Below, piece by piece: positions 1 through 64,000 of a stretch of 64,000 nucleotides of DNA; the first letter of the stretch is position 1, and every line of letters starts with the position of its first letter. The DNA lies in the NCBI RefSeq assembly GCF_900086705.1, contig NZ_LT575483.1:497166-561165 (forward strand), read 5' to 3'. This stretch comes from Massilibacillus massiliensis. Lineage in GTDB: Bacteria > Bacillota > Negativicutes > FLKF01. The translations under genes were made by a program, and so were the position numbers. The notes beneath the pieces were generated by a model that was given only the letters and a program-made list of their open reading frames with translations, did not search any database and was not told the origin of the DNA.

Positions 1-53
1 CCCTCCATTTTAAATTAAATTTATCATAAATTGTCTAAATTAAATCACGTCCA

Positions 54-722
54 TCAGCTTTCCTCTTTTTCTTCCTGTACCATTTCGTGTATTTGTCTTA
101 CAACAATACGACTCCCATTGATTGCAACCACTTGTACTTTTGCATTCTTTTCAATGTATCGGCCTTCAGACACAACATCCAGTTTTGTATGATTCACCAA
201 GGCAGTCCCGGCCGGACGAAGTTCCGTAATAACAATACCTTCCTTGCCCAGAAATGCACTATAATCTTTTGCACTGTTATATCCTTTACTCTCTGCTGAC
301 GTATCTTTTAAAATAATCTTTGTCCATAATTTACTTGAAGGCAATCTTCTCATTAGCAAGGCAAACGCTATAATTGCAATAGCTAAACTAATAAGAAGTA
401 TATAAATAGCCGAACTACCTCCACCAAGTGCTAATATAAAGCTGTATAACACAGCGACAACGCCAATCCCGGCAAATATGCCAACACTTGGCGTAAGCAG
501 TTCTATAACAATAAACAAAATGCCAAGCAAAAATACAGCAATTTCAAAAAAACTTACCATGCCCGTCACAAATTGACTAAAAAAGAATAACCCTGCTGCA
601 ATGACACCAAATAATGCACCAATCCCCATACCAGCAGTTTTTATTTCAACAAGCAGCGATAAAAAGATAATCGTAATTAATAGTATTTTTATCATTGGCA
701 AGCCCCAAATCTCTGGCGGCAT
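54..722 (-). CDS. NfeD-like membrane protein
   Basis: The protein has several hydrophobic segments in roughly its first 125 residues and a C-terminal soluble part of about 60 residues (GKEGIV, GTALVN, VQVVAINGSRIVV) that resembles the OB-fold of NfeD proteins. NfeD-family proteins accompany flotillin/stomatin-type membrane proteins; the exact role here is unknown. At 222 aa it lacks the N-terminal ClpP-like protease domain of long NfeD proteins, so it is the short form. The ATG at 722 is preceded by AGGGAGGA at good spacing. Family assignment is from the C-terminal pattern and topology; partner genes would lie past the next stop, outside the window. Confidence 0.8.
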   Translation of the reverse strand: MPPEIWGLPMIKILLITIIFLSLLVEIKTAGMGIGALFGVIAAGLFFFSQFVTGMVSFFEIAVFLLGILFIVIELLTPSVGIFAGIGVVAVLYSFILALGGGSSAIYILLISLAIAIIAFALLMRRLPSSKLWTKIILKDTSAESKGYNSAKDYSAFLGKEGIVITELRPAGTALVNHTKLDVVSEGRYIEKNAKVQVVAINGSRIVVRQIHEMVQEEKEES

Positions 723-905
723 ACGATAAAATCCTCCCTTCGATTAGATATACTTTATAGAGTATACACAAAATACATCTCTTCATCCGACGATAAAAAT
801 TATTTTAATAAACTTCTTATCCCTAAAAATAAAACTTTTTTAAATCGTCCCTGTAAAACTGTATACTTTATTAAACTATATCTTGATAAATTCCCTGCTT
901 TTATA

Positions 906-935
906 CTATTCCACAAATATTTGATAAATTCCTAC
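906..935 (-). promoter_or_regulatory. Sigma-H-like promoter upstream of the nfeD-like gene
   Basis: Read on the minus strand the site is GTAGGAATT, 12 bases, GTGGAATAG. This fits the Bacillus sigma-H consensus RNAGGAWWW-N11/12-RNNGAATWW except at the last W. A second, imperfect -35-like copy (GCAGGGAAT) lies at about 890-898. The rest of the roughly 250-bp gap between nfeD and yqeY is AT-rich and holds no gene that I can see, apart from the yqeY terminator. Sigma-factor assignment is inferred from the pattern. Confidence 0.55.
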
Positions 936-940
936 ATATA

Positions 941-975
941 AAAAATAAAATCCAGCACTTTTAAAGTACTGGATT
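941..975 (-). terminator. Rho-independent terminator after yqeY
   Basis: On the minus strand a 13-bp stem (arms begin AATCCAGTAC and end GTGCTGGATT) directly follows the yqeY stop codon and runs into a T-rich tail. It closes the long hrcA-to-yqeY gene block. Confidence 0.9.
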
Positions 976-979
976 CATT

Positions 980-1432
980 TTACTGATTTAATATTTCGCG
1001 CACAAGTGTATTTACTAACTTTCCATCTGCACGCCCTTTGACTTTTGGCATCAACACTGCCATTACTTTACCCATATCTTTTGGGGATGTAGCACCACTT
1101 GCAACCACAGCCTCATTAACTAAAGAACGAACTTCGGTTTCAGTTAATTGTTGAGGAAGATATGGCAATAATATTTCAATTTCCTGTTCAAGCTGATCAA
1201 CAAGATCTTGGCGATTCGCCTTCTTAAACTCATCCATTGAATCTCTGCGCATTTTTACTTCTTTAGAGATTATATCAAGAACCTCGTCTTCGGCAAGTTC
1301 TTTTTTATTATTGATCTCAACATTTTTGATAGCAGAACGAACCATACGAATCACAGAAAGACGTAATTTGCCTTCCTCTCTCGCCTTCATTGCCTGCTTC
1401 ATATCTTCAGTTAATTGATCCTTAAGAGACAT
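980..1432 (-). CDS. yqeY: GatB/YqeY domain protein
   Basis: A 150-aa single-domain protein with the features of the YqeY family: a basic N-terminal helix (LKDQLTEDMKQAMKA), KIRLS-type region (LRLSVIRMVRSAIKN), and the C-terminal GKVMAVLMPKVKGRADG block. YqeY resembles the tail domain of GatB, the tRNA-dependent amidotransferase subunit, and is thought to bind tRNA; its function is not established. It follows rpsU by 24 bases, the usual Firmicute pairing. GGAGGT precedes the ATG. Full length for the family. Confidence 0.9.
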   Translation of the reverse strand: MSLKDQLTEDMKQAMKAREEGKLRLSVIRMVRSAIKNVEINNKKELAEDEVLDIISKEVKMRRDSMDEFKKANRQDLVDQLEQEIEILLPYLPQQLTETEVRSLVNEAVVASGATSPKDMGKVMAVLMPKVKGRADGKLVNTLVREILNQ

Positions 1433-1456
1433 ATTTTAATACCTCCGAAACGAAAT

Positions 1457-1636
1457 TTAAGCTTTAAATTTACGTTTACGTGCAGCTTCGGATTTTTTCT
1501 TGCGTTTTACACTAGGTTTTTCATAGTGTTCACGCTTTCTAACCTCAGCAAGAGTACCAGCTTTTTGACAAGTACGTTTAAATCTACGGAGTGCACTATC
1601 GATTGTTTCGTTTTTTCCAACTTTAACTTCTGACAT
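1457..1636 (-). CDS. rpsU: 30S ribosomal protein S21
   Basis: A 59-aa basic protein beginning [20 protein letters not shown] and ending in the Lys/Arg-rich tail typical of S21 ([16 protein letters not shown]). S21 sits in the small subunit near the 3' end of 16S rRNA and helps translation initiation. The ATG at 1636 is preceded by a very strong GGAGGGGGG Shine-Dalgarno stretch. It has its own sigma-A promoter at 1693-1722 and is followed closely by yqeY. Length is normal for the family. Confidence 0.95.
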
Positions 1637-1692
1637 CTATTCTTCCCCCCCTCCACTCGACATGGGAGTGTACTGCTTAACTACACCTAAAC

Positions 1693-1722
1693 ATTATACA
1701 TGAACTATAGTTTTATTGTCAA
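1693..1722 (-). promoter_or_regulatory. Sigma-A promoter of rpsU-yqeY
   Basis: Minus strand TTGACA (1717-1722), 18-base spacer, TATAAT (1693-1698). Both hexamers are perfect consensus. It lies between the HIT gene stop and rpsU, giving rpsU transcription independent of the upstream genes. Confidence 0.85.
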
Positions 1723-1724
1723 CA

Positions 1725-2069
1725 TCAACCTGGTGGCCAAGCCATAGCTCTTGCCCCTAACAGGTGAAAATGCAAATGAGGAACGGTTTGCCCTCCATCC
1801 TCTTTTGTATTTACAACCATTCGGAAGCCATGTTCTGCCAAACCTTGTTCTTTGGCAATCGTAGGAATAACATTGGTCATAATATGTACCATCAATTGAC
1901 TATCTTGATTCGTCAATTCAAGGAGGTTCGCAATATGTTTTTTAGGTATGATTAACACATGGGTCGGTGCTACTGGATTCACATCAGGAAAAGCTGCAAC
2001 GAGATCATCTTCATAGATAAAATTCGTAGAAACTTCCTTATTTGCAATCTTACAAAAAATACAGTCCAT
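1725..2069 (-). CDS. HIT family nucleotide-binding hydrolase
   Basis: A small HIT (histidine triad) protein. The triad HLHFH is at about residues 98-102 and the N-terminal MDCIFCKI with two cysteines matches HinT-type members, which hydrolyse purine nucleoside phosphoramidates and related nucleotides; the cellular substrate is not known. The reading frame extends to a GTG at 2081, but that codon overlaps the GGAGGT Shine-Dalgarno sequence, so the ATG at 2069 (MDCIFCK) is chosen, giving 114 aa. It sits between mtaB and rpsU. Confidence 0.93.
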   Translation of the reverse strand: MDCIFCKIANKEVSTNFIYEDDLVAAFPDVNPVAPTHVLIIPKKHIANLLELTNQDSQLMVHIMTNVIPTIAKEQGLAEHGFRMVVNTKEDGGQTVPHLHFHLLGARAMAWPPG

Positions 2070-2130
2070 ATCAATCGACACCTCCTTTCAAAAAAACATC
2101 ACATGTTATGGCTTCTTTATAAATTATATT

Positions 2131-2159
2131 TTATTCGCTTTTTTTTACAAATTACCTGC
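2131..2159 (-). promoter_or_regulatory. Sigma-H-like promoter upstream of the HIT gene
   Basis: Minus strand GCAGGTAAT, 11 bases, AGCGAATAA. It differs from the sigma-H consensus at one -35 base (AGGT for AGGA). It lies about 62 bases before the HIT start, in the short gap after mtaB. Confidence 0.45.
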
Positions 2160-2172
2160 TTTATAAAGCAAC

Positions 2173-3477
2173 TTATTTGAAAATTTTACCCCAGACCCCG
2201 TCTTTATATACTTTTTCTAAGTAGACCTGATAAATTGCGCCACATTCGACTTGTCCATCGTTTCCATCGAGATAAACACGAACATAGTTTCCTGTTAAGC
2301 CATCTAGAATTCCTTGATGCTCCGTTTCTATTAAAACAGAAAGTGTTTTGCCAATAAAACGTTTTCTATACGCATCAGCTTTCTGATCCGCTACAAGTTG
2401 CATCATATGCGCACGTTGTTTTTTCACTTCTTCATCTACTTGAGCCAAAAATTTCGCCGCTGGTGTACCCTGCCGCTTGGAATATGGAAACACATGAATT
2501 TTAGCAAATTCTATTGATTTTACAAATTCTAAACTTTGTGTAAACATCTCATCTGTTTCGCCCGGAAACCCAACGATAATATCCGTAGAAATCGCAATAT
2601 TAGGCACGGCGAGCATCACATCATGAATTAATCTTTTATATTCTGCTGTATCATAATGCCGATTCATCGCCTTTAGTATTTCATCATTGCCAGACTGCAA
2701 CGGTAAATGTAAATGCGGACAAAATCTCTCATCTCGGCATAAATGATCAAACAACTTTGGTGAAAGCTCAATCGACTCCAAGGACCCCAAACGTAAACGT
2801 TTCAATGGTTTTATTTTTAAAACAGCTTCGACTGCATCTACCAAGCTTATTTTAGTATCTAAATCTCTGCCGTACGCCCCCAGATGAATTCCTGTTAAAA
2901 CGATCTCTTTAAATCCAGCTGCAACAAGTTTTTCCGCTTCATCAATTACACTTTGCAGCTTCCGAGAACGAAGCGGACCTCTTGCATAAGGAATGATACA
3001 ATATGTGCAGAAATTGGTACATCCTTCTTGAATTTTCAAGAAGGCACGCGTTCTACCCGGCGTATCAAAAAGCGGAATATCTTCGAACTCTTTTGCCTGC
3101 ATAATATCCGTAATCGCATTTACAACGCCCTCTTCGTGCGCTGCTTGTTCTACTAAATCAACAATTCGATTGCGTTCCTTTGTTCCAATAATGACTTTTA
3201 CCCCTTCAATATTTTCTACTTGTTCTGGTGCAATTTGCGAATAGCAACCAGTCACCGCTATGATCGCACTTGGATTCCGTCTCATCGCCCTGCGGATAAG
3301 TTGGCGTGATTTTTTCTCTCCTAAATGCGTTACCGAACAAGTATTGATGACATAAAAATCAGCTTCACTTTCAAAAGGAACAATTTCATAATGCCGCTCT
3401 TTAAATAGACCTTCCATAACTTCAGTCTCAAATTGATTTACCTTACACCCCAGCGTTGTGAGAGCAACTCTTGCCAA
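2173..3477 (-). CDS. mtaB: tRNA methylthiotransferase MtaB
   Basis: MtaB adds a methylthio group to N6-threonylcarbamoyladenosine at position 37 of tRNAs that read ANN codons. The N-terminal methylthiotransferase domain carries cysteines at 11, 47 and 78 for the auxiliary Fe-S cluster; the radical-SAM CxxxCxxC motif is at 153, 157 and 160; a TRAM domain ends the protein. The expected N-terminus (ARVALTTLGCKVNQ) begins at a TTG codon at 3477, with GGAGGAG six bases upstream. The first 35 bases overlap the end of rsmE, which implies translational coupling. Confidence 0.94.
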   Translation of the reverse strand: MARVALTTLGCKVNQFETEVMEGLFKERHYEIVPFESEADFYVINTCSVTHLGEKKSRQLIRRAMRRNPSAIIAVTGCYSQIAPEQVENIEGVKVIIGTKERNRIVDLVEQAAHEEGVVNAITDIMQAKEFEDIPLFDTPGRTRAFLKIQEGCTNFCTYCIIPYARGPLRSRKLQSVIDEAEKLVAAGFKEIVLTGIHLGAYGRDLDTKISLVDAVEAVLKIKPLKRLRLGSLESIELSPKLFDHLCRDERFCPHLHLPLQSGNDEILKAMNRHYDTAEYKRLIHDVMLAVPNIAISTDIIVGFPGETDEMFTQSLEFVKSIEFAKIHVFPYSKRQGTPAAKFLAQVDEEVKKQRAHMMQLVADQKADAYRKRFIGKTLSVLIETEHQGILDGLTGNYVRVYLDGNDGQVECGAIYQVYLEKVYKDGVWGKIFK

Positions 3478-4216
3478 AACATTCTCCTCCTAAATCACCA
3501 TTTTGATACATCACCATACTGATTGCCGCAAGTGAGGCTGTTTCTGTTCTTAAAATTCTTGGTCCCATCGTAACAACACGAACGCCAAATTCTTTGCAAT
3601 CCGTAACTTCGTTTTGAGTAAACCCACCTTCGGGGCCAATCAAAATCAAAAACTTTTTAGCTTCTGTCGTTGTCAGCAAAGATTTTATTGCTGCATCAGC
3701 TTGTCCTTCATAACACATAAATGCGATTGTATCTTGCTGTAGCTCTAACTGCAATTGTTTCAGCTGCATAATGGGACTCACGGTAGGCAAAATCGTTCTA
3801 CCGCATTGTTTAGCTGCTTCAATCGCAATTTTTTGCCATTTTTTCCGTCGTGCTTCTTTTTTTGCATCGTCATATTTTACAACGCAGTTCTGACTTATAA
3901 CAGGAATAATACGACTCACACCAAGCTCTACAGCTTTTTGCACAATGAAATCCATTTTATCCGATTTCGGCAAACATTGTGCTAAAGTTACTTCTATTGG
4001 CGCTTCCGTATTTTCTTCTAAAATCGATACGATTTGTAAGGTAAGTATATCATTTTCTATCTCAATGATTTCTGTCTCAGCGATCTTTCCGTTAACGTCT
4101 ACAACAATGAAATTTTGTCCAATTTTATAACGAAGTACATGGATAATATGATGTGCATCATCACCTGAAATCGTAATTTTATCTTGAAGCGGAACTTGAA
4201 TAAAAAACCTTCTCAC
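3443..4216 (-). CDS. rsmE: 16S rRNA (uracil-1498-N3)-methyltransferase RsmE
   Basis: A SPOUT-class methyltransferase that modifies U1498 of 16S rRNA. The SAM-binding knot motifs are clear near the C-terminus: GPEGGFTQNE and MGPRILRTETA. The N-terminal PUA-like part begins RRFFIQ. It starts at GTG (4216), with GGAGG inside the last codons of prmA nine bases upstream; prmA ends two bases before it. The last 35 bases overlap mtaB. The prmA-rsmE-mtaB order is typical of Firmicutes. Confidence 0.94.
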   Translation of the reverse strand: MRRFFIQVPLQDKITISGDDAHHIIHVLRYKIGQNFIVVDVNGKIAETEIIEIENDILTLQIVSILEENTEAPIEVTLAQCLPKSDKMDFIVQKAVELGVSRIIPVISQNCVVKYDDAKKEARRKKWQKIAIEAAKQCGRTILPTVSPIMQLKQLQLELQQDTIAFMCYEGQADAAIKSLLTTTEAKKFLILIGPEGGFTQNEVTDCKEFGVRVVTMGPRILRTETASLAAISMVMYQNGDLGGECFGKSCSHNAGV

Positions 4217-4218
4217 TC

Positions 4219-5157
4219 TTAAAAGCCTCCGTTACGAATAAGCATTGCAGCCCAGCCACCTTCTTCAACGACTTTATCTACAACAAGACCTTGTGCCAAA
4301 ACAGCTTCTGTTACATCGCCTAGACGTTCTGCAATAATGCCACTTGCAATCATGGTACCACCTTTTTTTAATTTATTCGGTACATCCTCAAGTAAACGAA
4401 TAATGATATCAGCGACAATATTTGCAATAATCACATCCGCCTTTCCATCCAGCCCCTTCATCAAATCCCCTTGTTTGACGTTGATTAGATCCGTTACATG
4501 ATTGATCTCTACATTTTCTTTTGCCACGCGAACAGCCATTGCATCGAAATCTACTGCCATAATTTTTTTCGCACCAAGTTTTGCTGCTGCAATTGCCAAT
4601 ACACCAGATCCTGTGCCAACGTCAAAAACGTCCATACCGCCAGTAATCGTTTCTTCTAAAAGGCGAATACACATAGCGGTAGTATGATGCGTTCCCGTGC
4701 CGAATGCCATGCCTGGATCGAGTTCAATCAGGATGTCATTTGGACTGGCAGGATATGATTCCCAAGAAGGTTTAATTACGATAAGCTCTCCAACTTTCAC
4801 GGGATGAAAAAAATCTTTCCAAGAAGTAGCCCAATCCTCTTCTTGAATCTCATTACAAGAAATATCGCCTAAACCTTTATCTATATTATTTCCTGCCAAT
4901 TCATCCACTCTTTTTTCAAATATACGAAGCTTGTCATCCAGTTCTTCATCAACAGGCAAATAGGCTTTAACCGTAACAACTTCCGTATCCATTGCCTCTG
5001 GTATATCCGTATAATCCCAAGCACCTGAAATACGATATTCATTCACAAGTTCAGGATCTTCAATCACGACACCAGTAGCTCCTAATTCGTGAAAAATCTC
5101 TGCAATAATTTCCGTTGCTTCGTGTGTTGTTTTTATCCCAATTTCAGCCCATTTCAT
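4219..5157 (-). CDS. prmA: Ribosomal protein L11 methyltransferase
   Basis: PrmA trimethylates ribosomal protein L11 using SAM. The protein starts MKWAEIGIKT, and the SAM-binding core DVGTGSGVLAIAAAKLGA is followed by a VDFDAMAV segment and the catalytic-region motif IIANIVADII. Length (312 aa) is normal. It lies downstream of dnaJ, separated by a 96-bp gap with a hairpin, and is translationally close to rsmE. Confidence 0.95.
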   Translation of the reverse strand: MKWAEIGIKTTHEATEIIAEIFHELGATGVVIEDPELVNEYRISGAWDYTDIPEAMDTEVVTVKAYLPVDEELDDKLRIFEKRVDELAGNNIDKGLGDISCNEIQEEDWATSWKDFFHPVKVGELIVIKPSWESYPASPNDILIELDPGMAFGTGTHHTTAMCIRLLEETITGGMDVFDVGTGSGVLAIAAAKLGAKKIMAVDFDAMAVRVAKENVEINHVTDLINVKQGDLMKGLDGKADVIIANIVADIIIRLLEDVPNKLKKGGTMIASGIIAERLGDVTEAVLAQGLVVDKVVEEGGWAAMLIRNGGF

Positions 5158-5205
5158 GATTACTCAATCTCTCCCTTAACAATGTGATTGCCTTAGACAA
5201 GCAAT

Positions 5206-5230
5206 GCCGAGGTATATCCCTCGGCTTTTT
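5206..5230 (+). terminator. Terminator-like hairpin between dnaJ and prmA with U-tract on the plus strand
   Basis: GCCGAGG-TATATC-CCTCGGC followed by TTTTT on the plus strand. On the minus strand, where the flanking genes run, the hairpin is preceded by A's and followed by ATTGCTTGTC, so it lacks a U-tract. It may still attenuate dnaJ-to-prmA readthrough, or may end an antisense transcript. Confidence 0.45.
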
Positions 5231-5253
5231 ACTCAACAAATTTGTCCATTCAC

Positions 5254-6381
5254 TTAAAAAAACTTTTTAAACCAGCTTTTTTGCTCTGGATTTACATTTT
5301 CACCACTGATTTGTCCAAACTCAGTCAGTAATGCTTTTTGTTTTTCGTTTAATTTTTGCGGCGTTAAAACTTTTACTTTTACATGTTGATCACCGCGACC
5401 TTGCCCACGTAAATATGGAATACCTTTATTTTTCAAGCGTAAAATCGTCCCTGACTGAATGCCTTCAGGAATTTTCATTTTTACATTACCATCTAAAGTA
5501 GGCACTTCAATCTCATCACCGAGTGACGCTTGAACAAACGTAATCGGCACCTCACAAATGACCTCTGTTCCTTCACGTTTAAATAATTTATGCGGTTTTA
5601 CAAAAATATAAACATACAAATCCCCAGAAGATCCGCCGCGTGTACCAGCTTCACCAGCATTTGTCACTCGAATTCTAGATCCATTATCAACACCCGCTGG
5701 AATTTTAACACTTATTTTGCGTTTTACACGTTTTTTCCCTTTACCGCCACAAGTTTTACAAGGTGTATGAACAATGGTACCTTCTCCATTACATCTGTCA
5801 CAAGCTTTGGCATTGATCATACGACCAAACGGTGTATTTTGTGTAAATTGCACCTGACCTGTTCCTTTACAAGTCGGACAGGTTTCAGGGTGTGTTCCGG
5901 CTGCTGCACCTGATCCATGACAACTTTCGCAGGTTTCTGTACGAGGAATATTGAGTTCAACGTCCTTGCCAAAGGCAGCTTCTTTAAAGTCAATTTCCAA
6001 ATCATAACGTAAATCACTGCCGCGTTCTGGCCCTGGTTTATGGGAACCGCCAAATCCACCTTGTCCACCAAAGAACATATCAAAGATATCACCGAAGCCA
6101 CCTGCGCTACTGCTAAATCCGCCAAAACCACCTGCACCGCCGCCCGCGCTGCCATCAAACGCAGCGTGACCGAATTGATCATATTGAGCCCGACGTTTAG
6201 AATCTGATAAAACTTCATAGGCTTCATTTGCTTCTTTAAATTTTACTTCTGCCGTTTTAGGATCATCACGATTAACGTCAGGATGATACTTTCTCGCTAG
6301 CTTTCTAAATGCTTTCTTTATTTCATCATCTGATGCACTTTTAGATACGCCTAGCACTTCATAATAATCGCGCTTACTCAC
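5254..6381 (-). CDS. dnaJ: Chaperone protein DnaJ
   Basis: The Hsp40 co-chaperone that stimulates DnaK ATPase. The J domain has HPD at residues 33-35, followed by a Gly/Phe-rich linker. Four zinc-binding CxxCxGxG repeats come next ([32 protein letters not shown]), then the two substrate-binding C-terminal domains. At 375 aa it is a complete type I DnaJ. It is the last chaperone gene of the CIRCE-controlled operon, 92 bases after dnaK with a hairpin between. Confidence 0.97.
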
Positions 6382-6417
6382 TTTACACCATCCTAAACAT
6401 GTATCTTTTAGCCGTAA

Positions 6418-6444
6418 GACTCCGACTAAAAATTAGTCGGAGTC
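6418..6444 (-). other. Intercistronic hairpin between dnaK and dnaJ
   Basis: A perfect 12-bp inverted repeat with arms GACTCCGACTAA and TTAGTCGGAGTC and a 3-base loop. No U-tract follows on either strand, so it is not a classical terminator. It may stabilise or process the dnaK-dnaJ mRNA (inference). Confidence 0.7.
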
Positions 6445-6473
6445 ATCAGACTTTCTCTCTCAATTAGCGTAAC

Positions 6474-8321
6474 TTATTTCTTTTCGTCATCCACAACTTT
6501 ATATTCAGCATCTACTACATTTTCATCTTTTTTCGCTTGTTCATCCGCTTGTGCATTAGGATCCCCCTGTGCACTTGGATTTTGCGCTTCCGCAGCTTGA
6601 TATGCAGCAGCACTCATTTCATATAAAGGTTTTGTAAGTTCCTCTGTTGCGGATTTAATCGCTTCAAGATCCGTACCTTTTAAGGCTTCTTTAACTTTTG
6701 CCGCCGCAGCTTCTACTTTTTCAACTTGCGCTTTATCTGCTTTATCACCTAAATCTTTGATTGTCTTTTCTGATTGATAAACCAAAGAATCAGCATTGTT
6801 TCTTACTTCAACTTCTTCTTTACGTTGTTTATCTTCTGCAGCATGTGATTCTGCTTCTTTTACCATACGATCAATATCTTCATTACTCATACCGCCGGAA
6901 GCTGTAATTGTAATCTTTTGTTCTTTCCCAGTGCCAAGATCTTTCGCTGAAACATGTACGATACCATTTGCATCAATATCAAATGTAACTTCAATACGAG
7001 GTACACCTCTTGGAGCTGGTGGAATATCTGACAATTCAAAACGACCAAGTGTCTTATTACCAGCAGCCATTTCACGTTCACCTTGAAGAACATGAATATC
7101 AACAGATGGCTGATTATCCGCAGCAGTTGAGAAAGTTTGGCTTTTTGATGTAGGAATCGTTGTATTGCGTTCAATGATTTTTGTACATACGCCACCTAAT
7201 GTTTCAATACCTAAAGAAAGCGGCGTTACATCAAGTAACAATACATCTTTTACTTCGCCAACAAGCACGCCCGCTTGGATCGCTGCACCAACTGCAACAC
7301 ATTCGTCTGGGTTTACACCACGATGAGGTTCCTTACCGAGGTTTTTCTTAATCGCTTCCTGTACTGCAGGAATACGGCTAGAACCACCAACTAAGATAAT
7401 TTTATCGATTTCACTAGCAGAAAGTCCGGCATCTTTTAACGCTTGACGTGTTGGCGCCATCGTATTTTCAACAAGCTCTGCAGTTAATTCATCAAATTTT
7501 GCCCGTGTCAACGTTAAATCCAAATGTTTTGGTCCAGATGCATCTGCTGTGATAAACGGCAAATTGATATTCGTGGATAAAACACCAGACAACTCGATTT
7601 TTGCTTTTTCAGCAGCTTCAAGTAAGCGTTGTGCTGCCATTTTATCTGCTGATAAATCAATACCACTTTCCTTTTTAAATTCTTCAACCATCCATTTCAT
7701 TACACGCGCATCAAAATCATCACCGCCAAGACGGTTATTTCCGTTTGTTGCTTTAACTTCAAATACGCCATCGCCTAATTCGAGAATGGAAACATCAAAT
7801 GTACCTCCACCTAAGTCAAATACCAAAATCGTATGTTCTTCACCCTTATCCATACCATAAGCGAGTGAAGCGGCCGTTGGTTCATTGATAATACGAAGTA
7901 CTTCAAGACCTGCAATTGTACCAGCATCTTTCGTCGCTTGACGTTGGCTGTCATTAAAATATGCAGGAACTGTAATAACTGCCTGTGTAACAGTTTCACC
8001 AAGATATGCTTCAGCATCTGCTTTCAATTTTTGTAGAATCATTGCGGATATTTCTTGTGGTGTATATTTCTTGTCATCAACACTGACTGTATACTCCGTC
8101 CCCATATGACGTTTAATTGAACTAAATGTATGTTCAGGATTTGATACTGCTTGACGTTTCGCCAACTGCCCTACTAAGCGTTCTCCAGTTTTTGAAAATC
8201 CAACAACAGATGGTGTAAGACGACTTCCTTCTGTATTTGCAATAACTGTAGGTTCCCCACCTTCCATTACCGCTACTACCGAATTTGTCGTACCTAAGTC
8301 TATACCTATTACTTTTGCCAT
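6474..8321 (-). CDS. dnaK: Chaperone protein DnaK (Hsp70)
   Basis: The ATP-dependent Hsp70 chaperone. The N-terminal phosphate motif GIDLGTTNS is at residues 5-13; the ATPase domain also shows [39 protein letters not shown] and [11 protein letters not shown]. The substrate-binding domain and helical lid follow, with an acidic, lysine-rich tail ([13 protein letters not shown]). 615 aa is full length. It lies 47 bases after grpE. Confidence 0.98.
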
Positions 8322-8368
8322 TATGAAATCCCCCTTGCAAAATATATCAATCTTTTTATTTATAAACT

Positions 8369-8962
8369 TTAATTACCTACAACTTTAACCATGCTTGGTC
8401 TTACGACGCGACCGGACACAAGATATCCGCGCTGTAATTCTTCAGCAACCGTATCATCTTCCTTCGTGTCATCTGCGACACGCATAACCGCCTCGTGAAA
8501 GTTCGGATCAAATTTTTCCCCTACGGCTTGAATTGTTTCAAGTCCATTTTTTTCTAAAATGCTGAAAAGTTGCTTATAGATCATGTCAATACCATTTTTA
8601 AATGAACTATGATCCACACTTGTATCAGCAGCCAAAGCACGTTCAAAATTATCTAACATCGGCAATAATTCTTTTATTAAATTTTGAATAACAAAGCCGG
8701 ATAATTCTTCTTTTTCTTGGCGCGTACGTCTTCTAAAATTATCAAAATCCGCTTGCAACCGCTTTACTCGATCTATGTGATCCTGTATAAGCTTATCCTT
8801 ACTTTCCAATTCAGTTTTTAAACGTATAATTTCTTCATTCTCTATAGTCTGTTCTATTTGCTGCGCATTCTCTGCCTGCGTATGCTCCTGTATTTCGTCA
8901 TTTTTTAAAGAATCTGCAACTTCCTGCGCGTCTGCAGTTTTTTGCTTTTGCTCATCCGCCAT
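8369..8962 (-). CDS. grpE: Nucleotide exchange factor GrpE
   Basis: GrpE releases ADP from DnaK. The 197-aa protein has an acidic, probably disordered N-terminus, a long coiled coil (about residues 45-100, with [16 protein letters not shown]), and the C-terminal beta domain with [12 protein letters not shown] and [16 protein letters not shown], which are diagnostic. It is second in the hrcA-grpE-dnaK-dnaJ operon. A hairpin in the hrcA-grpE gap may mark an mRNA processing point. Confidence 0.97.
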
Positions 8963-9055
8963 TATGAATTCTTCACCTCTTTATTTTTACTACTTAAGTA
9001 TTGATTCTTCATGCTTTCACTTTATTTATAGTTATAAAATAAGTAACTGATTTTA

Positions 9056-9091
9056 TTTTAGAGAGACCAACTTTACTTGATCTCTCTAAAA
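9056..9091 (-). other. Hairpin at the hrcA stop codon, before grpE
   Basis: An 11-bp inverted repeat (TTTTAGAGAGA and TCTCTCTAAAA) that contains the hrcA stop codon. It is not followed by a clear U-tract. In Bacillus subtilis the dnaK operon mRNA is known to be cleaved between hrcA and grpE near a stem-loop, so this is a plausible equivalent (inference). Confidence 0.6.
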
Positions 9092-10114
9092 TTTATATTT
9101 TTTTAATATTTGCCCTAAATTGCTGTTCATAAAATCAAGCAATGCCATAATTTTACCATATTCCATTCGAGTTGGTCCAAGTACTGCAACTGTACCAATG
9201 ATTTTACCATCCAATTTATACGTAGCACTCACCATACTGCAATCTTGAATGCCACTATATTTATTTTCTTGACCAATCGTAACAACAATTCCATCTCCAT
9301 CATGCGCGTGAAGCAAATCGCATAAGAGTTGCTCTTCTTCAAGCATCAACAAAATATTTTTTACCTTTTCAACATCACGAAATTCCGGCTGATTTAAAAG
9401 CTGTGTTGTGCCACCTAAATATACACGCTCTTTTTTATCCACGGTAAGTGCCTGACTAATGGCCTCAATCGTAGCATCAAATAATTTAGAATCGGCTAAG
9501 ACGTCTGCTTTAATTTTTCTTAGTACGGAAGGCTTAATAGACTCTAAAGCCTGCCCTGCCAAGTGCTTATTTACAACACTAGCAATACACTGTAAATCCT
9601 GCACTGTTGTACCGTTTGGCATAGCAATCACTTTATTTTCAATAAATCCTGCATCCGTCATAACTACAACAATTGCACTATGCTTCCCAAAAGGAAGAAA
9701 TTGTAGATATCTAAAGGTCGCTTGCGCCAATTGCGGTGCCAAAACTAATGAAATATTTTTCGTCATTCTTGATATAATTCTTGCTGTTTCTTGAAAAACT
9801 TCTTCAATTCGCTTTACTTTTACATTATACCAATTACTGATCAAATTAATTTCATTTTCACTCATTGCCTCTGGCGATAGTAAATCATCAACATAAAAGC
9901 GATACCCTTTCGCAGAAGGAATACGGCCCGAAGAAGTATGCAGCTGCTCAATATACCCCAGCAATTCTAAATCAGCCATCTCATTGCGTATAGTAGCTGA
10001 ACTGACACCAAGGTCATATTTACGGGCAATTGTCCTTGAACCAATAGGCTCTGCGGTGGAAATATAGTCATTTATGATAGCCTGGAGAATTTTTTGCTTA
10101 CGCTCATCAAGCAT
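9086..10114 (-). CDS. hrcA: Heat-inducible transcription repressor HrcA
   Basis: HrcA binds the CIRCE operator and represses class I heat-shock genes, with GroEL as its folding cofactor. The N-terminal winged helix (MLDERKQKILQAIINDYI, EPIGSRTIARKY, SSATIRNEMADLE) and the later HTSSGRIPSAKGYRFYVD segment are typical. The frame extends to a GTG at 10138, but that lies inside the CIRCE element. The ATG at 10114 after GGGGGTGG is the better start, giving 342 aa. It autoregulates the operon through CIRCE at 10132-10158. Confidence 0.96.
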   Translation of the reverse strand: MLDERKQKILQAIINDYISTAEPIGSRTIARKYDLGVSSATIRNEMADLELLGYIEQLHTSSGRIPSAKGYRFYVDDLLSPEAMSENEINLISNWYNVKVKRIEEVFQETARIISRMTKNISLVLAPQLAQATFRYLQFLPFGKHSAIVVVMTDAGFIENKVIAMPNGTTVQDLQCIASVVNKHLAGQALESIKPSVLRKIKADVLADSKLFDATIEAISQALTVDKKERVYLGGTTQLLNQPEFRDVEKVKNILLMLEEEQLLCDLLHAHDGDGIVVTIGQENKYSGIQDCSMVSATYKLDGKIIGTVAVLGPTRMEYGKIMALLDFMNSNLGQILKKYKF

Positions 10115-10131
10115 TTTCCCACCCCCTATTG

Positions 10132-10158
10132 TTAGCACTCTACATTAGTGAGTGCTAA
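10132..10158 (-). promoter_or_regulatory. CIRCE operator
   Basis: TTAGCACTC, 9 bases, GAGTGCTAA: an exact match to the CIRCE consensus, placed just downstream of the -10 box and just upstream of the hrcA start. It is the HrcA binding site. Confidence 0.97.
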
Positions 10159-10169
10159 TGTCTAATAAA

Positions 10170-10198
10170 AACATACCACTACTCAATTAAAATGTCAA
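10170..10198 (-). promoter_or_regulatory. Sigma-A promoter of the hrcA operon
   Basis: Minus strand TTGACA (10193-10198), 17-base spacer, TATGTT (10170-10175). The CIRCE element follows directly, so bound HrcA would block initiation. Confidence 0.8.
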
Positions 10199-10212
10199 TA
10201 AAACAATAGCTT

Positions 10213-11352
10213 TTATTTTAATAAAAATTCACAAAAAACTTGATTTCCATATTGCATCCCTAAATCAGTCAGATAAATAAAGTTTCCATCTTGCGCAATT
10301 AACTTTTTAAATTTGAGCCTATCTATAATATGACCATAAACAGAAAAAAAGTTACGATTAAATTTTTGTTTAAAAATTTTTAAATCAATTCCATTTTTCA
10401 TTCGAAGTGCTAAAAAACAAAATTCTTCTATCTGTGTTATACAATCCAGGCTCTCACAAGATTCTATCGTCGATTCTCCCGCAAACCTGCGTCGAATGTA
10501 TTCTTTTACGTCATCAAGATTAGAAAAACGCTTTTCCTTAAGGTAAGAATGTGCAGCTGTACCAACACCAAGATATGGTTTCACTTGCCAATATTTCAAA
10601 TTATGTTTGCTTTCAAAATTAGGTTTAGCAAAGTTTGAAATTTCATAACGTTGATATCCATAGCGCGGCAGCAATTGCATAACCAAATGATACATTTCCT
10701 CATCTAGGGTGTCACTTGGCAAAATTAGCGTATTTTGTTCTTGCAGTTTTTCAAATACAGTTCCATCCTCTATCTTTAACCCATAAACAGAAACATGTTC
10801 GATTCCTAGTGCAGCCGCTTGATCAATGCTCTTTCGCACATCATTTACCGTTTGCTCTGGTAAACCATACATTAAATCTAAGCTAAGATTTCGAAAACCA
10901 ATTTTTTTTGCTAATAAAACAGCTTCTTCAGCTTCTTTAGCAGTATGAATACGACCGATTTTTTTTAACAGCCTATCTTGAAAACTTTGCACACCAAAGC
11001 TCAGTCGATTGATGCCATTTTCAAACAACATACGCAGTTTTTCTTCATTTGCAGTTCCTGGATTCACTTCAATTGTACTTTCCACTTGAGGAGAAACCGC
11101 AAAATTTTTTTCAATTGCAACGATAATTTTATTTAATGCTTCCACATTTAATACCGTCGGTGTTCCACCGCCAATATAAATCGTATCAAGTACAGGATGA
11201 GATAAAAGAGCGCCTTGTGCAGCAATCTCTAAACACAAGGCGTTTACATAGGATTCGTGTAGACATTCTAGATTTGCATAGGAAGGAAAATCACAATAAA
11301 AACATTTTTGCTGACAAAACGGTATATGAACATATAAACCTAAATTCATCAT
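10213..11352 (-). CDS. hemW: Radical SAM heme chaperone HemW
   Basis: HemW is a radical-SAM protein related to oxygen-independent coproporphyrinogen oxidase (HemN), now regarded as a heme chaperone. The cluster-binding CxxxCxxC is at cysteines 13, 17 and 20 (HIPFCQQKCFYCDF), and GGGTP follows. At 379 aa it has the short HemW length and lacks the extra N-terminal cysteine arrangement of true HemN. It lies between lepA and hrcA, as in Bacillus. It starts at ATG after GGGAGTG. Confidence 0.92.
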   Translation of the reverse strand: MMNLGLYVHIPFCQQKCFYCDFPSYANLECLHESYVNALCLEIAAQGALLSHPVLDTIYIGGGTPTVLNVEALNKIIVAIEKNFAVSPQVESTIEVNPGTANEEKLRMLFENGINRLSFGVQSFQDRLLKKIGRIHTAKEAEEAVLLAKKIGFRNLSLDLMYGLPEQTVNDVRKSIDQAAALGIEHVSVYGLKIEDGTVFEKLQEQNTLILPSDTLDEEMYHLVMQLLPRYGYQRYEISNFAKPNFESKHNLKYWQVKPYLGVGTAAHSYLKEKRFSNLDDVKEYIRRRFAGESTIESCESLDCITQIEEFCFLALRMKNGIDLKIFKQKFNRNFFSVYGHIIDRLKFKKLIAQDGNFIYLTDLGMQYGNQVFCEFLLK

Positions 11353-11367
11353 ACCACACTCCCAAAA

Positions 11368-13164
11368 TCAATCAATTTTCAAAATTGCCATAAATGCTTC
11401 TTGCGGAATTTCAACGTTTCCAACAGATTTCATGCGCTTTTTACCTTCTTTTTGTTTCTCTAATAGTTTACGCTTTCTACTAATATCACCACCGTAACAT
11501 TTGGCCAATACATCTTTACGCATTGCCCGTACGGTCTCTCTTGCAATGATCTTATTTCCAACAGCAGCCTGTATTGGAATCTCAAACATCTGCTGTGGAA
11601 TAATGCCTTTTAATTTCTCTGCCAATTGTCTGCCGCGTTGTGCCGCTTTGTCTTTATGTACAATCACCGATAATGCATCAACAGCATCACCATTAAGCAG
11701 GATATCTAATTTTACGAGTATAGATGTTTGATAATCAGATAATTCATAATCCAGTGAAGCATATCCACGCGTAGAAGATTTTAAACGATCAAAATAATCA
11801 TAGATAATTTCACTTAGAGGAATATGATAGGTTACCATAACACGATTCACATCTAAATATTTCATATCTTTAAATTCACCGCGTTTTTCTTGCGACAATT
11901 CCATCACTGCGCCAACATAATCATTTGGTACGATAACGGTTGCTTTAACGTAAGGTTCATCAATATGATCTATTTCCGTTGTTGGTGGAAGATGGGATGG
12001 ATTATCAATCTTTAAAACTTCACCATTTGTTTTATATACATGGTAAATTACGCTTGGTGCCGTTGTAATTAAACTTAAGTTATATTCACGTTCTAAGCGT
12101 TCTTGGATTACGTCCATATGCAGCAAACCTAAGAAACCGCAGCGATAGCCAAATCCCAAAGCAATTGAAGTCTCTGGCTCAAATAATAACGAAGCATCAT
12201 TTAGTTGTAACTTTTCCAAGGCATCCTTTAAATTATCATAATCAGAACTATCTACTGGATATAATCCACAATACACCATTGGATTAATACCTCGGTACCC
12301 AGGCAATGCTTTGTCGACTGGATGGTTTACATCTGTGATTGTATCTCCAACGCGAACATCTTTCACATTTTTTATACTGCCGACAACAAAACCAACCTGT
12401 CCAGTACCAAGTTCTTTTACATTCGTCAAAGCAGGTCTGAAACAGCCCACTTCCGTAACTTCAAACTCTTTATTGGTCGCTATCATTTTCAACTTCATGC
12501 CTGGTTTAATAAAACCATCCATAACACGCACATAAGCGATTACTCCCTTATATGCATCAAAATGAGAATCAAAAATAAGCGCACTGAGCGGCGCATTTAC
12601 ATCTCCCGCTGGAGCTGGTACTTTTTCTACAATCGCATCTAAAATTTCTTCAATGCCAATTCCCACTTTTGCACTTGCAAGAACTGCCTCCGAAGCATCC
12701 AGGCCAATTACATCTTCTATTTCCTGTTTCACTTTTTCTGGCTCCGCACTTGGTAAATCAATTTTGTTAATAACTGGAATAATTTCTAAATTATTTTCTA
12801 AAGCCAAATATACGTTGGCTAAAGTTTGCGCTTCTATGCCTTGTGCAGCATCAACAACTAGAAGCGCACCTTCACAAGCAGCCAAACTTCTCGATACCTC
12901 ATACGTAAAATCTACATGTCCAGGCGTGTCAATTAAGTTAATTTGATAGGTTTGTCCGTCCTTACCAACATAATCAAGTCGAACCGCTTGTGCTTTTATT
13001 GTGATACCACGTTCACGTTCCAAATCCATTTGGTCAAGCACTTGTGCTTCCATCTCACGCTTAGACAAAGTTCCTGTATATTCAATCAATCGATCTGCAA
13101 TTGTTGATTTACCATGATCTATATGTGCAATAATAGAAAAGTTACGAATATTCTTTGTTTGCAT
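11368..13164 (-). CDS. lepA: Elongation factor 4 (LepA)
   Basis: A translational GTPase that acts on stalled or misplaced ribosomes and in ribosome assembly. GTPase motifs: AHIDHGKS (residues 13-20), [13 protein letters not shown]. The LepA-specific C-terminal domain is present, ending in [28 protein letters not shown]. 598 aa is the normal length. It starts [14 protein letters not shown] with a suitable ribosome-binding site in the 5' gap. Order spoIIP - small gene - lepA - hemW - hrcA is conserved with Bacillus. Confidence 0.97.
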
Positions 13165-13237
13165 ATTTTCCTCCAGAACCTTAAATCTACAAATACTGCC
13201 TTAAATTATAGCACTGTCTGCAGCCCCCCCGCAAGTA

Positions 13238-13498
13238 TTACAATACAGTTTGAATATAACTGGTGACTACTTTTATAAGATATGCATAATATCCCATAAA
13301 ATTATTTTTTAGATACGCAAATTCAGATAATGTGAATTGATAGAAATCAGTAATATAATTTCGAATGAGCATTTCACGGTTCCACGTTAAATCATCAATC
13401 TGCATTTCGGCAATCGCGGTTCCAACAAGAATAAACAAGAAAAGCAAACAGATTCCTTTGAGCATTTTGCCTAACCAAATTCGTTCAACTTTTCGCAT
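13238..13498 (-). CDS. Small membrane protein in the yqxA position
   Basis: An 86-aa protein of unknown function with a single N-terminal hydrophobic segment (about residues 14-30, GICLLFLFILVGTAIA) and an aromatic-rich tail with many Tyr/Phe residues. It starts eight bases after the spoIIP stop with GAGGTG six bases before the ATG, so it is almost certainly translated with spoIIP. In Bacillus the same slot holds yqxA, also a small one-TM protein. I see the same position and topology but no clear sequence match. Confidence 0.7.
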   Translation of the reverse strand: MRKVERIWLGKMLKGICLLFLFILVGTAIAEMQIDDLTWNREMLIRNYITDFYQFTLSEFAYLKNNFMGYYAYLIKVVTSYIQTVL

Positions 13499-13506
13499 AG
13501 TTCACC

Positions 13507-14547
13507 TCAATCACCTTCTTGTAAAATTTCTGCAATCACATCCCCCAGCATTTCCATAGAACGTGTTGCTTCTTGCTTACTTGTTTCGTGCGTTCCCACT
13601 TCAAGCAATAAAGCATGTGGATGCAAATGTTGATTATATCGCCATTCTACAAGCTGAATTCCTTTCATTAAGCCTGGATATTTTTCATTACATTTCTCCT
13701 TGATCTTTTTTGCTAACGCGTAATTTTCCTTCCAATGAGGTTGCGGTAAATCGGGCTGCCCTTGCGCAACAATAATTGTAATTTGGGCGACTGTTTCACC
13801 TTGAACGTTTGCAATATAATTTTCTCTCTTTTCCGCATCTCTATGAATATCGAAAATCATCTTTAAATCCGGTTGTTCTTTTAATATTTTTTTTACGGTA
13901 TTTTCAGATGCACTATACGCTTTCATAAAACTAGGATAATCATGAATCGTCGTGTCTTGTATTCCTGCAAAGCCTTGTTTTGCTAATGATTGAATTAAAG
14001 CATCTCCCACTTCAACAATTTCACCAATTTGTCCACCTGGACTATGTGCTACACCAGAACTCGGAATAAAGGATTCGGCTGTATGGGTATGATACACTGC
14101 CACAACGGGTTTACCAGAATTTTTGGTAAGATTAAAGGACGCCTTTTTAGACTGTGTAGATGCTGATACACTTCGTAAAGTATCACTTTTACCTGGCATT
14201 CTTGGCAGCTCAGCCCGCAAGATTGAACTTAAATCATTTCCATTAATACTCGTGAAAAAAGTGAACGTGTCATTCAGCCAAATGCGTACTGAGTTCGCAT
14301 TTGTTATTGTTTGATCACTTTTTATTCTATTAGATTGAGCTAGTCCGGGAATTCCCCAAAATAAAAAATCTCGCCAAGTAGCCAGACCTAAAAATACACT
14401 GTTTGGTGAATGCATCGCCGCTACAGGCACAGATACATTCACCAAAGAATTGTAAATACTACTAAATATAATTGTAGCAATCACAACATGAAGCATTAAC
14501 ATTTTCTTACTTGCATTCAACAATCGCTTTTTTTGCATTCTCGTCAC
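13507..14547 (-). CDS. spoIIP: Stage II sporulation protein P
   Basis: SpoIIP is a peptidoglycan amidase/endopeptidase that works with SpoIID and SpoIIM during engulfment of the forespore. The N-terminus has a membrane anchor (about residues 17-35); the catalytic domain shows VAVYHTHTAESF, FDIHRDAE and LLEVGTHETS. The frame extends to a GTG at 14583, but AGGGGG lies inside that extension; the GTG at 14547, seven bases after it, is preferred. It follows gpr, as in Bacillus. Its presence supports endospore formation. Confidence 0.93.
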   Translation of the reverse strand: MTRMQKKRLLNASKKMLMLHVVIATIIFSSIYNSLVNVSVPVAAMHSPNSVFLGLATWRDFLFWGIPGLAQSNRIKSDQTITNANSVRIWLNDTFTFFTSINGNDLSSILRAELPRMPGKSDTLRSVSASTQSKKASFNLTKNSGKPVVAVYHTHTAESFIPSSGVAHSPGGQIGEIVEVGDALIQSLAKQGFAGIQDTTIHDYPSFMKAYSASENTVKKILKEQPDLKMIFDIHRDAEKRENYIANVQGETVAQITIIVAQGQPDLPQPHWKENYALAKKIKEKCNEKYPGLMKGIQLVEWRYNQHLHPHALLLEVGTHETSKQEATRSMEMLGDVIAEILQEGD

Positions 14548-14612
14548 TATAGTTCCCCCTATTGCTATAGAGCGAAATTTCACTTACATACGATGTATAT
14601 GCAAACAAGCTA

Positions 14613-15587
14613 TCATATATACTTAATATATTGATGAATATTTTCGTAATCTATTTTTTCATGCAAAGCACGATTAAGCCCTTCTGCTACAACCATAGAA
14701 ATATCGGTAATAATTTGGTCGATCTCTTTCGGCGTTACCATTAAATTCCCTAAAGTTTCTGGTAATACTTGCCTGATGATAACTTGGCATTCTCTCTCCG
14801 ATAATGTTTCCATACTTTTAAAATAACGAGCAAAAGATGCGTGATCTTTCAGTGTATGAATCGTATCCATTGCAATCGTGGAAGCATGTACGACAGTCGG
14901 TACACCAATTGCAATCACAGGTACACCTAATGTTTGCTCATTGAGGCCAAATCGTTTGTTATCCACACCGGACCCCGGATGAATCCCTGTATTTGCCAAT
15001 TGTATAGTTGTGTTTACACGATGGCTTGCAGCAGCAGCAAGTGCATCAATTGCAATGACAAGATCGGGTTTAACTTTTGCTACAAGCCCTTGAATAATTT
15101 CTGCCGTTTCAATTCCTGTAATCCCCAGAACACCCGGTTCAATTGCACAAACAAGCCGCATTTCATTTTTTACTTTATCTACTAACATCTCTTTCATATG
15201 ACGCGTTACAACTAATTTTTCTATTGTTTTGGGACCTAATGCATCCGGTGTAATATTTCGATTTCCCAACCCCACAACCAGAACTGTAGCTGTCGGCTCT
15301 ATTTTTACCAAATGATGAAGTTCATCAGCCAAAATTCCACTGATTTTTTCATGTAGTTCTCCATCATTATATTGCAACCCTTGTGCTTCTATGGTAATAT
15401 ATTTCCCTTTTGGTTTTCCTAATGCTTCTTCCGCTGATTGATTGCTAATATTAACTCTCGTAATCAATACATCCTCATCTTTACTCGTTACAACATCCAC
15501 ACCGGATACTTCATGCGATACACGTTTTGTTATCATCTCACGTGCTTCAATTGCTAAATCTGTTCTAATCTCAATAAAATTTTCCAC
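14613..15587 (-). CDS. gpr: Germination protease GPR
   Basis: GPR degrades small acid-soluble spore proteins early in germination (aspartic-type family A25). The protein begins MENFIEIRTDLAIEARE and shows VVGLGNRNITPDALGP, GVLGITGIETAEI, IDALAAAAS and GIHPGSGVDNKR, all characteristic. At 324 aa it is a little shorter than the Bacillus enzyme (about 370). In Bacillus it is made as a zymogen; the N-terminal propeptide region seems present. It is divergent from rpsT; no convincing sigma-G promoter was found in the gap. Confidence 0.95.
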   Translation of the reverse strand: MENFIEIRTDLAIEAREMITKRVSHEVSGVDVVTSKDEDVLITRVNISNQSAEEALGKPKGKYITIEAQGLQYNDGELHEKISGILADELHHLVKIEPTATVLVVGLGNRNITPDALGPKTIEKLVVTRHMKEMLVDKVKNEMRLVCAIEPGVLGITGIETAEIIQGLVAKVKPDLVIAIDALAAAASHRVNTTIQLANTGIHPGSGVDNKRFGLNEQTLGVPVIAIGVPTVVHASTIAMDTIHTLKDHASFARYFKSMETLSERECQVIIRQVLPETLGNLMVTPKEIDQIITDISMVVAEGLNRALHEKIDYENIHQYIKYI

Positions 15588-15689
15588 AACATCGCCCCTT
15601 AATAAAAAATATAATGTATCATTTTGTGATTTTAATAAACCAATTCAACGACACGATTTTAGTTTGTGTGTTTATCCAAGAATTCATGC

Positions 15690-15718
15690 TTGCAATTTCA
15701 ATAAGTACATGCTAGAAT
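15690..15718 (+). promoter_or_regulatory. Sigma-A promoter of rpsT
   Basis: TTGCAA (15690-15695), 17-base spacer ending in TGC, TAGAAT (15713-15718): a near-consensus promoter with an extended -10, about 35 bases before the rpsT start. Confidence 0.8.
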
Positions 15719-15753
15719 ATTTAGGTAAACAAACCCTTAAGGAGGTGAAACAC

Positions 15754-16020
15754 TTGCCAAATATTATTTCATCTGTACGTAGCGTAAAAACTGACGCTGA
15801 ACGTCGTGCAAAAAACTTCGCTGCAAAATCAGCTGTGAAAACTGCTGCTCGTAAATTAGTAGAAGCTATTGAAGCTGGTCAAGCTGATGAAGCTAAAGCC
15901 CTCCTTATCAAAGCTAGCAAAACTATTGATACAGCAGCTGCTAAAGGTGTTTTCCATAAAAATGCTGCAGCGCGTAAAAAATCTCGTTTAGCTCGCAAAC
16001 TTAATGCTTTAGCTAAATAG
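15754..16020 (+). CDS. rpsT: 30S ribosomal protein S20
   Basis: An 88-aa basic, helical protein (PNIISSVRSVKTDAERRAKN, then KSAVKTAARK, ending HKNAAARKKSRLARKLNALAK) that binds 16S rRNA early in 30S assembly. It starts at TTG (15754), eight bases after a perfect AAGGAGG; the longer in-frame extension upstream crosses the promoter and is rejected. TTG starts for rpsT are common and linked to S20 autoregulation in other bacteria. A hairpin terminator follows. Confidence 0.96.
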   Translation: MPNIISSVRSVKTDAERRAKNFAAKSAVKTAARKLVEAIEAGQADEAKALLIKASKTIDTAAAKGVFHKNAAARKKSRLARKLNALAK

Positions 16021-16036
16021 TGATACTATGTAATAA

Positions 16037-16065
16037 AAAGCCTATCCTTTTTAAGGATAGGCTTT
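16037..16065. terminator. Bidirectional terminator between rpsT and holA
   Basis: A 13-bp stem (AAAGCCTATCCTT and AAGGATAGGCTTT) with T-rich sequence after it on both strands. It serves convergent rpsT (+) and holA (-). Confidence 0.9.
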
Positions 16066-16082
16066 ATTATTTTGCTCTTTTT

Positions 16083-17108
16083 TCACACACATAATTCAAT
16101 GATAATATTTTCCAACAAAATGCAATTCACTTGCCCAGATTTTAATTTGTAATCCGCATCGGCCAAACGAATTAAAGCATTCTTCAAAACTTTTTCATCA
16201 AAATTTCTGCTTTTAGCAATCAACTTTTCTGCAATAATGGGTACAAGTCCAACATATTCTGCAATTTTTTTACCGTTATATCCTCTTGTGGATAATGTTT
16301 TCACTTGCCACAGTTGCCTTACATGGCGACTAAACATTGTAATAATTTTAAGTGGATGTTCTCCTGCACTCAATTGTTCGGACAACAAGCTTAATGCTTT
16401 TTTTAGATTTTTATCGCTAATTGCATCCAGCATTGCAAAAATTGAAACTTCCGGAATACTCGTTAAAAGCTCCAATAAATCTTGCTTGGTAATCACTGCT
16501 TTATCCGTATACAATAAGATTTTATCTATTTCTTGATCAAGGAATCCCAATGATATGGTCTGCATTACACTTGTTACTTCTAAGAAATATTCGTAAGCAT
16601 CACGTGAAAACTGCCGATCAATTTCTTTGAGCTTTCCCTTTAACCAATCTTTTACTTCCCAAGGCTTAATCGGCAGCACTTCCACTGCACGACCATACTT
16701 CGCAATTGTTTTATATAATTTACGACGTTTGTCTGCCTTTTCAGGTGTAAACAAAATTAAAACGCTATAGGATGGCATATTCGAAAACAACTGCTGCAAA
16801 GCATCTTCTTTATGACTAGATTTTAGGGAATCCGCATTTTTTTTTCTCTCTTTTAGCAGATTCGTATTGCGAATCAAAATAACATTTCGTTCACCAAAAA
16901 AAGGAACAGCATTGATCAAATTCTCCAAAGCATCAATTTCCACATCGCCATGAAATACTTGAATTTCGTCCCGCTGGTCATTTGGCAGTAATCTATGAAT
17001 CAATGTCTTTTCTAATTTATCAGCGAGATAAGTCTCTTCTCCACTGATTAAATAAATAGGCATAATTACCCCTTGCTCAATTTCCTGCACAATTTCAAAA
17101 TAATTCAT
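16083..17108 (-). CDS. holA: DNA polymerase III subunit delta
   Basis: The delta subunit of the clamp loader, which opens the beta sliding clamp. The N-terminal region with PIYLISGEETYLADKLE, then the GERNVILIRN segment, the AAA+-like fold and the C-terminal collar domain (LSEQLSAGEHPLKIITMFSRHVRQLWQ) match HolA/YqeN. 341 aa is normal. Order comEA-comEC-holA-rpsT is as in Bacillus, here with holA transcribed convergently to rpsT. Confidence 0.94.
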   Translation of the reverse strand: MNYFEIVQEIEQGVIMPIYLISGEETYLADKLEKTLIHRLLPNDQRDEIQVFHGDVEIDALENLINAVPFFGERNVILIRNTNLLKERKKNADSLKSSHKEDALQQLFSNMPSYSVLILFTPEKADKRRKLYKTIAKYGRAVEVLPIKPWEVKDWLKGKLKEIDRQFSRDAYEYFLEVTSVMQTISLGFLDQEIDKILLYTDKAVITKQDLLELLTSIPEVSIFAMLDAISDKNLKKALSLLSEQLSAGEHPLKIITMFSRHVRQLWQVKTLSTRGYNGKKIAEYVGLVPIIAEKLIAKSRNFDEKVLKNALIRLADADYKLKSGQVNCILLENIIIELCV

Positions 17109-17138
17109 CGTTACTCCTTTTGATTAAAACCTACACAT

Positions 17139-19514
17139 TTATTTTTTTATAAAAGTATCGACATCCAGACGTTGACCGTCACAAGTAAAAACAATTGCCC
17201 CTAACTGATCCGTCCTAAAAACTTTAATCTCGTTTTTAGCTAACCGCTCCAATACCTCTTTGTGAGGATGTCCAAACTTATTATTTGACCCAACGGAAAC
17301 AACCGCATAGCTAGGTGAAACCTTTTGAATAAACTCTAGCGTTGAAGATGTTTTAGACCCATGATGTCCCACTTTTAATACTGTACTTTCTATATCTTTA
17401 TCACTTTTTAAAAGTTCTTTTTCGCCATTTGCATCTAAGTCCCCTGTAATTAAAAAATTTTGTTTTCCATAGGTAAGCTTAAATACATTGGAAGCTTCAT
17501 TCCCCGTACCTGATTTATCGGCATCCATTGCTTGTAAAACTTCTACTCGTACACCATCTAATATAAAAGTCTGCCCCTGATAAGCGGATACAAACGAAGC
17601 AACTTTTTGTAAATTCGTTTTAAATACGCTTGCATACGCCTGCCGATTTTCATTTGCTACAATAATATGTTTCACTGGAAAATGTCTAAGAATCGCCGCA
17701 GCTCCACCGGCATGATCTTCATGCACATGGGTAAGCAACAGATACTCTACTTCTCTCACACCGTAATGCTTAAGATATGGAACCACAACCCTTTCACCAA
17801 CATCGAAATCGCTCAATGCCGAAAGAACGCCCCCCGTATCAATGACCATTGCCTTGCCATGTGCGGTTGTTAAAAGCATCGCATCGCCCTGTCCAACATC
17901 GATAAAATGCAATCGAATTTTTCTATCTTGCTGCCAATAAAAAAGGCCACTTATACAAAAAAGAACACCAAAAACAACGATAATAACTTTATAAACGCTT
18001 CGGTATTTCGCAATAAAATTTTTATATTTACCATGAAAGCCTGCAAAACTACAAGCTAGAATAAGATAATAAACCAAGCCGCTAAAAACACCCATGGTCG
18101 GTATATAGATAAAACCGCCAGGAATTGCTGCAATAGCACTTGTAATATAGTATACAAGGCCTATCATCATACTACAAGCAACAAATAAAAGCTTTTGTAA
18201 TATTGGAAATATACATCCCAATATTACACCAGTTAAACCTAAAATAATCATGACCTCAATGATCGGTACCGCAATAAGATTAGCCAGCAACGCACTCATA
18301 GAGACTCCATTGAAATACCACGCTAAAAAAGGTAATACACTACACTGTGCTGCAATCGTCACAGATAAATTTATTGCAATAAAACGATTCAATCGCACCA
18401 GAAAACTACCTATGATAGGCGACAAATATAATAGCCCAGCTGTCGCTGCGAACGAAAGCTGAAAACTAATATCATAGATCAGTTGGGGCTGTACCACCAA
18501 CATAATAAGCCCAACAAAGGCAAGTGCAATGCCACTGTCTTTTTCTCGCTTCAATGCAAGCGCAACAAAAGTAATAATTCCCATCGCTGCAGACCGTATG
18601 ACTGGTGGTACACAACCGGAAAACACTGCATAACCAATGATACTACTACTCACAAACATAGCTGCATATGCAGGGCGCAGCCTCAAAACACCGGCAATTT
18701 TCTGCATCGTAGCGGCTAATAATGCAATATGTGAACCCGATACAGATAAAATATGTATAATTCCCGTTGCAGTAAATGCTGCAACCAGTTCGGGCTTAAT
18801 TCCTTCATATCCGCCAAACAGCATCGCAAATAATAATGCCGCATCTTGCTTCGGCATACCATGTTCCATTGCAGTGCGTAAATTATTTCTCACGCGATCA
18901 ATCATGCGATAGAAATTATCTTTCTCATCCGCCGTTACAATAACCCCATCTTTAACGCCCTTAAATTTTGCTGTAATGCCTTGCCGTTGGAGCATAGCAA
19001 CTGTATCAATCAATCCCGGATTTTGATAACCATGCAACCCCTGCAGTTCACCGCGAACCAGCACTTTATCACCATATTGAGCAATTGGACGCTCTGGTTT
19101 TTGTGTAACTTGCACCACGACTTTTCCACTAACCGACTTCTGGTGTCGATTTGTTTCTAACGTTTCCGCTTCTACCACATAACGTATATAAATAGTTTCG
19201 CCATTCTCTTGTACACGAGGTGTGTCTACGACCCGCCCACCCATTTTACCTGACTGCCCTATCTCATGACCAATATCATTCACTCCAACTGCTAAACCAT
19301 GTATACAACGTAAAAAACCTAACAAGAAGAACAACAACAGGATGCCATAGTAAACAGACTTTTTCTCAAAATAAAGAGAAATTCCACTACTTAAAAATGA
19401 AATTGCAACAAGCCCATAAAGAATATTAAGCGGCAGATCAAAATAACCAGCACAAAAAATTCCCATAATAAATACACCCAATAAACAATTTACAAAAATA
19501 AGTGGATTTTTCAT
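17139..19514 (-). CDS. comEC: DNA uptake channel ComEC/Rec2
   Basis: ComEC forms the inner-membrane channel for single-stranded DNA in natural transformation. The 791-aa protein shows N-terminal membrane helices and an OB-like soluble domain, the central competence domain with HILSVSGSHIALL, and a C-terminal metallo-beta-lactamase domain with HVHEDHAGG and GHHGSKTSS. Full length and intact, so a working uptake channel is plausible. It begins three bases after the comEA stop and shares its promoter. Confidence 0.95.
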   Translation of the reverse strand: MKNPLIFVNCLLGVFIMGIFCAGYFDLPLNILYGLVAISFLSSGISLYFEKKSVYYGILLLFFLLGFLRCIHGLAVGVNDIGHEIGQSGKMGGRVVDTPRVQENGETIYIRYVVEAETLETNRHQKSVSGKVVVQVTQKPERPIAQYGDKVLVRGELQGLHGYQNPGLIDTVAMLQRQGITAKFKGVKDGVIVTADEKDNFYRMIDRVRNNLRTAMEHGMPKQDAALLFAMLFGGYEGIKPELVAAFTATGIIHILSVSGSHIALLAATMQKIAGVLRLRPAYAAMFVSSSIIGYAVFSGCVPPVIRSAAMGIITFVALALKREKDSGIALAFVGLIMLVVQPQLIYDISFQLSFAATAGLLYLSPIIGSFLVRLNRFIAINLSVTIAAQCSVLPFLAWYFNGVSMSALLANLIAVPIIEVMIILGLTGVILGCIFPILQKLLFVACSMMIGLVYYITSAIAAIPGGFIYIPTMGVFSGLVYYLILACSFAGFHGKYKNFIAKYRSVYKVIIVVFGVLFCISGLFYWQQDRKIRLHFIDVGQGDAMLLTTAHGKAMVIDTGGVLSALSDFDVGERVVVPYLKHYGVREVEYLLLTHVHEDHAGGAAAILRHFPVKHIIVANENRQAYASVFKTNLQKVASFVSAYQGQTFILDGVRVEVLQAMDADKSGTGNEASNVFKLTYGKQNFLITGDLDANGEKELLKSDKDIESTVLKVGHHGSKTSSTLEFIQKVSPSYAVVSVGSNNKFGHPHKEVLERLAKNEIKVFRTDQLGAIVFTCDGQRLDVDTFIKK

Positions 19515-19517
19515 CTT

Positions 19518-20099
19518 CTAAATCGTTATATGATCAGCAAGTTTCTTAAACTTTGCCTCACCAATGCCCCTGATATTTTTTAAATCTTCAATCGTCTTAA
19601 ACTGCCCTTCCGTTTTACGATACTCTATAATTGCCGCAGCTGTAGCCGGACCAACCCCCGGAAGCTTATCTAACTCCGCTTGATCTGCTGTATTAATATT
19701 AATCTTTCCTCCACTAGAAGGATTGTCTGCCCCATCCATCCCCTTTGTTTTTGTATCCATCTGCTCCAATACAAGCTTCTTTTCCGGCACATGGATTTGG
19801 CTGCCATCTGTTATCTTTTGTGCCATATTAATTTTTCCCGCATCTGCTGTCGTCAGCAAACCACCGCAAGCTTCAATCGCTTCAACAACCCTAGCACTCT
19901 GCTTTATTTTTAAAACTCCCGGTTTATTGACAGCACCGGATACATAAATTGTAATCATTTCATCAGCAACCTGTTCTTTCTTGCCGCCTCCATCTAATTC
20001 CATAACCTGATCTTTTTCATAAAATCCATACAGACTCCCTGCAATAATTACCGTCGCTAGTAATAAAAATATCCATAGAGAACGCTTATGAATCGGCAC
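19518..20099 (-). CDS. comEA: DNA receptor ComEA
   Basis: ComEA binds incoming double-stranded DNA outside the inner membrane. The protein has an N-terminal membrane anchor (residues about 8-26), a SLBB-type domain (ITIYVSGAVNKPGVL) and a C-terminal helix-hairpin-helix pair (KININTADQAELDKLPGVGPATAAAIIEYR; ranges given by motif positions about 131-160). It starts at GTG after GGGAG. A perfect sigma-H-like promoter lies 34 bases upstream. Followed at once by comEC. Confidence 0.94.
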   Translation of the reverse strand: MPIHKRSLWIFLLLATVIIAGSLYGFYEKDQVMELDGGGKKEQVADEMITIYVSGAVNKPGVLKIKQSARVVEAIEACGGLLTTADAGKINMAQKITDGSQIHVPEKKLVLEQMDTKTKGMDGADNPSSGGKININTADQAELDKLPGVGPATAAAIIEYRKTEGQFKTIEDLKNIRGIGEAKFKKLADHITI

Positions 20100-20132
20100 A
20101 GCAAATCACTCCCACACTTTCATTATCGAAAA

Positions 20133-20161
20133 TAATTCGCCATATTTTTACATTTTCCTTT
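20133..20161 (-). promoter_or_regulatory. Sigma-H-like promoter of comEA-comEC
   Basis: Minus strand AAAGGAAAA, 11 bases, GGCGAATTA: a complete match to RNAGGAWWW-N11-RNNGAATWW. The rest of the 20100-20396 gap is AT-rich; I see no gene and only weak promoter-like sequence for the plus-strand GT9 gene. Confidence 0.65.
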
Positions 20162-20396
20162 TCATTATAGAAAAATCATTCTTTTAATTTTATATTTCAT
20201 ACTTTTATCATTGATCTTGCAAATTGCAAAACTCATTCGACAAATTTATATAATATAATTGATATTCTTTCATAAGTTTGCTATCCTTAATGGTATTGTA
20301 TATTTTTATAGCAAACTTCAAATAATGAAAATATAGGAATTTTTGATTTATTAAATACAATGAAACGATAAAATAATAGAAAGCTTGGGCATATAA

Positions 20397-21440
20397 ATGT
20401 TACATAACAAACGTATTTTAATTGTCCGTTTAAGCTCCATTGGTGATGTTCTACATGCTACACCAGTTGCAAGAGCCTTGAAAGAAGCCTATCCAACCTG
20501 CCATATTACTTGGATCGTAAGTAAAACTTCAGCGAATTTACTCACAGATAATCCCTATATTGATCAAATCTACATTTGGTCTCGTGAAGAACTTGAGCAA
20601 GCCGCAGCGCACTTTCAACTCAGCCAATTACAAAAACTATGGCGACAATTAAAAGATTTTTACATACAAAATCATTTTGATATCGTCCTTGATATTCACG
20701 GACTATTTCTGAGTGGTTTTATCACTGCTTATAGCAAAGCACCAAAACGTATTGGAATGGCAAACACACGCGAACTAAATCGTTTTTTCATGACTGAACA
20801 AGCCCCAGAGCTTCTTTCAGCACACGTAATTAAACGATATTTATCCGTGCTATTACCTCTACATATCCAAACAACCGATTATCAGATGACATTATGTTTA
20901 AATGACGCTCTACATACCTTTGCTAAAGATTTTCTTCGTAGAAAAAATGTAAATCCATCAAAAAAATTACTGATGATTAATCCGAAAACAAGTTGGGAAA
21001 GTAAAAATTGGGGAAACAAAAATTTCGCTAACTTTATCAACTTGCTCTCACCAAATATTCAGATTTTACTATGCGGCAGCAAACAAGATCAACAAGATGT
21101 TGACGAAATTATAAAACGATGCAATACACCTTTATTAAATGCAGCAGGACAAACATCGTTGTTAGAACTTGCAGCTTTAATTTGTCAAACTGATTTGGTC
21201 TTGACTGGAGACACGGGAACGCTGCATATAGCAACTGCGTTGCATAAACCAACGGTCAGCCTATGGGGACCAACAAGACCAGAGCAATATGGGCCGCTCG
21301 AACCTGGTCATACGATTATACAAAGCAACCACACTTGTACAGCATGCCATAAAACAAAATGCCCTAAAAAAGACAATGTTTGTATGAAAACGATTTCACC
21401 CCAATTTGTTGCGGATAAAATTAATGCTTTGCTTTCATAG
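20397..21440 (+). CDS. Glycosyltransferase family 9 (heptosyltransferase-type)
   Basis: A WaaC/WaaF-like enzyme that would transfer an ADP-heptose-type sugar to the lipopolysaccharide core. Typical motifs are the N-terminal KRILIVRLSSIGDVLHATPV and the C-terminal donor-site region LTGDTGTLHIATAL followed by SLWGPTRPEQYGP. A cysteine pair near the end (CTACHKTKCPKKDNVC) also occurs in family members. It supports an outer membrane with LPS. The ribosome-binding site is weak, so the start is the least certain part. It is monocistronic on the plus strand. Confidence 0.88.
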   Translation: MLHNKRILIVRLSSIGDVLHATPVARALKEAYPTCHITWIVSKTSANLLTDNPYIDQIYIWSREELEQAAAHFQLSQLQKLWRQLKDFYIQNHFDIVLDIHGLFLSGFITAYSKAPKRIGMANTRELNRFFMTEQAPELLSAHVIKRYLSVLLPLHIQTTDYQMTLCLNDALHTFAKDFLRRKNVNPSKKLLMINPKTSWESKNWGNKNFANFINLLSPNIQILLCGSKQDQQDVDEIIKRCNTPLLNAAGQTSLLELAALICQTDLVLTGDTGTLHIATALHKPTVSLWGPTRPEQYGPLEPGHTIIQSNHTCTACHKTKCPKKDNVCMKTISPQFVADKINALLS

Positions 21441-21477
21441 ACCTGAATTGCTTCGAGAAAATTTTATATCATCGTCA

Positions 21478-21524
21478 AAAAAGTGGTATAAAGCAGCTTT
21501 CTTCACTGCTTTATACCACTTTTA
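21478..21524. terminator. Bidirectional terminator between GT9 and leuS
   Basis: A stem of 18 to 19 bp (core AAGTGGTATAAAGCAG with CTGCTTTATACCACTT) flanked by A-rich and T-rich tails, serving the convergent GT9 (+) and leuS (-) genes. Confidence 0.9.
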
Positions 21525-21526
21525 CT

Positions 21527-24007
21527 TTATTTTATAACGATATTCACTAACTTTTTAGGCACACAGATCACTTTTATCACAGTTTTTCCAGTAAGGAACT
21601 CCTGTACTTTTGGCTGCTCCATTGCTTTTTCTTCTAGATCTTTTGCATTTAAATTCGCAGGCACAACAATTTTATCACGAATCTTGCCATTGATTTGCAA
21701 TACCACTTCTACTTCATCAAGAACGGTTGCATCTGCATTGTATTCAGGCCAGTTTGCTTTATGAATACTGCCTTCTCCAATCACTTCATGCCAAAGTTCT
21801 TCTGTCATATGCGGTGCAAAAGGTGCAAGAAGCTTTAACAAAGAAGAAATGACTTCACGAATTAAACTTGCATTTAAGGTTTCATTTCTATCTTTTATCG
21901 TATAAATTGTATTGACCAATTCCATAATCGCACTAATTGCAGTATTAAAGTTAAATCGATTGCCAATATCCTCTGTCACTTTTTTTATTGTCGTATGAAG
22001 GACACGTCTTAATTCCTTTTCATCCTTTGTCAGTGTACTTACATCATACTGTTCTTCGCCATGGGATACACACGCTGAAAAATGATCTACAATACGCCAA
22101 ACTCTGCCTAAAAAGCGAAAGGCGCCTTCGACACCTTGGTCACTCCATTCCAGATCACGTTCAGGCGGTGCGGCAAATAAAATAAATAATCGAGCAGTAT
22201 CAGCACCATACTTACCAATAATTTCTTCCGGCGACACAACATTGCCTTTTGACTTTGACATCTTAGAACCATCTTTAATGACCATGCCCTGCGTCAATAA
22301 ATTTTTAAATGGTTCGTTAAAATTCACAACTCCAGCATCTTTCAACACTTTCGTAAAAAAGCGTGAATATAACAAATGTAAAATTGCATGTTCAATACCA
22401 CCAATGTATTGATCTACCGGCATCCAATAGTTTGCCTTTTCACTGTCAAAAGGAAGTGCTGCGTTTTTTGGATCTGTATACCGCATATAATACCAGGAAG
22501 AACAAATGAATGTATCCATCGTATCCGTCTCGCGACGCGCTTTTTTCCCGCATTTCGGGCAAGTGCAATTAACAAATTCTTCAACTTGTGCAAGCGGTGA
22601 TACTGCGCCAGCTTCAAACTTTACATTTTTCGGTAGCATAACTGGTAGTTCGTTTTCTGGAACTGGTACGATGCCACAGTCTGGACAATAGATGATTGGA
22701 ATAGGGGCGCCCCAGTAACGCTGACGAGATACTAACCAATCACGTAAACGATAATTTACTCGTTTCTGTCCTATTTCATTCTGATCCAGCCAGTCTAAAA
22801 TGGCCAATTTCGCTGTTTCGGTATCCATTCCACTAAACGTACCGGAATTCACCAAAGTCCCGGCTTCGGTATAAGCTCCAGTCATCGCTTTAACATCTAA
22901 AGTGCCTTCTGCATTATTCACAACCAATTTTTTCGGCAAATTATATTTTGTTGCAAAAGCCCAATCGCGTTCATCATGGGTTGGAACTCCCATAACTGCA
23001 CCTGTTCCATATTCAAACAATACATAATTTGCAATCCAAATCGGTACTTGTTCTCCATTAAATGGATTGACTGCATAAGCACCAGTAAAAATTCCTTCTT
23101 TTTCAGTTTCACTCGATGTACGATCAAGCTCACTTTGATTACGAACCTTCTCAATAAAAGCACGAACTTCTTTTTCATTTTTCTTGCCGTTAATTAATTT
23201 TTCAACTAATGGATGTTCTGCTGCAAGCACAACATAGCTCACACCAAAAACGGTATGTTGGCAGGTCGTATATACAGGAATCTTCTCACTGAATTCTGGA
23301 ACATCAAAGCTAAATTCCGCTCCTTGGCTACGGCCAATCCAATTTTCCTGCATCGTTTTTACACGCTCAGGCCATCCTTTTAACTCCTTTAAATCCTCTA
23401 ATAAAACATCGGCATAGTCTGTAATTTTAAAGAACCATTGCTCCAAGTCCTTCTTCACTACATCACTATCACACCGCCAACACTGACCATCAATGACTTG
23501 CTCATTTGCAAGTACAGTATTACATTGATTGCACCAATTCACAGAAGCTTTTTTCTTGTAAGCTAATCCACGTTTATAAAATAATAAAAATAACCATTGC
23601 GTCCAACGATAATACTCTGGTGTACAAGTTGCAACTTCACGTTCCCAATCATATGATAGACCAATTTGACGTTGCTGACGTTTCATATTTTCAATGTTGG
23701 AAAACGTCCAATCGGCAGGCTGAATACCATGTTTAATGGCAGCATTTTCTGCTGGCATACCAAAAGCATCAAACCCCATCGGATGCAAGACACTATACCC
23801 TTGCATCACTTTGTACCGAGCAATTACGTCACCAATAGAGTAATTACGAACATGTCCCATATGTAAATTTCCCGATGGATATGGAAACATTTCAAGTACA
23901 TAGTATTCAGGCTTATTTCTATCTAATTCTGTCTTAAAAGCACCGTCGTGTAGCCACTTTTCCTGCCATTTACTCTCAATCTCTTGCGGTGAATATCTTT
24001 CGTTCAT
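21527..24007 (-). CDS. leuS: Leucyl-tRNA synthetase
   Basis: Class I synthetase charging tRNA-Leu. The HIGH motif is HMGH at residues 49-52 and KMSKS lies in [16 protein letters not shown] zinc-site cysteine group is near residues 158-180 ([21 protein letters not shown] by position) and the editing domain contains the [15 protein letters not shown] block. 826 aa is complete. Expression is controlled by the T-box leader just upstream. Confidence 0.98.
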
Positions 24008-24064
24008 CCTCGTGCCTCCTCAAAATATTTAGCAATCTTAAACGCTAATTCTATAAAATAATTC

Positions 24065-24300
24065 AAAAAAAACAAAACGCCCTTGGCATAAGCCAGGGAC
24101 GATTATATCGCGGTACCACCCTGATTGATGATCATCACTTAGTTGACCACCCTCTCTTTTTTCACAACTTCTGTAGCAAGTTCAATAAAATTACAGATTG
24201 GCTCACATCAACCGCCAATTTTCTGAGACTGCTCTTCTCATCTACTACTCTACATCATCAGTTTATTATACTTAATCTATAAATCATCATAATGATCACA
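24065..24300 (-). promoter_or_regulatory. leuS leader: T-box riboswitch leader of leuS
   Basis: The minus strand carries the T-box core AGGGTGGTACCGCG (24109-24122), followed by a terminator hairpin (arms 24078-24087 and 24092-24101) and a run of T's. Such leaders sense uncharged tRNA. In the 5' part a GAA-CTT-GCT segment puts CTT (24178-24180) where a leucine specifier codon is expected. The CTT assignment is inferred from the local pattern; the T-box and terminator are direct observations. Confidence 0.93.
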
Positions 24301-24315
24301 AAATTACTAATTCTC

Positions 24316-24345
24316 ATTATAGCGTATTCAATCTTTTAAAGTCAA
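24316..24345 (-). promoter_or_regulatory. Sigma-A promoter of the leuS T-box transcript
   Basis: Minus strand TTGACT (24340-24345), 18-base spacer, TATAAT (24316-24321), just upstream of the T-box leader. Confidence 0.8.
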
Positions 24346-24444
24346 CATTCTCGTAGGATTTTCACCCCAGAGCAAACAACTTCGTTCTGTTCTATATTTC
24401 TCATCCCTGCATAAAATTTATTAATCCCATAAGGAGGCGATCTT

Positions 24445-24840
24445 ATGTACAAATTTATTATTGGCAATGTCAGAATCAGTGTCATTGATGATAGTATTTC
24501 ACATGACCAAGCGATCAATGCAGCAAGACAAGCTATTTTAACAGCAAATTCTGAAAATAAATTACTTAGTCATATCGAACTCAATGCATCGGATGATGGC
24601 ATAGAAGTAAATACGACTGAAAAACAAGGTACAAAATTACTGCGAAAGAGCTTAAAACAAAGTTTACTTGACGGTATGTTAAATGCAGTTCAAGAAAAAC
24701 TTTTACCAAGCGATACTTACAGTGCGAAAGATACTTGGTATGATAGCGATACCGGACAAGAATGGCACGGAGGTGTCGTCAGCGAAGCAAAAGAAGAAAT
24801 ATTAAAATCCTTTGAAGAATGGTCTGCTGCAACCAAATAA
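24445..24840 (+). CDS. Hypothetical protein, 131 aa
   Basis: I do not recognise this family. The gene has a good ribosome-binding site (AAGGAGG, eight or so bases before ATG), so it is likely real. The product is soluble and acidic, with no signal peptide or membrane segment; an N-terminal beta-like stretch (MYKFIIGNVRISVIDDS) leads into a helix, and the C-terminal part has a Trp/Tyr/Gly-rich segment (DTWYDSDTGQEWHGG). It stands alone between leuS (divergent) and an MFS gene, and a very long hairpin follows it. Confidence 0.7.
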   Translation: MYKFIIGNVRISVIDDSISHDQAINAARQAILTANSENKLLSHIELNASDDGIEVNTTEKQGTKLLRKSLKQSLLDGMLNAVQEKLLPSDTYSAKDTWYDSDTGQEWHGGVVSEAKEEILKSFEEWSAATK

Positions 24841-24888
24841 TCCTTTTACAAATACCATCCGTCCATACTTTTACCTCTTTCATCCTAA

Positions 24889-24956
24889 AAGGTCTGTCAT
24901 ATTGAGAAATACCTTTGCCTTAACAGGCAACGGTATTTCTCAATATGACAGACCTT
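24889..24956 (+). terminator. Very long perfect hairpin after the 131-aa gene
   Basis: Two 25-base arms (24889-24913 and 24932-24956) are perfectly complementary, with an inner TTGCC/GGCAA stem and a 6-base loop; AATTTTATTT follows. It probably ends the upstream gene but is far longer than a terminator needs. In the 24841-25177 gap I see nothing else except a weak copy of the sigma-H -35 region at about 25067-25082. Confidence 0.65.
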
Positions 24957-25177
24957 AATTTTATTTAGATACTTCTTGGTATATAAAGCAAGTGCAGTTC
25001 CACTGCATCTTAGTTGTAAAAAATTCAAAAACAATTTTATCTGCTCATCTTTGTGAAATTTATGCATTGCAGAATTATATAGTAGACTTATGATTTATTA
25101 TCATATATATTATACAAAGAATCCCAAATCAATAATCTACTCAAAAAATGACATAAATATAATGGAGATGCTACCAT

Positions 25178-26377
25178 ATGCAAACTAAAAGATCCCAGTC
25201 CATCATCGTTATATCTTTCATTACCGCATCATGCCTCATAGGAGATTCTATGCTTTACGTGGTCTTACCAACACATTGGAAAGACATGGGATTAGACTCT
25301 TTATGGCAAGTCGGAATTATTTTATCTGTAAATCGGCTGGTACGCCTGCCACTCAATCCCTTCGTCAGCTATTTATATAAAAAATTAAGTGCGCGAACTG
25401 GAATTTTAATTGCTATATTTTTAACCGTGTTAACGACAAGCAGTTATGGTATCATCTCTAATTTTCTTTTATTTATTTTGGTTCGCTGTCTCTGGGGGCT
25501 AGCCTGGACGTTTTTACGATTAGGTGCATACTTTACAATTCTTGATATCGCTACAGATCTCAATCGTGGCAAATTAATGGGTTTATATAATGGTCTTTAC
25601 CGACTCGGTAGCCTTTTCGGTATGCTGCTAGGCGGGTTTCTATCCGATATCATCGGGGTACGCAGTACAGCGCTTTGGTTTGCAGCACTTTCAGCATGCT
25701 GTATTCCCGTTGTCTTCTTCTGCGTAAAAAAATCATCTAAAGGAATGATTGCTGAAGCAGCGAAAAAAGAAGTACAATTTTCATTTTTTAAAAATTTAGA
25801 TATTCTTTCCATCCTATGTGTAGGCATGCTGATTGCTATGATCTATCAAGGGATGTTTACCTCAACATTAAGTTACTTAATTGAAATCCACAATACCTCT
25901 GCAATCTCTTGGGGAAGTTTTCTTATCGGCGCCGCTTCACTAGGTGGAGTCGTACAGGCGATTCGTTGGCTTTGGGAACCATTCCTCGCACCTAAAATAG
26001 GCAGCTTAACAGACGGCATCCACGGGCGCTATCCTTTATTCTTGGTATCAACCGGTATTGCAAGTATTCTCTTTGCCGTCATACCCTTCCAACTACCAAC
26101 TTTGCTATGGTTTTTCTTCATTATGATTCTCCAAATCACAGCAACCTCATTAACAACGATAGCAGACGCATTAGCCGCCGATGCGGCAACAAACTCTGCA
26201 AAAGTGAAAGTTATGACACTATATTCATTGCTCATTGACTTTGGTGCTGCACTAGGCCCTATGCTTGCCTACTTTGCAAACCAATATATCCATCCATATG
26301 CGTCATATTGGGGAGCTTCATTTCTCTTATTTGCGATTACGTTAATCTATGCAACTAAGATAAAGCAACCTACATAG
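25178..26377 (+). CDS. MFS transporter
   Basis: A 399-aa polytopic membrane protein with about twelve hydrophobic segments and a central cytoplasmic loop near residues 185-200 (KKSSKGMIAEAAKKE). The segment LGAYFTILDIATDLNRGKLMGLYNG and the following GSLFGMLLGGFLSD fit a major facilitator superfamily permease. The substrate cannot be inferred: no metabolic gene is adjacent and lgt downstream has its own gap. It starts at ATG after a GGAGATG-type site. Confidence 0.85.
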   Translation: MQTKRSQSIIVISFITASCLIGDSMLYVVLPTHWKDMGLDSLWQVGIILSVNRLVRLPLNPFVSYLYKKLSARTGILIAIFLTVLTTSSYGIISNFLLFILVRCLWGLAWTFLRLGAYFTILDIATDLNRGKLMGLYNGLYRLGSLFGMLLGGFLSDIIGVRSTALWFAALSACCIPVVFFCVKKSSKGMIAEAAKKEVQFSFFKNLDILSILCVGMLIAMIYQGMFTSTLSYLIEIHNTSAISWGSFLIGAASLGGVVQAIRWLWEPFLAPKIGSLTDGIHGRYPLFLVSTGIASILFAVIPFQLPTLLWFFFIMILQITATSLTTIADALAADAATNSAKVKVMTLYSLLIDFGAALGPMLAYFANQYIHPYASYWGASFLLFAITLIYATKIKQPT

Positions 26378-26549
26378 ATTATAGCAAACTTTCCAAACAA
26401 AATTACACCAAATTACATTTGTAGCCGCTTACATAAATGAAATCTGATTTAAAATTCAAGCACGAAAAGTGCTGAATTGCTTATTATAAAATTATCTTCT
26501 ATAATATGAAGCATACCTTTACACAATTTCGAAAATTCTAGGAGGCAAT

Positions 26550-27371
26550 ATGTATCAGTATCTTTTTTTTATTGGGGATTTTCCCATTCGTGCTTATGGC
26601 TTAGTCTTAAGCATGAGTATTATACTCGCTACTGGTGTAGCCTACTTTTTGGCAAAACAGGACGGACGCTGGCATAATCACATTGTGGATATGGGAATCT
26701 ACTGCGGTCTTGGTGGTATCATAGGTGCAAGGTTATGGGATGTGTTCTTTTTTGATTGGGGCTATTATCAACACCATATCACTGAAATTTTTAATGTTTG
26801 GCAAGGGGGCATGGCAATTCAAGGTGGTATCGTGTTGGGAGCAATCGTCGGTATTCTTTATACCAGACATCATAAAATCGATACCTGGGCATTAGCAGAT
26901 ATTATTGCACCTGCTATCATTTTAGGACAAGCGATTGGGCGTATCGCAAATCTTTTAAACGGAGATGCATTTGGTGCACCAACAGGATCGTCTTATGGTA
27001 TTATTTATCCGTCTACTACGCTTGCATATCAAACCTACGGCAATCAACCCTTATGGCCAGCGGAAATTTGGGAAGGTCAAATCGATATTATTATCTTTGC
27101 AATCCTTCTTATTTTCCGTACGACATCTCATGCGAAAGGACAAGTTTTTATTCTTTACACGATGTTGTATTCTTTGGCACGTTTCTTCTTAGAATATTTG
27201 CGTGGCGATTACACAAACCAAGTTTTAGGTCTAACAATCAAATCTGCTCAAATGACGAGTTTGATTGTCTTTTTCATTGGACTTGCATGTTTTATCTACT
27301 GTGGTTACAAACACAAATCAGTACCGCCCTCTGCAGTGACAACGAAAAAAACAAACAAACGCATCAAGTAA
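26550..27371 (+). CDS. lgt: Prolipoprotein diacylglyceryl transferase
   Basis: Lgt is an inner-membrane enzyme that moves a diacylglyceryl group from phosphatidylglycerol to the lipobox cysteine of prolipoproteins. The signature GRIANLLNGDAFGAPT (about residues 130-146) contains the essential arginine-asparagine region, and the RAYGLVLS and GARLWDV motifs are also present. 273 aa with several membrane segments is normal. AGGAGG precedes the ATG. A 19-bp terminator begins at its stop codon. Confidence 0.96.
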   Translation: MYQYLFFIGDFPIRAYGLVLSMSIILATGVAYFLAKQDGRWHNHIVDMGIYCGLGGIIGARLWDVFFFDWGYYQHHITEIFNVWQGGMAIQGGIVLGAIVGILYTRHHKIDTWALADIIAPAIILGQAIGRIANLLNGDAFGAPTGSSYGIIYPSTTLAYQTYGNQPLWPAEIWEGQIDIIIFAILLIFRTTSHAKGQVFILYTMLYSLARFFLEYLRGDYTNQVLGLTIKSAQMTSLIVFFIGLACFIYCGYKHKSVPPSAVTTKKTNKRIK

Positions 27372-27416
27372 ATAAACGGAGTCATTGTACTGCAACATAC
27401 AATGACTCCGTTTATT
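27371..27416. terminator. Bidirectional terminator between lgt and glpP
   Basis: Perfect 19-bp arms (27371-27389 and 27398-27416) with an 8-base loop. The arms reach into both stop codons of the convergent genes lgt and glpP. Confidence 0.9.
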
Positions 27417-27991
27417 TATTCCCATAATTCTTTTTTACTCGTACTCACTGCCTGTATCCCATTTTTTAATGCGGCTTCTACATCTCCAAGCGTATGCATC
27501 AAACCACCTGCAAGAATTGGCAGCCCCGTTTCTTTGACCAACTCTTCAACAATTGATTTTGGAATAGATGCCGGCAAAACTTCTACTGCATCCGGTTTAG
27601 ATGTTTTAAGTAAATGAATGCCTGATTTTAACGCTTCTGAATCCATGACAAACAACCGTTGAATCACAATCATACCTTCTTCACGGGCAAATTTTACTAA
27701 TTGTGGTTTCGTCGTAATTGCACCATTTACCCCCAATCTAGCAAGATATTGAATGCCCGATCGATCTTTTCCAATGCCACCCAACAAATCTAAATGAACT
27801 AAAACCCGTTTATTATACTTCTTAGCTTCTTTAATGATTGAAGGCAATATGATAATATCACCAAATAATAATATAATACTTGCTGCCTTTGTATTTGCCA
27901 GTGCAAATTTAAAATCATCTACATTCCTAACTGAAGGGATAATTACACTTTCTTTAAATAATATTTCACAAATACTTTTCCGTATCATCAT
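27416..27991 (-). CDS. glpP: Glycerol-3-phosphate responsive antiterminator
   Basis: GlpP is an RNA-binding antiterminator that, with glycerol-3-phosphate, allows transcription of glp genes. The 191-aa TIM-barrel-like sequence shows VLVHLDLLGGIGKD, IQYLARLGVNGAITTKPQLVKFA, QRLFVMDS, EVLPASIP and PILAGGLM, all typical. No glpF, glpK or glpD is next to it here, so its target operon must be elsewhere. A near-consensus sigma-H-like site lies about 45 bases upstream. Confidence 0.93.
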   Translation of the reverse strand: MMIRKSICEILFKESVIIPSVRNVDDFKFALANTKAASIILLFGDIIILPSIIKEAKKYNKRVLVHLDLLGGIGKDRSGIQYLARLGVNGAITTKPQLVKFAREEGMIVIQRLFVMDSEALKSGIHLLKTSKPDAVEVLPASIPKSIVEELVKETGLPILAGGLMHTLGDVEAALKNGIQAVSTSKKELWE

Positions 27992-28031
27992 TCACATACA
28001 ACTTTCTATAAAATATTTTCTATAAATAATA

Positions 28032-28060
28032 AACTTCGGCATATTTTAATCTTTTCCTTT
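28032..28060 (-). promoter_or_regulatory. Sigma-H-like promoter upstream of glpP
   Basis: Minus strand AAAGGAAAA, 11 bases, GCCGAAGTT. The -35 half is a full match; the -10 half has GAAG for GAAT. Confidence 0.4.
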
Positions 28061-28141
28061 CTATCTATTATGATAAAATACGATAAAATTATATAAAAAA
28101 CAAATTTATCGCTAAATATGTCAATATTTCAAAAAAAATGA

Positions 28142-28170
28142 TTGACGTATCAATTTTATTCTACTATAAT
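28142..28170 (+). promoter_or_regulatory. Sigma-A promoter of the tRNA cluster
   Basis: TTGACG (28142-28147), 17-base spacer, TATAAT (28165-28170), about 20 bases before tRNA-Thr. Confidence 0.88.
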
Positions 28171-28190
28171 GAATATTGTCGTTAAGACGT

Positions 28191-28266
<76 letters not shown>

Positions 28267-28276
28267 TTTAAATCAA

Positions 28277-28361
28277 GGATGGGTTCCCGAGTGGCTAAAG
28301 GGAGCAGACTGTAAATCTGCCGGCTCTGCCTTCGTTGGTTCGAATCCAACCCCATCCACCA
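28277..28361 (+). tRNA. tRNA-Tyr (anticodon GTA)
   Basis: An 85-nt tRNA with a long variable arm, as expected for bacterial tRNA-Tyr. Anticodon GTA is at 28311-28313 in loop CTGTAAA; acceptor GGATGGG pairs with CCCATCC; CCA is encoded. Confidence 0.97.
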
Positions 28362-28365
28362 TTTT

Positions 28366-28442
28366 GGCGGCGTAGCTCAGTTGGCTAGAGCATGCGGTTC
28401 ATACCCGCAGTGTCCGGAGTTCAAATCTCTGCGCCGCCACCA
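28366..28442 (+). tRNA. tRNA-Met (anticodon CAT, elongator type)
   Basis: A 77-nt tRNA with acceptor GGCGGCG, anticodon loop TTCATAC and encoded CCA. The body resembles Bacillus elongator tRNA-Met rather than initiator tRNA; a lysidine-modified tRNA-Ile is a less likely reading of CAT. Confidence 0.93.
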
Positions 28443-28454
28443 TAATGAATTTTT

Positions 28455-28479
28455 ACTCACATATACTGTGAGTTTTTTT
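28455..28479 (+). terminator. Terminator of the tRNA cluster
   Basis: ACTCAC, 7-base loop, GTGAGT, then a run of seven T's just after tRNA-Met. Confidence 0.9.
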
Positions 28480-28484
28480 ATTAC

Positions 28485-28535
28485 AATAAATAAGAAAGAG
28501 AACAATTTTTTAAATTGTTCTCTTTCTTATTTATT
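28485..28535 (-). terminator. Long hairpin overlapping the stop of the small ferritin-like gene
   Basis: Arms of about 24 bases (28485-28508 and 28512-28535), perfectly complementary, with a 3-base loop. One arm contains the stop codon of the minus-strand gene. It likely terminates that gene and shields against the convergent tRNA operon. Confidence 0.75.
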
Positions 28536-28713
28536 GTCTTTTTAATGCTTCTTTTAATTTTACTGCGTGAAGTGCTTCACCTTCAGCAAAGTGCTTAAAC
28601 ATTTTAGCAATCTCTTCATCATGAACATGGTCAGCAAATTCCTGATAATCTCTTACCATTTCTTGTTTAGCTTCTAAAGTATTTTCAAGCATAGCTTTGA
28701 TATCACAATTCAT
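28531..28713 (-). CDS. Small ferritin-like helical protein
   Basis: A 60-aa all-helical protein (MNCDIKAMLENTLEAKQEMV ... EEIAKMFKHFAEGEALHAVKLKEAL). The EE-x-x-H-like spacing in the second helix (AEGEALHAVKL) resembles half of a ferritin/rubrerythrin four-helix bundle, so it may dimerise to bind metal; this is inference. The frame extends to 28752, but AGGAGGTG lies in the extension, so the ATG at 28713 is chosen. Monocistronic between cheV and the tRNAs. Confidence 0.7.
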   Translation of the reverse strand: MNCDIKAMLENTLEAKQEMVRDYQEFADHVHDEEIAKMFKHFAEGEALHAVKLKEALKRQ

Positions 28714-28784
28714 AAATACACCTCCTAATAAAATAGTATAGGCGCTATTCAATTATTTTATTTATTTCATCGCATTTGTTTCCA

Positions 28785-28823
28785 TACAAAAAGCAAGCAG
28801 CGAATTGCCTCACTGCTTGCTTT
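28785..28823 (-). terminator. Terminator of cheV
   Basis: Minus strand AAAGCAAGCAG, 12-base loop, CTGCTTGCTTT, then TTTGT. It directly follows the cheV stop. Confidence 0.88.
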
Positions 28824-28848
28824 AATCATACTTTAGTAATATTAAAAG

Positions 28849-29799
28849 TTATTCCGCTACTGCTACTGATTTTTCCCCAAAAATCAACTCATCCACCAAA
28901 GAAATCAATTGTCCAATCTCCGGTTTAGAAATCTGACCATTCGCACCAATTGCATCACCCTTACGGCGTGTCTCTTCATTAATTAACGAAGAGAAAAATA
29001 CCACTGGGACTTCACGTAACGCTGAATTCGCACGAATGAGCGTCAGTAAATGGTGTCCATCCATTTGCGGCATTTCGATATCTGAGATGATCATACTCAC
29101 ATTGTCTTCCACTGGTGTCGTACTATTTGCAATTTCAGCTAATGCGTTCCACGCCAATTGCCCATTGCTATAATCTTTTGTCATTTTATAGCCAGCTTCA
29201 TGCAAAGTACTCACCAGTAACTCACGCAGCATTGGAGAGTCTTCTGCTATCACGATATGCTGGTCGGCGCGTTTCGTTTTTATATCTTGATTCGTTTCCT
29301 CGAAAGTAGATAACTTTATATTAACTTCTGGATTAATCTCAGCAATGATTTTTTCAAAATCTAATAAAAGTACAATTTTATCAGACATTTTTATGACACC
29401 AACAACCATTGCATTATCGCCAACATTTGGAGCAGGTTCCATATCTGTCCAAGAAATACGATGAATACGAGATACATTGTCAACTAAGAATCCCATATTG
29501 TATCCATTAATTTCCGTTACAATAATATTTTTAGGTTCCTGTTCTCCGCCTTCTTTTAAACAGCGTGGCAAATTCACCAAAGGCATAACACGACCACGCA
29601 ATGTAAATAAACCATCTACGTATGGATGCACTTGCGGCATTTTTGTTACAGGTACTTTTGTAATAACCTCACGAACTTTGGCAACATTGATTCCATAATT
29701 CACTGCACCAATGTTAAATTCTACAATTTCAAATTCATTTGTACCTGTTTCCAATAAAATCCCTTTTTTATCACCAATATTAGTATTTGTATCGTTCAT
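28849..29799 (-). CDS. cheV: Chemotaxis protein CheV
   Basis: CheV couples receptors to the CheA kinase and is itself phosphorylated for adaptation. The N-terminal CheW-like domain includes GINVAKVREVI and HPYVDGLFTLRGRVMPLVNL; the C-terminal receiver domain has acidic residues in VIAEDSP, the phospho-Asp region ISDIEMPQMDGHHLL, and the conserved lysine in ISKPEI. 316 aa is typical. Its presence implies a motile, chemotactic cell. A sigma-H-like site lies about 75 bases upstream; no clear sigma-D promoter was seen. Confidence 0.94.
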   Translation of the reverse strand: MNDTNTNIGDKKGILLETGTNEFEIVEFNIGAVNYGINVAKVREVITKVPVTKMPQVHPYVDGLFTLRGRVMPLVNLPRCLKEGGEQEPKNIIVTEINGYNMGFLVDNVSRIHRISWTDMEPAPNVGDNAMVVGVIKMSDKIVLLLDFEKIIAEINPEVNIKLSTFEETNQDIKTKRADQHIVIAEDSPMLRELLVSTLHEAGYKMTKDYSNGQLAWNALAEIANSTTPVEDNVSMIISDIEMPQMDGHHLLTLIRANSALREVPVVFFSSLINEETRRKGDAIGANGQISKPEIGQLISLVDELIFGEKSVAVAE

Positions 29800-29873
29800 A
29801 TAAGTTCCTCCATTTCAAATGCAAACTCAATTATTTATTCCATCATCATCATGAATTGCCAAGTTATAGTATA

Positions 29874-29903
29874 CTTTTCGCTACTCTTTTTATAAAATCC
29901 TGC
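29874..29903 (-). promoter_or_regulatory. Sigma-H-like promoter upstream of cheV
   Basis: Minus strand GCAGGATTT, 12 bases, AGCGAAAAG. The -35 half is a full match; the -10 has GAAA for GAAT. Confidence 0.5.
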
Positions 29904-29927
29904 AATCTTTGACATATTATCAAGAAA

Positions 29928-30800
29928 TTACGATTGATCTTTCAAATACGTCCATCCATCGCGCTGTTCAATTTTACCGCTTTTCATTAAGGAACCCAAT
30001 GCGCGTTTGAAAGCAGCTTTACTAATGTTGAATTTGTCTTTAATGACTTCGGGAGAAGCCGAATCACTGTAAGGCATTTTCCCACCACGTTCATTTAATA
30101 TATGCAGAATATTTTCTACATCTTCAGGAATTGCCTTTTCCTTGATTGGACGCATAGAAACATTGATACGTCCATCCTCACGTAAAAAAGTTACACGCGC
30201 TGTAATTTCTTCGCCGACTTTAGGACGTTCTGTGATTTCACCATTATCCATAAAAGCAATATATCGTTCATCTGTAAAAATAAATGCGCCTTGATCCGTA
30301 TAATTATAAACTGTGCCATGTATCATATCGCCAATATTTACCTGAGCAGGCTTTGAAGCACGCCGAATTTCATCCTCTACTTCCATCGTAACGGCCAATC
30401 TTCCAGATTTATCACGATACAACTTGGCCCATACCACTTCACCAATTTGTACCTTACCACGCATACCAGCAAACGGCATAAAGATACCCCGTTCTGCTCC
30501 TACATCGACGAAAGCACCATCTTTACTCACATTGATGATTTTTAATTTTGCGATTTGGCCCTCTTTCATTTTAGGTATTCGCATACTTGCGGTTAAACGT
30601 CCTTTAGGGTCAAGATATAAAAAAACTTCTACCTCTTCACCAATTTCCACCGGGCGGATCTGTTGTGTTTTATGCAATAGAATATCGTCAGAAGTATTGC
30701 CCGTCATCGCATCCAAGAATGCACCCATTTCACTCATTCTGACTACTTTTAATGTTTCAACAGTACTGGGTTTTAATTTTATTATTTTATTATTTTCCAT
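29928..30800 (-). CDS. CvfB-like S1 RNA-binding protein
   Basis: A protein with three to four S1-type beta-barrel repeats (EMGAFLDAM, KDGAFVDVGAERGIFMPF, DQGAFIFTDERYIAFM) and a C-terminal winged helix (PEVIKDKFNISKAAFKRALGSL). This matches the CvfB/YitL family, RNA-binding proteins implicated in virulence gene control in Staphylococcus. The reading frame continues upstream into rsfS, but the ATG at 30800 (MENNKIIKLKP) with GAGGA upstream is the sensible start, eight bases after rsfS. Physiological targets are unknown. Confidence 0.88.
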   Translation of the reverse strand: MENNKIIKLKPSTVETLKVVRMSEMGAFLDAMTGNTSDDILLHKTQQIRPVEIGEEVEVFLYLDPKGRLTASMRIPKMKEGQIAKLKIINVSKDGAFVDVGAERGIFMPFAGMRGKVQIGEVVWAKLYRDKSGRLAVTMEVEDEIRRASKPAQVNIGDMIHGTVYNYTDQGAFIFTDERYIAFMDNGEITERPKVGEEITARVTFLREDGRINVSMRPIKEKAIPEDVENILHILNERGGKMPYSDSASPEVIKDKFNISKAAFKRALGSLMKSGKIEQRDGWTYLKDQS

Positions 30801-30807
30801 CGTTAAA

Positions 30808-31158
30808 TCAATCCTCAAACTGCACTGCAGGTGCATCACCCCAAAGGCGTTCTAAATTATAAAACTGTCGTTCTTCTTCAATAAATATATGTGCAACACA
30901 ATCGCCGTAATCAAGCAAGATCCAATTTCCTTCACGATACCCTTCCTTATGTGTAAAAAACACACCTTTTTCTGCTAATTCGTCTTCAATATTATCCGCA
31001 ATTGCCTTTACCTGTGTAGTTGAATTTGCACTGCAAATCATAAAATAATCCGTTGTCACCGTTAAATCTCTCATATCCAAAATAAGAATATCCCGTGCTT
31101 TTTTATTACTTGCTGCTGTAGCAATTGCTTTACTTAACTCCTCTGTTGTTTTAAACAT
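30808..31158 (-). CDS. rsfS: Ribosomal silencing factor RsfS
   Basis: RsfS (YbeB/Iojap) binds L14 on the 50S subunit and blocks subunit joining in starved cells. The 116-aa sequence shows DILILDMRDLTVTTDYFMICSANSTTQVKAIADNI and GNWILLDYGDCVAHIF, the family hallmarks (positions about 24-50 and 80-96). It follows the LCP gene by about 48 bases in the yqeK-LCP-rsfS-cvfB run, a common Firmicute order. Confidence 0.95.
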   Translation of the reverse strand: MFKTTEELSKAIATAASNKKARDILILDMRDLTVTTDYFMICSANSTTQVKAIADNIEDELAEKGVFFTHKEGYREGNWILLDYGDCVAHIFIEEERQFYNLERLWGDAPAVQFED

Positions 31159-31206
31159 ATAGTATAGTGCCTCCTAAATTTATCTCTACATATTTGTAGA
31201 CTCTTT

Positions 31207-32214
31207 TTAATTATTTTCCTCTGTTGTGAGGACTGCCGTTTCGTCTTTGAACATCGAATTCAAAATTTGATCCATCGCAACCTGATCTGGCTGCCAATAA
31301 CTTTTCTTGTCTTTATTTACAAATTGACCTGGGAGCATTTCAACTTTTATCAAATCCGGATCTAAATACTTCATATTCTTCGCGATTTTTACCACATCAA
31401 GCATCGCCATACTTGTATCGACTTGATGATTTATAATTTGAACAAATGCAGGAATTTTCGTTATTTTATCCATACGTGCCATTTCTACATAAAACGTTTT
31501 AAAAAGACGTTGCTGCCTTTGTACTCTGCCGATATCACCAAGATCATCACTGCAATAGCGCATATATTGACTTGCTGCATCACCATTAAGGCGCTGAAAT
31601 CCTTGTTTCAGATGAATTGCTGAAGAATCGGCGTACGGATCGGTATACTCCATATCACTCTCCACATAAATATCTAAACCACCGATTGTATCAATCATAT
31701 CAGCAAACGCGTTGCGATCAATGACAAAAAAATGATGAATGGGTATTTGCAAAAACTCCTCAACCGTTCTAAGAACCAATTGTGTTCCCCCATACGTATA
31801 AGAGTTACTTAACATATCCAAGCTTTTTTGTCCTGGAATCTGTACTTGTGTATCACGTGGAATTGATAGAAGTTTAACACTACTGTCTGCATGATTTATA
31901 CTTGCAATCATAATAGAATCTGCATGCTGTTCACTGTCATCATCAATTCCCAATAATAAAATATTTGTGTAATGATTGAATTTCTCATTTTGAAATTTTG
32001 TTTGTATCGCTTTCTTATTTTGAAAATCATTCAGAAAGACACTACAGTTAGTATAAACATCTTTTAATACAACATATGCACTATAAGATGCCCAAGCAAA
32101 CGTACCAAGCATACTTCCTAAGATTATAACAAAAATAAAAACTCTACCCCAGCGAATTCTCCGCCTCTTTTTAGGTTTATCTGCAATTTTTTTTGAGTTT
32201 TTATCATGTTTCAT
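31207..32214 (-). CDS. LytR-CpsA-Psr (LCP) family protein
   Basis: LCP enzymes transfer lipid-linked glycopolymers to peptidoglycan or related acceptors. An arginine-rich cytoplasmic N-terminus is followed by one membrane segment (about residues 26-47) and an extracytoplasmic LCP domain with NILLLGIDDDSEQHADSIMIASIN, LSIPRDTQV, the IDTIGGLDIYVE block and DIGRVQRQQRLF (conserved arginines). In a diderm the acceptor polymer is not known. It overlaps yqeK by 11 bases. Confidence 0.92.
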   Translation of the reverse strand: MKHDKNSKKIADKPKKRRRIRWGRVFIFVIILGSMLGTFAWASYSAYVVLKDVYTNCSVFLNDFQNKKAIQTKFQNEKFNHYTNILLLGIDDDSEQHADSIMIASINHADSSVKLLSIPRDTQVQIPGQKSLDMLSNSYTYGGTQLVLRTVEEFLQIPIHHFFVIDRNAFADMIDTIGGLDIYVESDMEYTDPYADSSAIHLKQGFQRLNGDAASQYMRYCSDDLGDIGRVQRQQRLFKTFYVEMARMDKITKIPAFVQIINHQVDTSMAMLDVVKIAKNMKYLDPDLIKVEMLPGQFVNKDKKSYWQPDQVAMDQILNSMFKDETAVLTTEENN

Positions 32215-32785
32215 TAAGAACAGATTCCTTTAATAACATTTCATTCCGAGCTATAATCGTATCTGGATGGATGATTTGATTACATTTTATTACATGTAAA
32301 ATAGATTGATTCAATGCAGCAAATACCGCTTCGTTTAAATCCTTTTCTGAAAGCATTCTTAATTGTCCGACTTCAGCAAAATTACGATTAGGTTCAATCA
32401 TATCGGCTAAATAAATGATTTTATCCAATTTCGTCATATTTTTTCCGCCCGTCGTATGTAAACGAATCGCCCGTTTTATTTCATCATCTGCAATTTGATA
32501 TTGACTTTCAACTAACACAGATCCAATTGCAGCATGTAACAAAATTGGTGAATTGCGTTCTATTTCATTGATCGAAAGTTTCATGTTCTCTGCAATTTCT
32601 ATAAAATTCTGTGTTGCAAACTCTCTTGCACAATCATGTAACAGCCCCGCGATTTTAGCTTTTTCTGACGAAACTCCAAAACGCTTCGCTAATTGCTCTG
32701 CAGTATGACTTACACCTAGCGAATGTTTATAGCGTTCTTTTGTCAACTTCGAGGATAAGATTGCGCTGTATTTTGCATATTCCAT
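32204..32785 (-). CDS. yqeK: HD-domain Ap4A hydrolase YqeK
   Basis: YqeK is a symmetrical Ap4A hydrolase with an HD-type metal site. HS (YKHSLGVSHTA), the HD pair (LLHDCARE) and the later H and D residues (LHAAIG, LADMIEPNR) are present. 193 aa fits. The frame runs to a GTG at 32794; the ATG at 32785 after AAGGTGG is preferred. A perfect sigma-H-like promoter ends about 24 bases upstream, making this the head of the yqeK-LCP-rsfS-cvfB operon, separate from nadD. Confidence 0.92.
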   Translation of the reverse strand: MEYAKYSAILSSKLTKERYKHSLGVSHTAEQLAKRFGVSSEKAKIAGLLHDCAREFATQNFIEIAENMKLSINEIERNSPILLHAAIGSVLVESQYQIADDEIKRAIRLHTTGGKNMTKLDKIIYLADMIEPNRNFAEVGQLRMLSEKDLNEAVFAALNQSILHVIKCNQIIHPDTIIARNEMLLKESVLNET

Positions 32786-32808
32786 ATCTACCACCTTCTT
32801 AACTGCTA

Positions 32809-32837
32809 AAATTCGCTAAATTTTATGAATTTCCTGC
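32809..32837 (-). promoter_or_regulatory. Sigma-H-like promoter of the yqeK operon
   Basis: Minus strand GCAGGAAAT, 11 bases, AGCGAATTT: a complete consensus match, giving a leader of about 15 to 20 bases before the yqeK start. Confidence 0.65.
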
Positions 32838-32845
32838 AATAACAA

Positions 32846-32927
32846 AAAGCCTTCTAAGTAATAGCTGCATTCACAAAAAAGCATTTACAGCTCTTTGCTT
32901 GTATTACATACTATCACAGAAGGCTTT
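32846..32927 (-). terminator. Elaborate multi-stem terminator after the RRM gene
   Basis: Outer 10-bp stem (AAAGCCTTCT at one end, AGAAGGCTTT at the other), then inner stems GTAATA/TATTAC and AGCTG/CAGCT, followed on the minus strand by TTTGTT. The 82-nt fold is more complex than an ordinary terminator hairpin. Confidence 0.65.
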
Positions 32928-32939
32928 AAATTTTATGAT

Positions 32940-33191
32940 TTATTCTTGTCTGGGTTTCGCTTCATTTACCACGATTTGACGCCCGCCAAAATCAGAACCA
33001 TTCATTATAGATACCATATGTTCTACATCATTATCATTCACTTCAACGAAACCAAAACCTCTTGAGCGACCTGTTTCTCGGTCAGTAATAATTCTACTGG
33101 ATACTACATTGCCATGCTCACTAAAAGCTTCTGTTAAAGCAGTATCTGTCGTTGACCACGGTAGATTGCCGACATAGAGAGTTTTTGTCAT
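32940..33191 (-). CDS. RRM-domain RNA-binding protein
   Basis: A single RNA recognition motif of 83 aa: RNP2 is LYVGNL near residues 4-9 and RNP1 is RGFGFVEV near 45-52. Such small RRM proteins occur in cyanobacteria and some other bacteria and bind RNA; the role here is unknown, possibly a cold-shock or RNA-chaperone function. The frame extends much further upstream, but GAGAGGTG before the ATG at 33191 marks the start. It lies between nadD and yqeK and has a complex terminator. Confidence 0.88.
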   Translation of the reverse strand: MTKTLYVGNLPWSTTDTALTEAFSEHGNVVSSRIITDRETGRSRGFGFVEVNDNDVEHMVSIMNGSDFGGRQIVVNEAKPRQE

Positions 33192-33278
33192 ATCATTCAC
33201 CTCTCTTTCTATGGACTTTATATCTGCAATATAATTATTTACCAATCCATAAAAAATATGCCTGCCTTTATTTGCCAC

Positions 33279-33893
33279 CTACCGATATAAACCTTCTTTT
33301 AAAATATAATTTTCAACACTTTCTGGTACGATATATTTTATCGAGAAACCTTTTTTTATCCGTGAGCGAATATCCGTCGAAGATATCTCCAGTTCTGGTG
33401 TATTAAGTCGATGAATTCGACGTCTTCCTAATTCACCAAAATGCTCCTTGATATTATCTACACTAGGCACACAGCCTTGTCTAGTAGCAGCAATAAATTG
33501 ACATAACCCTAAAAGTTCTTCAATCCTATCCCAGGTTGGAATCTCTTGAATAGCATCTGCACCAGTAATAAAATAAATTTCGACTTGCGGACCAAACTTA
33601 TCAATTAATTCATAAATTGTATCAATCGTATAAGAAGGCCCTGGGCGATCAAGCTCAATGGAAGATACATGAAAATGAGGATTAGAATACGTAGCCATGG
33701 CTGTCATAATATACCGATGAATCGCAGGTGTAACCTTCTGATTCTGTTTATGCGGCGGAGTCGCCGCTGGAATAAACAAGACTTTGTCTAATCCATATTC
33801 ATTACGAACTGCTTCCGCTGTCACAAGATGTCCTATGTGAATAGGGTCAAAAGTGCCCCCCATAATACCAATTCTCTGCTTCGTTGCGATCAT
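33279..33893 (-). CDS. nadD: Nicotinate-nucleotide adenylyltransferase
   Basis: NadD makes deamido-NAD from NaMN and ATP. The nucleotidyltransferase motif GGTFDPIHIGHL (with GxFDPxHxGH) is near the N-terminus and ISSTDIRSRI near the C-terminus. 204 aa is normal. AGGAG lies seven bases before the ATG. It follows proB-proA as in many Firmicutes. Confidence 0.96.
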   Translation of the reverse strand: MIATKQRIGIMGGTFDPIHIGHLVTAEAVRNEYGLDKVLFIPAATPPHKQNQKVTPAIHRYIMTAMATYSNPHFHVSSIELDRPGPSYTIDTIYELIDKFGPQVEIYFITGADAIQEIPTWDRIEELLGLCQFIAATRQGCVPSVDNIKEHFGELGRRRIHRLNTPELEISSTDIRSRIKKGFSIKYIVPESVENYILKEGLYR

Positions 33894-33961
33894 AAAATTG
33901 CTCCTAGTGTTTTTTATAGTTATTATAACATAAGTTTAATATATAAATCTTTTGTTTATCC

Positions 33962-34156
33962 TTATTTTTCAAAAATGAAATATATCATAGCAAAAACAAT
34001 GCTCATTGTCATAATCATAACACTAATCGCTCTCAAATAATCTACAATATCATGGTGGCCTTTTACATCATTGTAATAATTACAAATTGTTTTTATATAA
34101 CCATGTATTTTTTCCATAAGCAAATTGCTAGCAAAACTCCGCATCTCTATTGGCAT
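33962..34156 (-). CDS. Possible small membrane protein
   Basis: A 64-codon frame in the gap between proA and nadD whose last 20 or so residues are hydrophobic (ISVMIMTMSIVFAMIYFIF). It would be a C-tail-anchored protein. AGAGGT is present but 14 bases from the first ATG, so translation is doubtful. No family is recognised. The rest of the gap shows no promoter or terminator I can defend. Confidence 0.3.
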   Translation of the reverse strand: MPIEMRSFASNLLMEKIHGYIKTICNYYNDVKGHHDIVDYLRAISVMIMTMSIVFAMIYFIFEK

Positions 34157-34178
34157 ATAATGCTTCTAGCTTACCTCT

Positions 34179-35435
34179 TTATCCTCTTATTTGACCATCG
34201 CCGCAAATTAAATACTTTATACTCGTCAACGCTTCTAATCCCATAGGACCGCGCGCATGCAATTTTTGCGTACTAATACCAATTTCGGCACCAAATCCAA
34301 ATTCAAATCCGTCTGTAAACCGTGTTGATGCATTGACATAAACCGCTGCTGCATCTACTTCTTTTTGAAATTTACGAGCGCGATTGTAATCGGTCGTAAT
34401 AATCGCTTCGGAATGTTTCGTATTGTATTGATTAATATGTTTGATTGCTGATTCAATATCCTTGACAATTTTAATAGATAAAATTAAATCTCCATACTCT
34501 GTTTGCCAATCTTCTTCAGTTGCAAGAATAATAGTATCATTATACAACTTCGTTTTTTCACAACCACGAATTTCTACACCTTTTTCAAACAGCAGTTCAA
34601 GCATTTTCGGTAAAAATTGATCCGCTATTTTTTCATTTACCAACAGTGTTTCCATTGAATTACATACTGCTGGTCTAGAAATTTTTGCATTCAACGCAAC
34701 TTCAAATGCTATCTTCAAATCAGCACGCTCATCAACATAAGTATGGCAAACACCAGTACCCGTTTCAATCACAGGAACAATGCTATTTTCTACCACAGTT
34801 TTAATTAGCCCAGCACCGCCACGAGGAATTATCACATCTAGATATTGTTTTAATTTTAGCATACTGTGCACTGCTTCACGCTCTGTATTTTCAATAAACT
34901 CTATCGCCCCAACTGGTATTCCCACATCATATGCAGCATCTTTAAGAATTTCTACAATTGCCATATTAGACCGAATTGCCTCTGAGCCGCCGCGAAGCAA
35001 TGTCGCATTGCCTGACTTTAGACACAAAGCAATCGCATCAACCGTTACATTGGGACGTGCTTCATAAATGATTCCAACAACCCCAAGTGGAACCCTGATT
35101 TTTTGAATGTCAAGACCGTTAGGACGACAAAAAGATCCAATTCCTTCACCAATAGGATCCGGTAAGCTTGCTGTTTGTCTAAGCCCTTCTGCCATAGCCT
35201 TTATCCTAGCTTTATCGAGCATCAATCTATCCAATAATGGTTTACGCAAGCCTTTTACTACACCATTTGCTAAATCTTGATCATTTGCTGATAAAATTTT
35301 CTTCATATGTTTTTCTAACGCATCAGCCATCACCATTAGAGCATAGTTCTTACTATTTGTTGGCACATTTGCAAGTTCTATAGACGCTGCTTTAGCTCGT
35401 TTCGCTTTTTCTTCTATCTGAAACTTCAACTCCAT
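34179..35435 (-). CDS. proA: Gamma-glutamyl phosphate reductase
   Basis: ProA reduces gamma-glutamyl phosphate to glutamate semialdehyde in proline synthesis. The aldehyde-dehydrogenase-like fold shows VGIIYEARPNVTVDAIALCLKSGNA (about residues 118-142), IPRGGAGLI, the catalytic-cysteine region RPAVCNSMETLLV, and RFTDGFEFGFGAEIGISTQKLHARGPMGL. 418 aa is complete. It lies 29 bases after proB. Confidence 0.97.
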   Translation of the reverse strand: MELKFQIEEKAKRAKAASIELANVPTNSKNYALMVMADALEKHMKKILSANDQDLANGVVKGLRKPLLDRLMLDKARIKAMAEGLRQTASLPDPIGEGIGSFCRPNGLDIQKIRVPLGVVGIIYEARPNVTVDAIALCLKSGNATLLRGGSEAIRSNMAIVEILKDAAYDVGIPVGAIEFIENTEREAVHSMLKLKQYLDVIIPRGGAGLIKTVVENSIVPVIETGTGVCHTYVDERADLKIAFEVALNAKISRPAVCNSMETLLVNEKIADQFLPKMLELLFEKGVEIRGCEKTKLYNDTIILATEEDWQTEYGDLILSIKIVKDIESAIKHINQYNTKHSEAIITTDYNRARKFQKEVDAAAVYVNASTRFTDGFEFGFGAEIGISTQKLHARGPMGLEALTSIKYLICGDGQIRG

Positions 35436-35464
35436 ACAAAAGCTCCTCTCTAACCTTAAGATAT

Positions 35465-36592
35465 TTAAACCATTAATACCATATTATCACGATGAATCAC
35501 TTCATCATAGTACTTTTCGCCTAAAATACCCGAAAAATCTTTTGTACTTTTTCCAATAATTTTCTGCAATTGCTCTGTATCATAGTTTACAATACCGCGC
35601 GCAATCTCACGCCCCTGGCTAGATAAGACACGAACTGTACTTCCTTTGTCAAAATTCCCCTCAACAGAAAAAATTCCTGCCGCGAGTAAACTTGAGCCAT
35701 CTTGTAGCATCGCTGTTTCACAACCTTCATCAACAAAGATAACTCCAGCTATCCTCGTACCAAAAGCCAACCAGCTTTTTCTGACTTTCAAATGACATTC
35801 CTTCGCAGGAAATATCGTGCCAAATGTTTTACCATTTAAGATATCACGTACTATACCATCACGATCTCCTGCAGCAATCACCATTGTTACTCCAGCGTTC
35901 ACCGCTATTTTTGCCGCTTGAATTTTAGTAAACATACCACCTGTACCAAGTTTTGATCCCGCTCCACCCGCCAAAGATTCAATTTCCGGCGTAATTTCAT
36001 TGATTTCTAAAATTAATTCAGCTGCTGGATCGATCTGTGGATTGGCTGTATATACGCCCTCAATATCGGATAGAATCACCAGTAAATCCGCGTCAATCAG
36101 TGTCGCTACCGTCGCTGATAACGTATCGTTATCCCCAATCTTCAACTCATCGACTGCTATGGCATCATTTTCATTGATTACAGGAATAACACCCATCTTT
36201 AACAAAGTCAATAAAGCATTGCGTGAATTTATGTATTGCTTGTGCTTTACAGAATTCTCACGTGTCAATAATACTTGTGCAACCGTTTGCCCATACTCAC
36301 CAAATAACTTTTCATACATATGCATCAGTATGCCTTGCCCCACAGCAGCCATTGCCTGTTTTTCCGGAATTGTTTTTGGTTTTTCTTTTAACCCTAAACG
36401 ATCCACACCGGCACCGACAGCACCAGAAGTGACCAAAATGATCTCTTTGCCTTGATTCGCTAAATCCGATAATTCTCGAACTAATTTTTCGATGCGGAAA
36501 AAATCTAATTTTCCTGTATCATGTGTTAAGGTGCTTGTCCCTACTTTAACGACGATTCTTTGTGCATGTATCAAATTTTTTCTCGTATCCAT
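35465..36592 (-). CDS. proB: Glutamate 5-kinase
   Basis: ProB phosphorylates glutamate at the start of proline synthesis. The amino-acid-kinase domain shows VVKVGTSTLT, VTSGAVGAGVDRLGL, INENDAIAVDELKIGDNDTLSA and GTGGMFTKIQAAKIA; a C-terminal PUA domain follows (RKSWLAFG onwards). Two in-frame ATGs exist; the first overlaps the GGAGG site, so the second (36592, MDTRKN) is chosen. Next to proA. Confidence 0.97.
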   Translation of the reverse strand: MDTRKNLIHAQRIVVKVGTSTLTHDTGKLDFFRIEKLVRELSDLANQGKEIILVTSGAVGAGVDRLGLKEKPKTIPEKQAMAAVGQGILMHMYEKLFGEYGQTVAQVLLTRENSVKHKQYINSRNALLTLLKMGVIPVINENDAIAVDELKIGDNDTLSATVATLIDADLLVILSDIEGVYTANPQIDPAAELILEINEITPEIESLAGGAGSKLGTGGMFTKIQAAKIAVNAGVTMVIAAGDRDGIVRDILNGKTFGTIFPAKECHLKVRKSWLAFGTRIAGVIFVDEGCETAMLQDGSSLLAAGIFSVEGNFDKGSTVRVLSSQGREIARGIVNYDTEQLQKIIGKSTKDFSGILGEKYYDEVIHRDNMVLMV

Positions 36593-36663
36593 AGCAGCCT
36601 CCATATCATTTACATGACCAAAATTGCTCTACAGCGCTTCTGCCCATTGCTTAGTTTTACGCA

Positions 36664-36966
36664 TTATGGAAGTTCAATCTTGGGGTTATTTACATTCTTT
36701 TTATACAAAAGACCATTACGTCCAATGACTTGCACTAGATTGGTATCCGTTCTCTCAGCCAGCATTTCAATCACATTTTTAGGTTCTTCTAAACAATTTT
36801 GCAGAACCCGCACTTTGATCAACTCGCGCGCCTTAACTGCTTCAATTGCACTGATAACGACCGCCGGGACTAGCCCTGCTTTACCAATTTGCACAACTGG
36901 ATCCATCGTAGATCCCATTGCACGTAAAAATCTTTTTTGTTTCCCTGTTAATGTATCTCTTATCAA
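36664..36966 (-). CDS. yhbY: Ribosome assembly RNA-binding protein YhbY
   Basis: A 100-aa CRS1/YhbY-domain protein that binds pre-50S particles. The diagnostic sequence LTGKQKRFLRAMGSTMDPVVQIGKAG (split by position about 5-30) and ELIKVRVLQNC are present. It lies between obgE and proB; both obgE and YhbY act in 50S maturation. Confidence 0.94.
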   Translation of the reverse strand: MIRDTLTGKQKRFLRAMGSTMDPVVQIGKAGLVPAVVISAIEAVKARELIKVRVLQNCLEEPKNVIEMLAERTDTNLVQVIGRNGLLYKKNVNNPKIELP

Positions 36967-36977
36967 ATTTTTCTCCC

Positions 36978-38249
36978 CTATTCTTTATAGTCAAATTCCA
37001 TTTCACCAATATGAACCGTATCGCCCTCTTTAACCCCATGCGCCTTTAGCTTATCTTCAATTCCTTTTACCCGCCAAATGTATTGGAATCTTCTAAGAGC
37101 CTCATCATTTTCAAAATTCGTCATAGCAACTAATTTTTCAATGGATTTTCCTTTTACGACAAAGTCACCAGTTGCGTCACGCTCAATGGTTACATCATCC
37201 TCTGCTTTTGCTTCATATACTTTTACTTCTTCAATAACTTCTGGTTCTTCTACATAGGCATCAAGGACCTGCGATACACGCTCGATCATCGCCTGCAAAC
37301 CTTCATTTGTTGCTGCTGAAACGGGAAATATTTCAATACCTTCTTTTTCTGCAAAAGCCTTCAACTTCGTATAATTATCCTTTGATTCTGGAAGATCCAT
37401 CTTATTTGCAGCAATAATTTGCGGACGTTTCGCTAATCGCTCATTATATAGTTTTAATTCTTTATTGATTCTATGATAATCTTCAATTGGATCGCGCCCT
37501 TCCATTCCCGATACATCAATGACATGTAAAATGATTTTTGTGCGTTCTACGTGCCGCAAAAAGTCATGCCCCAATCCAACACCCTCATGTGCACCTTCAA
37601 TCAAACCTGGTATATCAGCCATAACAAAACTATGACCTTCACCTAAGCTTACTACGCCCAGTACCGGTGTTAGCGTAGTAAAATGATATGCTGCAATTTC
37701 AGGTTTCGCCGCAGACACCATAGAAATAATACTGGATTTTCCGACACTTGGATAACCCACCAGACCGACATCTGCCAGTAATTTCAATTCTAATAGTAAT
37801 GTTTTCGATTCTCCTGGCTCACCTAATTCTGCAAAAGTTGGCGCACGATTTACGCTATTAACAAATTTAGCATTACCACGGCCCCCACGACCGCCATAAG
37901 CTAAGACTGCTTCCTGCCCCAATTCGGTTAAATCCGCTAAGATTTCACCTGTTTCTTCATCTTTAATTACGGTTCCTGCTGGAACTTTAATGCATAAATT
38001 TTCTGCATCCTGCCCATAACAATTCTTTGTTCCGCCATTATCACCATTTCTACCAACAAATTTCCGTTTATAACGAAAGTCCAAAAGCGTATTTGTATTT
38101 TGATCAACTACAAATACGATATTTGCACCTCTGCCGCCGTTTCCACCGCTAGGACCGCCTTTAGGCACAAATTTTTCCCGTCTAAAACTCGACATTCCAT
38201 TGCCGCCATCTCCAGCTTTTATGATTACTCTAGCTCTATCTATAAACAT
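36978..38249 (-). CDS. obgE: GTPase ObgE
   Basis: Obg GTPase, involved in 50S assembly, stringent response and, in Bacillus, sporulation initiation. The glycine-rich Obg fold is N-terminal (GDGGNGMSSFRREKF, GGPSGGNGGRG), the G domain has GYPSVGKSS, DIPGLIEGAHEG and NKMDLPE, and the C-terminal OCT domain is present. In the usual P-loop Gxxx[N]xGKS the position before V is Ser here, a known variant. It follows the spo0B-like gene, as in Bacillus. Confidence 0.97.
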   Translation of the reverse strand: MFIDRARVIIKAGDGGNGMSSFRREKFVPKGGPSGGNGGRGANIVFVVDQNTNTLLDFRYKRKFVGRNGDNGGTKNCYGQDAENLCIKVPAGTVIKDEETGEILADLTELGQEAVLAYGGRGGRGNAKFVNSVNRAPTFAELGEPGESKTLLLELKLLADVGLVGYPSVGKSSIISMVSAAKPEIAAYHFTTLTPVLGVVSLGEGHSFVMADIPGLIEGAHEGVGLGHDFLRHVERTKIILHVIDVSGMEGRDPIEDYHRINKELKLYNERLAKRPQIIAANKMDLPESKDNYTKLKAFAEKEGIEIFPVSAATNEGLQAMIERVSQVLDAYVEEPEVIEEVKVYEAKAEDDVTIERDATGDFVVKGKSIEKLVAMTNFENDEALRRFQYIWRVKGIEDKLKAHGVKEGDTVHIGEMEFDYKE

Positions 38250-38318
38250 TGTCTACCCCTTTACAAATTCAAAATATTTTAATCATAATATATACCTTTT
38301 AAACGCAAAATACTCCTC

Positions 38319-38540
38319 TTAAAGATTTCTCGCATCATCATCTTGACAACTATATTTTGCAAATAAATCATTTTGATTTGTGTCTTCTGCTAAATCTTCT
38401 AAGTAAGCCAATGCTTTTTCAACTTTTCCTAGTTGCAAGTACGCATGTAAAACCTGGATATGATTAATAAAATCATGCCGTTGCCGCCTTAACATTTTAA
38501 TCACTTCTTCACGTACTATCTTCTCTGGCATGCTTTCCAT
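38319..38540 (-). CDS. Short Spo0B-like sensor/phosphotransferase fragment
   Basis: A 73-aa helical protein with RRQRHDFINHIQVLHAYLQLGK, matching the helical-hairpin phosphotransferase domain of Spo0B (the phosphorylated His is in RHDFxNH). Bacillus Spo0B is about 190 aa and has a C-terminal ATPase-like domain, which is absent here. Position between rpmA and obgE is exactly that of Bacillus spo0B, so homology is likely. The GTG at 38558 lacks a ribosome-binding site; ATG 38540 after AAGGTG is used. Whether it acts in a phosphorelay is unknown. Confidence 0.8.
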   Translation of the reverse strand: MESMPEKIVREEVIKMLRRQRHDFINHIQVLHAYLQLGKVEKALAYLEDLAEDTNQNDLFAKYSCQDDDARNL

Positions 38541-38580
38541 ATTCTCCTCACCTTCCACGAACTAAACATCTAATAGTAGA

Positions 38581-38609
38581 TTTTTCGCCTTAATATGGAA
38601 AAATCCTGT
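38581..38609 (-). promoter_or_regulatory. Sigma-H-like promoter of spo0B-like/obgE
   Basis: Minus strand ACAGGATTT, 11 bases, GGCGAAAAA. The -35 half is a full match; the -10 has GAAA for GAAT. It starts two bases after the long hairpin at 38611-38666. Confidence 0.5.
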
Positions 38610-38610
38610 T

Positions 38611-38666
38611 TTGTGATGTATAAAAAGCTGGTATTGTAATTCATACCAGCTTTTTATACATCACAA
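38611..38666 (-). terminator. 24-bp perfect hairpin between rpmA and spo0B-like gene
   Basis: Arms 38611-38634 and 38643-38666 are perfectly complementary around an 8-base loop. On the minus strand AACAGGATTTTT follows, of which the AGGATTT is the next promoter's -35. Confidence 0.65.
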
Positions 38667-38684
38667 GATATTAATAAAACAATA

Positions 38685-38708
38685 CCTGCGTCTACAAGTA
38701 GGCGCAGG
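38685..38708 (-). terminator. Terminator of rplU-prp-rpmA
   Basis: Minus strand CCTGCGCCTAC, short loop, GTAGACGCAGG, then TATTGTTTTATT. With the next hairpin it forms a tandem terminator. Confidence 0.75.
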
Positions 38709-38720
38709 CAGTCATTTTTA

Positions 38721-39011
38721 TTAGATAGCTTCTTCCACAGCATAAACACTAATTTGTCTGTCATAACGACCTTTACGTTCAAAAGCCACTTTACCAGCAA
38801 TTTTAGCATATAAAGTATCATCTTTACCGATGCCTACATTTTGCCCTGGATGGAAGTGAGTACCTCTTTGGCGAACTAAAATACTACCAGCAGTCACAAC
38901 AGTACCTGCTTGACGTTTTACACCAAGACGTTTCGCTTCACTATCACGTCCATTACGAGTGCTACCAACACCCTTTTTATGAGCGAACAGTTGTAATTCA
39001 AAATTAAACAT
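38721..39011 (-). CDS. rpmA: 50S ribosomal protein L27 with cleavable N-terminus
   Basis: L27 sits near the peptidyl-transferase centre. The protein begins [21 protein letters not shown]; the part before AHKKG matches the Firmicute N-terminal extension that the Prp protease removes (cleavage after the Phe of QLF). The GTR/HFHPG and ISVYAVEEA parts are typical. Two in-frame ATGs exist at 39017 and 39011; the second gives the normal family N-terminus and better ribosome-binding-site spacing. prp is directly upstream. Confidence 0.96.
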
Positions 39012-39018
39012 ACTCATT

Positions 39019-39339
39019 TCACCTCCTGTACTCTAAGATGTGAACCCTTTTAGGATTTATATTCTCAATCTCAATTAATCCAAGTATCATTGTCTCAAAA
39101 ATAGCACTTGTTAATTCATCTGGAGGCGTCTTTAAACTGACTTGCAACCTGCCATTTGCAATATCAAAATCTACTTCACGTTTTAGATGTTTTCCTAATC
39201 CTAATAAAGCAGTTTGCGATAATGCAGATACTGCAGCACAAACAATATCCTGTCCATGCGGTGCTGTATTGGCATGACCCGTTACGTAAAAGCCAGTAAC
39301 CATTCCAGTTAAATCACGAAAAATTTTTATTTTAATCAT
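39019..39339 (-). CDS. prp: Ribosomal-processing cysteine protease Prp
   Basis: Prp (YsxB) cleaves the N-terminal extension of L27. The active-site region [24 protein letters not shown] has the conserved His and Cys (about residues 22 and 34; quoted in two parts [12 protein letters not shown] and [12 protein letters not shown]). 106 aa is normal. It lies between rplU and rpmA, as in Bacillus and Staphylococcus, with its stop codon within the rpmA ribosome-binding site. Confidence 0.93.
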
Positions 39340-39342
39340 AAA

Positions 39343-39654
39343 TTAAGCTTCAATTTTTTCGATTACTACTTTAGTAAATGGTTGACGATGTCCTTGACGT
39401 CTACGATAATTAGATTTTGCTTTATATTTAAAAACTAAAATCTTCTTACCTTTACCTTGTGCTTCAACTTTAGCTGTTACTTTAGCACCTGATACAACAG
39501 GTTTCCCAACAACTACTTCGCCGTCTTTAACAACAGTAAGAACTTGATCAAATTCTACCATCTCACCTTCTGCGGCTTCAAGCTTTTCAATTGTTACCAC
39601 ATCGCCTTCTGCAACACGGTATTGTTTACCACCAGTTTGAATAATTGCGTACAT
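39343..39654 (-). CDS. rplU: 50S ribosomal protein L21
   Basis: L21 of the large subunit: [18 protein letters not shown] at the N-terminus and [17 protein letters not shown] near the C-terminus are diagnostic. 103 aa. Two adjacent ATGs precede the gene; the second (39654) fits GGGAGGTG spacing and the family N-terminus. It is the first gene of the rplU-prp-rpmA operon and has an L21-type leader. Confidence 0.97.
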
Positions 39655-39664
39655 CATTACACCT

Positions 39665-39750
39665 CCCTATGTAAATACTCGCCGATTACGGTATAGACTA
39701 AGCTATTTTAAACCTCACCGTGCGGTTTGGGAAAGCAAATACATTGCTTA
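39665..39750 (-). promoter_or_regulatory. Candidate L21 leader RNA
   Basis: Between the promoter and rplU the minus strand holds AAACCGCACGGTGAGGTTT, forming a short AAACC/GGTTT hairpin, with further paired segments (GCAATGTATTTGC) before it. This resembles the ribosomal protein L21 leader found upstream of rplU in Firmicutes, by which L21 probably regulates its own operon. Identification is from memory of the motif, not from a search. Confidence 0.65.
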
Positions 39751-39759
39751 CATCGTAAA

Positions 39760-39788
39760 ATTTTATCACAAGAAAATATGCTTGTCAA
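39760..39788 (-). promoter_or_regulatory. Sigma-A promoter of rplU
   Basis: Minus strand TTGACA (39783-39788), 17-base spacer, TAAAAT (39760-39765). The -35 box overlaps the last codons of rng. Confidence 0.85.
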
Positions 39789-41221
39789 TCGTCAGGTGCC
39801 TGTAAAATGGAATAAACTTCAGGATGAAGCGATTCTACCCCTTCAAGAACAATTTTACAGGCGATTTCTTTTTCTAAATTAGCAATATGTCCAGATTTTT
39901 CAAAAGCAGCTTTAACCTGTGGATGAACCTGCACAATATACCCATTGGATAAATGTTTTTTTCTTGATAATCTTCTGAGATCACGGCTAATATGAATACT
40001 TACCGTTTCTGAAGATTGAATTCGCCCGCGTCCATTGCAATATGGACAGGTACTATACAAAATGCTCTCAAAATTTTGGCGTGATTTCTTTCTCGTCATT
40101 TCTACTAGGCCAAGTGCCGTAATGTCAACAACATTTGTTTTTGTTTTATCATATTTTACTTTGTCTTCTAGAACTTTCAGAATCGTTTGTCTTTGTTCTT
40201 CTGTTTCCATATCAATAAAATCAACAATAATAATCCCACCAAGATCGCGTAGTCGAATCTGTTTTGTAATTTCCTCCGCAGCTTCCATATTCGTACGAAA
40301 AACGGTATCGGCTAAATTCGTTTGACCGACGAATTTTCCCGTATTCACATCAATCACAGTCAAAGCTTCCGTTTTGTCGATTACAATAGAACCTCCTGAC
40401 TTAAGTTCCACTTCTCGCTGCTCAAGCTTTCTAAGTTCATCTTCGATGCGATAATGTCGAAATATTGATTCAGTTCCTTTATATAATTTAACACGTTTCA
40501 CTAAATTCGGTGAAAGTAAAGCACAAACCCGCGTATAGGCCTCATGTCGATCAATCACCAATTCATCAATATCACTATTTAAATAATCCCGTACAATCCT
40601 TATTAATAAATCAGCATCACGATATACCAAAGTTGGCGAAGAAGATACTTTATCTCTTGCAACAAGTGCATTCCAAAGATTAGAAAGATATTCCATATCT
40701 TTTTTCAAAACTTCTTCACACTGTCCCTCGGCAACGGTTCGCACAATCATTCCCATATCGGGCGGACAAATTTTCTCCGCGATCCCCTTTAATCGTTCAC
40801 GCTCGTCAGTATCCTCAATACGACGTGATACACCGATATAATCAACGGTCGGCATCAATACTACATAACGACCAGGCAGAGTCAAGTGCGTTGTCGCACG
40901 CGGCCCTTTTGTGCCAATTGCATCTTTTACAATTTGTATAAGCACATTTTGCCCCACATGAAAAACATTGCTGTGAGAAATAGAACTCACTGCATTTTTA
41001 GGCAAACCATCACCAATATATAAAAATGCATTTTTATCATAGCCAATATCAACAAACGCCGCTTGCATTCCCGGCAAAACATTTTGCACTTTTCCTTTAT
41101 ATATATTTCCAACAACATGTTCACTCTGCGTGCGCTCTACAGCAAACTCTAACAATGTATTGTTTTCTATAATTGCCATACGTGTTTCTTCCGGAACAAC
41201 GTTAACTATAATAGACTTCAC
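39785..41221 (-). CDS. rng: Ribonuclease G/E family
   Basis: An endoribonuclease acting in rRNA and mRNA processing. An S1 domain is inserted near the N-terminus (VGNIYKGKVQNVLPGMQAAFVDIG, by position 37-60). The catalytic domain shows VIDVNTGKFVG and GGIIIVDFIDM with the acidic metal ligands, and the zinc-link CPYCNGRGR joins subunits. 478 aa fits RNase G rather than the longer RNase E with a degradosome tail. It lies downstream of the two radical-SAM linked genes and upstream of rplU. Confidence 0.93.
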   Translation of the reverse strand: MKSIIVNVVPEETRMAIIENNTLLEFAVERTQSEHVVGNIYKGKVQNVLPGMQAAFVDIGYDKNAFLYIGDGLPKNAVSSISHSNVFHVGQNVLIQIVKDAIGTKGPRATTHLTLPGRYVVLMPTVDYIGVSRRIEDTDERERLKGIAEKICPPDMGMIVRTVAEGQCEEVLKKDMEYLSNLWNALVARDKVSSSPTLVYRDADLLIRIVRDYLNSDIDELVIDRHEAYTRVCALLSPNLVKRVKLYKGTESIFRHYRIEDELRKLEQREVELKSGGSIVIDKTEALTVIDVNTGKFVGQTNLADTVFRTNMEAAEEITKQIRLRDLGGIIIVDFIDMETEEQRQTILKVLEDKVKYDKTKTNVVDITALGLVEMTRKKSRQNFESILYSTCPYCNGRGRIQSSETVSIHISRDLRRLSRKKHLSNGYIVQVHPQVKAAFEKSGHIANLEKEIACKIVLEGVESLHPEVYSILQAPDD

Positions 41222-41242
41222 AATTTCATCTCTCCAAACTTA

Positions 41243-41926
41243 TCATGCAATCGGTGTCTTTCCAGCACAATATAATCCTGTGCGATGAACCAAGGCCTCA
41301 GTTTCACAAATCGGCATCGCAAATTGTTCCACCAATACTTTTAACACTTCACTCGGTTTTATACTGCCTGTTGGTGTTATTTTAATCGCAAGCTCCAGCA
41401 CGATATGATCGTTTAAACCAATGATTTGTATCGGCCTTTGCATATATTGCTTGATTTCAATTTCTTTTTTCCCTTTTTTAGGTGAATACCGCACATAGTT
41501 TACGACTTCTGCCTGATTATAATCCGCAACAGATTTCTCTATTAAATCAAACCCACTTTGTACTGGGATTTTAATTTGATACGTCGCTAAATCAGTTAAT
41601 GCCATAAGTGCTGGATTTTTTCCTTCCAAAGGTTTTGCGTGTAATAAATCAATACCATCTGGCAATGTCTGTCTAAGTTTTTCACAAAATGCATCTAAAT
41701 TTACTTCTTCTTTAAATTCTATATCCATATATTCAGTTGCGCTCGTTACGCCAACAGCCAATGCTGAAGCAAATGAAATTTTCATATGTGGGTTAAAACC
41801 TTCTGAAAATGCAACCGGAGTTTTTGTACGTCGAATTGCTCGTTCAATTGCGGAAGCATAGTCCAAATGAGAAATGTACCGGATTTCTTCTCCTTTAGTA
41901 ATTTCTGTGCGAATTTTTTTTATCAT
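41243..41926 (-). CDS. DUF2344 (TIGR03936) radical-SAM-linked protein
   Basis: A 227-aa protein starting KIRTEITKGEEIRYISHLDYASAIERAIRRT (positions 3-33), then FSEGFNPHMKISFASALAVGV, typical of the TIGR03936/DUF2344 family always encoded next to, or fused with, TIGR03960 radical-SAM proteins. Its function is unknown; a role in RNA modification or rRNA processing is suggested by frequent linkage to rng and rplU (inference). It starts within the ATGA overlap with the preceding gene, implying coupling. Confidence 0.88.
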   Translation of the reverse strand: MIKKIRTEITKGEEIRYISHLDYASAIERAIRRTKTPVAFSEGFNPHMKISFASALAVGVTSATEYMDIEFKEEVNLDAFCEKLRQTLPDGIDLLHAKPLEGKNPALMALTDLATYQIKIPVQSGFDLIEKSVADYNQAEVVNYVRYSPKKGKKEIEIKQYMQRPIQIIGLNDHIVLELAIKITPTGSIKPSEVLKVLVEQFAMPICETEALVHRTGLYCAGKTPIA

Positions 41927-43776
41927 GCTTCACAGCTCCAATCCACTACTTTCACATCAAGATTCGTACAAACGCCACAGGCACTGCATCGACCTCTGCG
42001 ACAATCTTCTGTGAATTTTTCATCTACGGCTTTTTTATATTCACGCAGCAAGAATTCTTTCTGCACTCCAGAACTAATATGATCCCATGGCAACACTTCA
42101 TTTTCGTTTCGTTCACGTTGATTATAAAAGGTAGGATCTATCCCACAAGTTTCAAACGCCTGCATCCACACATCATATTGAAAATGCTCTGACCATCCGT
42201 CAAATTTAGCCCCTTGTTTCCAAGCCTCTAATATAACTTGTCCAAGTCTTCGATCACCGCGGGCAATTACCCCCTCTAAAAAACTTGTTTTTGAATCATG
42301 GTATTTAAATTGAATCGAGCGATCCCGAATTGCCTCTTTCAGCAATTGTTGTTTACGCGCTAATTCTTCTTCTGTATTTTGCGCAAACCACTGAAACGCG
42401 GTATGCGGCTTAGGAACAAAAGAAGATACACTCACCGTAACACGAGCACCACGTTTTCCCTTTACTTCTCTATATAAATTCACCACTTTTTGCGCCAAAT
42501 TCGCTATGCCGATAATGTCTTCATCAGTCTCTGTGGGCAACCCAATCATAAAATATAATTTTACGCTTGTCCACCCTTGGCGAAATGCCGCAGTAACTGC
42601 TTGTTCTAAATTGGCTTCTGTAACACCCTTATTAATTACATCACGTAAACGCTGCGTCCCAGCCTCTGGCGCAAAAGTCAGACCACTTTTTCTCACTTGC
42701 TGTAATTTTTGTGCCAAATCAATAGAAAAGCTATCAATACGTAAAGACGGTAACGATACACTCACACCCTGCTCACTAAATTCATCCATGAGATGATTTA
42801 CCAATTCACCTAAACAAGAGTAATCTGCAGAGCTAAGAGACGTCAATGACATTTCATCATATCCTGTAACATCAACTAATGTCTTAGCAAGTTCTAATAG
42901 TTTTTCCGGACTGCGCTCTCTAACTGGGCGATATACCACACCAGCCTGACAAAAACGACAGCCGCGTGTACAACCGCGAAAAAGTTCTAGCATAATGCGG
43001 TCATGTACAATATCAATATATGGTACAACAGGATTTTCCACAAATTCAATGGCATCCATATCTTTAACTACTCGTTTTGTAATCTTTGCCCTTACTTCTT
43101 TACAAATGGGCTGCACCTGTGTAAGCATCGAATTTTCATCATATGTTACTTTATATAAAGAAGGTACATAAATACCCTCTAATTTAGCCACACGCTGCAA
43201 AAATCCCTTTCTACCGTCTAATTCCCCTTCTTGTTTCCAGGCAATCAAGCAATCTGCAACCTCTTGCATCACTTCTTCACCTTCACCGATTACAAAAAAA
43301 TCAAAAAACTCTGCAACAGGTTCTGCATTATATACACACGGCCCACCACCAACAATAAATGGATGCTCCGCTGTACGAGCTTCTGACAATAGTGGAATAT
43401 TAGCCAAATCTAACATATTCAGCACATTAGAATAAATCATCTCATATTGCAGAGAAAACCCAACGATATCAAAATGATGAATAGGCGTAAACGTTTCCAA
43501 AGAATATAATTCTATCTGATGCATGCGCATTTGCTTCTCCATATCAACCCAAGGAGCAAAAACACGTTCTGCTGCTATATCCGTACGATTGTTCAAAACC
43601 TGATATAAAATTTTCAGTCCTAGATTAGACATTCCAACTTCATACACATCAGGCAGCGCCAGCGCAATGGTACAATCTACTTTTGCATGGTCCTTTTTTA
43701 TCGCATTAAGTTCATTTCCAGTATATCGTGCTGGCTTCGTCACATTTTGAATTACAGCAGGTGCAAGTTTTATCAT
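41923..43776 (-). CDS. TIGR03960 family B12-binding-type radical SAM protein
   Basis: A large radical-SAM protein with an N-terminal B12-binding-like domain (DVYEVGMSNLGLKILYQVLN, IVGGGPCVYN) and a radical-SAM core with CTRGCRFCQAG (CxxxCxxC). A C-terminal cysteine group (CRRGRCSACGVC) is present. The substrate is unknown. The ATG at 43776 is used because the upstream TTG overlaps GGAGG, although the resulting spacing is long (about 14 bases); the start is uncertain. A sigma-H-like site lies about 90 bases upstream. Confidence 0.88.
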   Translation of the reverse strand: MIKLAPAVIQNVTKPARYTGNELNAIKKDHAKVDCTIALALPDVYEVGMSNLGLKILYQVLNNRTDIAAERVFAPWVDMEKQMRMHQIELYSLETFTPIHHFDIVGFSLQYEMIYSNVLNMLDLANIPLLSEARTAEHPFIVGGGPCVYNAEPVAEFFDFFVIGEGEEVMQEVADCLIAWKQEGELDGRKGFLQRVAKLEGIYVPSLYKVTYDENSMLTQVQPICKEVRAKITKRVVKDMDAIEFVENPVVPYIDIVHDRIMLELFRGCTRGCRFCQAGVVYRPVRERSPEKLLELAKTLVDVTGYDEMSLTSLSSADYSCLGELVNHLMDEFSEQGVSVSLPSLRIDSFSIDLAQKLQQVRKSGLTFAPEAGTQRLRDVINKGVTEANLEQAVTAAFRQGWTSVKLYFMIGLPTETDEDIIGIANLAQKVVNLYREVKGKRGARVTVSVSSFVPKPHTAFQWFAQNTEEELARKQQLLKEAIRDRSIQFKYHDSKTSFLEGVIARGDRRLGQVILEAWKQGAKFDGWSEHFQYDVWMQAFETCGIDPTFYNQRERNENEVLPWDHISSGVQKEFLLREYKKAVDEKFTEDCRRGRCSACGVCTNLDVKVVDWSCEA

Positions 43777-43865
43777 TATAAATTCATCATCCTCCAAAAT
43801 TTAATCTACATAACCTCTATATCATTCTATAAAATGCGTTATACACTTTACTTTATAACTTTATA

Positions 43866-43894
43866 AATTTCTGCAAAATAAAGCAAAATCCTGC
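43866..43894 (-). promoter_or_regulatory. Sigma-H-like promoter upstream of the radical-SAM pair
   Basis: Minus strand GCAGGATTT, 11 bases, GCAGAAATT. The -35 is a full match; the -10 has GAAA for GAAT. The remaining 180-bp gap after spoIVFB shows nothing else. Confidence 0.45.
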
Positions 43895-43963
43895 AATCAA
43901 ACACATGTGGTCTTTGTAAGCTGCCTATAAAGCATCCAAAACCGATTAAAAAATTACATGTAT

Positions 43964-44824
43964 CTAAATAAGTTCACCAAAACAAATTTTATAATCATAT
44001 TGCGCTAACTTTTCCCACAACTGCAATTCTGTTAAAATCGCGCAAACTTGATACGTATCATCTACAACAAAAATAATATAATACCGACTTGCCTCTAAAT
44101 TCTTTATAATTTCTTTCACTGGTGTGGTTTTTAAAACGATATATTGATTTGTTAACATCATACCATTACGAGTCAATGTTTCTTTTTTTTGCGTCATAAT
44201 ACGAACCGTTCGAAATGATATATTGCGCAGCTCCGCTCTCGCTGCACCAATTAAAAACATTGCAATAATAACTAACGATAGGTTAACCTTTCCTTCATAA
44301 AAATAATCATATCCAACTTTACCAATCATGACAGCTGAAATTCCATAACTTAACTTTACCATAAAATAAGAGGCTTTTTTATAATGCATATGAAGTGATA
44401 ATAACGCTTGTAATACTCTTCCTCCATCAAGCGGCAGAGCTGGCAATAAATTTAAGAAAAACAACATAAAATTTATTTCAGATATAAAACGAATATACCA
44501 ATTGGCATCCTGATAAAAATAAAATACACATGCTATAAATAAACTTAATAGCGGACCTGAAATCGCTATAAATATAACATCAGACTGCTTCGCCGCTATC
44601 AAACCATCAATTCTCGCTACTCCGCCAAACGGTAGTATCTCAATTTCTCTAACACAATATTTCAAATTCCTTGCAACACATGCATGTGTAAGTTCATGTA
44701 AAAGAATCGATAAAAAAACAATCAATACTTGATACCATAAATTCATGAATAGAAATATTGCTATTACGATAAAAAACCAGCGATTTATACGAAATGAAAT
44801 ACCGCCAATCTCAAATAATCGCAA
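43964..44824 (-). CDS. M50 site-2 protease, SpoIVFB-like
   Basis: An intramembrane zinc metalloprotease. HELTH (HExxH) lies in the second hydrophobic segment at about residue 43, and LPLDGGRVLQ supplies the second metal-ligand motif. In Bacillus SpoIVFB cleaves pro-sigma-K in the mother cell. A CBS-like C-terminal part is weak. It starts at TTG, seven bases after GGAGG, immediately after spoIVFA. Position beside min and rplU genes matches Bacillus spoIVFB, but the substrate here is not shown. Confidence 0.88.
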   Translation of the reverse strand: MRLFEIGGISFRINRWFFIVIAIFLFMNLWYQVLIVFLSILLHELTHACVARNLKYCVREIEILPFGGVARIDGLIAAKQSDVIFIAISGPLLSLFIACVFYFYQDANWYIRFISEINFMLFFLNLLPALPLDGGRVLQALLSLHMHYKKASYFMVKLSYGISAVMIGKVGYDYFYEGKVNLSLVIIAMFLIGAARAELRNISFRTVRIMTQKKETLTRNGMMLTNQYIVLKTTPVKEIIKNLEASRYYIIFVVDDTYQVCAILTELQLWEKLAQYDYKICFGELI

Positions 44825-45526
44825 TCACTTACCTCCTTGTGAAGGAAAATCACCCTTTATTCTTGTTAATGGATCAATCGCTATGCCTTTTTCTCGCATT
44901 TCAAAATAAAAATTTGATTTATTATCGGCGGATTTTTTTCCACTCTTGCCAATGGTTTGCCCTTGGCTTACATGCTCGCCCTCTTTTACAAAAACTTCAC
45001 TTAAATATCCGTAAACTGTTTCCAATGCTTGACCATGCTCTAAAACGACTAATTTTCCATATTTATCATGTTTGGTGACTGCTTTCACTTTTCCGATGCT
45101 CGCAGCTTTCACCGATGAATCCGTCTCAGTTTTATACTCAACTCCATTACTATCAGAGCTAAATGCGGTCATAACTTCACCATGTACAGGCATACTCATA
45201 TAGCTAAGAGGATCAGCCGGTTGCGCTACTACACTCTTTACTCTCTGCAGCATTTCTTGATTCATACCTGTTGGTATATAATTTTCTGCCTGTTGTTTTA
45301 ATATTGTAAAATCAATTTTTGTATTTACCAAATAACCTACACTATCATCCACCATCAACGCCAATCGCGTATCAGATAAATGAACCCCATATAAAAGAAT
45401 AAAGGCAATACCTGCAATCAACATTTTTTTAAGTTCTGGGTAATTTATCTTCCGTTCTTCATACTCATACTGCCAATCATCGTTTTTTTCGAAATAGTCT
45501 TTCCACTCATTCCACTTTTTCGGCAT
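44825..45526 (-). CDS. Degenerate M23 (LytM) membrane protein, SpoIVFA-like
   Basis: A membrane protein with a cytoplasmic N-terminus, one hydrophobic segment at about residues 35-52, and an extracytoplasmic LytM-fold domain (PVHGEVMTAFSSD ... LVVLEHGQALETVYGYLSEVFVKEGEHVSQGQTIGKSG in order). The zinc ligands of active LytM enzymes are missing (the HLHFE-type motif reads NFYFEMR), as in SpoIVFA, which holds SpoIVFB inactive. The ATG at 45526 after AAGGGGG is chosen over the upstream frame start. Confidence 0.85.
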   Translation of the reverse strand: MPKKWNEWKDYFEKNDDWQYEYEERKINYPELKKMLIAGIAFILLYGVHLSDTRLALMVDDSVGYLVNTKIDFTILKQQAENYIPTGMNQEMLQRVKSVVAQPADPLSYMSMPVHGEVMTAFSSDSNGVEYKTETDSSVKAASIGKVKAVTKHDKYGKLVVLEHGQALETVYGYLSEVFVKEGEHVSQGQTIGKSGKKSADNKSNFYFEMREKGIAIDPLTRIKGDFPSQGGK

Positions 45527-45636
45527 ACCATCGCCCCCTTGTACTAAGGTATATGCCGAAAACAAATAAATATACGCAAGGGTAAACAAAAAGCTATCAT
45601 GTTAAGAGCGGCACGCCCAAACATAATAGCCAAAAT

Positions 45637-46743
45637 CTAAAACATAATTTTTTGTCGTCTCATATAAATGTTTAACAGTATTCCAACCGCTAATAAGTTT
45701 GTAGTTAATGAACTAACACCATAACTCATTAAAGGCAACGGGATCCCCGTAACTGGCATAATACCAGCCGTCATGCCAACATTGACCAAAACGTGGAAAA
45801 TCCACATGGAAGTGATCCCCACAGCAAGTAATGAACCAAAATTATCACGTGCAGCATTGGCAATCTTTGCAGCACGGTACAACATAATAAGATAAAGAAT
45901 TAGCACAAAAGTGGCACCAATAAAACCAAGTTCTTCCCCTATAACTGCGAAAATAAAATCCGTATGATTTTCCGGTAAAAAATTCAATTGACTTTGGGTC
46001 CCGCCAAACAAACCTTTTCCAAACAACATGCCCGAACCGATGGCAATTTTAGATTGAATGATATGATATCCCGATCCTAAAGGATCAACATTTGGATCCA
46101 TAAAAACCATAATTCTCATCTTCTGATAATCCTTTAAAAAATGCCAAAATATCGGCATGAAAGCGGCTCCTATGCCAAAGATGGTCATTAACAATCGTAA
46201 ATTTACGCCTGCAACAAAAGTCATCCCTAAGAAAATCGCCATAAAAACCAATGAAGTACCTAAATCCGGCTGTTTCATTACCAAAATAAAAGGTAATCCA
46301 ACATATGCGGCTACTGGCAGTAAATCTTTAAACGTATTCAACTTTCCGGTACGCTTATCCAGCATAGAAGCTAAAGATATAATCATTATAATCTTCGAAA
46401 ACTCAGACGGCTGTAATGTAATCGGACCTATTTGAATCCATCTTTGTGCTCCCAGTGCACTTTGTCCCATAAGCATTACAGCAACTAACATAACCAGATT
46501 CAATATGTAGAGTGCATTTCCATATCTCTGCAACACTTTATAATCAAAATGCAACACAAAAAAGACCAACATACAATTAAGCAAAGCAAATATTCCTTGT
46601 CTTTGAACATACCAATAACGGTCATCACTCGGTGTATTTATATGTGTAGCACTCCCAATAACAATTAAGCTAATGACAACAATTCCTATCACAATTGCAA
46701 TTAACGTAAAATCCAATTTACGAATCAATCTATTACTTAGCAT
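45637..46743 (-). CDS. rodA: Rod shape-determining glycosyltransferase RodA
   Basis: A SEDS-family peptidoglycan polymerase with about ten membrane segments, 368 aa. Family motifs: GAQRWIQIGPITLQPSEFSKI, KQPDLGTSLVF, QSKIAIGSGMLFGKG and PENHTDFIFAVIGEELGF. It works with the class B PBP encoded by mrdA further upstream in this region and with MreBCD. A min-operon terminator precedes it, so it likely has its own promoter in the 140-bp gap; only a TATAAT-like -10 is obvious there. Confidence 0.93.
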   Translation of the reverse strand: MLSNRLIRKLDFTLIAIVIGIVVISLIVIGSATHINTPSDDRYWYVQRQGIFALLNCMLVFFVLHFDYKVLQRYGNALYILNLVMLVAVMLMGQSALGAQRWIQIGPITLQPSEFSKIIMIISLASMLDKRTGKLNTFKDLLPVAAYVGLPFILVMKQPDLGTSLVFMAIFLGMTFVAGVNLRLLMTIFGIGAAFMPIFWHFLKDYQKMRIMVFMDPNVDPLGSGYHIIQSKIAIGSGMLFGKGLFGGTQSQLNFLPENHTDFIFAVIGEELGFIGATFVLILYLIMLYRAAKIANAARDNFGSLLAVGITSMWIFHVLVNVGMTAGIMPVTGIPLPLMSYGVSSLTTNLLAVGILLNIYMRRQKIMF

Positions 46744-46856
46744 TCTATCTTCTTACCTTCCATTGGCTATTAAATTCTATAAAATATTCACATATTATAA
46801 TAGCATTTTCAAAAAACATATACAATAGTGAAGTACTACCATAAAATATGTACAAA

Positions 46857-46880
46857 GAAAAAAGCACAATTTACTTGTGC
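46857..46880 (-). terminator. Terminator after minE
   Basis: Minus strand GGCACAA, 5-base loop, TTGTGC, then six T's, just past the minE stop. Confidence 0.88.
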
Positions 46881-46886
46881 CTTTCA

Positions 46887-47165
46887 TTATCTCTTAAATT
46901 CTGCGCTGTGCTTCATCCGCTCTATTGGAATATTGGCAACTAAGGCAACGGAAGTATTATCATTTGTAAAAGCAACTTCCATATCACGTTCGTTAATTTC
47001 CATATAATTCGAAATTACTCTAATCATATCATCTTTCAAAACGTCCATCAGTTGAGGTGAAATATTAGCACGATCATGCACTAATACTAAGCGTAGACGT
47101 TCTCTCGCTATATCTTTAGATGATTTTGATTCTTTCCCAAAAATTTTCATAATTGCATCCAACAC
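46887..47165 (-). CDS. minE: Cell division topological specificity factor MinE
   Basis: MinE drives pole-to-pole oscillation of MinCD by stimulating MinD ATPase. 92 aa; the anti-MinCD helix region is ARERLRLVLVHDRANISP and the C-terminal topological domain has VISNYMEINERDMEVAF. It starts at GTG (47165), eight bases after AGGAGG. Bacillus lacks MinE and uses DivIVA; Negativicutes carry it. It follows minD by 14 bases. Confidence 0.94.
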   Translation of the reverse strand: MLDAIMKIFGKESKSSKDIARERLRLVLVHDRANISPQLMDVLKDDMIRVISNYMEINERDMEVAFTNDNTSVALVANIPIERMKHSAEFKR

Positions 47166-47179
47166 ACTTAGTACCTCCT

Positions 47180-47968
47180 TTACATTCCAAACATTTTTCT
47201 GAATTTAGTAAAAAAGCCCTCTGAAACGATCTCCATAAATGGAATATTTTCTCCACAAAGCCTGCCAACAATATTCTTATATGCTTTTCCTGCAGCTGAA
47301 ACTGGATTCGTAATGACAGGCTCGCCACGATTCGTAGAAGTAACGACTAACTCATCATCAGGAATTTGTCCAATACAATCAATCGAGAGAATTTCATCAA
47401 TATCATCCATCGCAAGCATATCGCCTTTTTTGACCATTTCCGGACGAATACGATTCACGATTAATTTGATATTATGCTTTTCAGCTCTGCCCAATTCCCC
47501 GATAATTTTATCAGCATCACGAACTGCAGAAATTTCTGGAATCGTTACAACAACAGCCGTATCTGCTGCTGAAATTGCTGTTTGAAAACCTTGTTCAATT
47601 CCAGCCGGACAATCTATAATGATATAATCAAAATCTTTCATCAACTCATTGCATAAATTATTTAACTGACTGGCATTGACCGCTGATTTGTCCTTTGTTT
47701 GTGATGTTGGCAATAGATACAACGTTTCATGCCGTTTATGACGAACCAACGCTTTTTTATAGGGGACTCGTCCTTCTGTCACATCAATTAAATCATACAT
47801 GATACGATTTTCAAGTCCTAGAAGTAAATCTAAGTTGCGAAGCCCCGTATCGGTATCGATTAGAACAACTTTTTTCCCTCTTGCAGCAAAACCAACACCT
47901 AAGTTTGCAGTTGTAGTTGTTTTACCAACTCCACCCTTACCTGATGTAACAACAATAATTTCACTCAT
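47180..47968 (-). CDS. minD: Septum site-determining ATPase MinD
   Basis: A ParA-type membrane ATPase that recruits MinC. The deviant Walker A SGKGGVGKTTTTANLG is at residues 9-24, IDTDTGLRNLDLLLG and IIDCPAGIEQGF follow. The C-terminus (MEIVSEGFFTKFRKMFGM) is the expected membrane-targeting amphipathic helix. 262 aa. It is coupled to minC, whose stop lies three bases upstream. Confidence 0.97.
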   Translation of the reverse strand: MSEIIVVTSGKGGVGKTTTTANLGVGFAARGKKVVLIDTDTGLRNLDLLLGLENRIMYDLIDVTEGRVPYKKALVRHKRHETLYLLPTSQTKDKSAVNASQLNNLCNELMKDFDYIIIDCPAGIEQGFQTAISAADTAVVVTIPEISAVRDADKIIGELGRAEKHNIKLIVNRIRPEMVKKGDMLAMDDIDEILSIDCIGQIPDDELVVTSTNRGEPVITNPVSAAGKAYKNIVGRLCGENIPFMEIVSEGFFTKFRKMFGM

Positions 47969-47971
47969 GAA

Positions 47972-48601
47972 CTAGCAAACCTCCCGTCTATCCACCGTCT
48001 CAATAACGATATTTCCATCTTTTATCCGCGCGCACTCTGTTTTATCAACAGCTTCCAAATTATCCGGTGCTCTGGCGATCAAATCAGCAATACGAATTTG
48101 TATCGCCAACATTCTATCCGCAGTAATCGTCGCAGTCATATCGCCAAATGCACCGGCATGCACTAACCCACGACAAGTTCCCTTAATATCAATATTTCCA
48201 CCTGCAATAATTTTCGCACCGGGATTTACATTTCCTAAAATCACAATTGAGCCATCACTCATAATTTCTTGCCCGCCGCGTACAGTTTGTTCAACAATCG
48301 TAACCTTTGGCGAAGTTTTTATCCCCAGTTCCTCTGTCTTCAATTCACACAACGCAGGCATAGAAGTATCCACAGCCTTTAAAGTCAGCCCATACCGCTG
48401 AAAGAGCATTGCTAATTCATCTTCTTGCTCTTTTGTTATCTTATCTGCAGAAACATTTACCACCGTACCTTTGCTAAAAAAATTAATTGCAGATTCTAAT
48501 TTTATTATTAATTGTTTCACTATGCTAGAAAAATCTACAGTTTCATCAAAAACTAATTGTAATCCAGCACGACTTCCTTTAAAAACAACATCTTCGCTCA
48601 T
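47972..48601 (-). CDS. minC: Septum site-determining inhibitor MinC
   Basis: MinC blocks FtsZ polymerisation away from mid-cell. The N-terminal domain (about residues 1-100) and the C-terminal beta-helical domain with VRGGQEIMSDGSIVILGNVNPGAKIIAGGNIDIKGTCRG (positions about 107-145) match the family. 209 aa is normal. A sigma-H-like site lies about 45 bases upstream, after mrdA. Confidence 0.94.
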   Translation of the reverse strand: MSEDVVFKGSRAGLQLVFDETVDFSSIVKQLIIKLESAINFFSKGTVVNVSADKITKEQEDELAMLFQRYGLTLKAVDTSMPALCELKTEELGIKTSPKVTIVEQTVRGGQEIMSDGSIVILGNVNPGAKIIAGGNIDIKGTCRGLVHAGAFGDMTATITADRMLAIQIRIADLIARAPDNLEAVDKTECARIKDGNIVIETVDRREVC

Positions 48602-48644
48602 AATTACTCCTACTTTACATGCGTAGTATGTTTATCATATAGAT

Positions 48645-48673
48645 AATTTCGCTTTTTCTTCTCATACTCCTGC
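48645..48673 (-). promoter_or_regulatory. Sigma-H-like promoter of minCDE
   Basis: Minus strand GCAGGAGTA, 11 bases, AGCGAAATT. One -35 base and one -10 base differ from consensus. Confidence 0.45.
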
Positions 48674-48696
48674 TTACAAAACATAAATTATCAAAA

Positions 48697-50514
48697 TTAC
48701 TGTTTTATTGGTAATTTATCCACTTTTTCCGGATCTTCAATGTGAAAAGCGGCCTCTAATATTTTTTTGCCGATTGGCACTGCTGAAGTAGCACCGTATC
48801 CGCCTTGTTCAACTACAACAACTACCACATATTCTGGATTTTCATAGGGTCCATAGGCGACAAACCACCCATGATCATTCCCATGAGGATTTTCCGCAGT
48901 TCCCGTTTTTCCGGCAATTGCCACTGGAAAATCTTTAAACAAAGCACCTGCTGTCCCGCCTTCAAGTGCCACATTTCGCAATGACTCGCGAATAATATCC
49001 ATTGTCTTCTTTGAAACAGCCAAACTCCCCAGTTTTTCTGGAGAAAAGCTTTTAATAAGACTACCATCAGGCGCTGTTATCTTACTCACTAAATAAGGTC
49101 TATACCGCGTACCCCCATTGGCAATTTGCGCATATACATCTGCAATTTGAAGCGGTGATGTAAGATTAAAACCTTGCCCTATTGCCGCATCAAAAGTTTC
49201 AGATAAATACCAGTCTTCTTCATATACTTTTTCCTTATAGCGACGATTTGCTACTAAACCTTCCGTTTCATAAGGTAAATTAATTCCCGTCTTATCTCCA
49301 AGACCAAAGATTCTTGCATATTTCTCAAGTAAATCAATGCCTAAGCGATTCCCCATTTCATAAAAATAAACATTATCAGATTTTGCTAAAGCAACTCTAA
49401 AATCAATCCAACCAAGTGCCTCTCCATCTGCATTCACCTTAGGAATAATCCAATGCTTCCCGGTATCTAAAATCTGTTCTTCCGGTGTTACCTTATTTTC
49501 TTCAAGCGCTGCTGCGCCCGTAATGACTTTAAAAGTTGATCCCGGAGGATACTCACCTGAAATGACTTTATTATCAAGCGGATGATATGCGTTATTATTA
49601 ATCAAATTCCAATCTTTTGTTGAAATGCCACGTGCAAACAAATTGGGATTAAAAGCGGGTCTGCTCACCATTGCAACAATTTCGCCTGTATTAGGATTCA
49701 AGACAACAGCGGCGGCGGCTTTTGCTTTCTTATACTGCGTTTTCGTCTGTAAATAAAGCAATCGTTCATCAATTGCCTGTTCTGCAGCTTTTTGGATATT
49801 TTCATCAATTGTAAGTGTTAAATTGCAACCTGGAATCGGCTCTTTTTTCCCTAAAATCTGTACAGGTTTACCAGTGACATCCACTTCAACTTGTCCACCG
49901 CCATCCATACCACGTAATTCTTTATCATAGACTTTTTCCAAACCAAACTTTCCAATGATGTCGCCTGCTTTATAGCCTTGCCCTTTACGCGCTTCTAGCT
50001 CTGTGTCATTAATTTCACTTACATAGCCAAAAATATGCGCACCAAGCTCCATATTTACATAGTTTCTAATTGGCTGAATTTCAATTACAACTCCAGGAAA
50101 ATCTTCCTTTTGTTCTTCTAATACTGTAATAATTTCCGGTCCAACATCATTTTTTATACGAATTGGATCAAAGCCAGTGTGCTGATTAATTTTATTATAA
50201 ATATCTTCTTTTGTAATTTTTAGTAAGCTTGCAAGCCGTTCAACCACACCGTCAGAAACAGGTCCGGATAGCGAAAGCAAAGATACCGTAAACCCAGGTC
50301 TATTGGACACCAATAGAGCGCCATTTCTATCATAAAAAAGACCGCGTGGTGCCATAGAAGGAATCAGCCTTATGCGATTACCATCTGCTAAACGACTATA
50401 ATAATCACCTTCAAAAACTTGTAAATACCCAAGCCTAAATATCAATATGAAAATAACTGCAATTCCTATAATTGATAAGGCCTCTATACGTCCTTTAAAT
50501 TCTTTCGTTGTCAC
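48697..50514 (-). CDS. mrdA: Penicillin-binding protein 2 (elongasome transpeptidase)
   Basis: A class B PBP for cell elongation. One N-terminal membrane segment, the PBP dimer/pedestal domain, then the transpeptidase with active-site serine in YPPGSTFKVIT (SxxK), the SDN motif in AKSDNVYF, and KTG in AGKTGTAE. 606 aa. The frame extends upstream, but GGAGAG precedes the GTG at 50514, which is used. It follows mreD, with a strong hairpin between. Confidence 0.94.
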   Translation of the reverse strand: MTTKEFKGRIEALSIIGIAVIFILIFRLGYLQVFEGDYYSRLADGNRIRLIPSMAPRGLFYDRNGALLVSNRPGFTVSLLSLSGPVSDGVVERLASLLKITKEDIYNKINQHTGFDPIRIKNDVGPEIITVLEEQKEDFPGVVIEIQPIRNYVNMELGAHIFGYVSEINDTELEARKGQGYKAGDIIGKFGLEKVYDKELRGMDGGGQVEVDVTGKPVQILGKKEPIPGCNLTLTIDENIQKAAEQAIDERLLYLQTKTQYKKAKAAAAVVLNPNTGEIVAMVSRPAFNPNLFARGISTKDWNLINNNAYHPLDNKVISGEYPPGSTFKVITGAAALEENKVTPEEQILDTGKHWIIPKVNADGEALGWIDFRVALAKSDNVYFYEMGNRLGIDLLEKYARIFGLGDKTGINLPYETEGLVANRRYKEKVYEEDWYLSETFDAAIGQGFNLTSPLQIADVYAQIANGGTRYRPYLVSKITAPDGSLIKSFSPEKLGSLAVSKKTMDIIRESLRNVALEGGTAGALFKDFPVAIAGKTGTAENPHGNDHGWFVAYGPYENPEYVVVVVVEQGGYGATSAVPIGKKILEAAFHIEDPEKVDKLPIKQ

Positions 50515-50530
50515 CACTATCTCTCCTATA

Positions 50531-50573
50531 ATCAAGAATTAAGGCACCTTAAACAGGTGCCTTAATTCTTGAT
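50531..50573 (-). other. Intercistronic hairpin between mreD and mrdA
   Basis: Perfect 19-bp arms (50531-50549 and 50555-50573) with a 5-base loop fill the gap between the mreD stop and the mrdA ribosome-binding site. On the minus strand TATAGGAGAG follows instead of a U-tract. Confidence 0.75.
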
Positions 50574-51062
50574 TTATTCTTTCAACAATCCATTAATCCA
50601 ACAAATTAACTTATGTATCGGTAAAGCAACAATCATATTATAAATCAATAAGGGAAACATCATATAAATTACATTGTTGAATAAATCAAACCTAAATCCT
50701 AATAACAGCATAATGAGTGTAGTCATAACCCAATTGCCAATTGTAGCAATTACAATGGCCATAATTGGCAACAAAGCATGTTCCTTAAAGACTTTTTGTT
50801 CAGCCATACCAAATACATAACCAACGAGCATTTTCGACAAAATATTCATGCCGATAAATGTTCCTGACGCTAAATCTTGGAATAATCCTGCAAAAAAACC
50901 AATCATAACACCATGATCTTTACCTAATAATAAACTTGAAGATACTACAACTGCCAGCAATAAGTCTGCATGAACCCCTTGATATCCCAATTCCGCAAAC
51001 AAAGTAGACTGCAACAATAACACGATAAAAATCACGATACCCCATAACAAACTCTGCTTCAT
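50574..51062 (-). CDS. mreD: Rod shape-determining protein MreD
   Basis: A small polytopic membrane protein of the elongasome, 162 aa with about five hydrophobic segments (for example LLWGIVIFIVLLLQSTLFAEL near the N-terminus and HGVMIGFFAGLFQDLASG). The latter Phe/Asp/Gly-rich motif is typical of MreD. It overlaps the end of mreC by four bases. Confidence 0.92.
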   Translation of the reverse strand: MKQSLLWGIVIFIVLLLQSTLFAELGYQGVHADLLLAVVVSSSLLLGKDHGVMIGFFAGLFQDLASGTFIGMNILSKMLVGYVFGMAEQKVFKEHALLPIMAIVIATIGNWVMTTLIMLLLGFRFDLFNNVIYMMFPLLIYNMIVALPIHKLICWINGLLKE

Positions 51063-51988
51063 TTTGAACCTCCGGCACTTTTGGTTAATGAAGCATTATC
51101 ACTTTCAACTGTTGCAGGCTGCTGCGTAAGTGGCTCTGGCGGTGTTTCACGCGATGTAACAATTACAGAAACTTCTTCCAAACGTTGAAAATCCACAGTT
51201 GTCTTTAAAATAGCACATTTCAATAGACCGCCTTCATCATTGACAATAGATTCCACATCACCAATTGAGATTCCTTTAGGATAAATTCCACCAAAACCAG
51301 ACGTAACAATTTTATCCCCTTCCACGATATCTGCATCGCGTGGAACATTGATCATTCGAACCATCATTTGCTTTTTATTGTCACCTGCTATAATTCCGGC
51401 AACTCTGGATTCCGCCCTCTGCACCAAACCGCCAACAGAACTTCGCGGATCTAAGATTAGCTGTACTCTCGCAGAACCTTTCACTACGCTTACAACATTA
51501 CCGACAAGCCCTTGTGGGGTGATTACCGCCATGTCTTTTTGAATTCCATCATCCTGCCCTTTGTTAATCACAATGGTACTAGTCCAGTTGCTAGGATCAC
51601 GTGCAATCACCTTTGCCGCAACCAAATCAAATTGATTTGCAGCTTGTTTATACCCCAACATACTTCGCAATCGATCATTTTCCGCTGTAACCTCAGCAAT
51701 ATTGACTTGCATTTCTCTCAGTTGCTCAATCTCAGACTGCAGCATTTTGTTTTGCTGATAAACGGTAGCAATTTCCCAAACAGCACTGGTTCCTTGACGA
51801 ACCATACTGCTGACATGATTCATAATTCCTTGAAAAGGTGCCAAAACAGTCATTGTCACCTTTTCACTAATCGGTAATTGATATTTCCCCTTTGCCGTTC
51901 CAAAAAGCAAGATAAGAATAAACACAAATACCGCAATCAAGATATATATTTTTTTATTTGAGCTCGGTTCTCTTCTTACTCTGCTCAT
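51059..51988 (-). CDS. mreC: Rod shape-determining protein MreC
   Basis: MreC is a bitopic protein linking MreB to the periplasmic synthesis machinery. Residues about 15-33 form the membrane segment, 60-105 a coiled coil (QNKMLQSEIEQLREMQ), and the rest the beta-barrel domain with VAAKVIARDPSNW, ITPQGLVGNVV and VTSGFGGIYPKGISIG. 309 aa. Its ATG overlaps the mreB stop (TAATG). Confidence 0.95.
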   Translation of the reverse strand: MSRVRREPSSNKKIYILIAVFVFILILLFGTAKGKYQLPISEKVTMTVLAPFQGIMNHVSSMVRQGTSAVWEIATVYQQNKMLQSEIEQLREMQVNIAEVTAENDRLRSMLGYKQAANQFDLVAAKVIARDPSNWTSTIVINKGQDDGIQKDMAVITPQGLVGNVVSVVKGSARVQLILDPRSSVGGLVQRAESRVAGIIAGDNKKQMMVRMINVPRDADIVEGDKIVTSGFGGIYPKGISIGDVESIVNDEGGLLKCAILKTTVDFQRLEEVSVIVTSRETPPEPLTQQPATVESDNASLTKSAGGSK

Positions 51989-53022
51989 TATTTTAACTTC
52001 TTAGAGTTCATCACAATACGTTTTAAAAGATCAATACTTTCAAGTGACTTCCCTGTTCCTTCGCCAACACAAGATAAAGCATCCTCCGCAATGTGTACTG
52101 GCATTCCAGTTTCTTTGCTAAGTAGAACATTCAGATCTCTTAACAACGCGCCTCCGCCAGTCATCATAATACCATGATCCATGATATCGGCAGCAAGCTC
52201 TGGAGGTGTTTTTTCCAAAGTACTTTTCACAGCATCAATGATTTTTTGTACAGGATCTTTAAGAGCATCTCTAATTTCACTTGCTTTTATTGTAATCGTT
52301 TTTGGAAGTCCACTTACAAGTCCTCGGCCCCGAATATCCATCTCTGGATCCCCTGATGGAACAATTGCTGAACCAATGGTAATCTTAATTTCTTCTGCTG
52401 TACGCTCACCAATCATCAAATTATACGTACGCTTTATATAGTGAACAATAGACGCATCCATCTCATCGCCACCAATGCGAATAGAACGACTTGTTACAAT
52501 CCCCCCTAAAGAAATTACCGCAATTTCCGTCGTACCGCCACCAATATCAACAACCATGTTACCTGTTGGATCATGCACTGGAAGTCCCGCACCAATTGCA
52601 GCAGCCATTGGTTCTTCAATCAAATAAGCTTCTCTAGCGCCAGCCTGAATAGATGCATCAATAACAGCCCTCTTTTCGACCTCTGTAATACCAGACGGTA
52701 CACCGACTAATAGACGTGGTCTTACAAAAGACTTTGTATTCATAGCTTTTGCAATAAAATATTTTATCATAGCCTGTGTTATATCAAAATCAGCAATTAC
52801 ACCATCTTTTAACGGTCTCACTGCTACAATATTTCCCGGTGTACGGCCTATCATTTGCTTCGCCTCTTCGCCAACGGCGAGCACATCTCCTGTATCTCTC
52901 TGAATTGCAACCACGGATGGTTCACGGATTACAATGCCTTTTCCTTTTACATGTACCAATGTATTCGCCGTTCCAAGATCGATCCCCATATCATGCGATA
53001 ATCCACCAAAAATATTCCACAT
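51988..53022 (-). CDS. mreB: Rod shape-determining actin homologue MreB
   Basis: MreB forms filaments that guide cell-wall elongation. The actin-like motifs are [48 protein letters not shown] and [11 protein letters not shown]. It starts at ATG 53022 ([15 protein letters not shown]); a TTG further upstream overlaps AAGGGAG. 344 aa. It heads mreBCD after radC. Confidence 0.97.
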
Positions 53023-53059
53023 ATTAAAAATAACTCCCTTCAAAATTCAACAAAATACC

Positions 53060-53770
53060 TCACAAAAACGAATCTATAATGCCAGTTTCTTTCAAACTAA
53101 TATACCTATTATCGCCGATAATCACATGATCTAACACCGATATATCCATTAATTTGCCAGCTTTTACTAGTTTTTCAGTAACAAATAAATCTTCTTTACT
53201 GGGATTAGGATCTCCACTAGGATGATTATGAATCAGAATAATAGAAGCTGCTGCATAATGAATCGCTTCACGAAAAAGTTCTCTAGGATGTACAATAGAT
53301 GCACTAAGACTTCCTATCGATATTGTCGGGGTAGCTAATACATGATTTTTGGTATTAAGCAGCATGCCCATAAAATATTCTCTATTCTCATATCGTAACC
53401 TCGCCATTACATAATCAGCAACATCTTGTGGTGCATGAATCTTATACCGCTCATTGGTCGGATTCATTGCCAAACGCTTTCCAAGTTCTATTGCTGCAAT
53501 AACTGTAATTGCTTTTACCTGGCCAATCCCTTTTATCTTACTAAAATCACGTGGAGACAAATTTACAATAGAAGCAAGACCATTTGCTTGATACGCACTT
53601 AGTAAATTTTCTGCCACACGCATAACTGAATCTTCCTTAGTCCCTGTTCTCAATAAAATTGCCAATAATTCAGCATTACTCAAAGACTCTACACCTTTAT
53701 TAAGTAGTTTTTCTCGTGGTCTTTCATCTCTAGGTAGGTCTTTTACCATTAAAGGCTTTGCCAAACTCAT
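53060..53770 (-). CDS. radC: RadC family JAMM-domain protein
   Basis: A 236-aa protein with an N-terminal helix-hairpin-helix (IKGIGQVKAITVIAAIELG) and a JAB/MPN domain whose metal motif is HNHPSGDPNPSKED. The name implies DNA repair, but a repair role is not supported; some members may act in competence or chromosome biology. The GSLSASIVHPRELF segment is typical. It overlaps maf by four bases (ATGA). Confidence 0.95.
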   Translation of the reverse strand: MSLAKPLMVKDLPRDERPREKLLNKGVESLSNAELLAILLRTGTKEDSVMRVAENLLSAYQANGLASIVNLSPRDFSKIKGIGQVKAITVIAAIELGKRLAMNPTNERYKIHAPQDVADYVMARLRYENREYFMGMLLNTKNHVLATPTISIGSLSASIVHPRELFREAIHYAAASIILIHNHPSGDPNPSKEDLFVTEKLVKAGKLMDISVLDHVIIGDNRYISLKETGIIDSFL

Positions 53771-54333
53771 AACAGACTGATACCAACTTTCTTACAAAGA
53801 TTCATCAATTTGTTTAAAGGTAAACCAACAACATTTGTATAACATCCCTGAATTTCTTCAATAAAAACAGCCGAAATTCCTTGAATTGCATATGCACCTG
53901 CTTTATCCATCGGTTCTCCTGTTGCTACATATTTTTCAATCTCTGTGCTCGTTAAGTTGCTTATTCTTACATCTGTTTTTTCAAAATCACACAAATGTGC
54001 ATTTCCCTTTATTAAAGCTACTCCTGTATAAACTGTATGCGTATGCCCAGCTAAACTTGATAACATTCGCTTCGCATCTTCCACATCCACTGGCTTTCCA
54101 AAAACTTTATTCTGAAAAACAACAACCGTATCTGCTCCAATAACTAAATCGTTTACTTCCGCTTGAAGAGCCACATCCGTTGCTTTAAGCAACGCATTCT
54201 GCATAACCAATTGCTCTGGCGGCACTAATGCTGTATTGTTTTCTTCCGCAGAACTTGGAATGATACGAAACTTACAACCAATTTGTTGTAATAACTCTCG
54301 TCTACGTGGTGATGCCGAAGCTAAAATAATCAA
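53767..54333 (-). CDS. maf: Maf nucleotide pyrophosphatase
   Basis: Maf proteins hydrolyse non-canonical or UTP/dTTP nucleotides. LASASPRRRELLQQIG is at the N-terminus and IGADTVVVFQNKVFGKP and GEPMDKAGAYAIQG follow. The frame extends to an ATG at 54354, but GGAGG lies inside; the TTG at 54333, seven bases later, gives the family N-terminus. 188 aa. The maf-radC-mreB order is conserved with Bacillus. Confidence 0.93.
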   Translation of the reverse strand: MIILASASPRRRELLQQIGCKFRIIPSSAEENNTALVPPEQLVMQNALLKATDVALQAEVNDLVIGADTVVVFQNKVFGKPVDVEDAKRMLSSLAGHTHTVYTGVALIKGNAHLCDFEKTDVRISNLTSTEIEKYVATGEPMDKAGAYAIQGISAVFIEEIQGCYTNVVGLPLNKLMNLCKKVGISLL

Positions 54334-54362
54334 AGAAAGTCCTCCATTACACATAAACCCAT

Positions 54363-54635
54363 TTATACTCGTTTAAATAAAAAGATTGCTAACACAACCC
54401 CCAAAATGCTAATTAAATTGGGGTGCAACGCAAACCCAAAAGATAACTTAATTACATATAAGTTTACCATAACTGGTGATAAGTCAAGAATTGCATACTG
54501 CTGTACTAAATAAGGTGCTATTCCCGATAAAGCAGAAATATCCATAATAATTTCACCAAGAATGCCGCCTAAAATTGCTCCAGTAATTACAAATAATATC
54601 AGAACACCATAGCCTCTCGTTGCATTGCCTCGCAA
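54363..54635 (-). CDS. DUF4321 membrane protein
   Basis: A 90-aa protein with two or three hydrophobic segments (LILFVITGAILGGILGEI and LISILGVVLAIFLF) that fits the DUF4321 family of Firmicutes; function unknown. It starts at TTG with CTGGAGGG seven bases upstream. As the first gene of the run leading to maf-radC-mreBCD, it may be linked to cell-envelope growth (inference). Confidence 0.75.
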   Translation of the reverse strand: MRGNATRGYGVLILFVITGAILGGILGEIIMDISALSGIAPYLVQQYAILDLSPVMVNLYVIKLSFGFALHPNLISILGVVLAIFLFKRV

Positions 54636-54696
54636 TATTTTACCCTCCAGAATGAATGAAAATCAAAATTTTTCATTTTTGTTTCTAAATTAAATT

Positions 54697-54725
54697 AAAT
54701 TCTACTTAAATAAAAAAAATCCTTG
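54697..54725 (-). promoter_or_regulatory. Sigma-H-like promoter upstream of DUF4321-maf-radC-mre
   Basis: Minus strand CAAGGATTT, 11 bases, GTAGAATTT. Only the first -35 base (C for R) is off. The rest of the 54636-55094 gap is very AT-rich with no gene seen, apart from the terminator at 55005-55043. Confidence 0.5.
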
Positions 54726-55004
54726 CTAAAAATAAAAAATTTTGTAAAAAAACATAATTTATTGGAGTATAATTTATATCTAATTACACGACATTATATC
54801 ACATTCATTGCACAGTAAACCATAATTAAATAAATTTATCCATATGTAAATATTAACCATTAATTTTATCTACTTTTATCAAACTATGATACTGCAAAAT
54901 TCATCCTTCTATAAAATCATTATTACCCTTATTCCGCTTAAATATCTATCATAAATTCCATATTTATCATAAATTAAGCAAATTAGATCCTATAGTTTAA
55001 AATT

Positions 55005-55043
55005 AAGGGGGTGTCGCACTAATCAATAGTGAGACACCCCCTT
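55005..55043 (-). terminator. Terminator of the propionate-pathway operon
   Basis: Stem AAGGGGGTGTC with GACACCCCCTT (11 bp), one mismatch, then CACT/AGTG. On the minus strand it ends TTAATTTT. It follows the biotin carrier gene. Confidence 0.85.
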
Positions 55044-55094
55044 GATTTTATTGTATTTTAAGTTGCAAGAAAATTTTTCTCTTCCCTTTAATAT

Positions 55095-55472
55095 TTAGCC
55101 AATTACAGCTAAAACTTCACCTGGTTTTACATTTTGACCAGCGGCAACATTAAAGCCTTTTAAAGTTCCATCAGCAGGTGAACTAATTTCATTTTGCATT
55201 TTCATCGCTTCAAGAATTAAAATAACTTCACCTTTTTTTACCGTTTTTCCAGCTTCAGCGACTAATTTGATAATTTTACCTGGCATAGGAGCATTCACTG
55301 GCGTATCACCAGCGCCTACAGAAGTTTGTGCAGGTGCTGCGGCAGGTTTTGCAGGTGCGGCAGGAGCAGACACTTTTGGTACAGCTACAGCAGCTTTTGC
55401 AGATGCTGTTTTCACTTCTTCAATTTCAACTTCATAAGCATTCCCATTTACTTTTACATTAAATTTTTTCAC
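55095..55472 (-). CDS. mmdC: Biotin carrier subunit of methylmalonyl-CoA decarboxylase
   Basis: The mobile biotin arm of the decarboxylase. A 125-aa protein with an Ala/Pro-rich linker (about residues 28-52) and a C-terminal biotinyl domain carrying EAMKMQ, where the lysine is biotinylated. GTG start after GGAGG. Next to mmdA and an epsilon-like gene, so it probably serves that enzyme; transcarboxylase 1.3S proteins look similar and cannot be excluded. Confidence 0.9.
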
Positions 55473-55509
55473 TTAATATTCCTCCAAAAATAATCTTATT
55501 TAAAAATTA

Positions 55510-55689
55510 TTAATACGCATTCATTAATCTTTGACGACCAGACATAACCCAAGCCGAACTAACCTTAAAGCTGACTGCTTTAGGAACTGGGGATATTGTT
55601 AAAGAACCAACGTTCCCCACCATTTCATGTACTGCTGTTGCAATAACAGCAACAACTTCAGGGTTAACGTTTTTTGCATCAATTTTCAT
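55510..55689 (-). CDS. Small MmdE-like subunit
   Basis: A 59-aa soluble protein (MKIDAKNVNPEVVAVIATAV ... SSAWVMSGRQRLMNAY). The end pattern W-x-GRQRLM and the NPEVVAVI start resemble the tail of OadG/MmdD-type subunits and the short epsilon subunit MmdE of Veillonella methylmalonyl-CoA decarboxylase. No membrane segment. ATG 55689 has AAGGGAG upstream; the longer frame overlaps mmdA. A role in complex assembly is inferred. Confidence 0.7.
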   Translation of the reverse strand: MKIDAKNVNPEVVAVIATAVHEMVGNVGSLTISPVPKAVSFKVSSAWVMSGRQRLMNAY

Positions 55690-55705
55690 TACGCTACTCC
55701 CTTTC

Positions 55706-57235
55706 TTATAATGGAATATTACCATGTTTTTTTGCTGGACGACTTTCGCGTTTGCTAGCCAACATATTCAATGCTGTAATAATACGAGGTCTAGTTTCCT
55801 TTGGTTCAATTACCAAGTCAACATAGCCACGTTCAGCAGCTTTATAAGGGGTTGCAAACTCTTCAATATATTCTGCAGTTCTTTCTGCAACATTTGGATC
55901 TTTACGGAAAATGATATTTGCAGCACCAGCAGGTCCCATAACAGCAATTTCAGAAGTTGGCCAAGCCATCACTTGATCAGCCCCCAAATGTTGCGAACAC
56001 ATAGCGATATAAGCTCCACCATAAGCTTTACGCGTAATTACAGTTACTTTTGGTACAGTAGCCTCTGAATAAGCATAGAGCATTTTTGCACCATGACGAA
56101 TAATACCGCCATATTCTTGATCTGTACCAGGTAAGAATCCCGGTACATCGACTAAACTTAAAAGAGGAATATTAAAAGCATCACAGAAACGAATAAATCT
56201 AGCAGATTTATCAGAAGCATTTACATCTAAACATCCTGCCATTACATTTGGCTGATTTGCGATAATTCCCACGGATTTACCATCAAACCGAGCAAAACAA
56301 GTAATAATATTTTGCGCATAATGTTCATGTACTTCATAAAATTCGCCATTATCAACGAGTGATGTGATGACATCTTTCATATTATAAGGCATATTAGGAT
56401 TATCCGGTACTAAAGAATTCAAAGCTTCATCCATACGATTTGGATCGTCACCAGTTTCTACAACTGGAACATCTTCAAGATTGTTACTTGGCAAAAAGCT
56501 TAATAAATAACGAATTTGTTCAATACAATCATCTTCATTTTCAGCAGCAAAGTGCGCAACACCAGAAGTACTATTATGTGTCATAGCACCCCCAAGTTGT
56601 TCAGCTGTAACTTCTTCTGCCGTAACTGATTTTATAACAGCTGGGCCGGTAATAAACATCTGACTTGTGTTTTTTACCATATAAATAAAATCTGTTAATG
56701 CAGGTGAATACACTGCACCACCCGCACAAGGTCCCATAATTACAGAAATTTGAGGAATTACACCAGACGCTAATGTATTTTTAAAGAAGATTTCTCCATA
56801 ACCACTTAGCGCATCAATTGCTTCTTGAATACGTGCTCCGCCTGAATCATTAATGCCAATTACAGGTGCGCCCATTTTTAATGCCAAATCTAAAACTTTA
56901 CAAATTTTAGCTGCATGCATTTCACCAAGAGATCCACCTTCTACGGTAAAATCTTGGGCAAATGCATAAACAAGTCTGCCATTTACTGAACCATAGCCAC
57001 TTACAACCCCTTCACCTGGAAGAGATTTCTTTTCCATACCAAAATTCGTGCAACGATGTGTTACAAATTGATCCAATTCTACAAAAGTACCTTCATCGAA
57101 GAACTTTGTAATACGCTCACGAGCCGTCATTTTTCCTTTTGCATGTTGTTTTGCAATACGATCTTCGCCACCACCGAGCATAACTTTTTCTTGTTTTGCT
57201 CTCATAAGATCAATTTTCTCTTGAACAGTAGCCAT
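55706..57235 (-). CDS. mmdA: Methylmalonyl-CoA decarboxylase carboxyltransferase (alpha) subunit
   Basis: The carboxyltransferase that moves the carboxyl group from methylmalonyl-CoA to biotin. 509 aa; [48 protein letters not shown] and [26 protein letters not shown] (by position) are family signatures also shared by propionyl-CoA carboxylase beta and transcarboxylase 12S. Neighbours (mutase, epimerase, CoA-transferase) point to decarboxylation or transcarboxylation in propionate formation. GGAGG precedes ATG. Confidence 0.92.
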
Positions 57236-57273
57236 CTTATACCTCCTACTTAAAATAACCTCAAAATCTAAAA

Positions 57274-57687
57274 CTATTTACGTTGGCACAATTCTACTAA
57301 AATACCACCTGTAGATTTAGGATGAACAAACGCAATGCTAGATCCGCCAGCACCATAACGAGGTTTTTCATCAATCATACGAACACCTTTTGCGATTAAA
57401 TCTGCAATTGTTTGTTCAATATTATCTACTCTTAATGCGATATGCTGAATCCCGTTTCTACCGCCGTTTTTTTCAATAAATTTTGCAATAGGACCATCTG
57501 CAGAAGTTGATTCTAAAAGTTCAAGTTCACTATCACCAGATGGAATAAAGCATACTTTTACTTTTTGTTCCTCAACAACTTCTTCTCCAGAAGCCTTCAT
57601 TCCGAGCATTTCTGTATAGAATTTTTTAGCTTCCTCTAAATTAGCAACTGCAATACCAATATGATCAACTCTATCAATATTAAACAT
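57274..57687 (-). CDS. mce: Methylmalonyl-CoA epimerase
   Basis: Interconverts (R)- and (S)-methylmalonyl-CoA. A glyoxalase/VOC fold with the metal ligands expected in VDHIGIAV, the ELLES region, GIQHIALRV and GGILVELCQ. 137 aa from the ATG at 57687; a longer frame exists, but AAGGAGAG lies inside it six bases before the chosen start. It lies between meaB and mmdA. Confidence 0.95.
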
Positions 57688-57714
57688 TTCCAGCTCTCCT
57701 TTTACACTCAGCAA

Positions 57715-58656
57715 TTATTTTAAAGCATCCTTAAGCATAGCATTGACTACGCTGTATGGATCATTTCTGCGTTCCTCAACATCTTTTACAAGATGTTCGA
57801 ATTGCCCAGATGTAGTTACCTTTTTTAAAACATAATTGCCAATCTCATTTTTCAAAATACTAACCAATTCATTTTTCGTACGCGCAGTACGTCTTTCAGT
57901 CAATTGCCCTGTCGTTTTTAACTGTCCATAGTGCTCTTCTAATGTTTCCAATAGCTCTGTGACACCTTGATTTTGATGCGCAACAGTCTGCTTAATCGGC
58001 GGACGCCAAGCTTTATTCATATTGCCATCTAAATCCAGCATCATATTGAGTTCAATATTCAGTTTGTCGGCGCCTTCACGGTCTGCTTTATTAATTGCAA
58101 AAACATCCCCAATCTCTAAAATCCCAGCTTTTATCGCTTGGATATCATCACCAAGACCAGGAACTAACACAACTAAAGTTGTGTCAGCAGCTTTCACAAT
58201 ATCAACCTCTGATTGACCAACTCCAACTGTTTCAATAAAAACTACGTCTTTGCCTGAAGCATCCATAATTTTCACAACATCAGCTGTTTTTCTCGACAAA
58301 CCACCTAAGCTACCTCTTGTTCCCATACTGCGAATAAATACACCTTCATCTAATGTCAGCTCATTCATTCGTATACGGTCACCTAGAATTGCACCGCCAG
58401 AAAACGGACTCGTTGGGTCAACTGCTATAATGCCAACTGTTTTTCCCCTTTGCCGAAATACCTTTGCAAGCTTATCCGTCAAAGTGCTTTTCCCCGCTCC
58501 AGGAGGCCCTGTAATTCCAATTACAAAAGCATTACCAGTGTGCGGATATAATTGCCTCATAATATCCACAGCATCATCATATTCGTTTTCAACAGCAGTA
58601 ATCGCTCTTGACAATGCTAGTCTGGAGCCCTTTAGAACTTCTTTCACTATATCCAT
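57715..58656 (-). CDS. meaB: Methylmalonyl Co-A mutase-associated GTPase MeaB
   Basis: A G3E-family P-loop GTPase that loads and protects adenosylcobalamin in the mutase. The P-loop is GITGPPGAGKST (about residues 48-59); GVGQSEVDI, GLGDDIQAIKAGI and FAINKADREGADK follow. 313 aa is typical. It lies after the mutase B12 subunit; a 12-bp hairpin is placed just before its ribosome-binding site. Confidence 0.95.
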   Translation of the reverse strand: MDIVKEVLKGSRLALSRAITAVENEYDDAVDIMRQLYPHTGNAFVIGITGPPGAGKSTLTDKLAKVFRQRGKTVGIIAVDPTSPFSGGAILGDRIRMNELTLDEGVFIRSMGTRGSLGGLSRKTADVVKIMDASGKDVVFIETVGVGQSEVDIVKAADTTLVVLVPGLGDDIQAIKAGILEIGDVFAINKADREGADKLNIELNMMLDLDGNMNKAWRPPIKQTVAHQNQGVTELLETLEEHYGQLKTTGQLTERRTARTKNELVSILKNEIGNYVLKKVTTSGQFEHLVKDVEERRNDPYSVVNAMLKDALK

Positions 58657-58670
58657 TTTATCACACCACC

Positions 58671-58711
58671 TTATGGCATGTGCTGCCTAATAGAGGAAAC
58701 ACATGCCATAA
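58671..58711 (-). other. Intercistronic hairpin before meaB
   Basis: Perfect 12-bp arms (58671-58682 and 58700-58711; TTATGGCATGTG core). Its 3' end on the minus strand runs directly into the AAGGTGG ribosome-binding site of meaB, with two of the A's inside the stem. No U-tract. Confidence 0.7.
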
Positions 58712-58725
58712 CAATAATTCTTGTT

Positions 58726-59118
58726 TTATTTTACGTTCGTTTTAATAAAATCAACAATCTGACTTGTTGGTGTACCAGGTGTGAATACTTCAGCAATACC
58801 AGCTTCTTTTAATGCAGGAATATCACCGTCAGGAATAACACCACCACCAAGGATAAGTACATCATCCATGCCTTTGCTTCTCACTAAATTCACTACTTTA
58901 GGGAAAAGATGCGGATGTGCACCAGATAAGATACTCATTGCAATCACATTTACGTCTTCTTGTAATGCAGCTTCTGCGATTTGTTCAGGAGTCTGACGAA
59001 GACCTGTATATATTACTTCAAAGCCAGCATCACGAAGTGCACGAGCTACTACTTTAGCTCCGCGGTCATGACCATCCAGGCCAGGTTTTGCTACTAATAC
59101 TCTAACACGTTTTTCCAT
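58726..59118 (-). CDS. Methylmalonyl-CoA mutase, cobalamin-binding subunit
   Basis: A free-standing B12-binding domain of 130 aa. The cobalamin motif DGHDRG places the lower-ligand histidine at residue 17; SILSGAH and GGGVIPDGD complete the pocket. In most mutases this domain is the C-terminus of the large chain; here it is a separate protein, 25 bases after the catalytic gene. Confidence 0.94.
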
Positions 59119-59143
59119 CGTATCGTTCCTCCAACTCTCGCTA

Positions 59144-60790
59144 TTATAGATTTACATGCGCTTCATATTCACCGAATACTTTACGCATTACTCCACAAAT
59201 TTCACCAAGTGTTGCATATGTTTTAACCGCAGCTAAGATATGTGGCATTAAGTTTTCATGTTCATCTTGACAAGCCTTTTCAAGCTCTTTAAGACTTGCT
59301 TGTACTGCCGCATTATCACGTTTTGCTTTCATATCAGCCAATTTTTGTTTTTGTTTTTCACCAACAGATGCATCTACGCGAAGTAAACCTTCCACTGGTT
59401 TTTCTTCCACTTGGAATTTATTAACGCCAACAATAACTTTGGCCGAATTTTCAACATCCATCTGCCATTTATATGCACTATCTTGGATTTCTTTTTGGAT
59501 ATATCCTTTTTCGATGGCAGCAACCGCGCCGCCGATTTCATCAATTTTATTGATATATTCCCAAGCTTCTTTTTCAATTTTATTTGTAAGAGCTTCTACA
59601 TAGTAAGAACCAGCAAGCGGATCAATAACGTCTGCTAAACCGCTTTCGTAAGCAACGATCTGCTGCGTACGAAGTGCAATCATTACGGATTCTTCAGTAG
59701 GAAGAGCCAATGCTTCATCTTTAGAATTCGTATGCAGGGATTGCGTCCCACCCATAACAGCAGCTGCTGTTTGAAGGGCAACACGAACGATATTATTGTT
59801 TGGTTGTTGTGCTGTCAGCATAGAACCAGCCGTTTGCGTATGCACACGAAGCATCCAAGACTTAGGGTTTTTAGCACCAAAACGTTCTTTCATTACCTTT
59901 GCCCATACACGACGAGACGCTCTAAATTTTGCAACTTCTTCCAATACATTGTTATGTGCATTCCAGAAGAAAGATAAGCGTCCAGCAAAAGCATCTACGT
60001 CTAAGCCCGCTTTAATTGCAGCTTCTGCATAAGCAATACCATCGGCAATTGTAAATGCAATTTCTTGTGATGCTGTGGATCCAGCTTCACGAATGTGATA
60101 GCCAGAAATTGAAATCGTATTCCAGTTAGGAACATTTTTAGAACAATACTCAAAAATGTTTGTAATTAAACGCATTGAAGGTTTTGGAGGAAAAATGTAC
60201 GTTCCACGAGCTGCATATTCCTTCAAAATATCATTTTGAATCGTTCCTTTTAATTGATCTGCTGAAACACCTTGTTTTTCAGCAACTGCAATATACATTG
60301 CAAGCAAAACAGATGCAGGTGCATTAATCGTCATAGATGTTGATACTTTTCCCAGATCAATCTGATCAAAAAGAATTTCCATATCAGCCAATGAATCAAT
60401 CGCAACTCCGACTTTTCCCACTTCGCCTGTAGAAATATCATCATCGGAATCATAGCCAATTTGTGTTGGTAAGTCGAATGCACAAGAAAGACCTGTAGCA
60501 CCTGATTCAATTAGATAACGATAACGTTTATTTGATTCTTCCGCAGTGGAGAACCCAGCATACATACGCATTGTCCAAAAACGTCCACGATACATTGTAG
60601 GTTGTACCCCACGCGTAAATGGATAAGCGCCTGGAAAACCGATTTCGCTTTCATAATCAGTACCCTCGATGTCTAGCGGTGTATAAATTCGTTGTTCTGG
60701 AATGTGTTTACGTTCAGGAAATCTAGCAGTTGCCTTTTGTACTTTAGCATCATATTCCGCTAATTTAGCTTTTAAATTTTCATTGCTCAT
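59144..60790 (-). CDS. Methylmalonyl-CoA mutase, catalytic subunit
   Basis: Adenosylcobalamin-dependent enzyme converting succinyl-CoA and (R)-methylmalonyl-CoA. The TIM-barrel chain (548 aa) shows [12 protein letters not shown] with the active-site Tyr at 77 and PPKPSMRLI with the Arg at 207, the pair that marks methylmalonyl-CoA specificity over isobutyryl-CoA mutase (Phe/Gln there). [11 protein letters not shown] and [12 protein letters not shown] are also present. It has no B12 domain; that is the next gene. Confidence 0.95.
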
Positions 60791-60811
60791 AATTTTAGTT
60801 GCCTCCCTACT

Positions 60812-62317
60812 CTATTTCTTCATTGTACCCGTTTTCAAGAATCTATTATGCCAAGATAACGCTTCATCCATAAGATGCGGCGTCTGTGCATTCTTGGTGG
60901 CTTTTTCAGCTCTATCTAAATAATCAAGAAGCATTGGCCTATAGTCCGGATGAGCACAATTATTAATAATAACACGAGCTCGTTCTCTTGGACTCAAACC
61001 TCTAAGATCAGCAAGTCCAATTTCAGTAACGAAGATATCCGTATCATGTTCTGTATGATCAATATGTGAACACATTGGTACAATTGCAGAAATTGCACCA
61101 TTTTTTGCAGTTGACGTACTAAAGAAACACGTCAAATATGCATTACGTGCAAAATCACCAGAACCACCGATACCATTCATCATTTTTGAGCCCATGATAT
61201 GCGTTGAATTTACATTTCCATAAATGTCCATCTCAATCGCCGTATTCATAGCAATAATACCAATACGCCGTGCAATTTCAGGACTATTTGCGATTTCTTG
61301 CGGGCGTAACATCATTTTTTTACGATATTCTTTGATATTCTGATAAAAGCGTTTCAATCCATCCGGTGATGGCGAAAAAGAAGTTCCAGAAGCAAATTTT
61401 AACTTTCCTGCATCCGCTAAATCAAACATACCGTCTTGGATAACTTCAGTATATACTTCAAGGTCTTTAAACTCAGAATCAACAAACCCACTAATTACAG
61501 CATTTGCTACATTGCCAACGCCGGATTGAAGCGGCAACAAATTTTTCGGCAAACGTCCAGCCTTGATTTCATCATTAAAAAATTGAATAATGTGTGCAGA
61601 CATTTTATGTGAACTTTCGTCAATATCTGCAAATGGACGCACATCATCCTTAATGTCACATGCAACAATGTATTTTATTTTATCCACACCACACGGGATA
61701 TATGTAGTACCAATACGATCCGCAGCTTTTACAATTGGAATTGGCAAGCGATGCGGTGGATCTAACGGCACATATACATCATGCATCCCTTCAAGTTCTA
61801 GTGGCTGCGATGTATTTACTTCGACAATAACGACATCTGCACTTTGAACATAAGAAGCAGTATTTCCCATTGAAGTCGTTGGAATTATGTCTCCCTCTTC
61901 TGTAATTGCACACGCTTCAACAATAGCTACATCAATTTTTCCGCCCATAAAACCATAACGGGCAAGTTGTGCAGATTCACTCAAATGTAAGTCACAATAC
62001 TCTACGGCACCACTATTAATTGCGGTTCTTAGATTTTTATTAGTTTGGTATGGCATACGTCTTTTAATTCCGCCAACCTCTGCTAATGCTCCATCCAATT
62101 CTTTTCCAACGGATGCGCCAGTCCATAAATTCACTGTGAACGGCTCTTTCTTCATTCTCTCAGCTAAAGCCAATGGCACAGCTTTTGGATACCCAGCAGG
62201 CGTAAAACCACTTGTACCAATATTCATATTAGGTTTGATAAAAGCAGCAGCTTCTTCAGCACTAACGATCTTAGCATGCAATGCTTTATTACGCACGCGA
62301 TCACGAATATCAATCAT
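60812..62317 (-). CDS. Succinate/propionyl-CoA CoA-transferase
   Basis: A Cat1/acetyl-CoA hydrolase-type CoA-transferase (501 aa). GTSGFTPAGYPKAVP, NLWTGASVGKELDG, GIGGSGDFARNAYLTCFFS and VTEIGLADLRGLSPRERA are typical. In this context it most likely moves CoA from propionyl-CoA to succinate, closing the propionate cycle; acetate use is possible. The ATG at 62317 follows AAGGGAGG; an upstream in-frame extension has no such site. First gene of the operon. Confidence 0.9.
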   Translation of the reverse strand: MIDIRDRVRNKALHAKIVSAEEAAAFIKPNMNIGTSGFTPAGYPKAVPLALAERMKKEPFTVNLWTGASVGKELDGALAEVGGIKRRMPYQTNKNLRTAINSGAVEYCDLHLSESAQLARYGFMGGKIDVAIVEACAITEEGDIIPTTSMGNTASYVQSADVVIVEVNTSQPLELEGMHDVYVPLDPPHRLPIPIVKAADRIGTTYIPCGVDKIKYIVACDIKDDVRPFADIDESSHKMSAHIIQFFNDEIKAGRLPKNLLPLQSGVGNVANAVISGFVDSEFKDLEVYTEVIQDGMFDLADAGKLKFASGTSFSPSPDGLKRFYQNIKEYRKKMMLRPQEIANSPEIARRIGIIAMNTAIEMDIYGNVNSTHIMGSKMMNGIGGSGDFARNAYLTCFFSTSTAKNGAISAIVPMCSHIDHTEHDTDIFVTEIGLADLRGLSPRERARVIINNCAHPDYRPMLLDYLDRAEKATKNAQTPHLMDEALSWHNRFLKTGTMKK

Positions 62318-62492
62318 TAAAAAATCCTCCCTTAGTAGGTCAAGAAAATTTGGCCTCTTACTATTTGTTAAATTTTTCATTGCACACAAAATTAACTGTA
62401 AACTTCATGCCTCGCAATTTAATGTACAATTACACCTGTCATAAAACAACTATAATTTTAAATTATTATAACAGTAGTATTAGTTATATCCC

Positions 62493-62585
62493 TTCACAAG
62501 CATACCACTACATAGAAATACCGTCAAGTTAGACATAACGTTTTCTTGACGGCATTTCTCTTTTATCTCTAACTTAGCTTGTGAA
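62493..62585 (-). ncRNA. Candidate structured RNA between rex and the CoA-transferase gene
   Basis: On the minus strand: TTCACAAGC (62585-62577) pairs with GCTTGTGAA (62501-62493) as a 9-bp outer stem. Inside, GAAATGCCGTCAAG (62558-62545) pairs with CTTGACGGTATTTC (62528-62515). AAGTTAGA (62575-62568) can pair with TCTAACTT (62533-62526), mostly loop sequence, giving a possible pseudoknot. There is no strong U-tract. It could be a leader element of the propionate operon, an sRNA, or the rex terminator. Downstream in the gap an extended -10 (TGTTATAAT, 62465-62473) is visible. Confidence 0.5.
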
Positions 62586-62612
62586 TTTTTGTTCAAACTA
62601 ACTCTACATGAG

Positions 62613-62641
62613 AAATTCTCTGTATTTTGATAAATTCCTGC
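62613..62641 (-). promoter_or_regulatory. Sigma-H-like promoter between rex and the CoA-transferase gene
   Basis: Minus strand GCAGGAATT, 11 bases, AGAGAATTT: a full consensus match. Transcripts would begin about 20 bases before the structured element at 62493-62585 and could continue into the propionate operon. Confidence 0.6.
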
Positions 62642-62685
62642 TAAATTTTAAATAAAAATAATAATATTATATGAAATTTTTATCG

Positions 62686-63315
62686 TTATTTTCTGTTTAT
62701 ATGATAAGAAAGACTGCTAAGACCTATAGACAAATCTTCATTCACGATATGCATACTTTCAGGAACTTTAAGTTTCGTAGGTGCAAAATTCCAAATACCT
62801 TTGACTCCGGCAGCAACCAACTTATCTGCAACCCCTTGAGCAAAAGCTCTTGGAACGCAAATAATTCCAATATGAATATTTTTTTCTTTTACAACAGATT
62901 CTATATCTTCAATATCCTCTACTTTAAGACCACTGACAATTTCACCAACCAATTCTGGATTTTTATCAAATAATGAAACTAAATTAAATCCTAAAGAAAT
63001 AAAATTCTGATAATTTGACAGCGCCGATCCTAAATGCCCTATTCCGACAACCGCAATATTCCAATTATTGTCTAACCCTAAAATCTCACCAATATTACAT
63101 TTCAATTCATTGACATAATACCCTACGCCTTTTTTGCCAAATTGGCCGAAAGAGGCTAAATCTTTTCTGATTTGTTCCGGTGTTATACCTAGACGTTTAC
63201 CTAATTCTTCTGAAGATATAATATCTATTCCCTCTTCACCTGCTAAGCGAAGCGTACGAAAATACAAAGGTAGGCGGTCAATTGTAGCTTTAGAAATCAC
63301 AATTTGTCCTTTCAC
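62686..63315 (-). CDS. rex: Redox-sensing repressor Rex
   Basis: Rex binds DNA when NADH is low and represses fermentation and respiration genes. An N-terminal winged helix (ISKATIDRLPLYFRTLR, SSEELGKRLGITPEQIRKDLASFG by position 7-47) is followed by a Rossmann domain with VVGIGHLGSAL for NAD(H) and a C-terminal domain-swap helix. GTG at 63315, after GGAAGGGGA, is chosen over an upstream TTG. 209 aa. Adjacent to the propionate operon, a plausible target, though no palindromic Rex site was found. Confidence 0.95.
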   Translation of the reverse strand: MKGQIVISKATIDRLPLYFRTLRLAGEEGIDIISSEELGKRLGITPEQIRKDLASFGQFGKKGVGYYVNELKCNIGEILGLDNNWNIAVVGIGHLGSALSNYQNFISLGFNLVSLFDKNPELVGEIVSGLKVEDIEDIESVVKEKNIHIGIICVPRAFAQGVADKLVAAGVKGIWNFAPTKLKVPESMHIVNEDLSIGLSSLSYHINRK

Positions 63316-63438
63316 TTGTAAATCCCCTTCCAAAAAACTTCTATAATGAAACTACTGTATACTTTGACTTATATTCGAACAAAAGTAAAAAAAACCTTTA
63401 TTCCTATTTTATAGAAAAATCCGATACCCAGCCATCAA

Positions 63439-64000
63439 TTATTTTAAAAGTTTCCTGCAAGCCACAATAATCACTGCATTCATAAACCAAAATAACATAG
63501 ATAACTCGATATTAAATAAAACATAATCTGTAAAACCATTTAAAGCAACGCAAACAATAGATAAACCCGCTCCTAAATTAACTCCACTTATAAAATTCGA
63601 TTCTTTCACATGCGTATTACTGAGTGCCAATTTCAGATGACTGATCATGCAGACGATAAAACTGATTGCTCCCATTATACCGATCTCAGCGGCATAGTTT
63701 AAATACATATTATGCGCATGTACGATCTTAACCGCCTCGTTTTGAATGAAAAAATCATATTCTGGATAAACCATCCAATAAGCACCCCAACCAATGCCAA
63801 ATAAAGGATGTTCCTCAATCATAGCAATCGTACTTTCCCATAATGCCAGTCGCATGCTTGAAGAAGTATCACTTAGATCAATACTAGAAAGCAAACGTTC
63901 TGTAATACTCGTATCAAAAATAAGAACAAAAGTACAACTAAGCAAAAGTCCTACAAATATTTTTCGATTATGAAATAATCCATATGCCGCGATCACCATT
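63439..64000 (-). CDS. O-antigen ligase-type membrane protein (partial)
   Basis: The C-terminal 187 or so residues of a Wzy_C/WaaL-like protein. It has hydrophobic segments flanking a periplasmic loop with SSMRLALWESTIAMIEEHPLFGIGWGAYW and IVHAHNMYLNYAAEIG, the family's characteristic region. The full protein should be about 400 aa, and the frame is open to the window edge, so the 5' end is missing; the ATG at 63999 is internal. It implies O-antigen or a related polysaccharide in an outer membrane. Confidence 0.85.
   Translation of the reverse strand, partial: MVIAAYGLFHNRKIFVGLLLSCTFVLIFDTSITERLLSSIDLSDTSSSMRLALWESTIAMIEEHPLFGIGWGAYWMVYPEYDFFIQNEAVKIVHAHNMYLNYAAEIGIMGAISFIVCMISHLKLALSNTHVKESNFISGVNLGAGLSIVCVALNGFTDYVLFNIELSMLFWFMNAVIIVACRKLLK

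Follow-up and report, generated by a model that had tools for sequence, protein, structure and literature searches.

A conserved sigma-H-type promoter element precedes the DNA-uptake genes comEA and comEC in the Negativicutes genome of Massilibacillus massiliensis

We have found that the DNA-uptake genes comEA and comEC of Massilibacillus massiliensis are preceded by a sigma-H-type promoter element that matches the consensus in full, and that a site of this kind recurs in the comEA leaders of many members of the class Negativicutes that encode the sporulation protein SpoIVA. It is highly probable that this element, which runs from 20161 to 20135 on the minus strand, is the promoter of comEA-comEC(-holA) and is recognized by the SigH form of RNA polymerase, and that other parts of the uptake machinery are switched by SigH as well.

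RESULTS

A consensus sigma-H-type element ahead of comEA

The window, that is, the whole 64,000-nt stretch of DNA that was analysed, corresponds to positions 497166 to 561165 of contig C6 of the M. massiliensis genome (G000), a 4.0-Mb Negativicutes genome whose closest named relative, judged by ComEA, is a Massilibacillus metagenome-assembled genome (MAG) with 63 to 66% identity. The features of the comEA region are as follows.

20135..20161, minus strand: sigma-H-type promoter core (-35, spacer and -10), perfect consensus score of 21 out of 21
20161-20153, minus strand: -35 element AAAGGAAAA, which fits RNAGGAWWW
20152-20142, minus strand: spacer TGTAAAAATAT, 11 nt
20141-20135, minus strand: -10 element GGCGAAT, which fits RNNGAAT, with TA directly after it
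20109..20113, minus strand: GGGAG, a Shine-Dalgarno-like stretch before comEA, read from the sequence
19518..20099, minus strand: comEA, 193 aa, GTG start at 20099, SLBB and HHH_3 domains (helix-hairpin-helix DNA receptor), intact
17139..19514, minus strand: comEC, 791 aa, DUF4131, Competence and Lactamase_B (metallo-beta-lactamase) domains, intact
16083..17108, minus strand: holA (DNA polymerase III delta), 30 nt behind comEC
20397..21440, plus strand: glycosyltransferase family 9 (heptosyltransferase) gene, a divergent neighbour outside the comEA operon

The AGGA-to-GAAT spacing is 17 nt, inside the 17- to 18-nt range of sigma-H promoters, a spacing rule that is also found in PMC12456013. 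The B. subtilis consensus and the matrix used for scoring match the motifs given in PMC12456013 and PMC4754846. The sequence-only reading had reported a full sigma-H consensus match 34 bases before comEA and had described both com genes as intact. The full match was confirmed, both elements being perfect and conserved in relatives, and the domains of ComEA and ComEC are complete; the gap to the GTG codon is 35 nt when counted from the T of GAAT and 33 nt when counted from GGCGAATTA. From its sequence, GGGAG is the likely ribosome-binding site of comEA, and holA is probably cotranscribed with comEC, an operon structure suggested by the spacing.

The genome encodes SpoIVA, and gpr and spoIIP lie within the window; the organism is therefore equipped to sporulate. 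Its SigH protein scored 376 bits against TIGR02859, which is over the cutoff. The presence of two secretins, together with the heptosyltransferase-like gene adjoining comEA, fits a diderm envelope.

When the 115 nt upstream were dinucleotide shuffled 5,000 times, 5 of the shuffled sequences contained a perfect site; the counts per 5,000 were 16 for 170 nt and 14 for 300 nt. Given these frequencies, a lone perfect match is uncommon but not decisive, and conservation is the stronger evidence. The whole window contains five perfect sites, compared with a shuffle mean of 0.5 and a maximum of 2. Further minus-strand sites in the window with scores of 20 to 21 are located at 908-935, 32811-32837, 35654-35680, 51250-51277, 54699-54725, and 62615-62641, and the genes behind further window sites include NfeD, HD-domain, and DUF4321 genes.

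Conservation of the element in comEA leaders

A search of 100 class members recovered ComEA in 98, and 97 leaders were scanned, one contig being too short. With a minimum score of 19 out of 21 in the region from -115 to -20, a site was present in 27 of the 39 leaders from SpoIVA-positive genomes (12 of 16 families; shuffle expectation, 0.72), compared with 9 of the 58 leaders from SpoIVA-negative genomes (shuffle expectation, 0.66), a count that excludes three terminator-flagged matches and may be nearer 8 of 58, because one doubtful match (G091, family f25, score of 19) escaped the flag. The association with SpoIVA gave a P value of 1e-7 in Fisher's test, uncorrected for relatedness. In a wider leader region, 40 of the 97 leaders had a site, and three control readings of these leaders gave 7, 5, and 2. 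The sites lie mostly about 30 to 45 nt ahead of the comEA start, and their spacer sequences vary among families.

Leader matches of the form GCAGGAGTT in families f11 (Selenomonadaceae by named records) and f25 were rejected as the 3' arm of the intrinsic terminator of the upstream gene and were left out of the SpoIVA-negative count. In these leaders (L033, L034, and L037 to L041 in f11; L102 to L105, for example, in f25), CGAA or GGGAA follows GCAGGAGTT at promoter distance, so the terminator may serve in addition as a -35 element, or the match may reflect chance.

A site scoring at least 19 was absent from 12 of the 39 SpoIVA-positive leaders, some of which (those of family f26, for example) score 18 at the same place, and comEA sites were absent from families f4, f6, f8, f10, f12, f22, f27, f28, and f29, among others. 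SigH scored over the cutoff in 88 of the 100 class members, most non-spore-formers included; loss of the comEA site is therefore not explained by loss of the SigH gene. The idea that non-spore-formers best retain the link to com genes, as in the Bacilli, did not hold for this class.

Among named records, 52 of 80 ComEA loci were scanned, the remaining 28 being mostly Selenomonas and Veillonellaceae MAGs. In these 52 loci, the site was present in Sporomusa ovata, Sporomusa silvacetica, and Sporomusa sp. KB1, at -34 or -35, and also in two Propionispira, a Propionispora, a Megamonas, and the Massilibacillus MAG. Outside the class, it was found in 9 of 11 Desulfosporosinus loci and in one Peptococcaceae MAG. 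It was absent from all four Clostridioides difficile loci, all three Pectinatus loci, Carboxydothermus islandicus, four Clostridia MAGs, and nine loci of Actinomycetota, Chloroflexota, Planctomycetota, and Caldiserica. SigH of C. difficile was reportedly the subject of a study by Saujet in 2011.

Sites ahead of other DNA-uptake operons

The recD2-comFC operon of M. massiliensis has a site, GCAGGACTT-N11-ATGGAAT, 43 nt before recD2 that is off at one W position; AGGACTT is the -35 element of one Listeria SigH promoter as well (PMC4754846). RecD2 matches were obtained in 93 genomes, and the 30 that scored best were scanned: 20 of these leaders had a site scoring at least 19, versus 0, 4, and 0 in the control readings, and ComFC was encoded downstream of recD2 in all 30 loci. 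At pilP-pilQ of M. massiliensis, a perfect site, ACAGGATTT-N11-ATAGAAT, stands 40 nt ahead of the first gene, whose product is weakly PilP-like (PF04351, E value of 0.041, below the cutoff); this gene overlaps the secretin gene, whose product has PilQ proteins (outer-membrane secretins) as its best solved matches (E value of 6e-45).

The pilB leaders were surveyed in 39 of 92 genomes, hand-chosen for spread over families, and the site was present in 11 of 18 SpoIVA-positive genomes (0.47 expected) and 2 of 21 SpoIVA-negative genomes (0.56 expected). No SigH-type site was found at the pilB type IV pilus operon of M. massiliensis itself, so that this operon is not supported as a SigH target; the perfect site near it, at C6:206586, serves a gene for a 209-aa protein that has no Pfam match. 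Likewise, there was no SigH-type site in the surroundings of dprA in this genome. A second secretin gene clusters with a T2SSE ATPase gene apart from the type IV pilus operon (C6:1586000-1600123; L208 and L361), perhaps representing a Tad-type pilus.

Genome-wide distribution of SigH-type sites

The M. massiliensis genome has 107 consensus matches, compared with 26 when the pattern was reversed and 67 when the spacer was four bases too long, which indicates that the count is part base composition and part signal. About 102 sites were listed and 77 were examined, partly picked for AT-rich spacers; 55 of the 77, a rate biased by that choice, were intergenic and lay upstream of a gene in the same orientation. 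When 50 proteins encoded behind such sites were scanned with Pfam, the genes identified included spo0A, a STAS/SpoIIAA-like gene, spoVS, ftsK/spoIIIE, dnaG (with sigA next to it), and many metabolic genes. The SigH targets of B. subtilis include spo0A, spoIIA, spoVS, and dnaG-sigA. There are two tandem consensus sites ahead of dnaG, at C6:482369 and 482435, which are 66 nt apart; dnaG-rpoD is SigH dependent in Listeria too (PMC4754846).

Across the class, the median ratio of right-spacing to wrong-spacing sites was 2.43 in the 41 SpoIVA-positive genomes and 1.5 in the 59 SpoIVA-negative genomes. Several non-sporulating families (f4, f15, f25, and f28) have kept the SigH gene, yet right-spacing sites are hardly in excess in them, and their SigH proteins may read a different sequence.

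DISCUSSION

It is possible, if somewhat doubtful, that SigH in the Negativicutes is a broad, near-general sigma factor for growth and energy metabolism and that the com genes, among several hundred targets, are simply expressed in the ordinary way, with no competence state involved. Transcription start site (TSS) mapping in Sporomusa sphaeroides KIAC identified 322 TSSs with AGGA/GAAT SigH motifs and 17- to 18-nt spacers, including those of acetogenesis genes, and SigH motifs made up 16% of the sigma motifs at mapped starts (PMC12456013); a SigH promoter alone is therefore not a marker of a competence program. The M. massiliensis sites before the genes for phosphoenolpyruvate carboxykinase (PEPCK), Glu-tRNA ligase, transporters, and Hfq, and the total of 7,127 right-spacing versus 3,524 wrong-spacing sites over the 100 genomes, are likewise what a broad regulon would produce; however, the element is found at several distinct DNA-uptake operons, and its position is conserved across families whose spacers differ.

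A further explanation, which we regard as unlikely, is that the DNA-uptake genes are turned on at entry into sporulation for ends other than transformation, such as feeding on DNA, chromosome repair ahead of sporulation, or attachment by means of the pilus. The site tracks SpoIVA in both the comEA and the pilB leaders, RecD2 is a repair helicase encoded in the comF operon, and comM is broken in the M. massiliensis genome, all of which would suit such a role. Against it, transformation is the best-known role of comEA, comEC, and comFC, and Veillonella parvula, a member of the same class, is naturally competent and transformable (PMC5397411); the text of that paper contains none of the terms comEA, sigma, or pilQ.

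Only residues 342 to 505 of the 506 residues of ComM remain, about the first 340 codons having been lost. The remnant (L205:10880-12324; C6, about 203880-205324) lies beside an HTH gene and an N-terminal resolvase fragment and looks as if it had been cut by a mobile element; pilB adjoins it, and aroE is missing from between pilB and comM. PilB itself has no MshEN domain, unlike PilB of the relative G016, but family f15, among others, often has PilB in a short form, and loss of the domain is thus not necessarily fatal. The sequence-only reading had proposed a sigma-H route for transformation. The presence of DNA-uptake genes under a conserved SigH-type promoter holds, but the reference to transformation goes too far, because comM is truncated, PilB lacks MshEN, and no site was found at the organism's own pilB operon or dprA; the wording that the evidence supports is "DNA-uptake genes under a SigH-type promoter."

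It is very improbable that the match arose by chance or belongs to another factor, with comEA transcribed from a SigA promoter instead. About 0.5 perfect sites are expected by chance per 64 kb, and a TATAAT does lie upstream, at 20169-20164 on the minus strand, but it has no usable -35 element (2 of 6 matches to the hexamer at 17-nt spacing) and is absent from the nearest relative, G001. A scan of 19400-20500 gave no sigma-70-type site on the minus strand; this result and the missing -35 element led us to reject SigA as the comEA driver. In addition, the SigH element is conserved class-wide.

Returning to SigH as the reader of the comEA promoter, it can be envisioned that when SigH (Spo0H) becomes active, as at entry into stationary phase or sporulation, the ComEA receptor and the ComEC channel are made. 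SigH-RNA polymerase would start about seven bases behind GAAT, yielding a short leader with the GGGAG ribosome site and then the comEA-comEC(-holA) transcript. SigH would also switch on recD2-comFC and pilP-pilQ in this organism and, in many relatives, the pilB type IV pilus operon. Since spo0A and the SpoIIAA-like gene would be under SigH too, the uptake of DNA and the decision to sporulate may share a trigger. We consider the promoter assignment to be well supported; from the element, its position and conservation, the existence of a SigH gene, and the surrounding regulon, we infer transcription, its dependence on SigH, its timing, and transformation as a possible outcome, and with them the physiology.

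Overall, the arrangement looks like the SigH competence regulon known from the Bacilli, kept here in diderm spore-formers with pilus and secretin operons included, and its occurrence in many spore-forming relatives suggests that sporulation and DNA uptake have long been linked. A tentative scenario is that in early spore-forming Bacillota a single SigH governed both sporulation entry and DNA uptake, that diderms added the pilus and PilQ, and that the link was kept in sporulating Negativicutes and in Desulfosporosinus and was mostly lost together with sporulation in the class; the ComK of Bacillus and the ComX of streptococci would then be later rewirings.

Published work so far covers SigH in competence in non-sporulating Bacilli and SigH in sporulation in Bacillus, and the literature frames competence as a role of SigH in non-sporulating Firmicutes (PMC3486894, PMC3364868). 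A limited literature search found no paper that places the com genes of Negativicutes under SigH; "comE" does not occur in the accessible main text of the S. sphaeroides paper, in which competence is cited only for Listeria and Lactobacillus sakei (PMC12456013). If our reading is correct, the SigH element ahead of comEA, comFC, and pilus operons would unite both roles in one spore-forming diderm, would allow DNA uptake to be induced directly in acetogens and other Negativicutes in which manipulation is difficult, and would make the origin of competence control in the Bacillota testable.

The comEA locus of B. subtilis has the same gene order (comEA, comEC, holA, gpr, spoIIP, lepA), but the driver of its comE operon is ComK with SigA. 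The sequence-only reading had stated that SigH drives com genes in Staphylococcus aureus; SigH drives com operons there, including comE (PMC3486894), and the same is true of L. sakei (PMC3364868); unlike M. massiliensis, both are non-spore-formers, and their SigH proteins are very divergent. The comEABC, comG, and coiA promoters of Listeria monocytogenes are SigH dependent, and its comEA operon likewise stands behind AGGA/GAAT with an 11-nt spacer, the site being 22 nt from the gene (PMC4754846). However, Listeria is a monoderm non-spore-former with a comG pseudopilus and no secretin, and its promoters were reported from RNA-seq (PMC4754846), whereas the Massilibacillus promoter is predicted from sequence. 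S. sphaeroides KIAC belongs to the same class as M. massiliensis and shares the motif and its spacing, and its large SigH regulon has mapped starts (PMC12456013).
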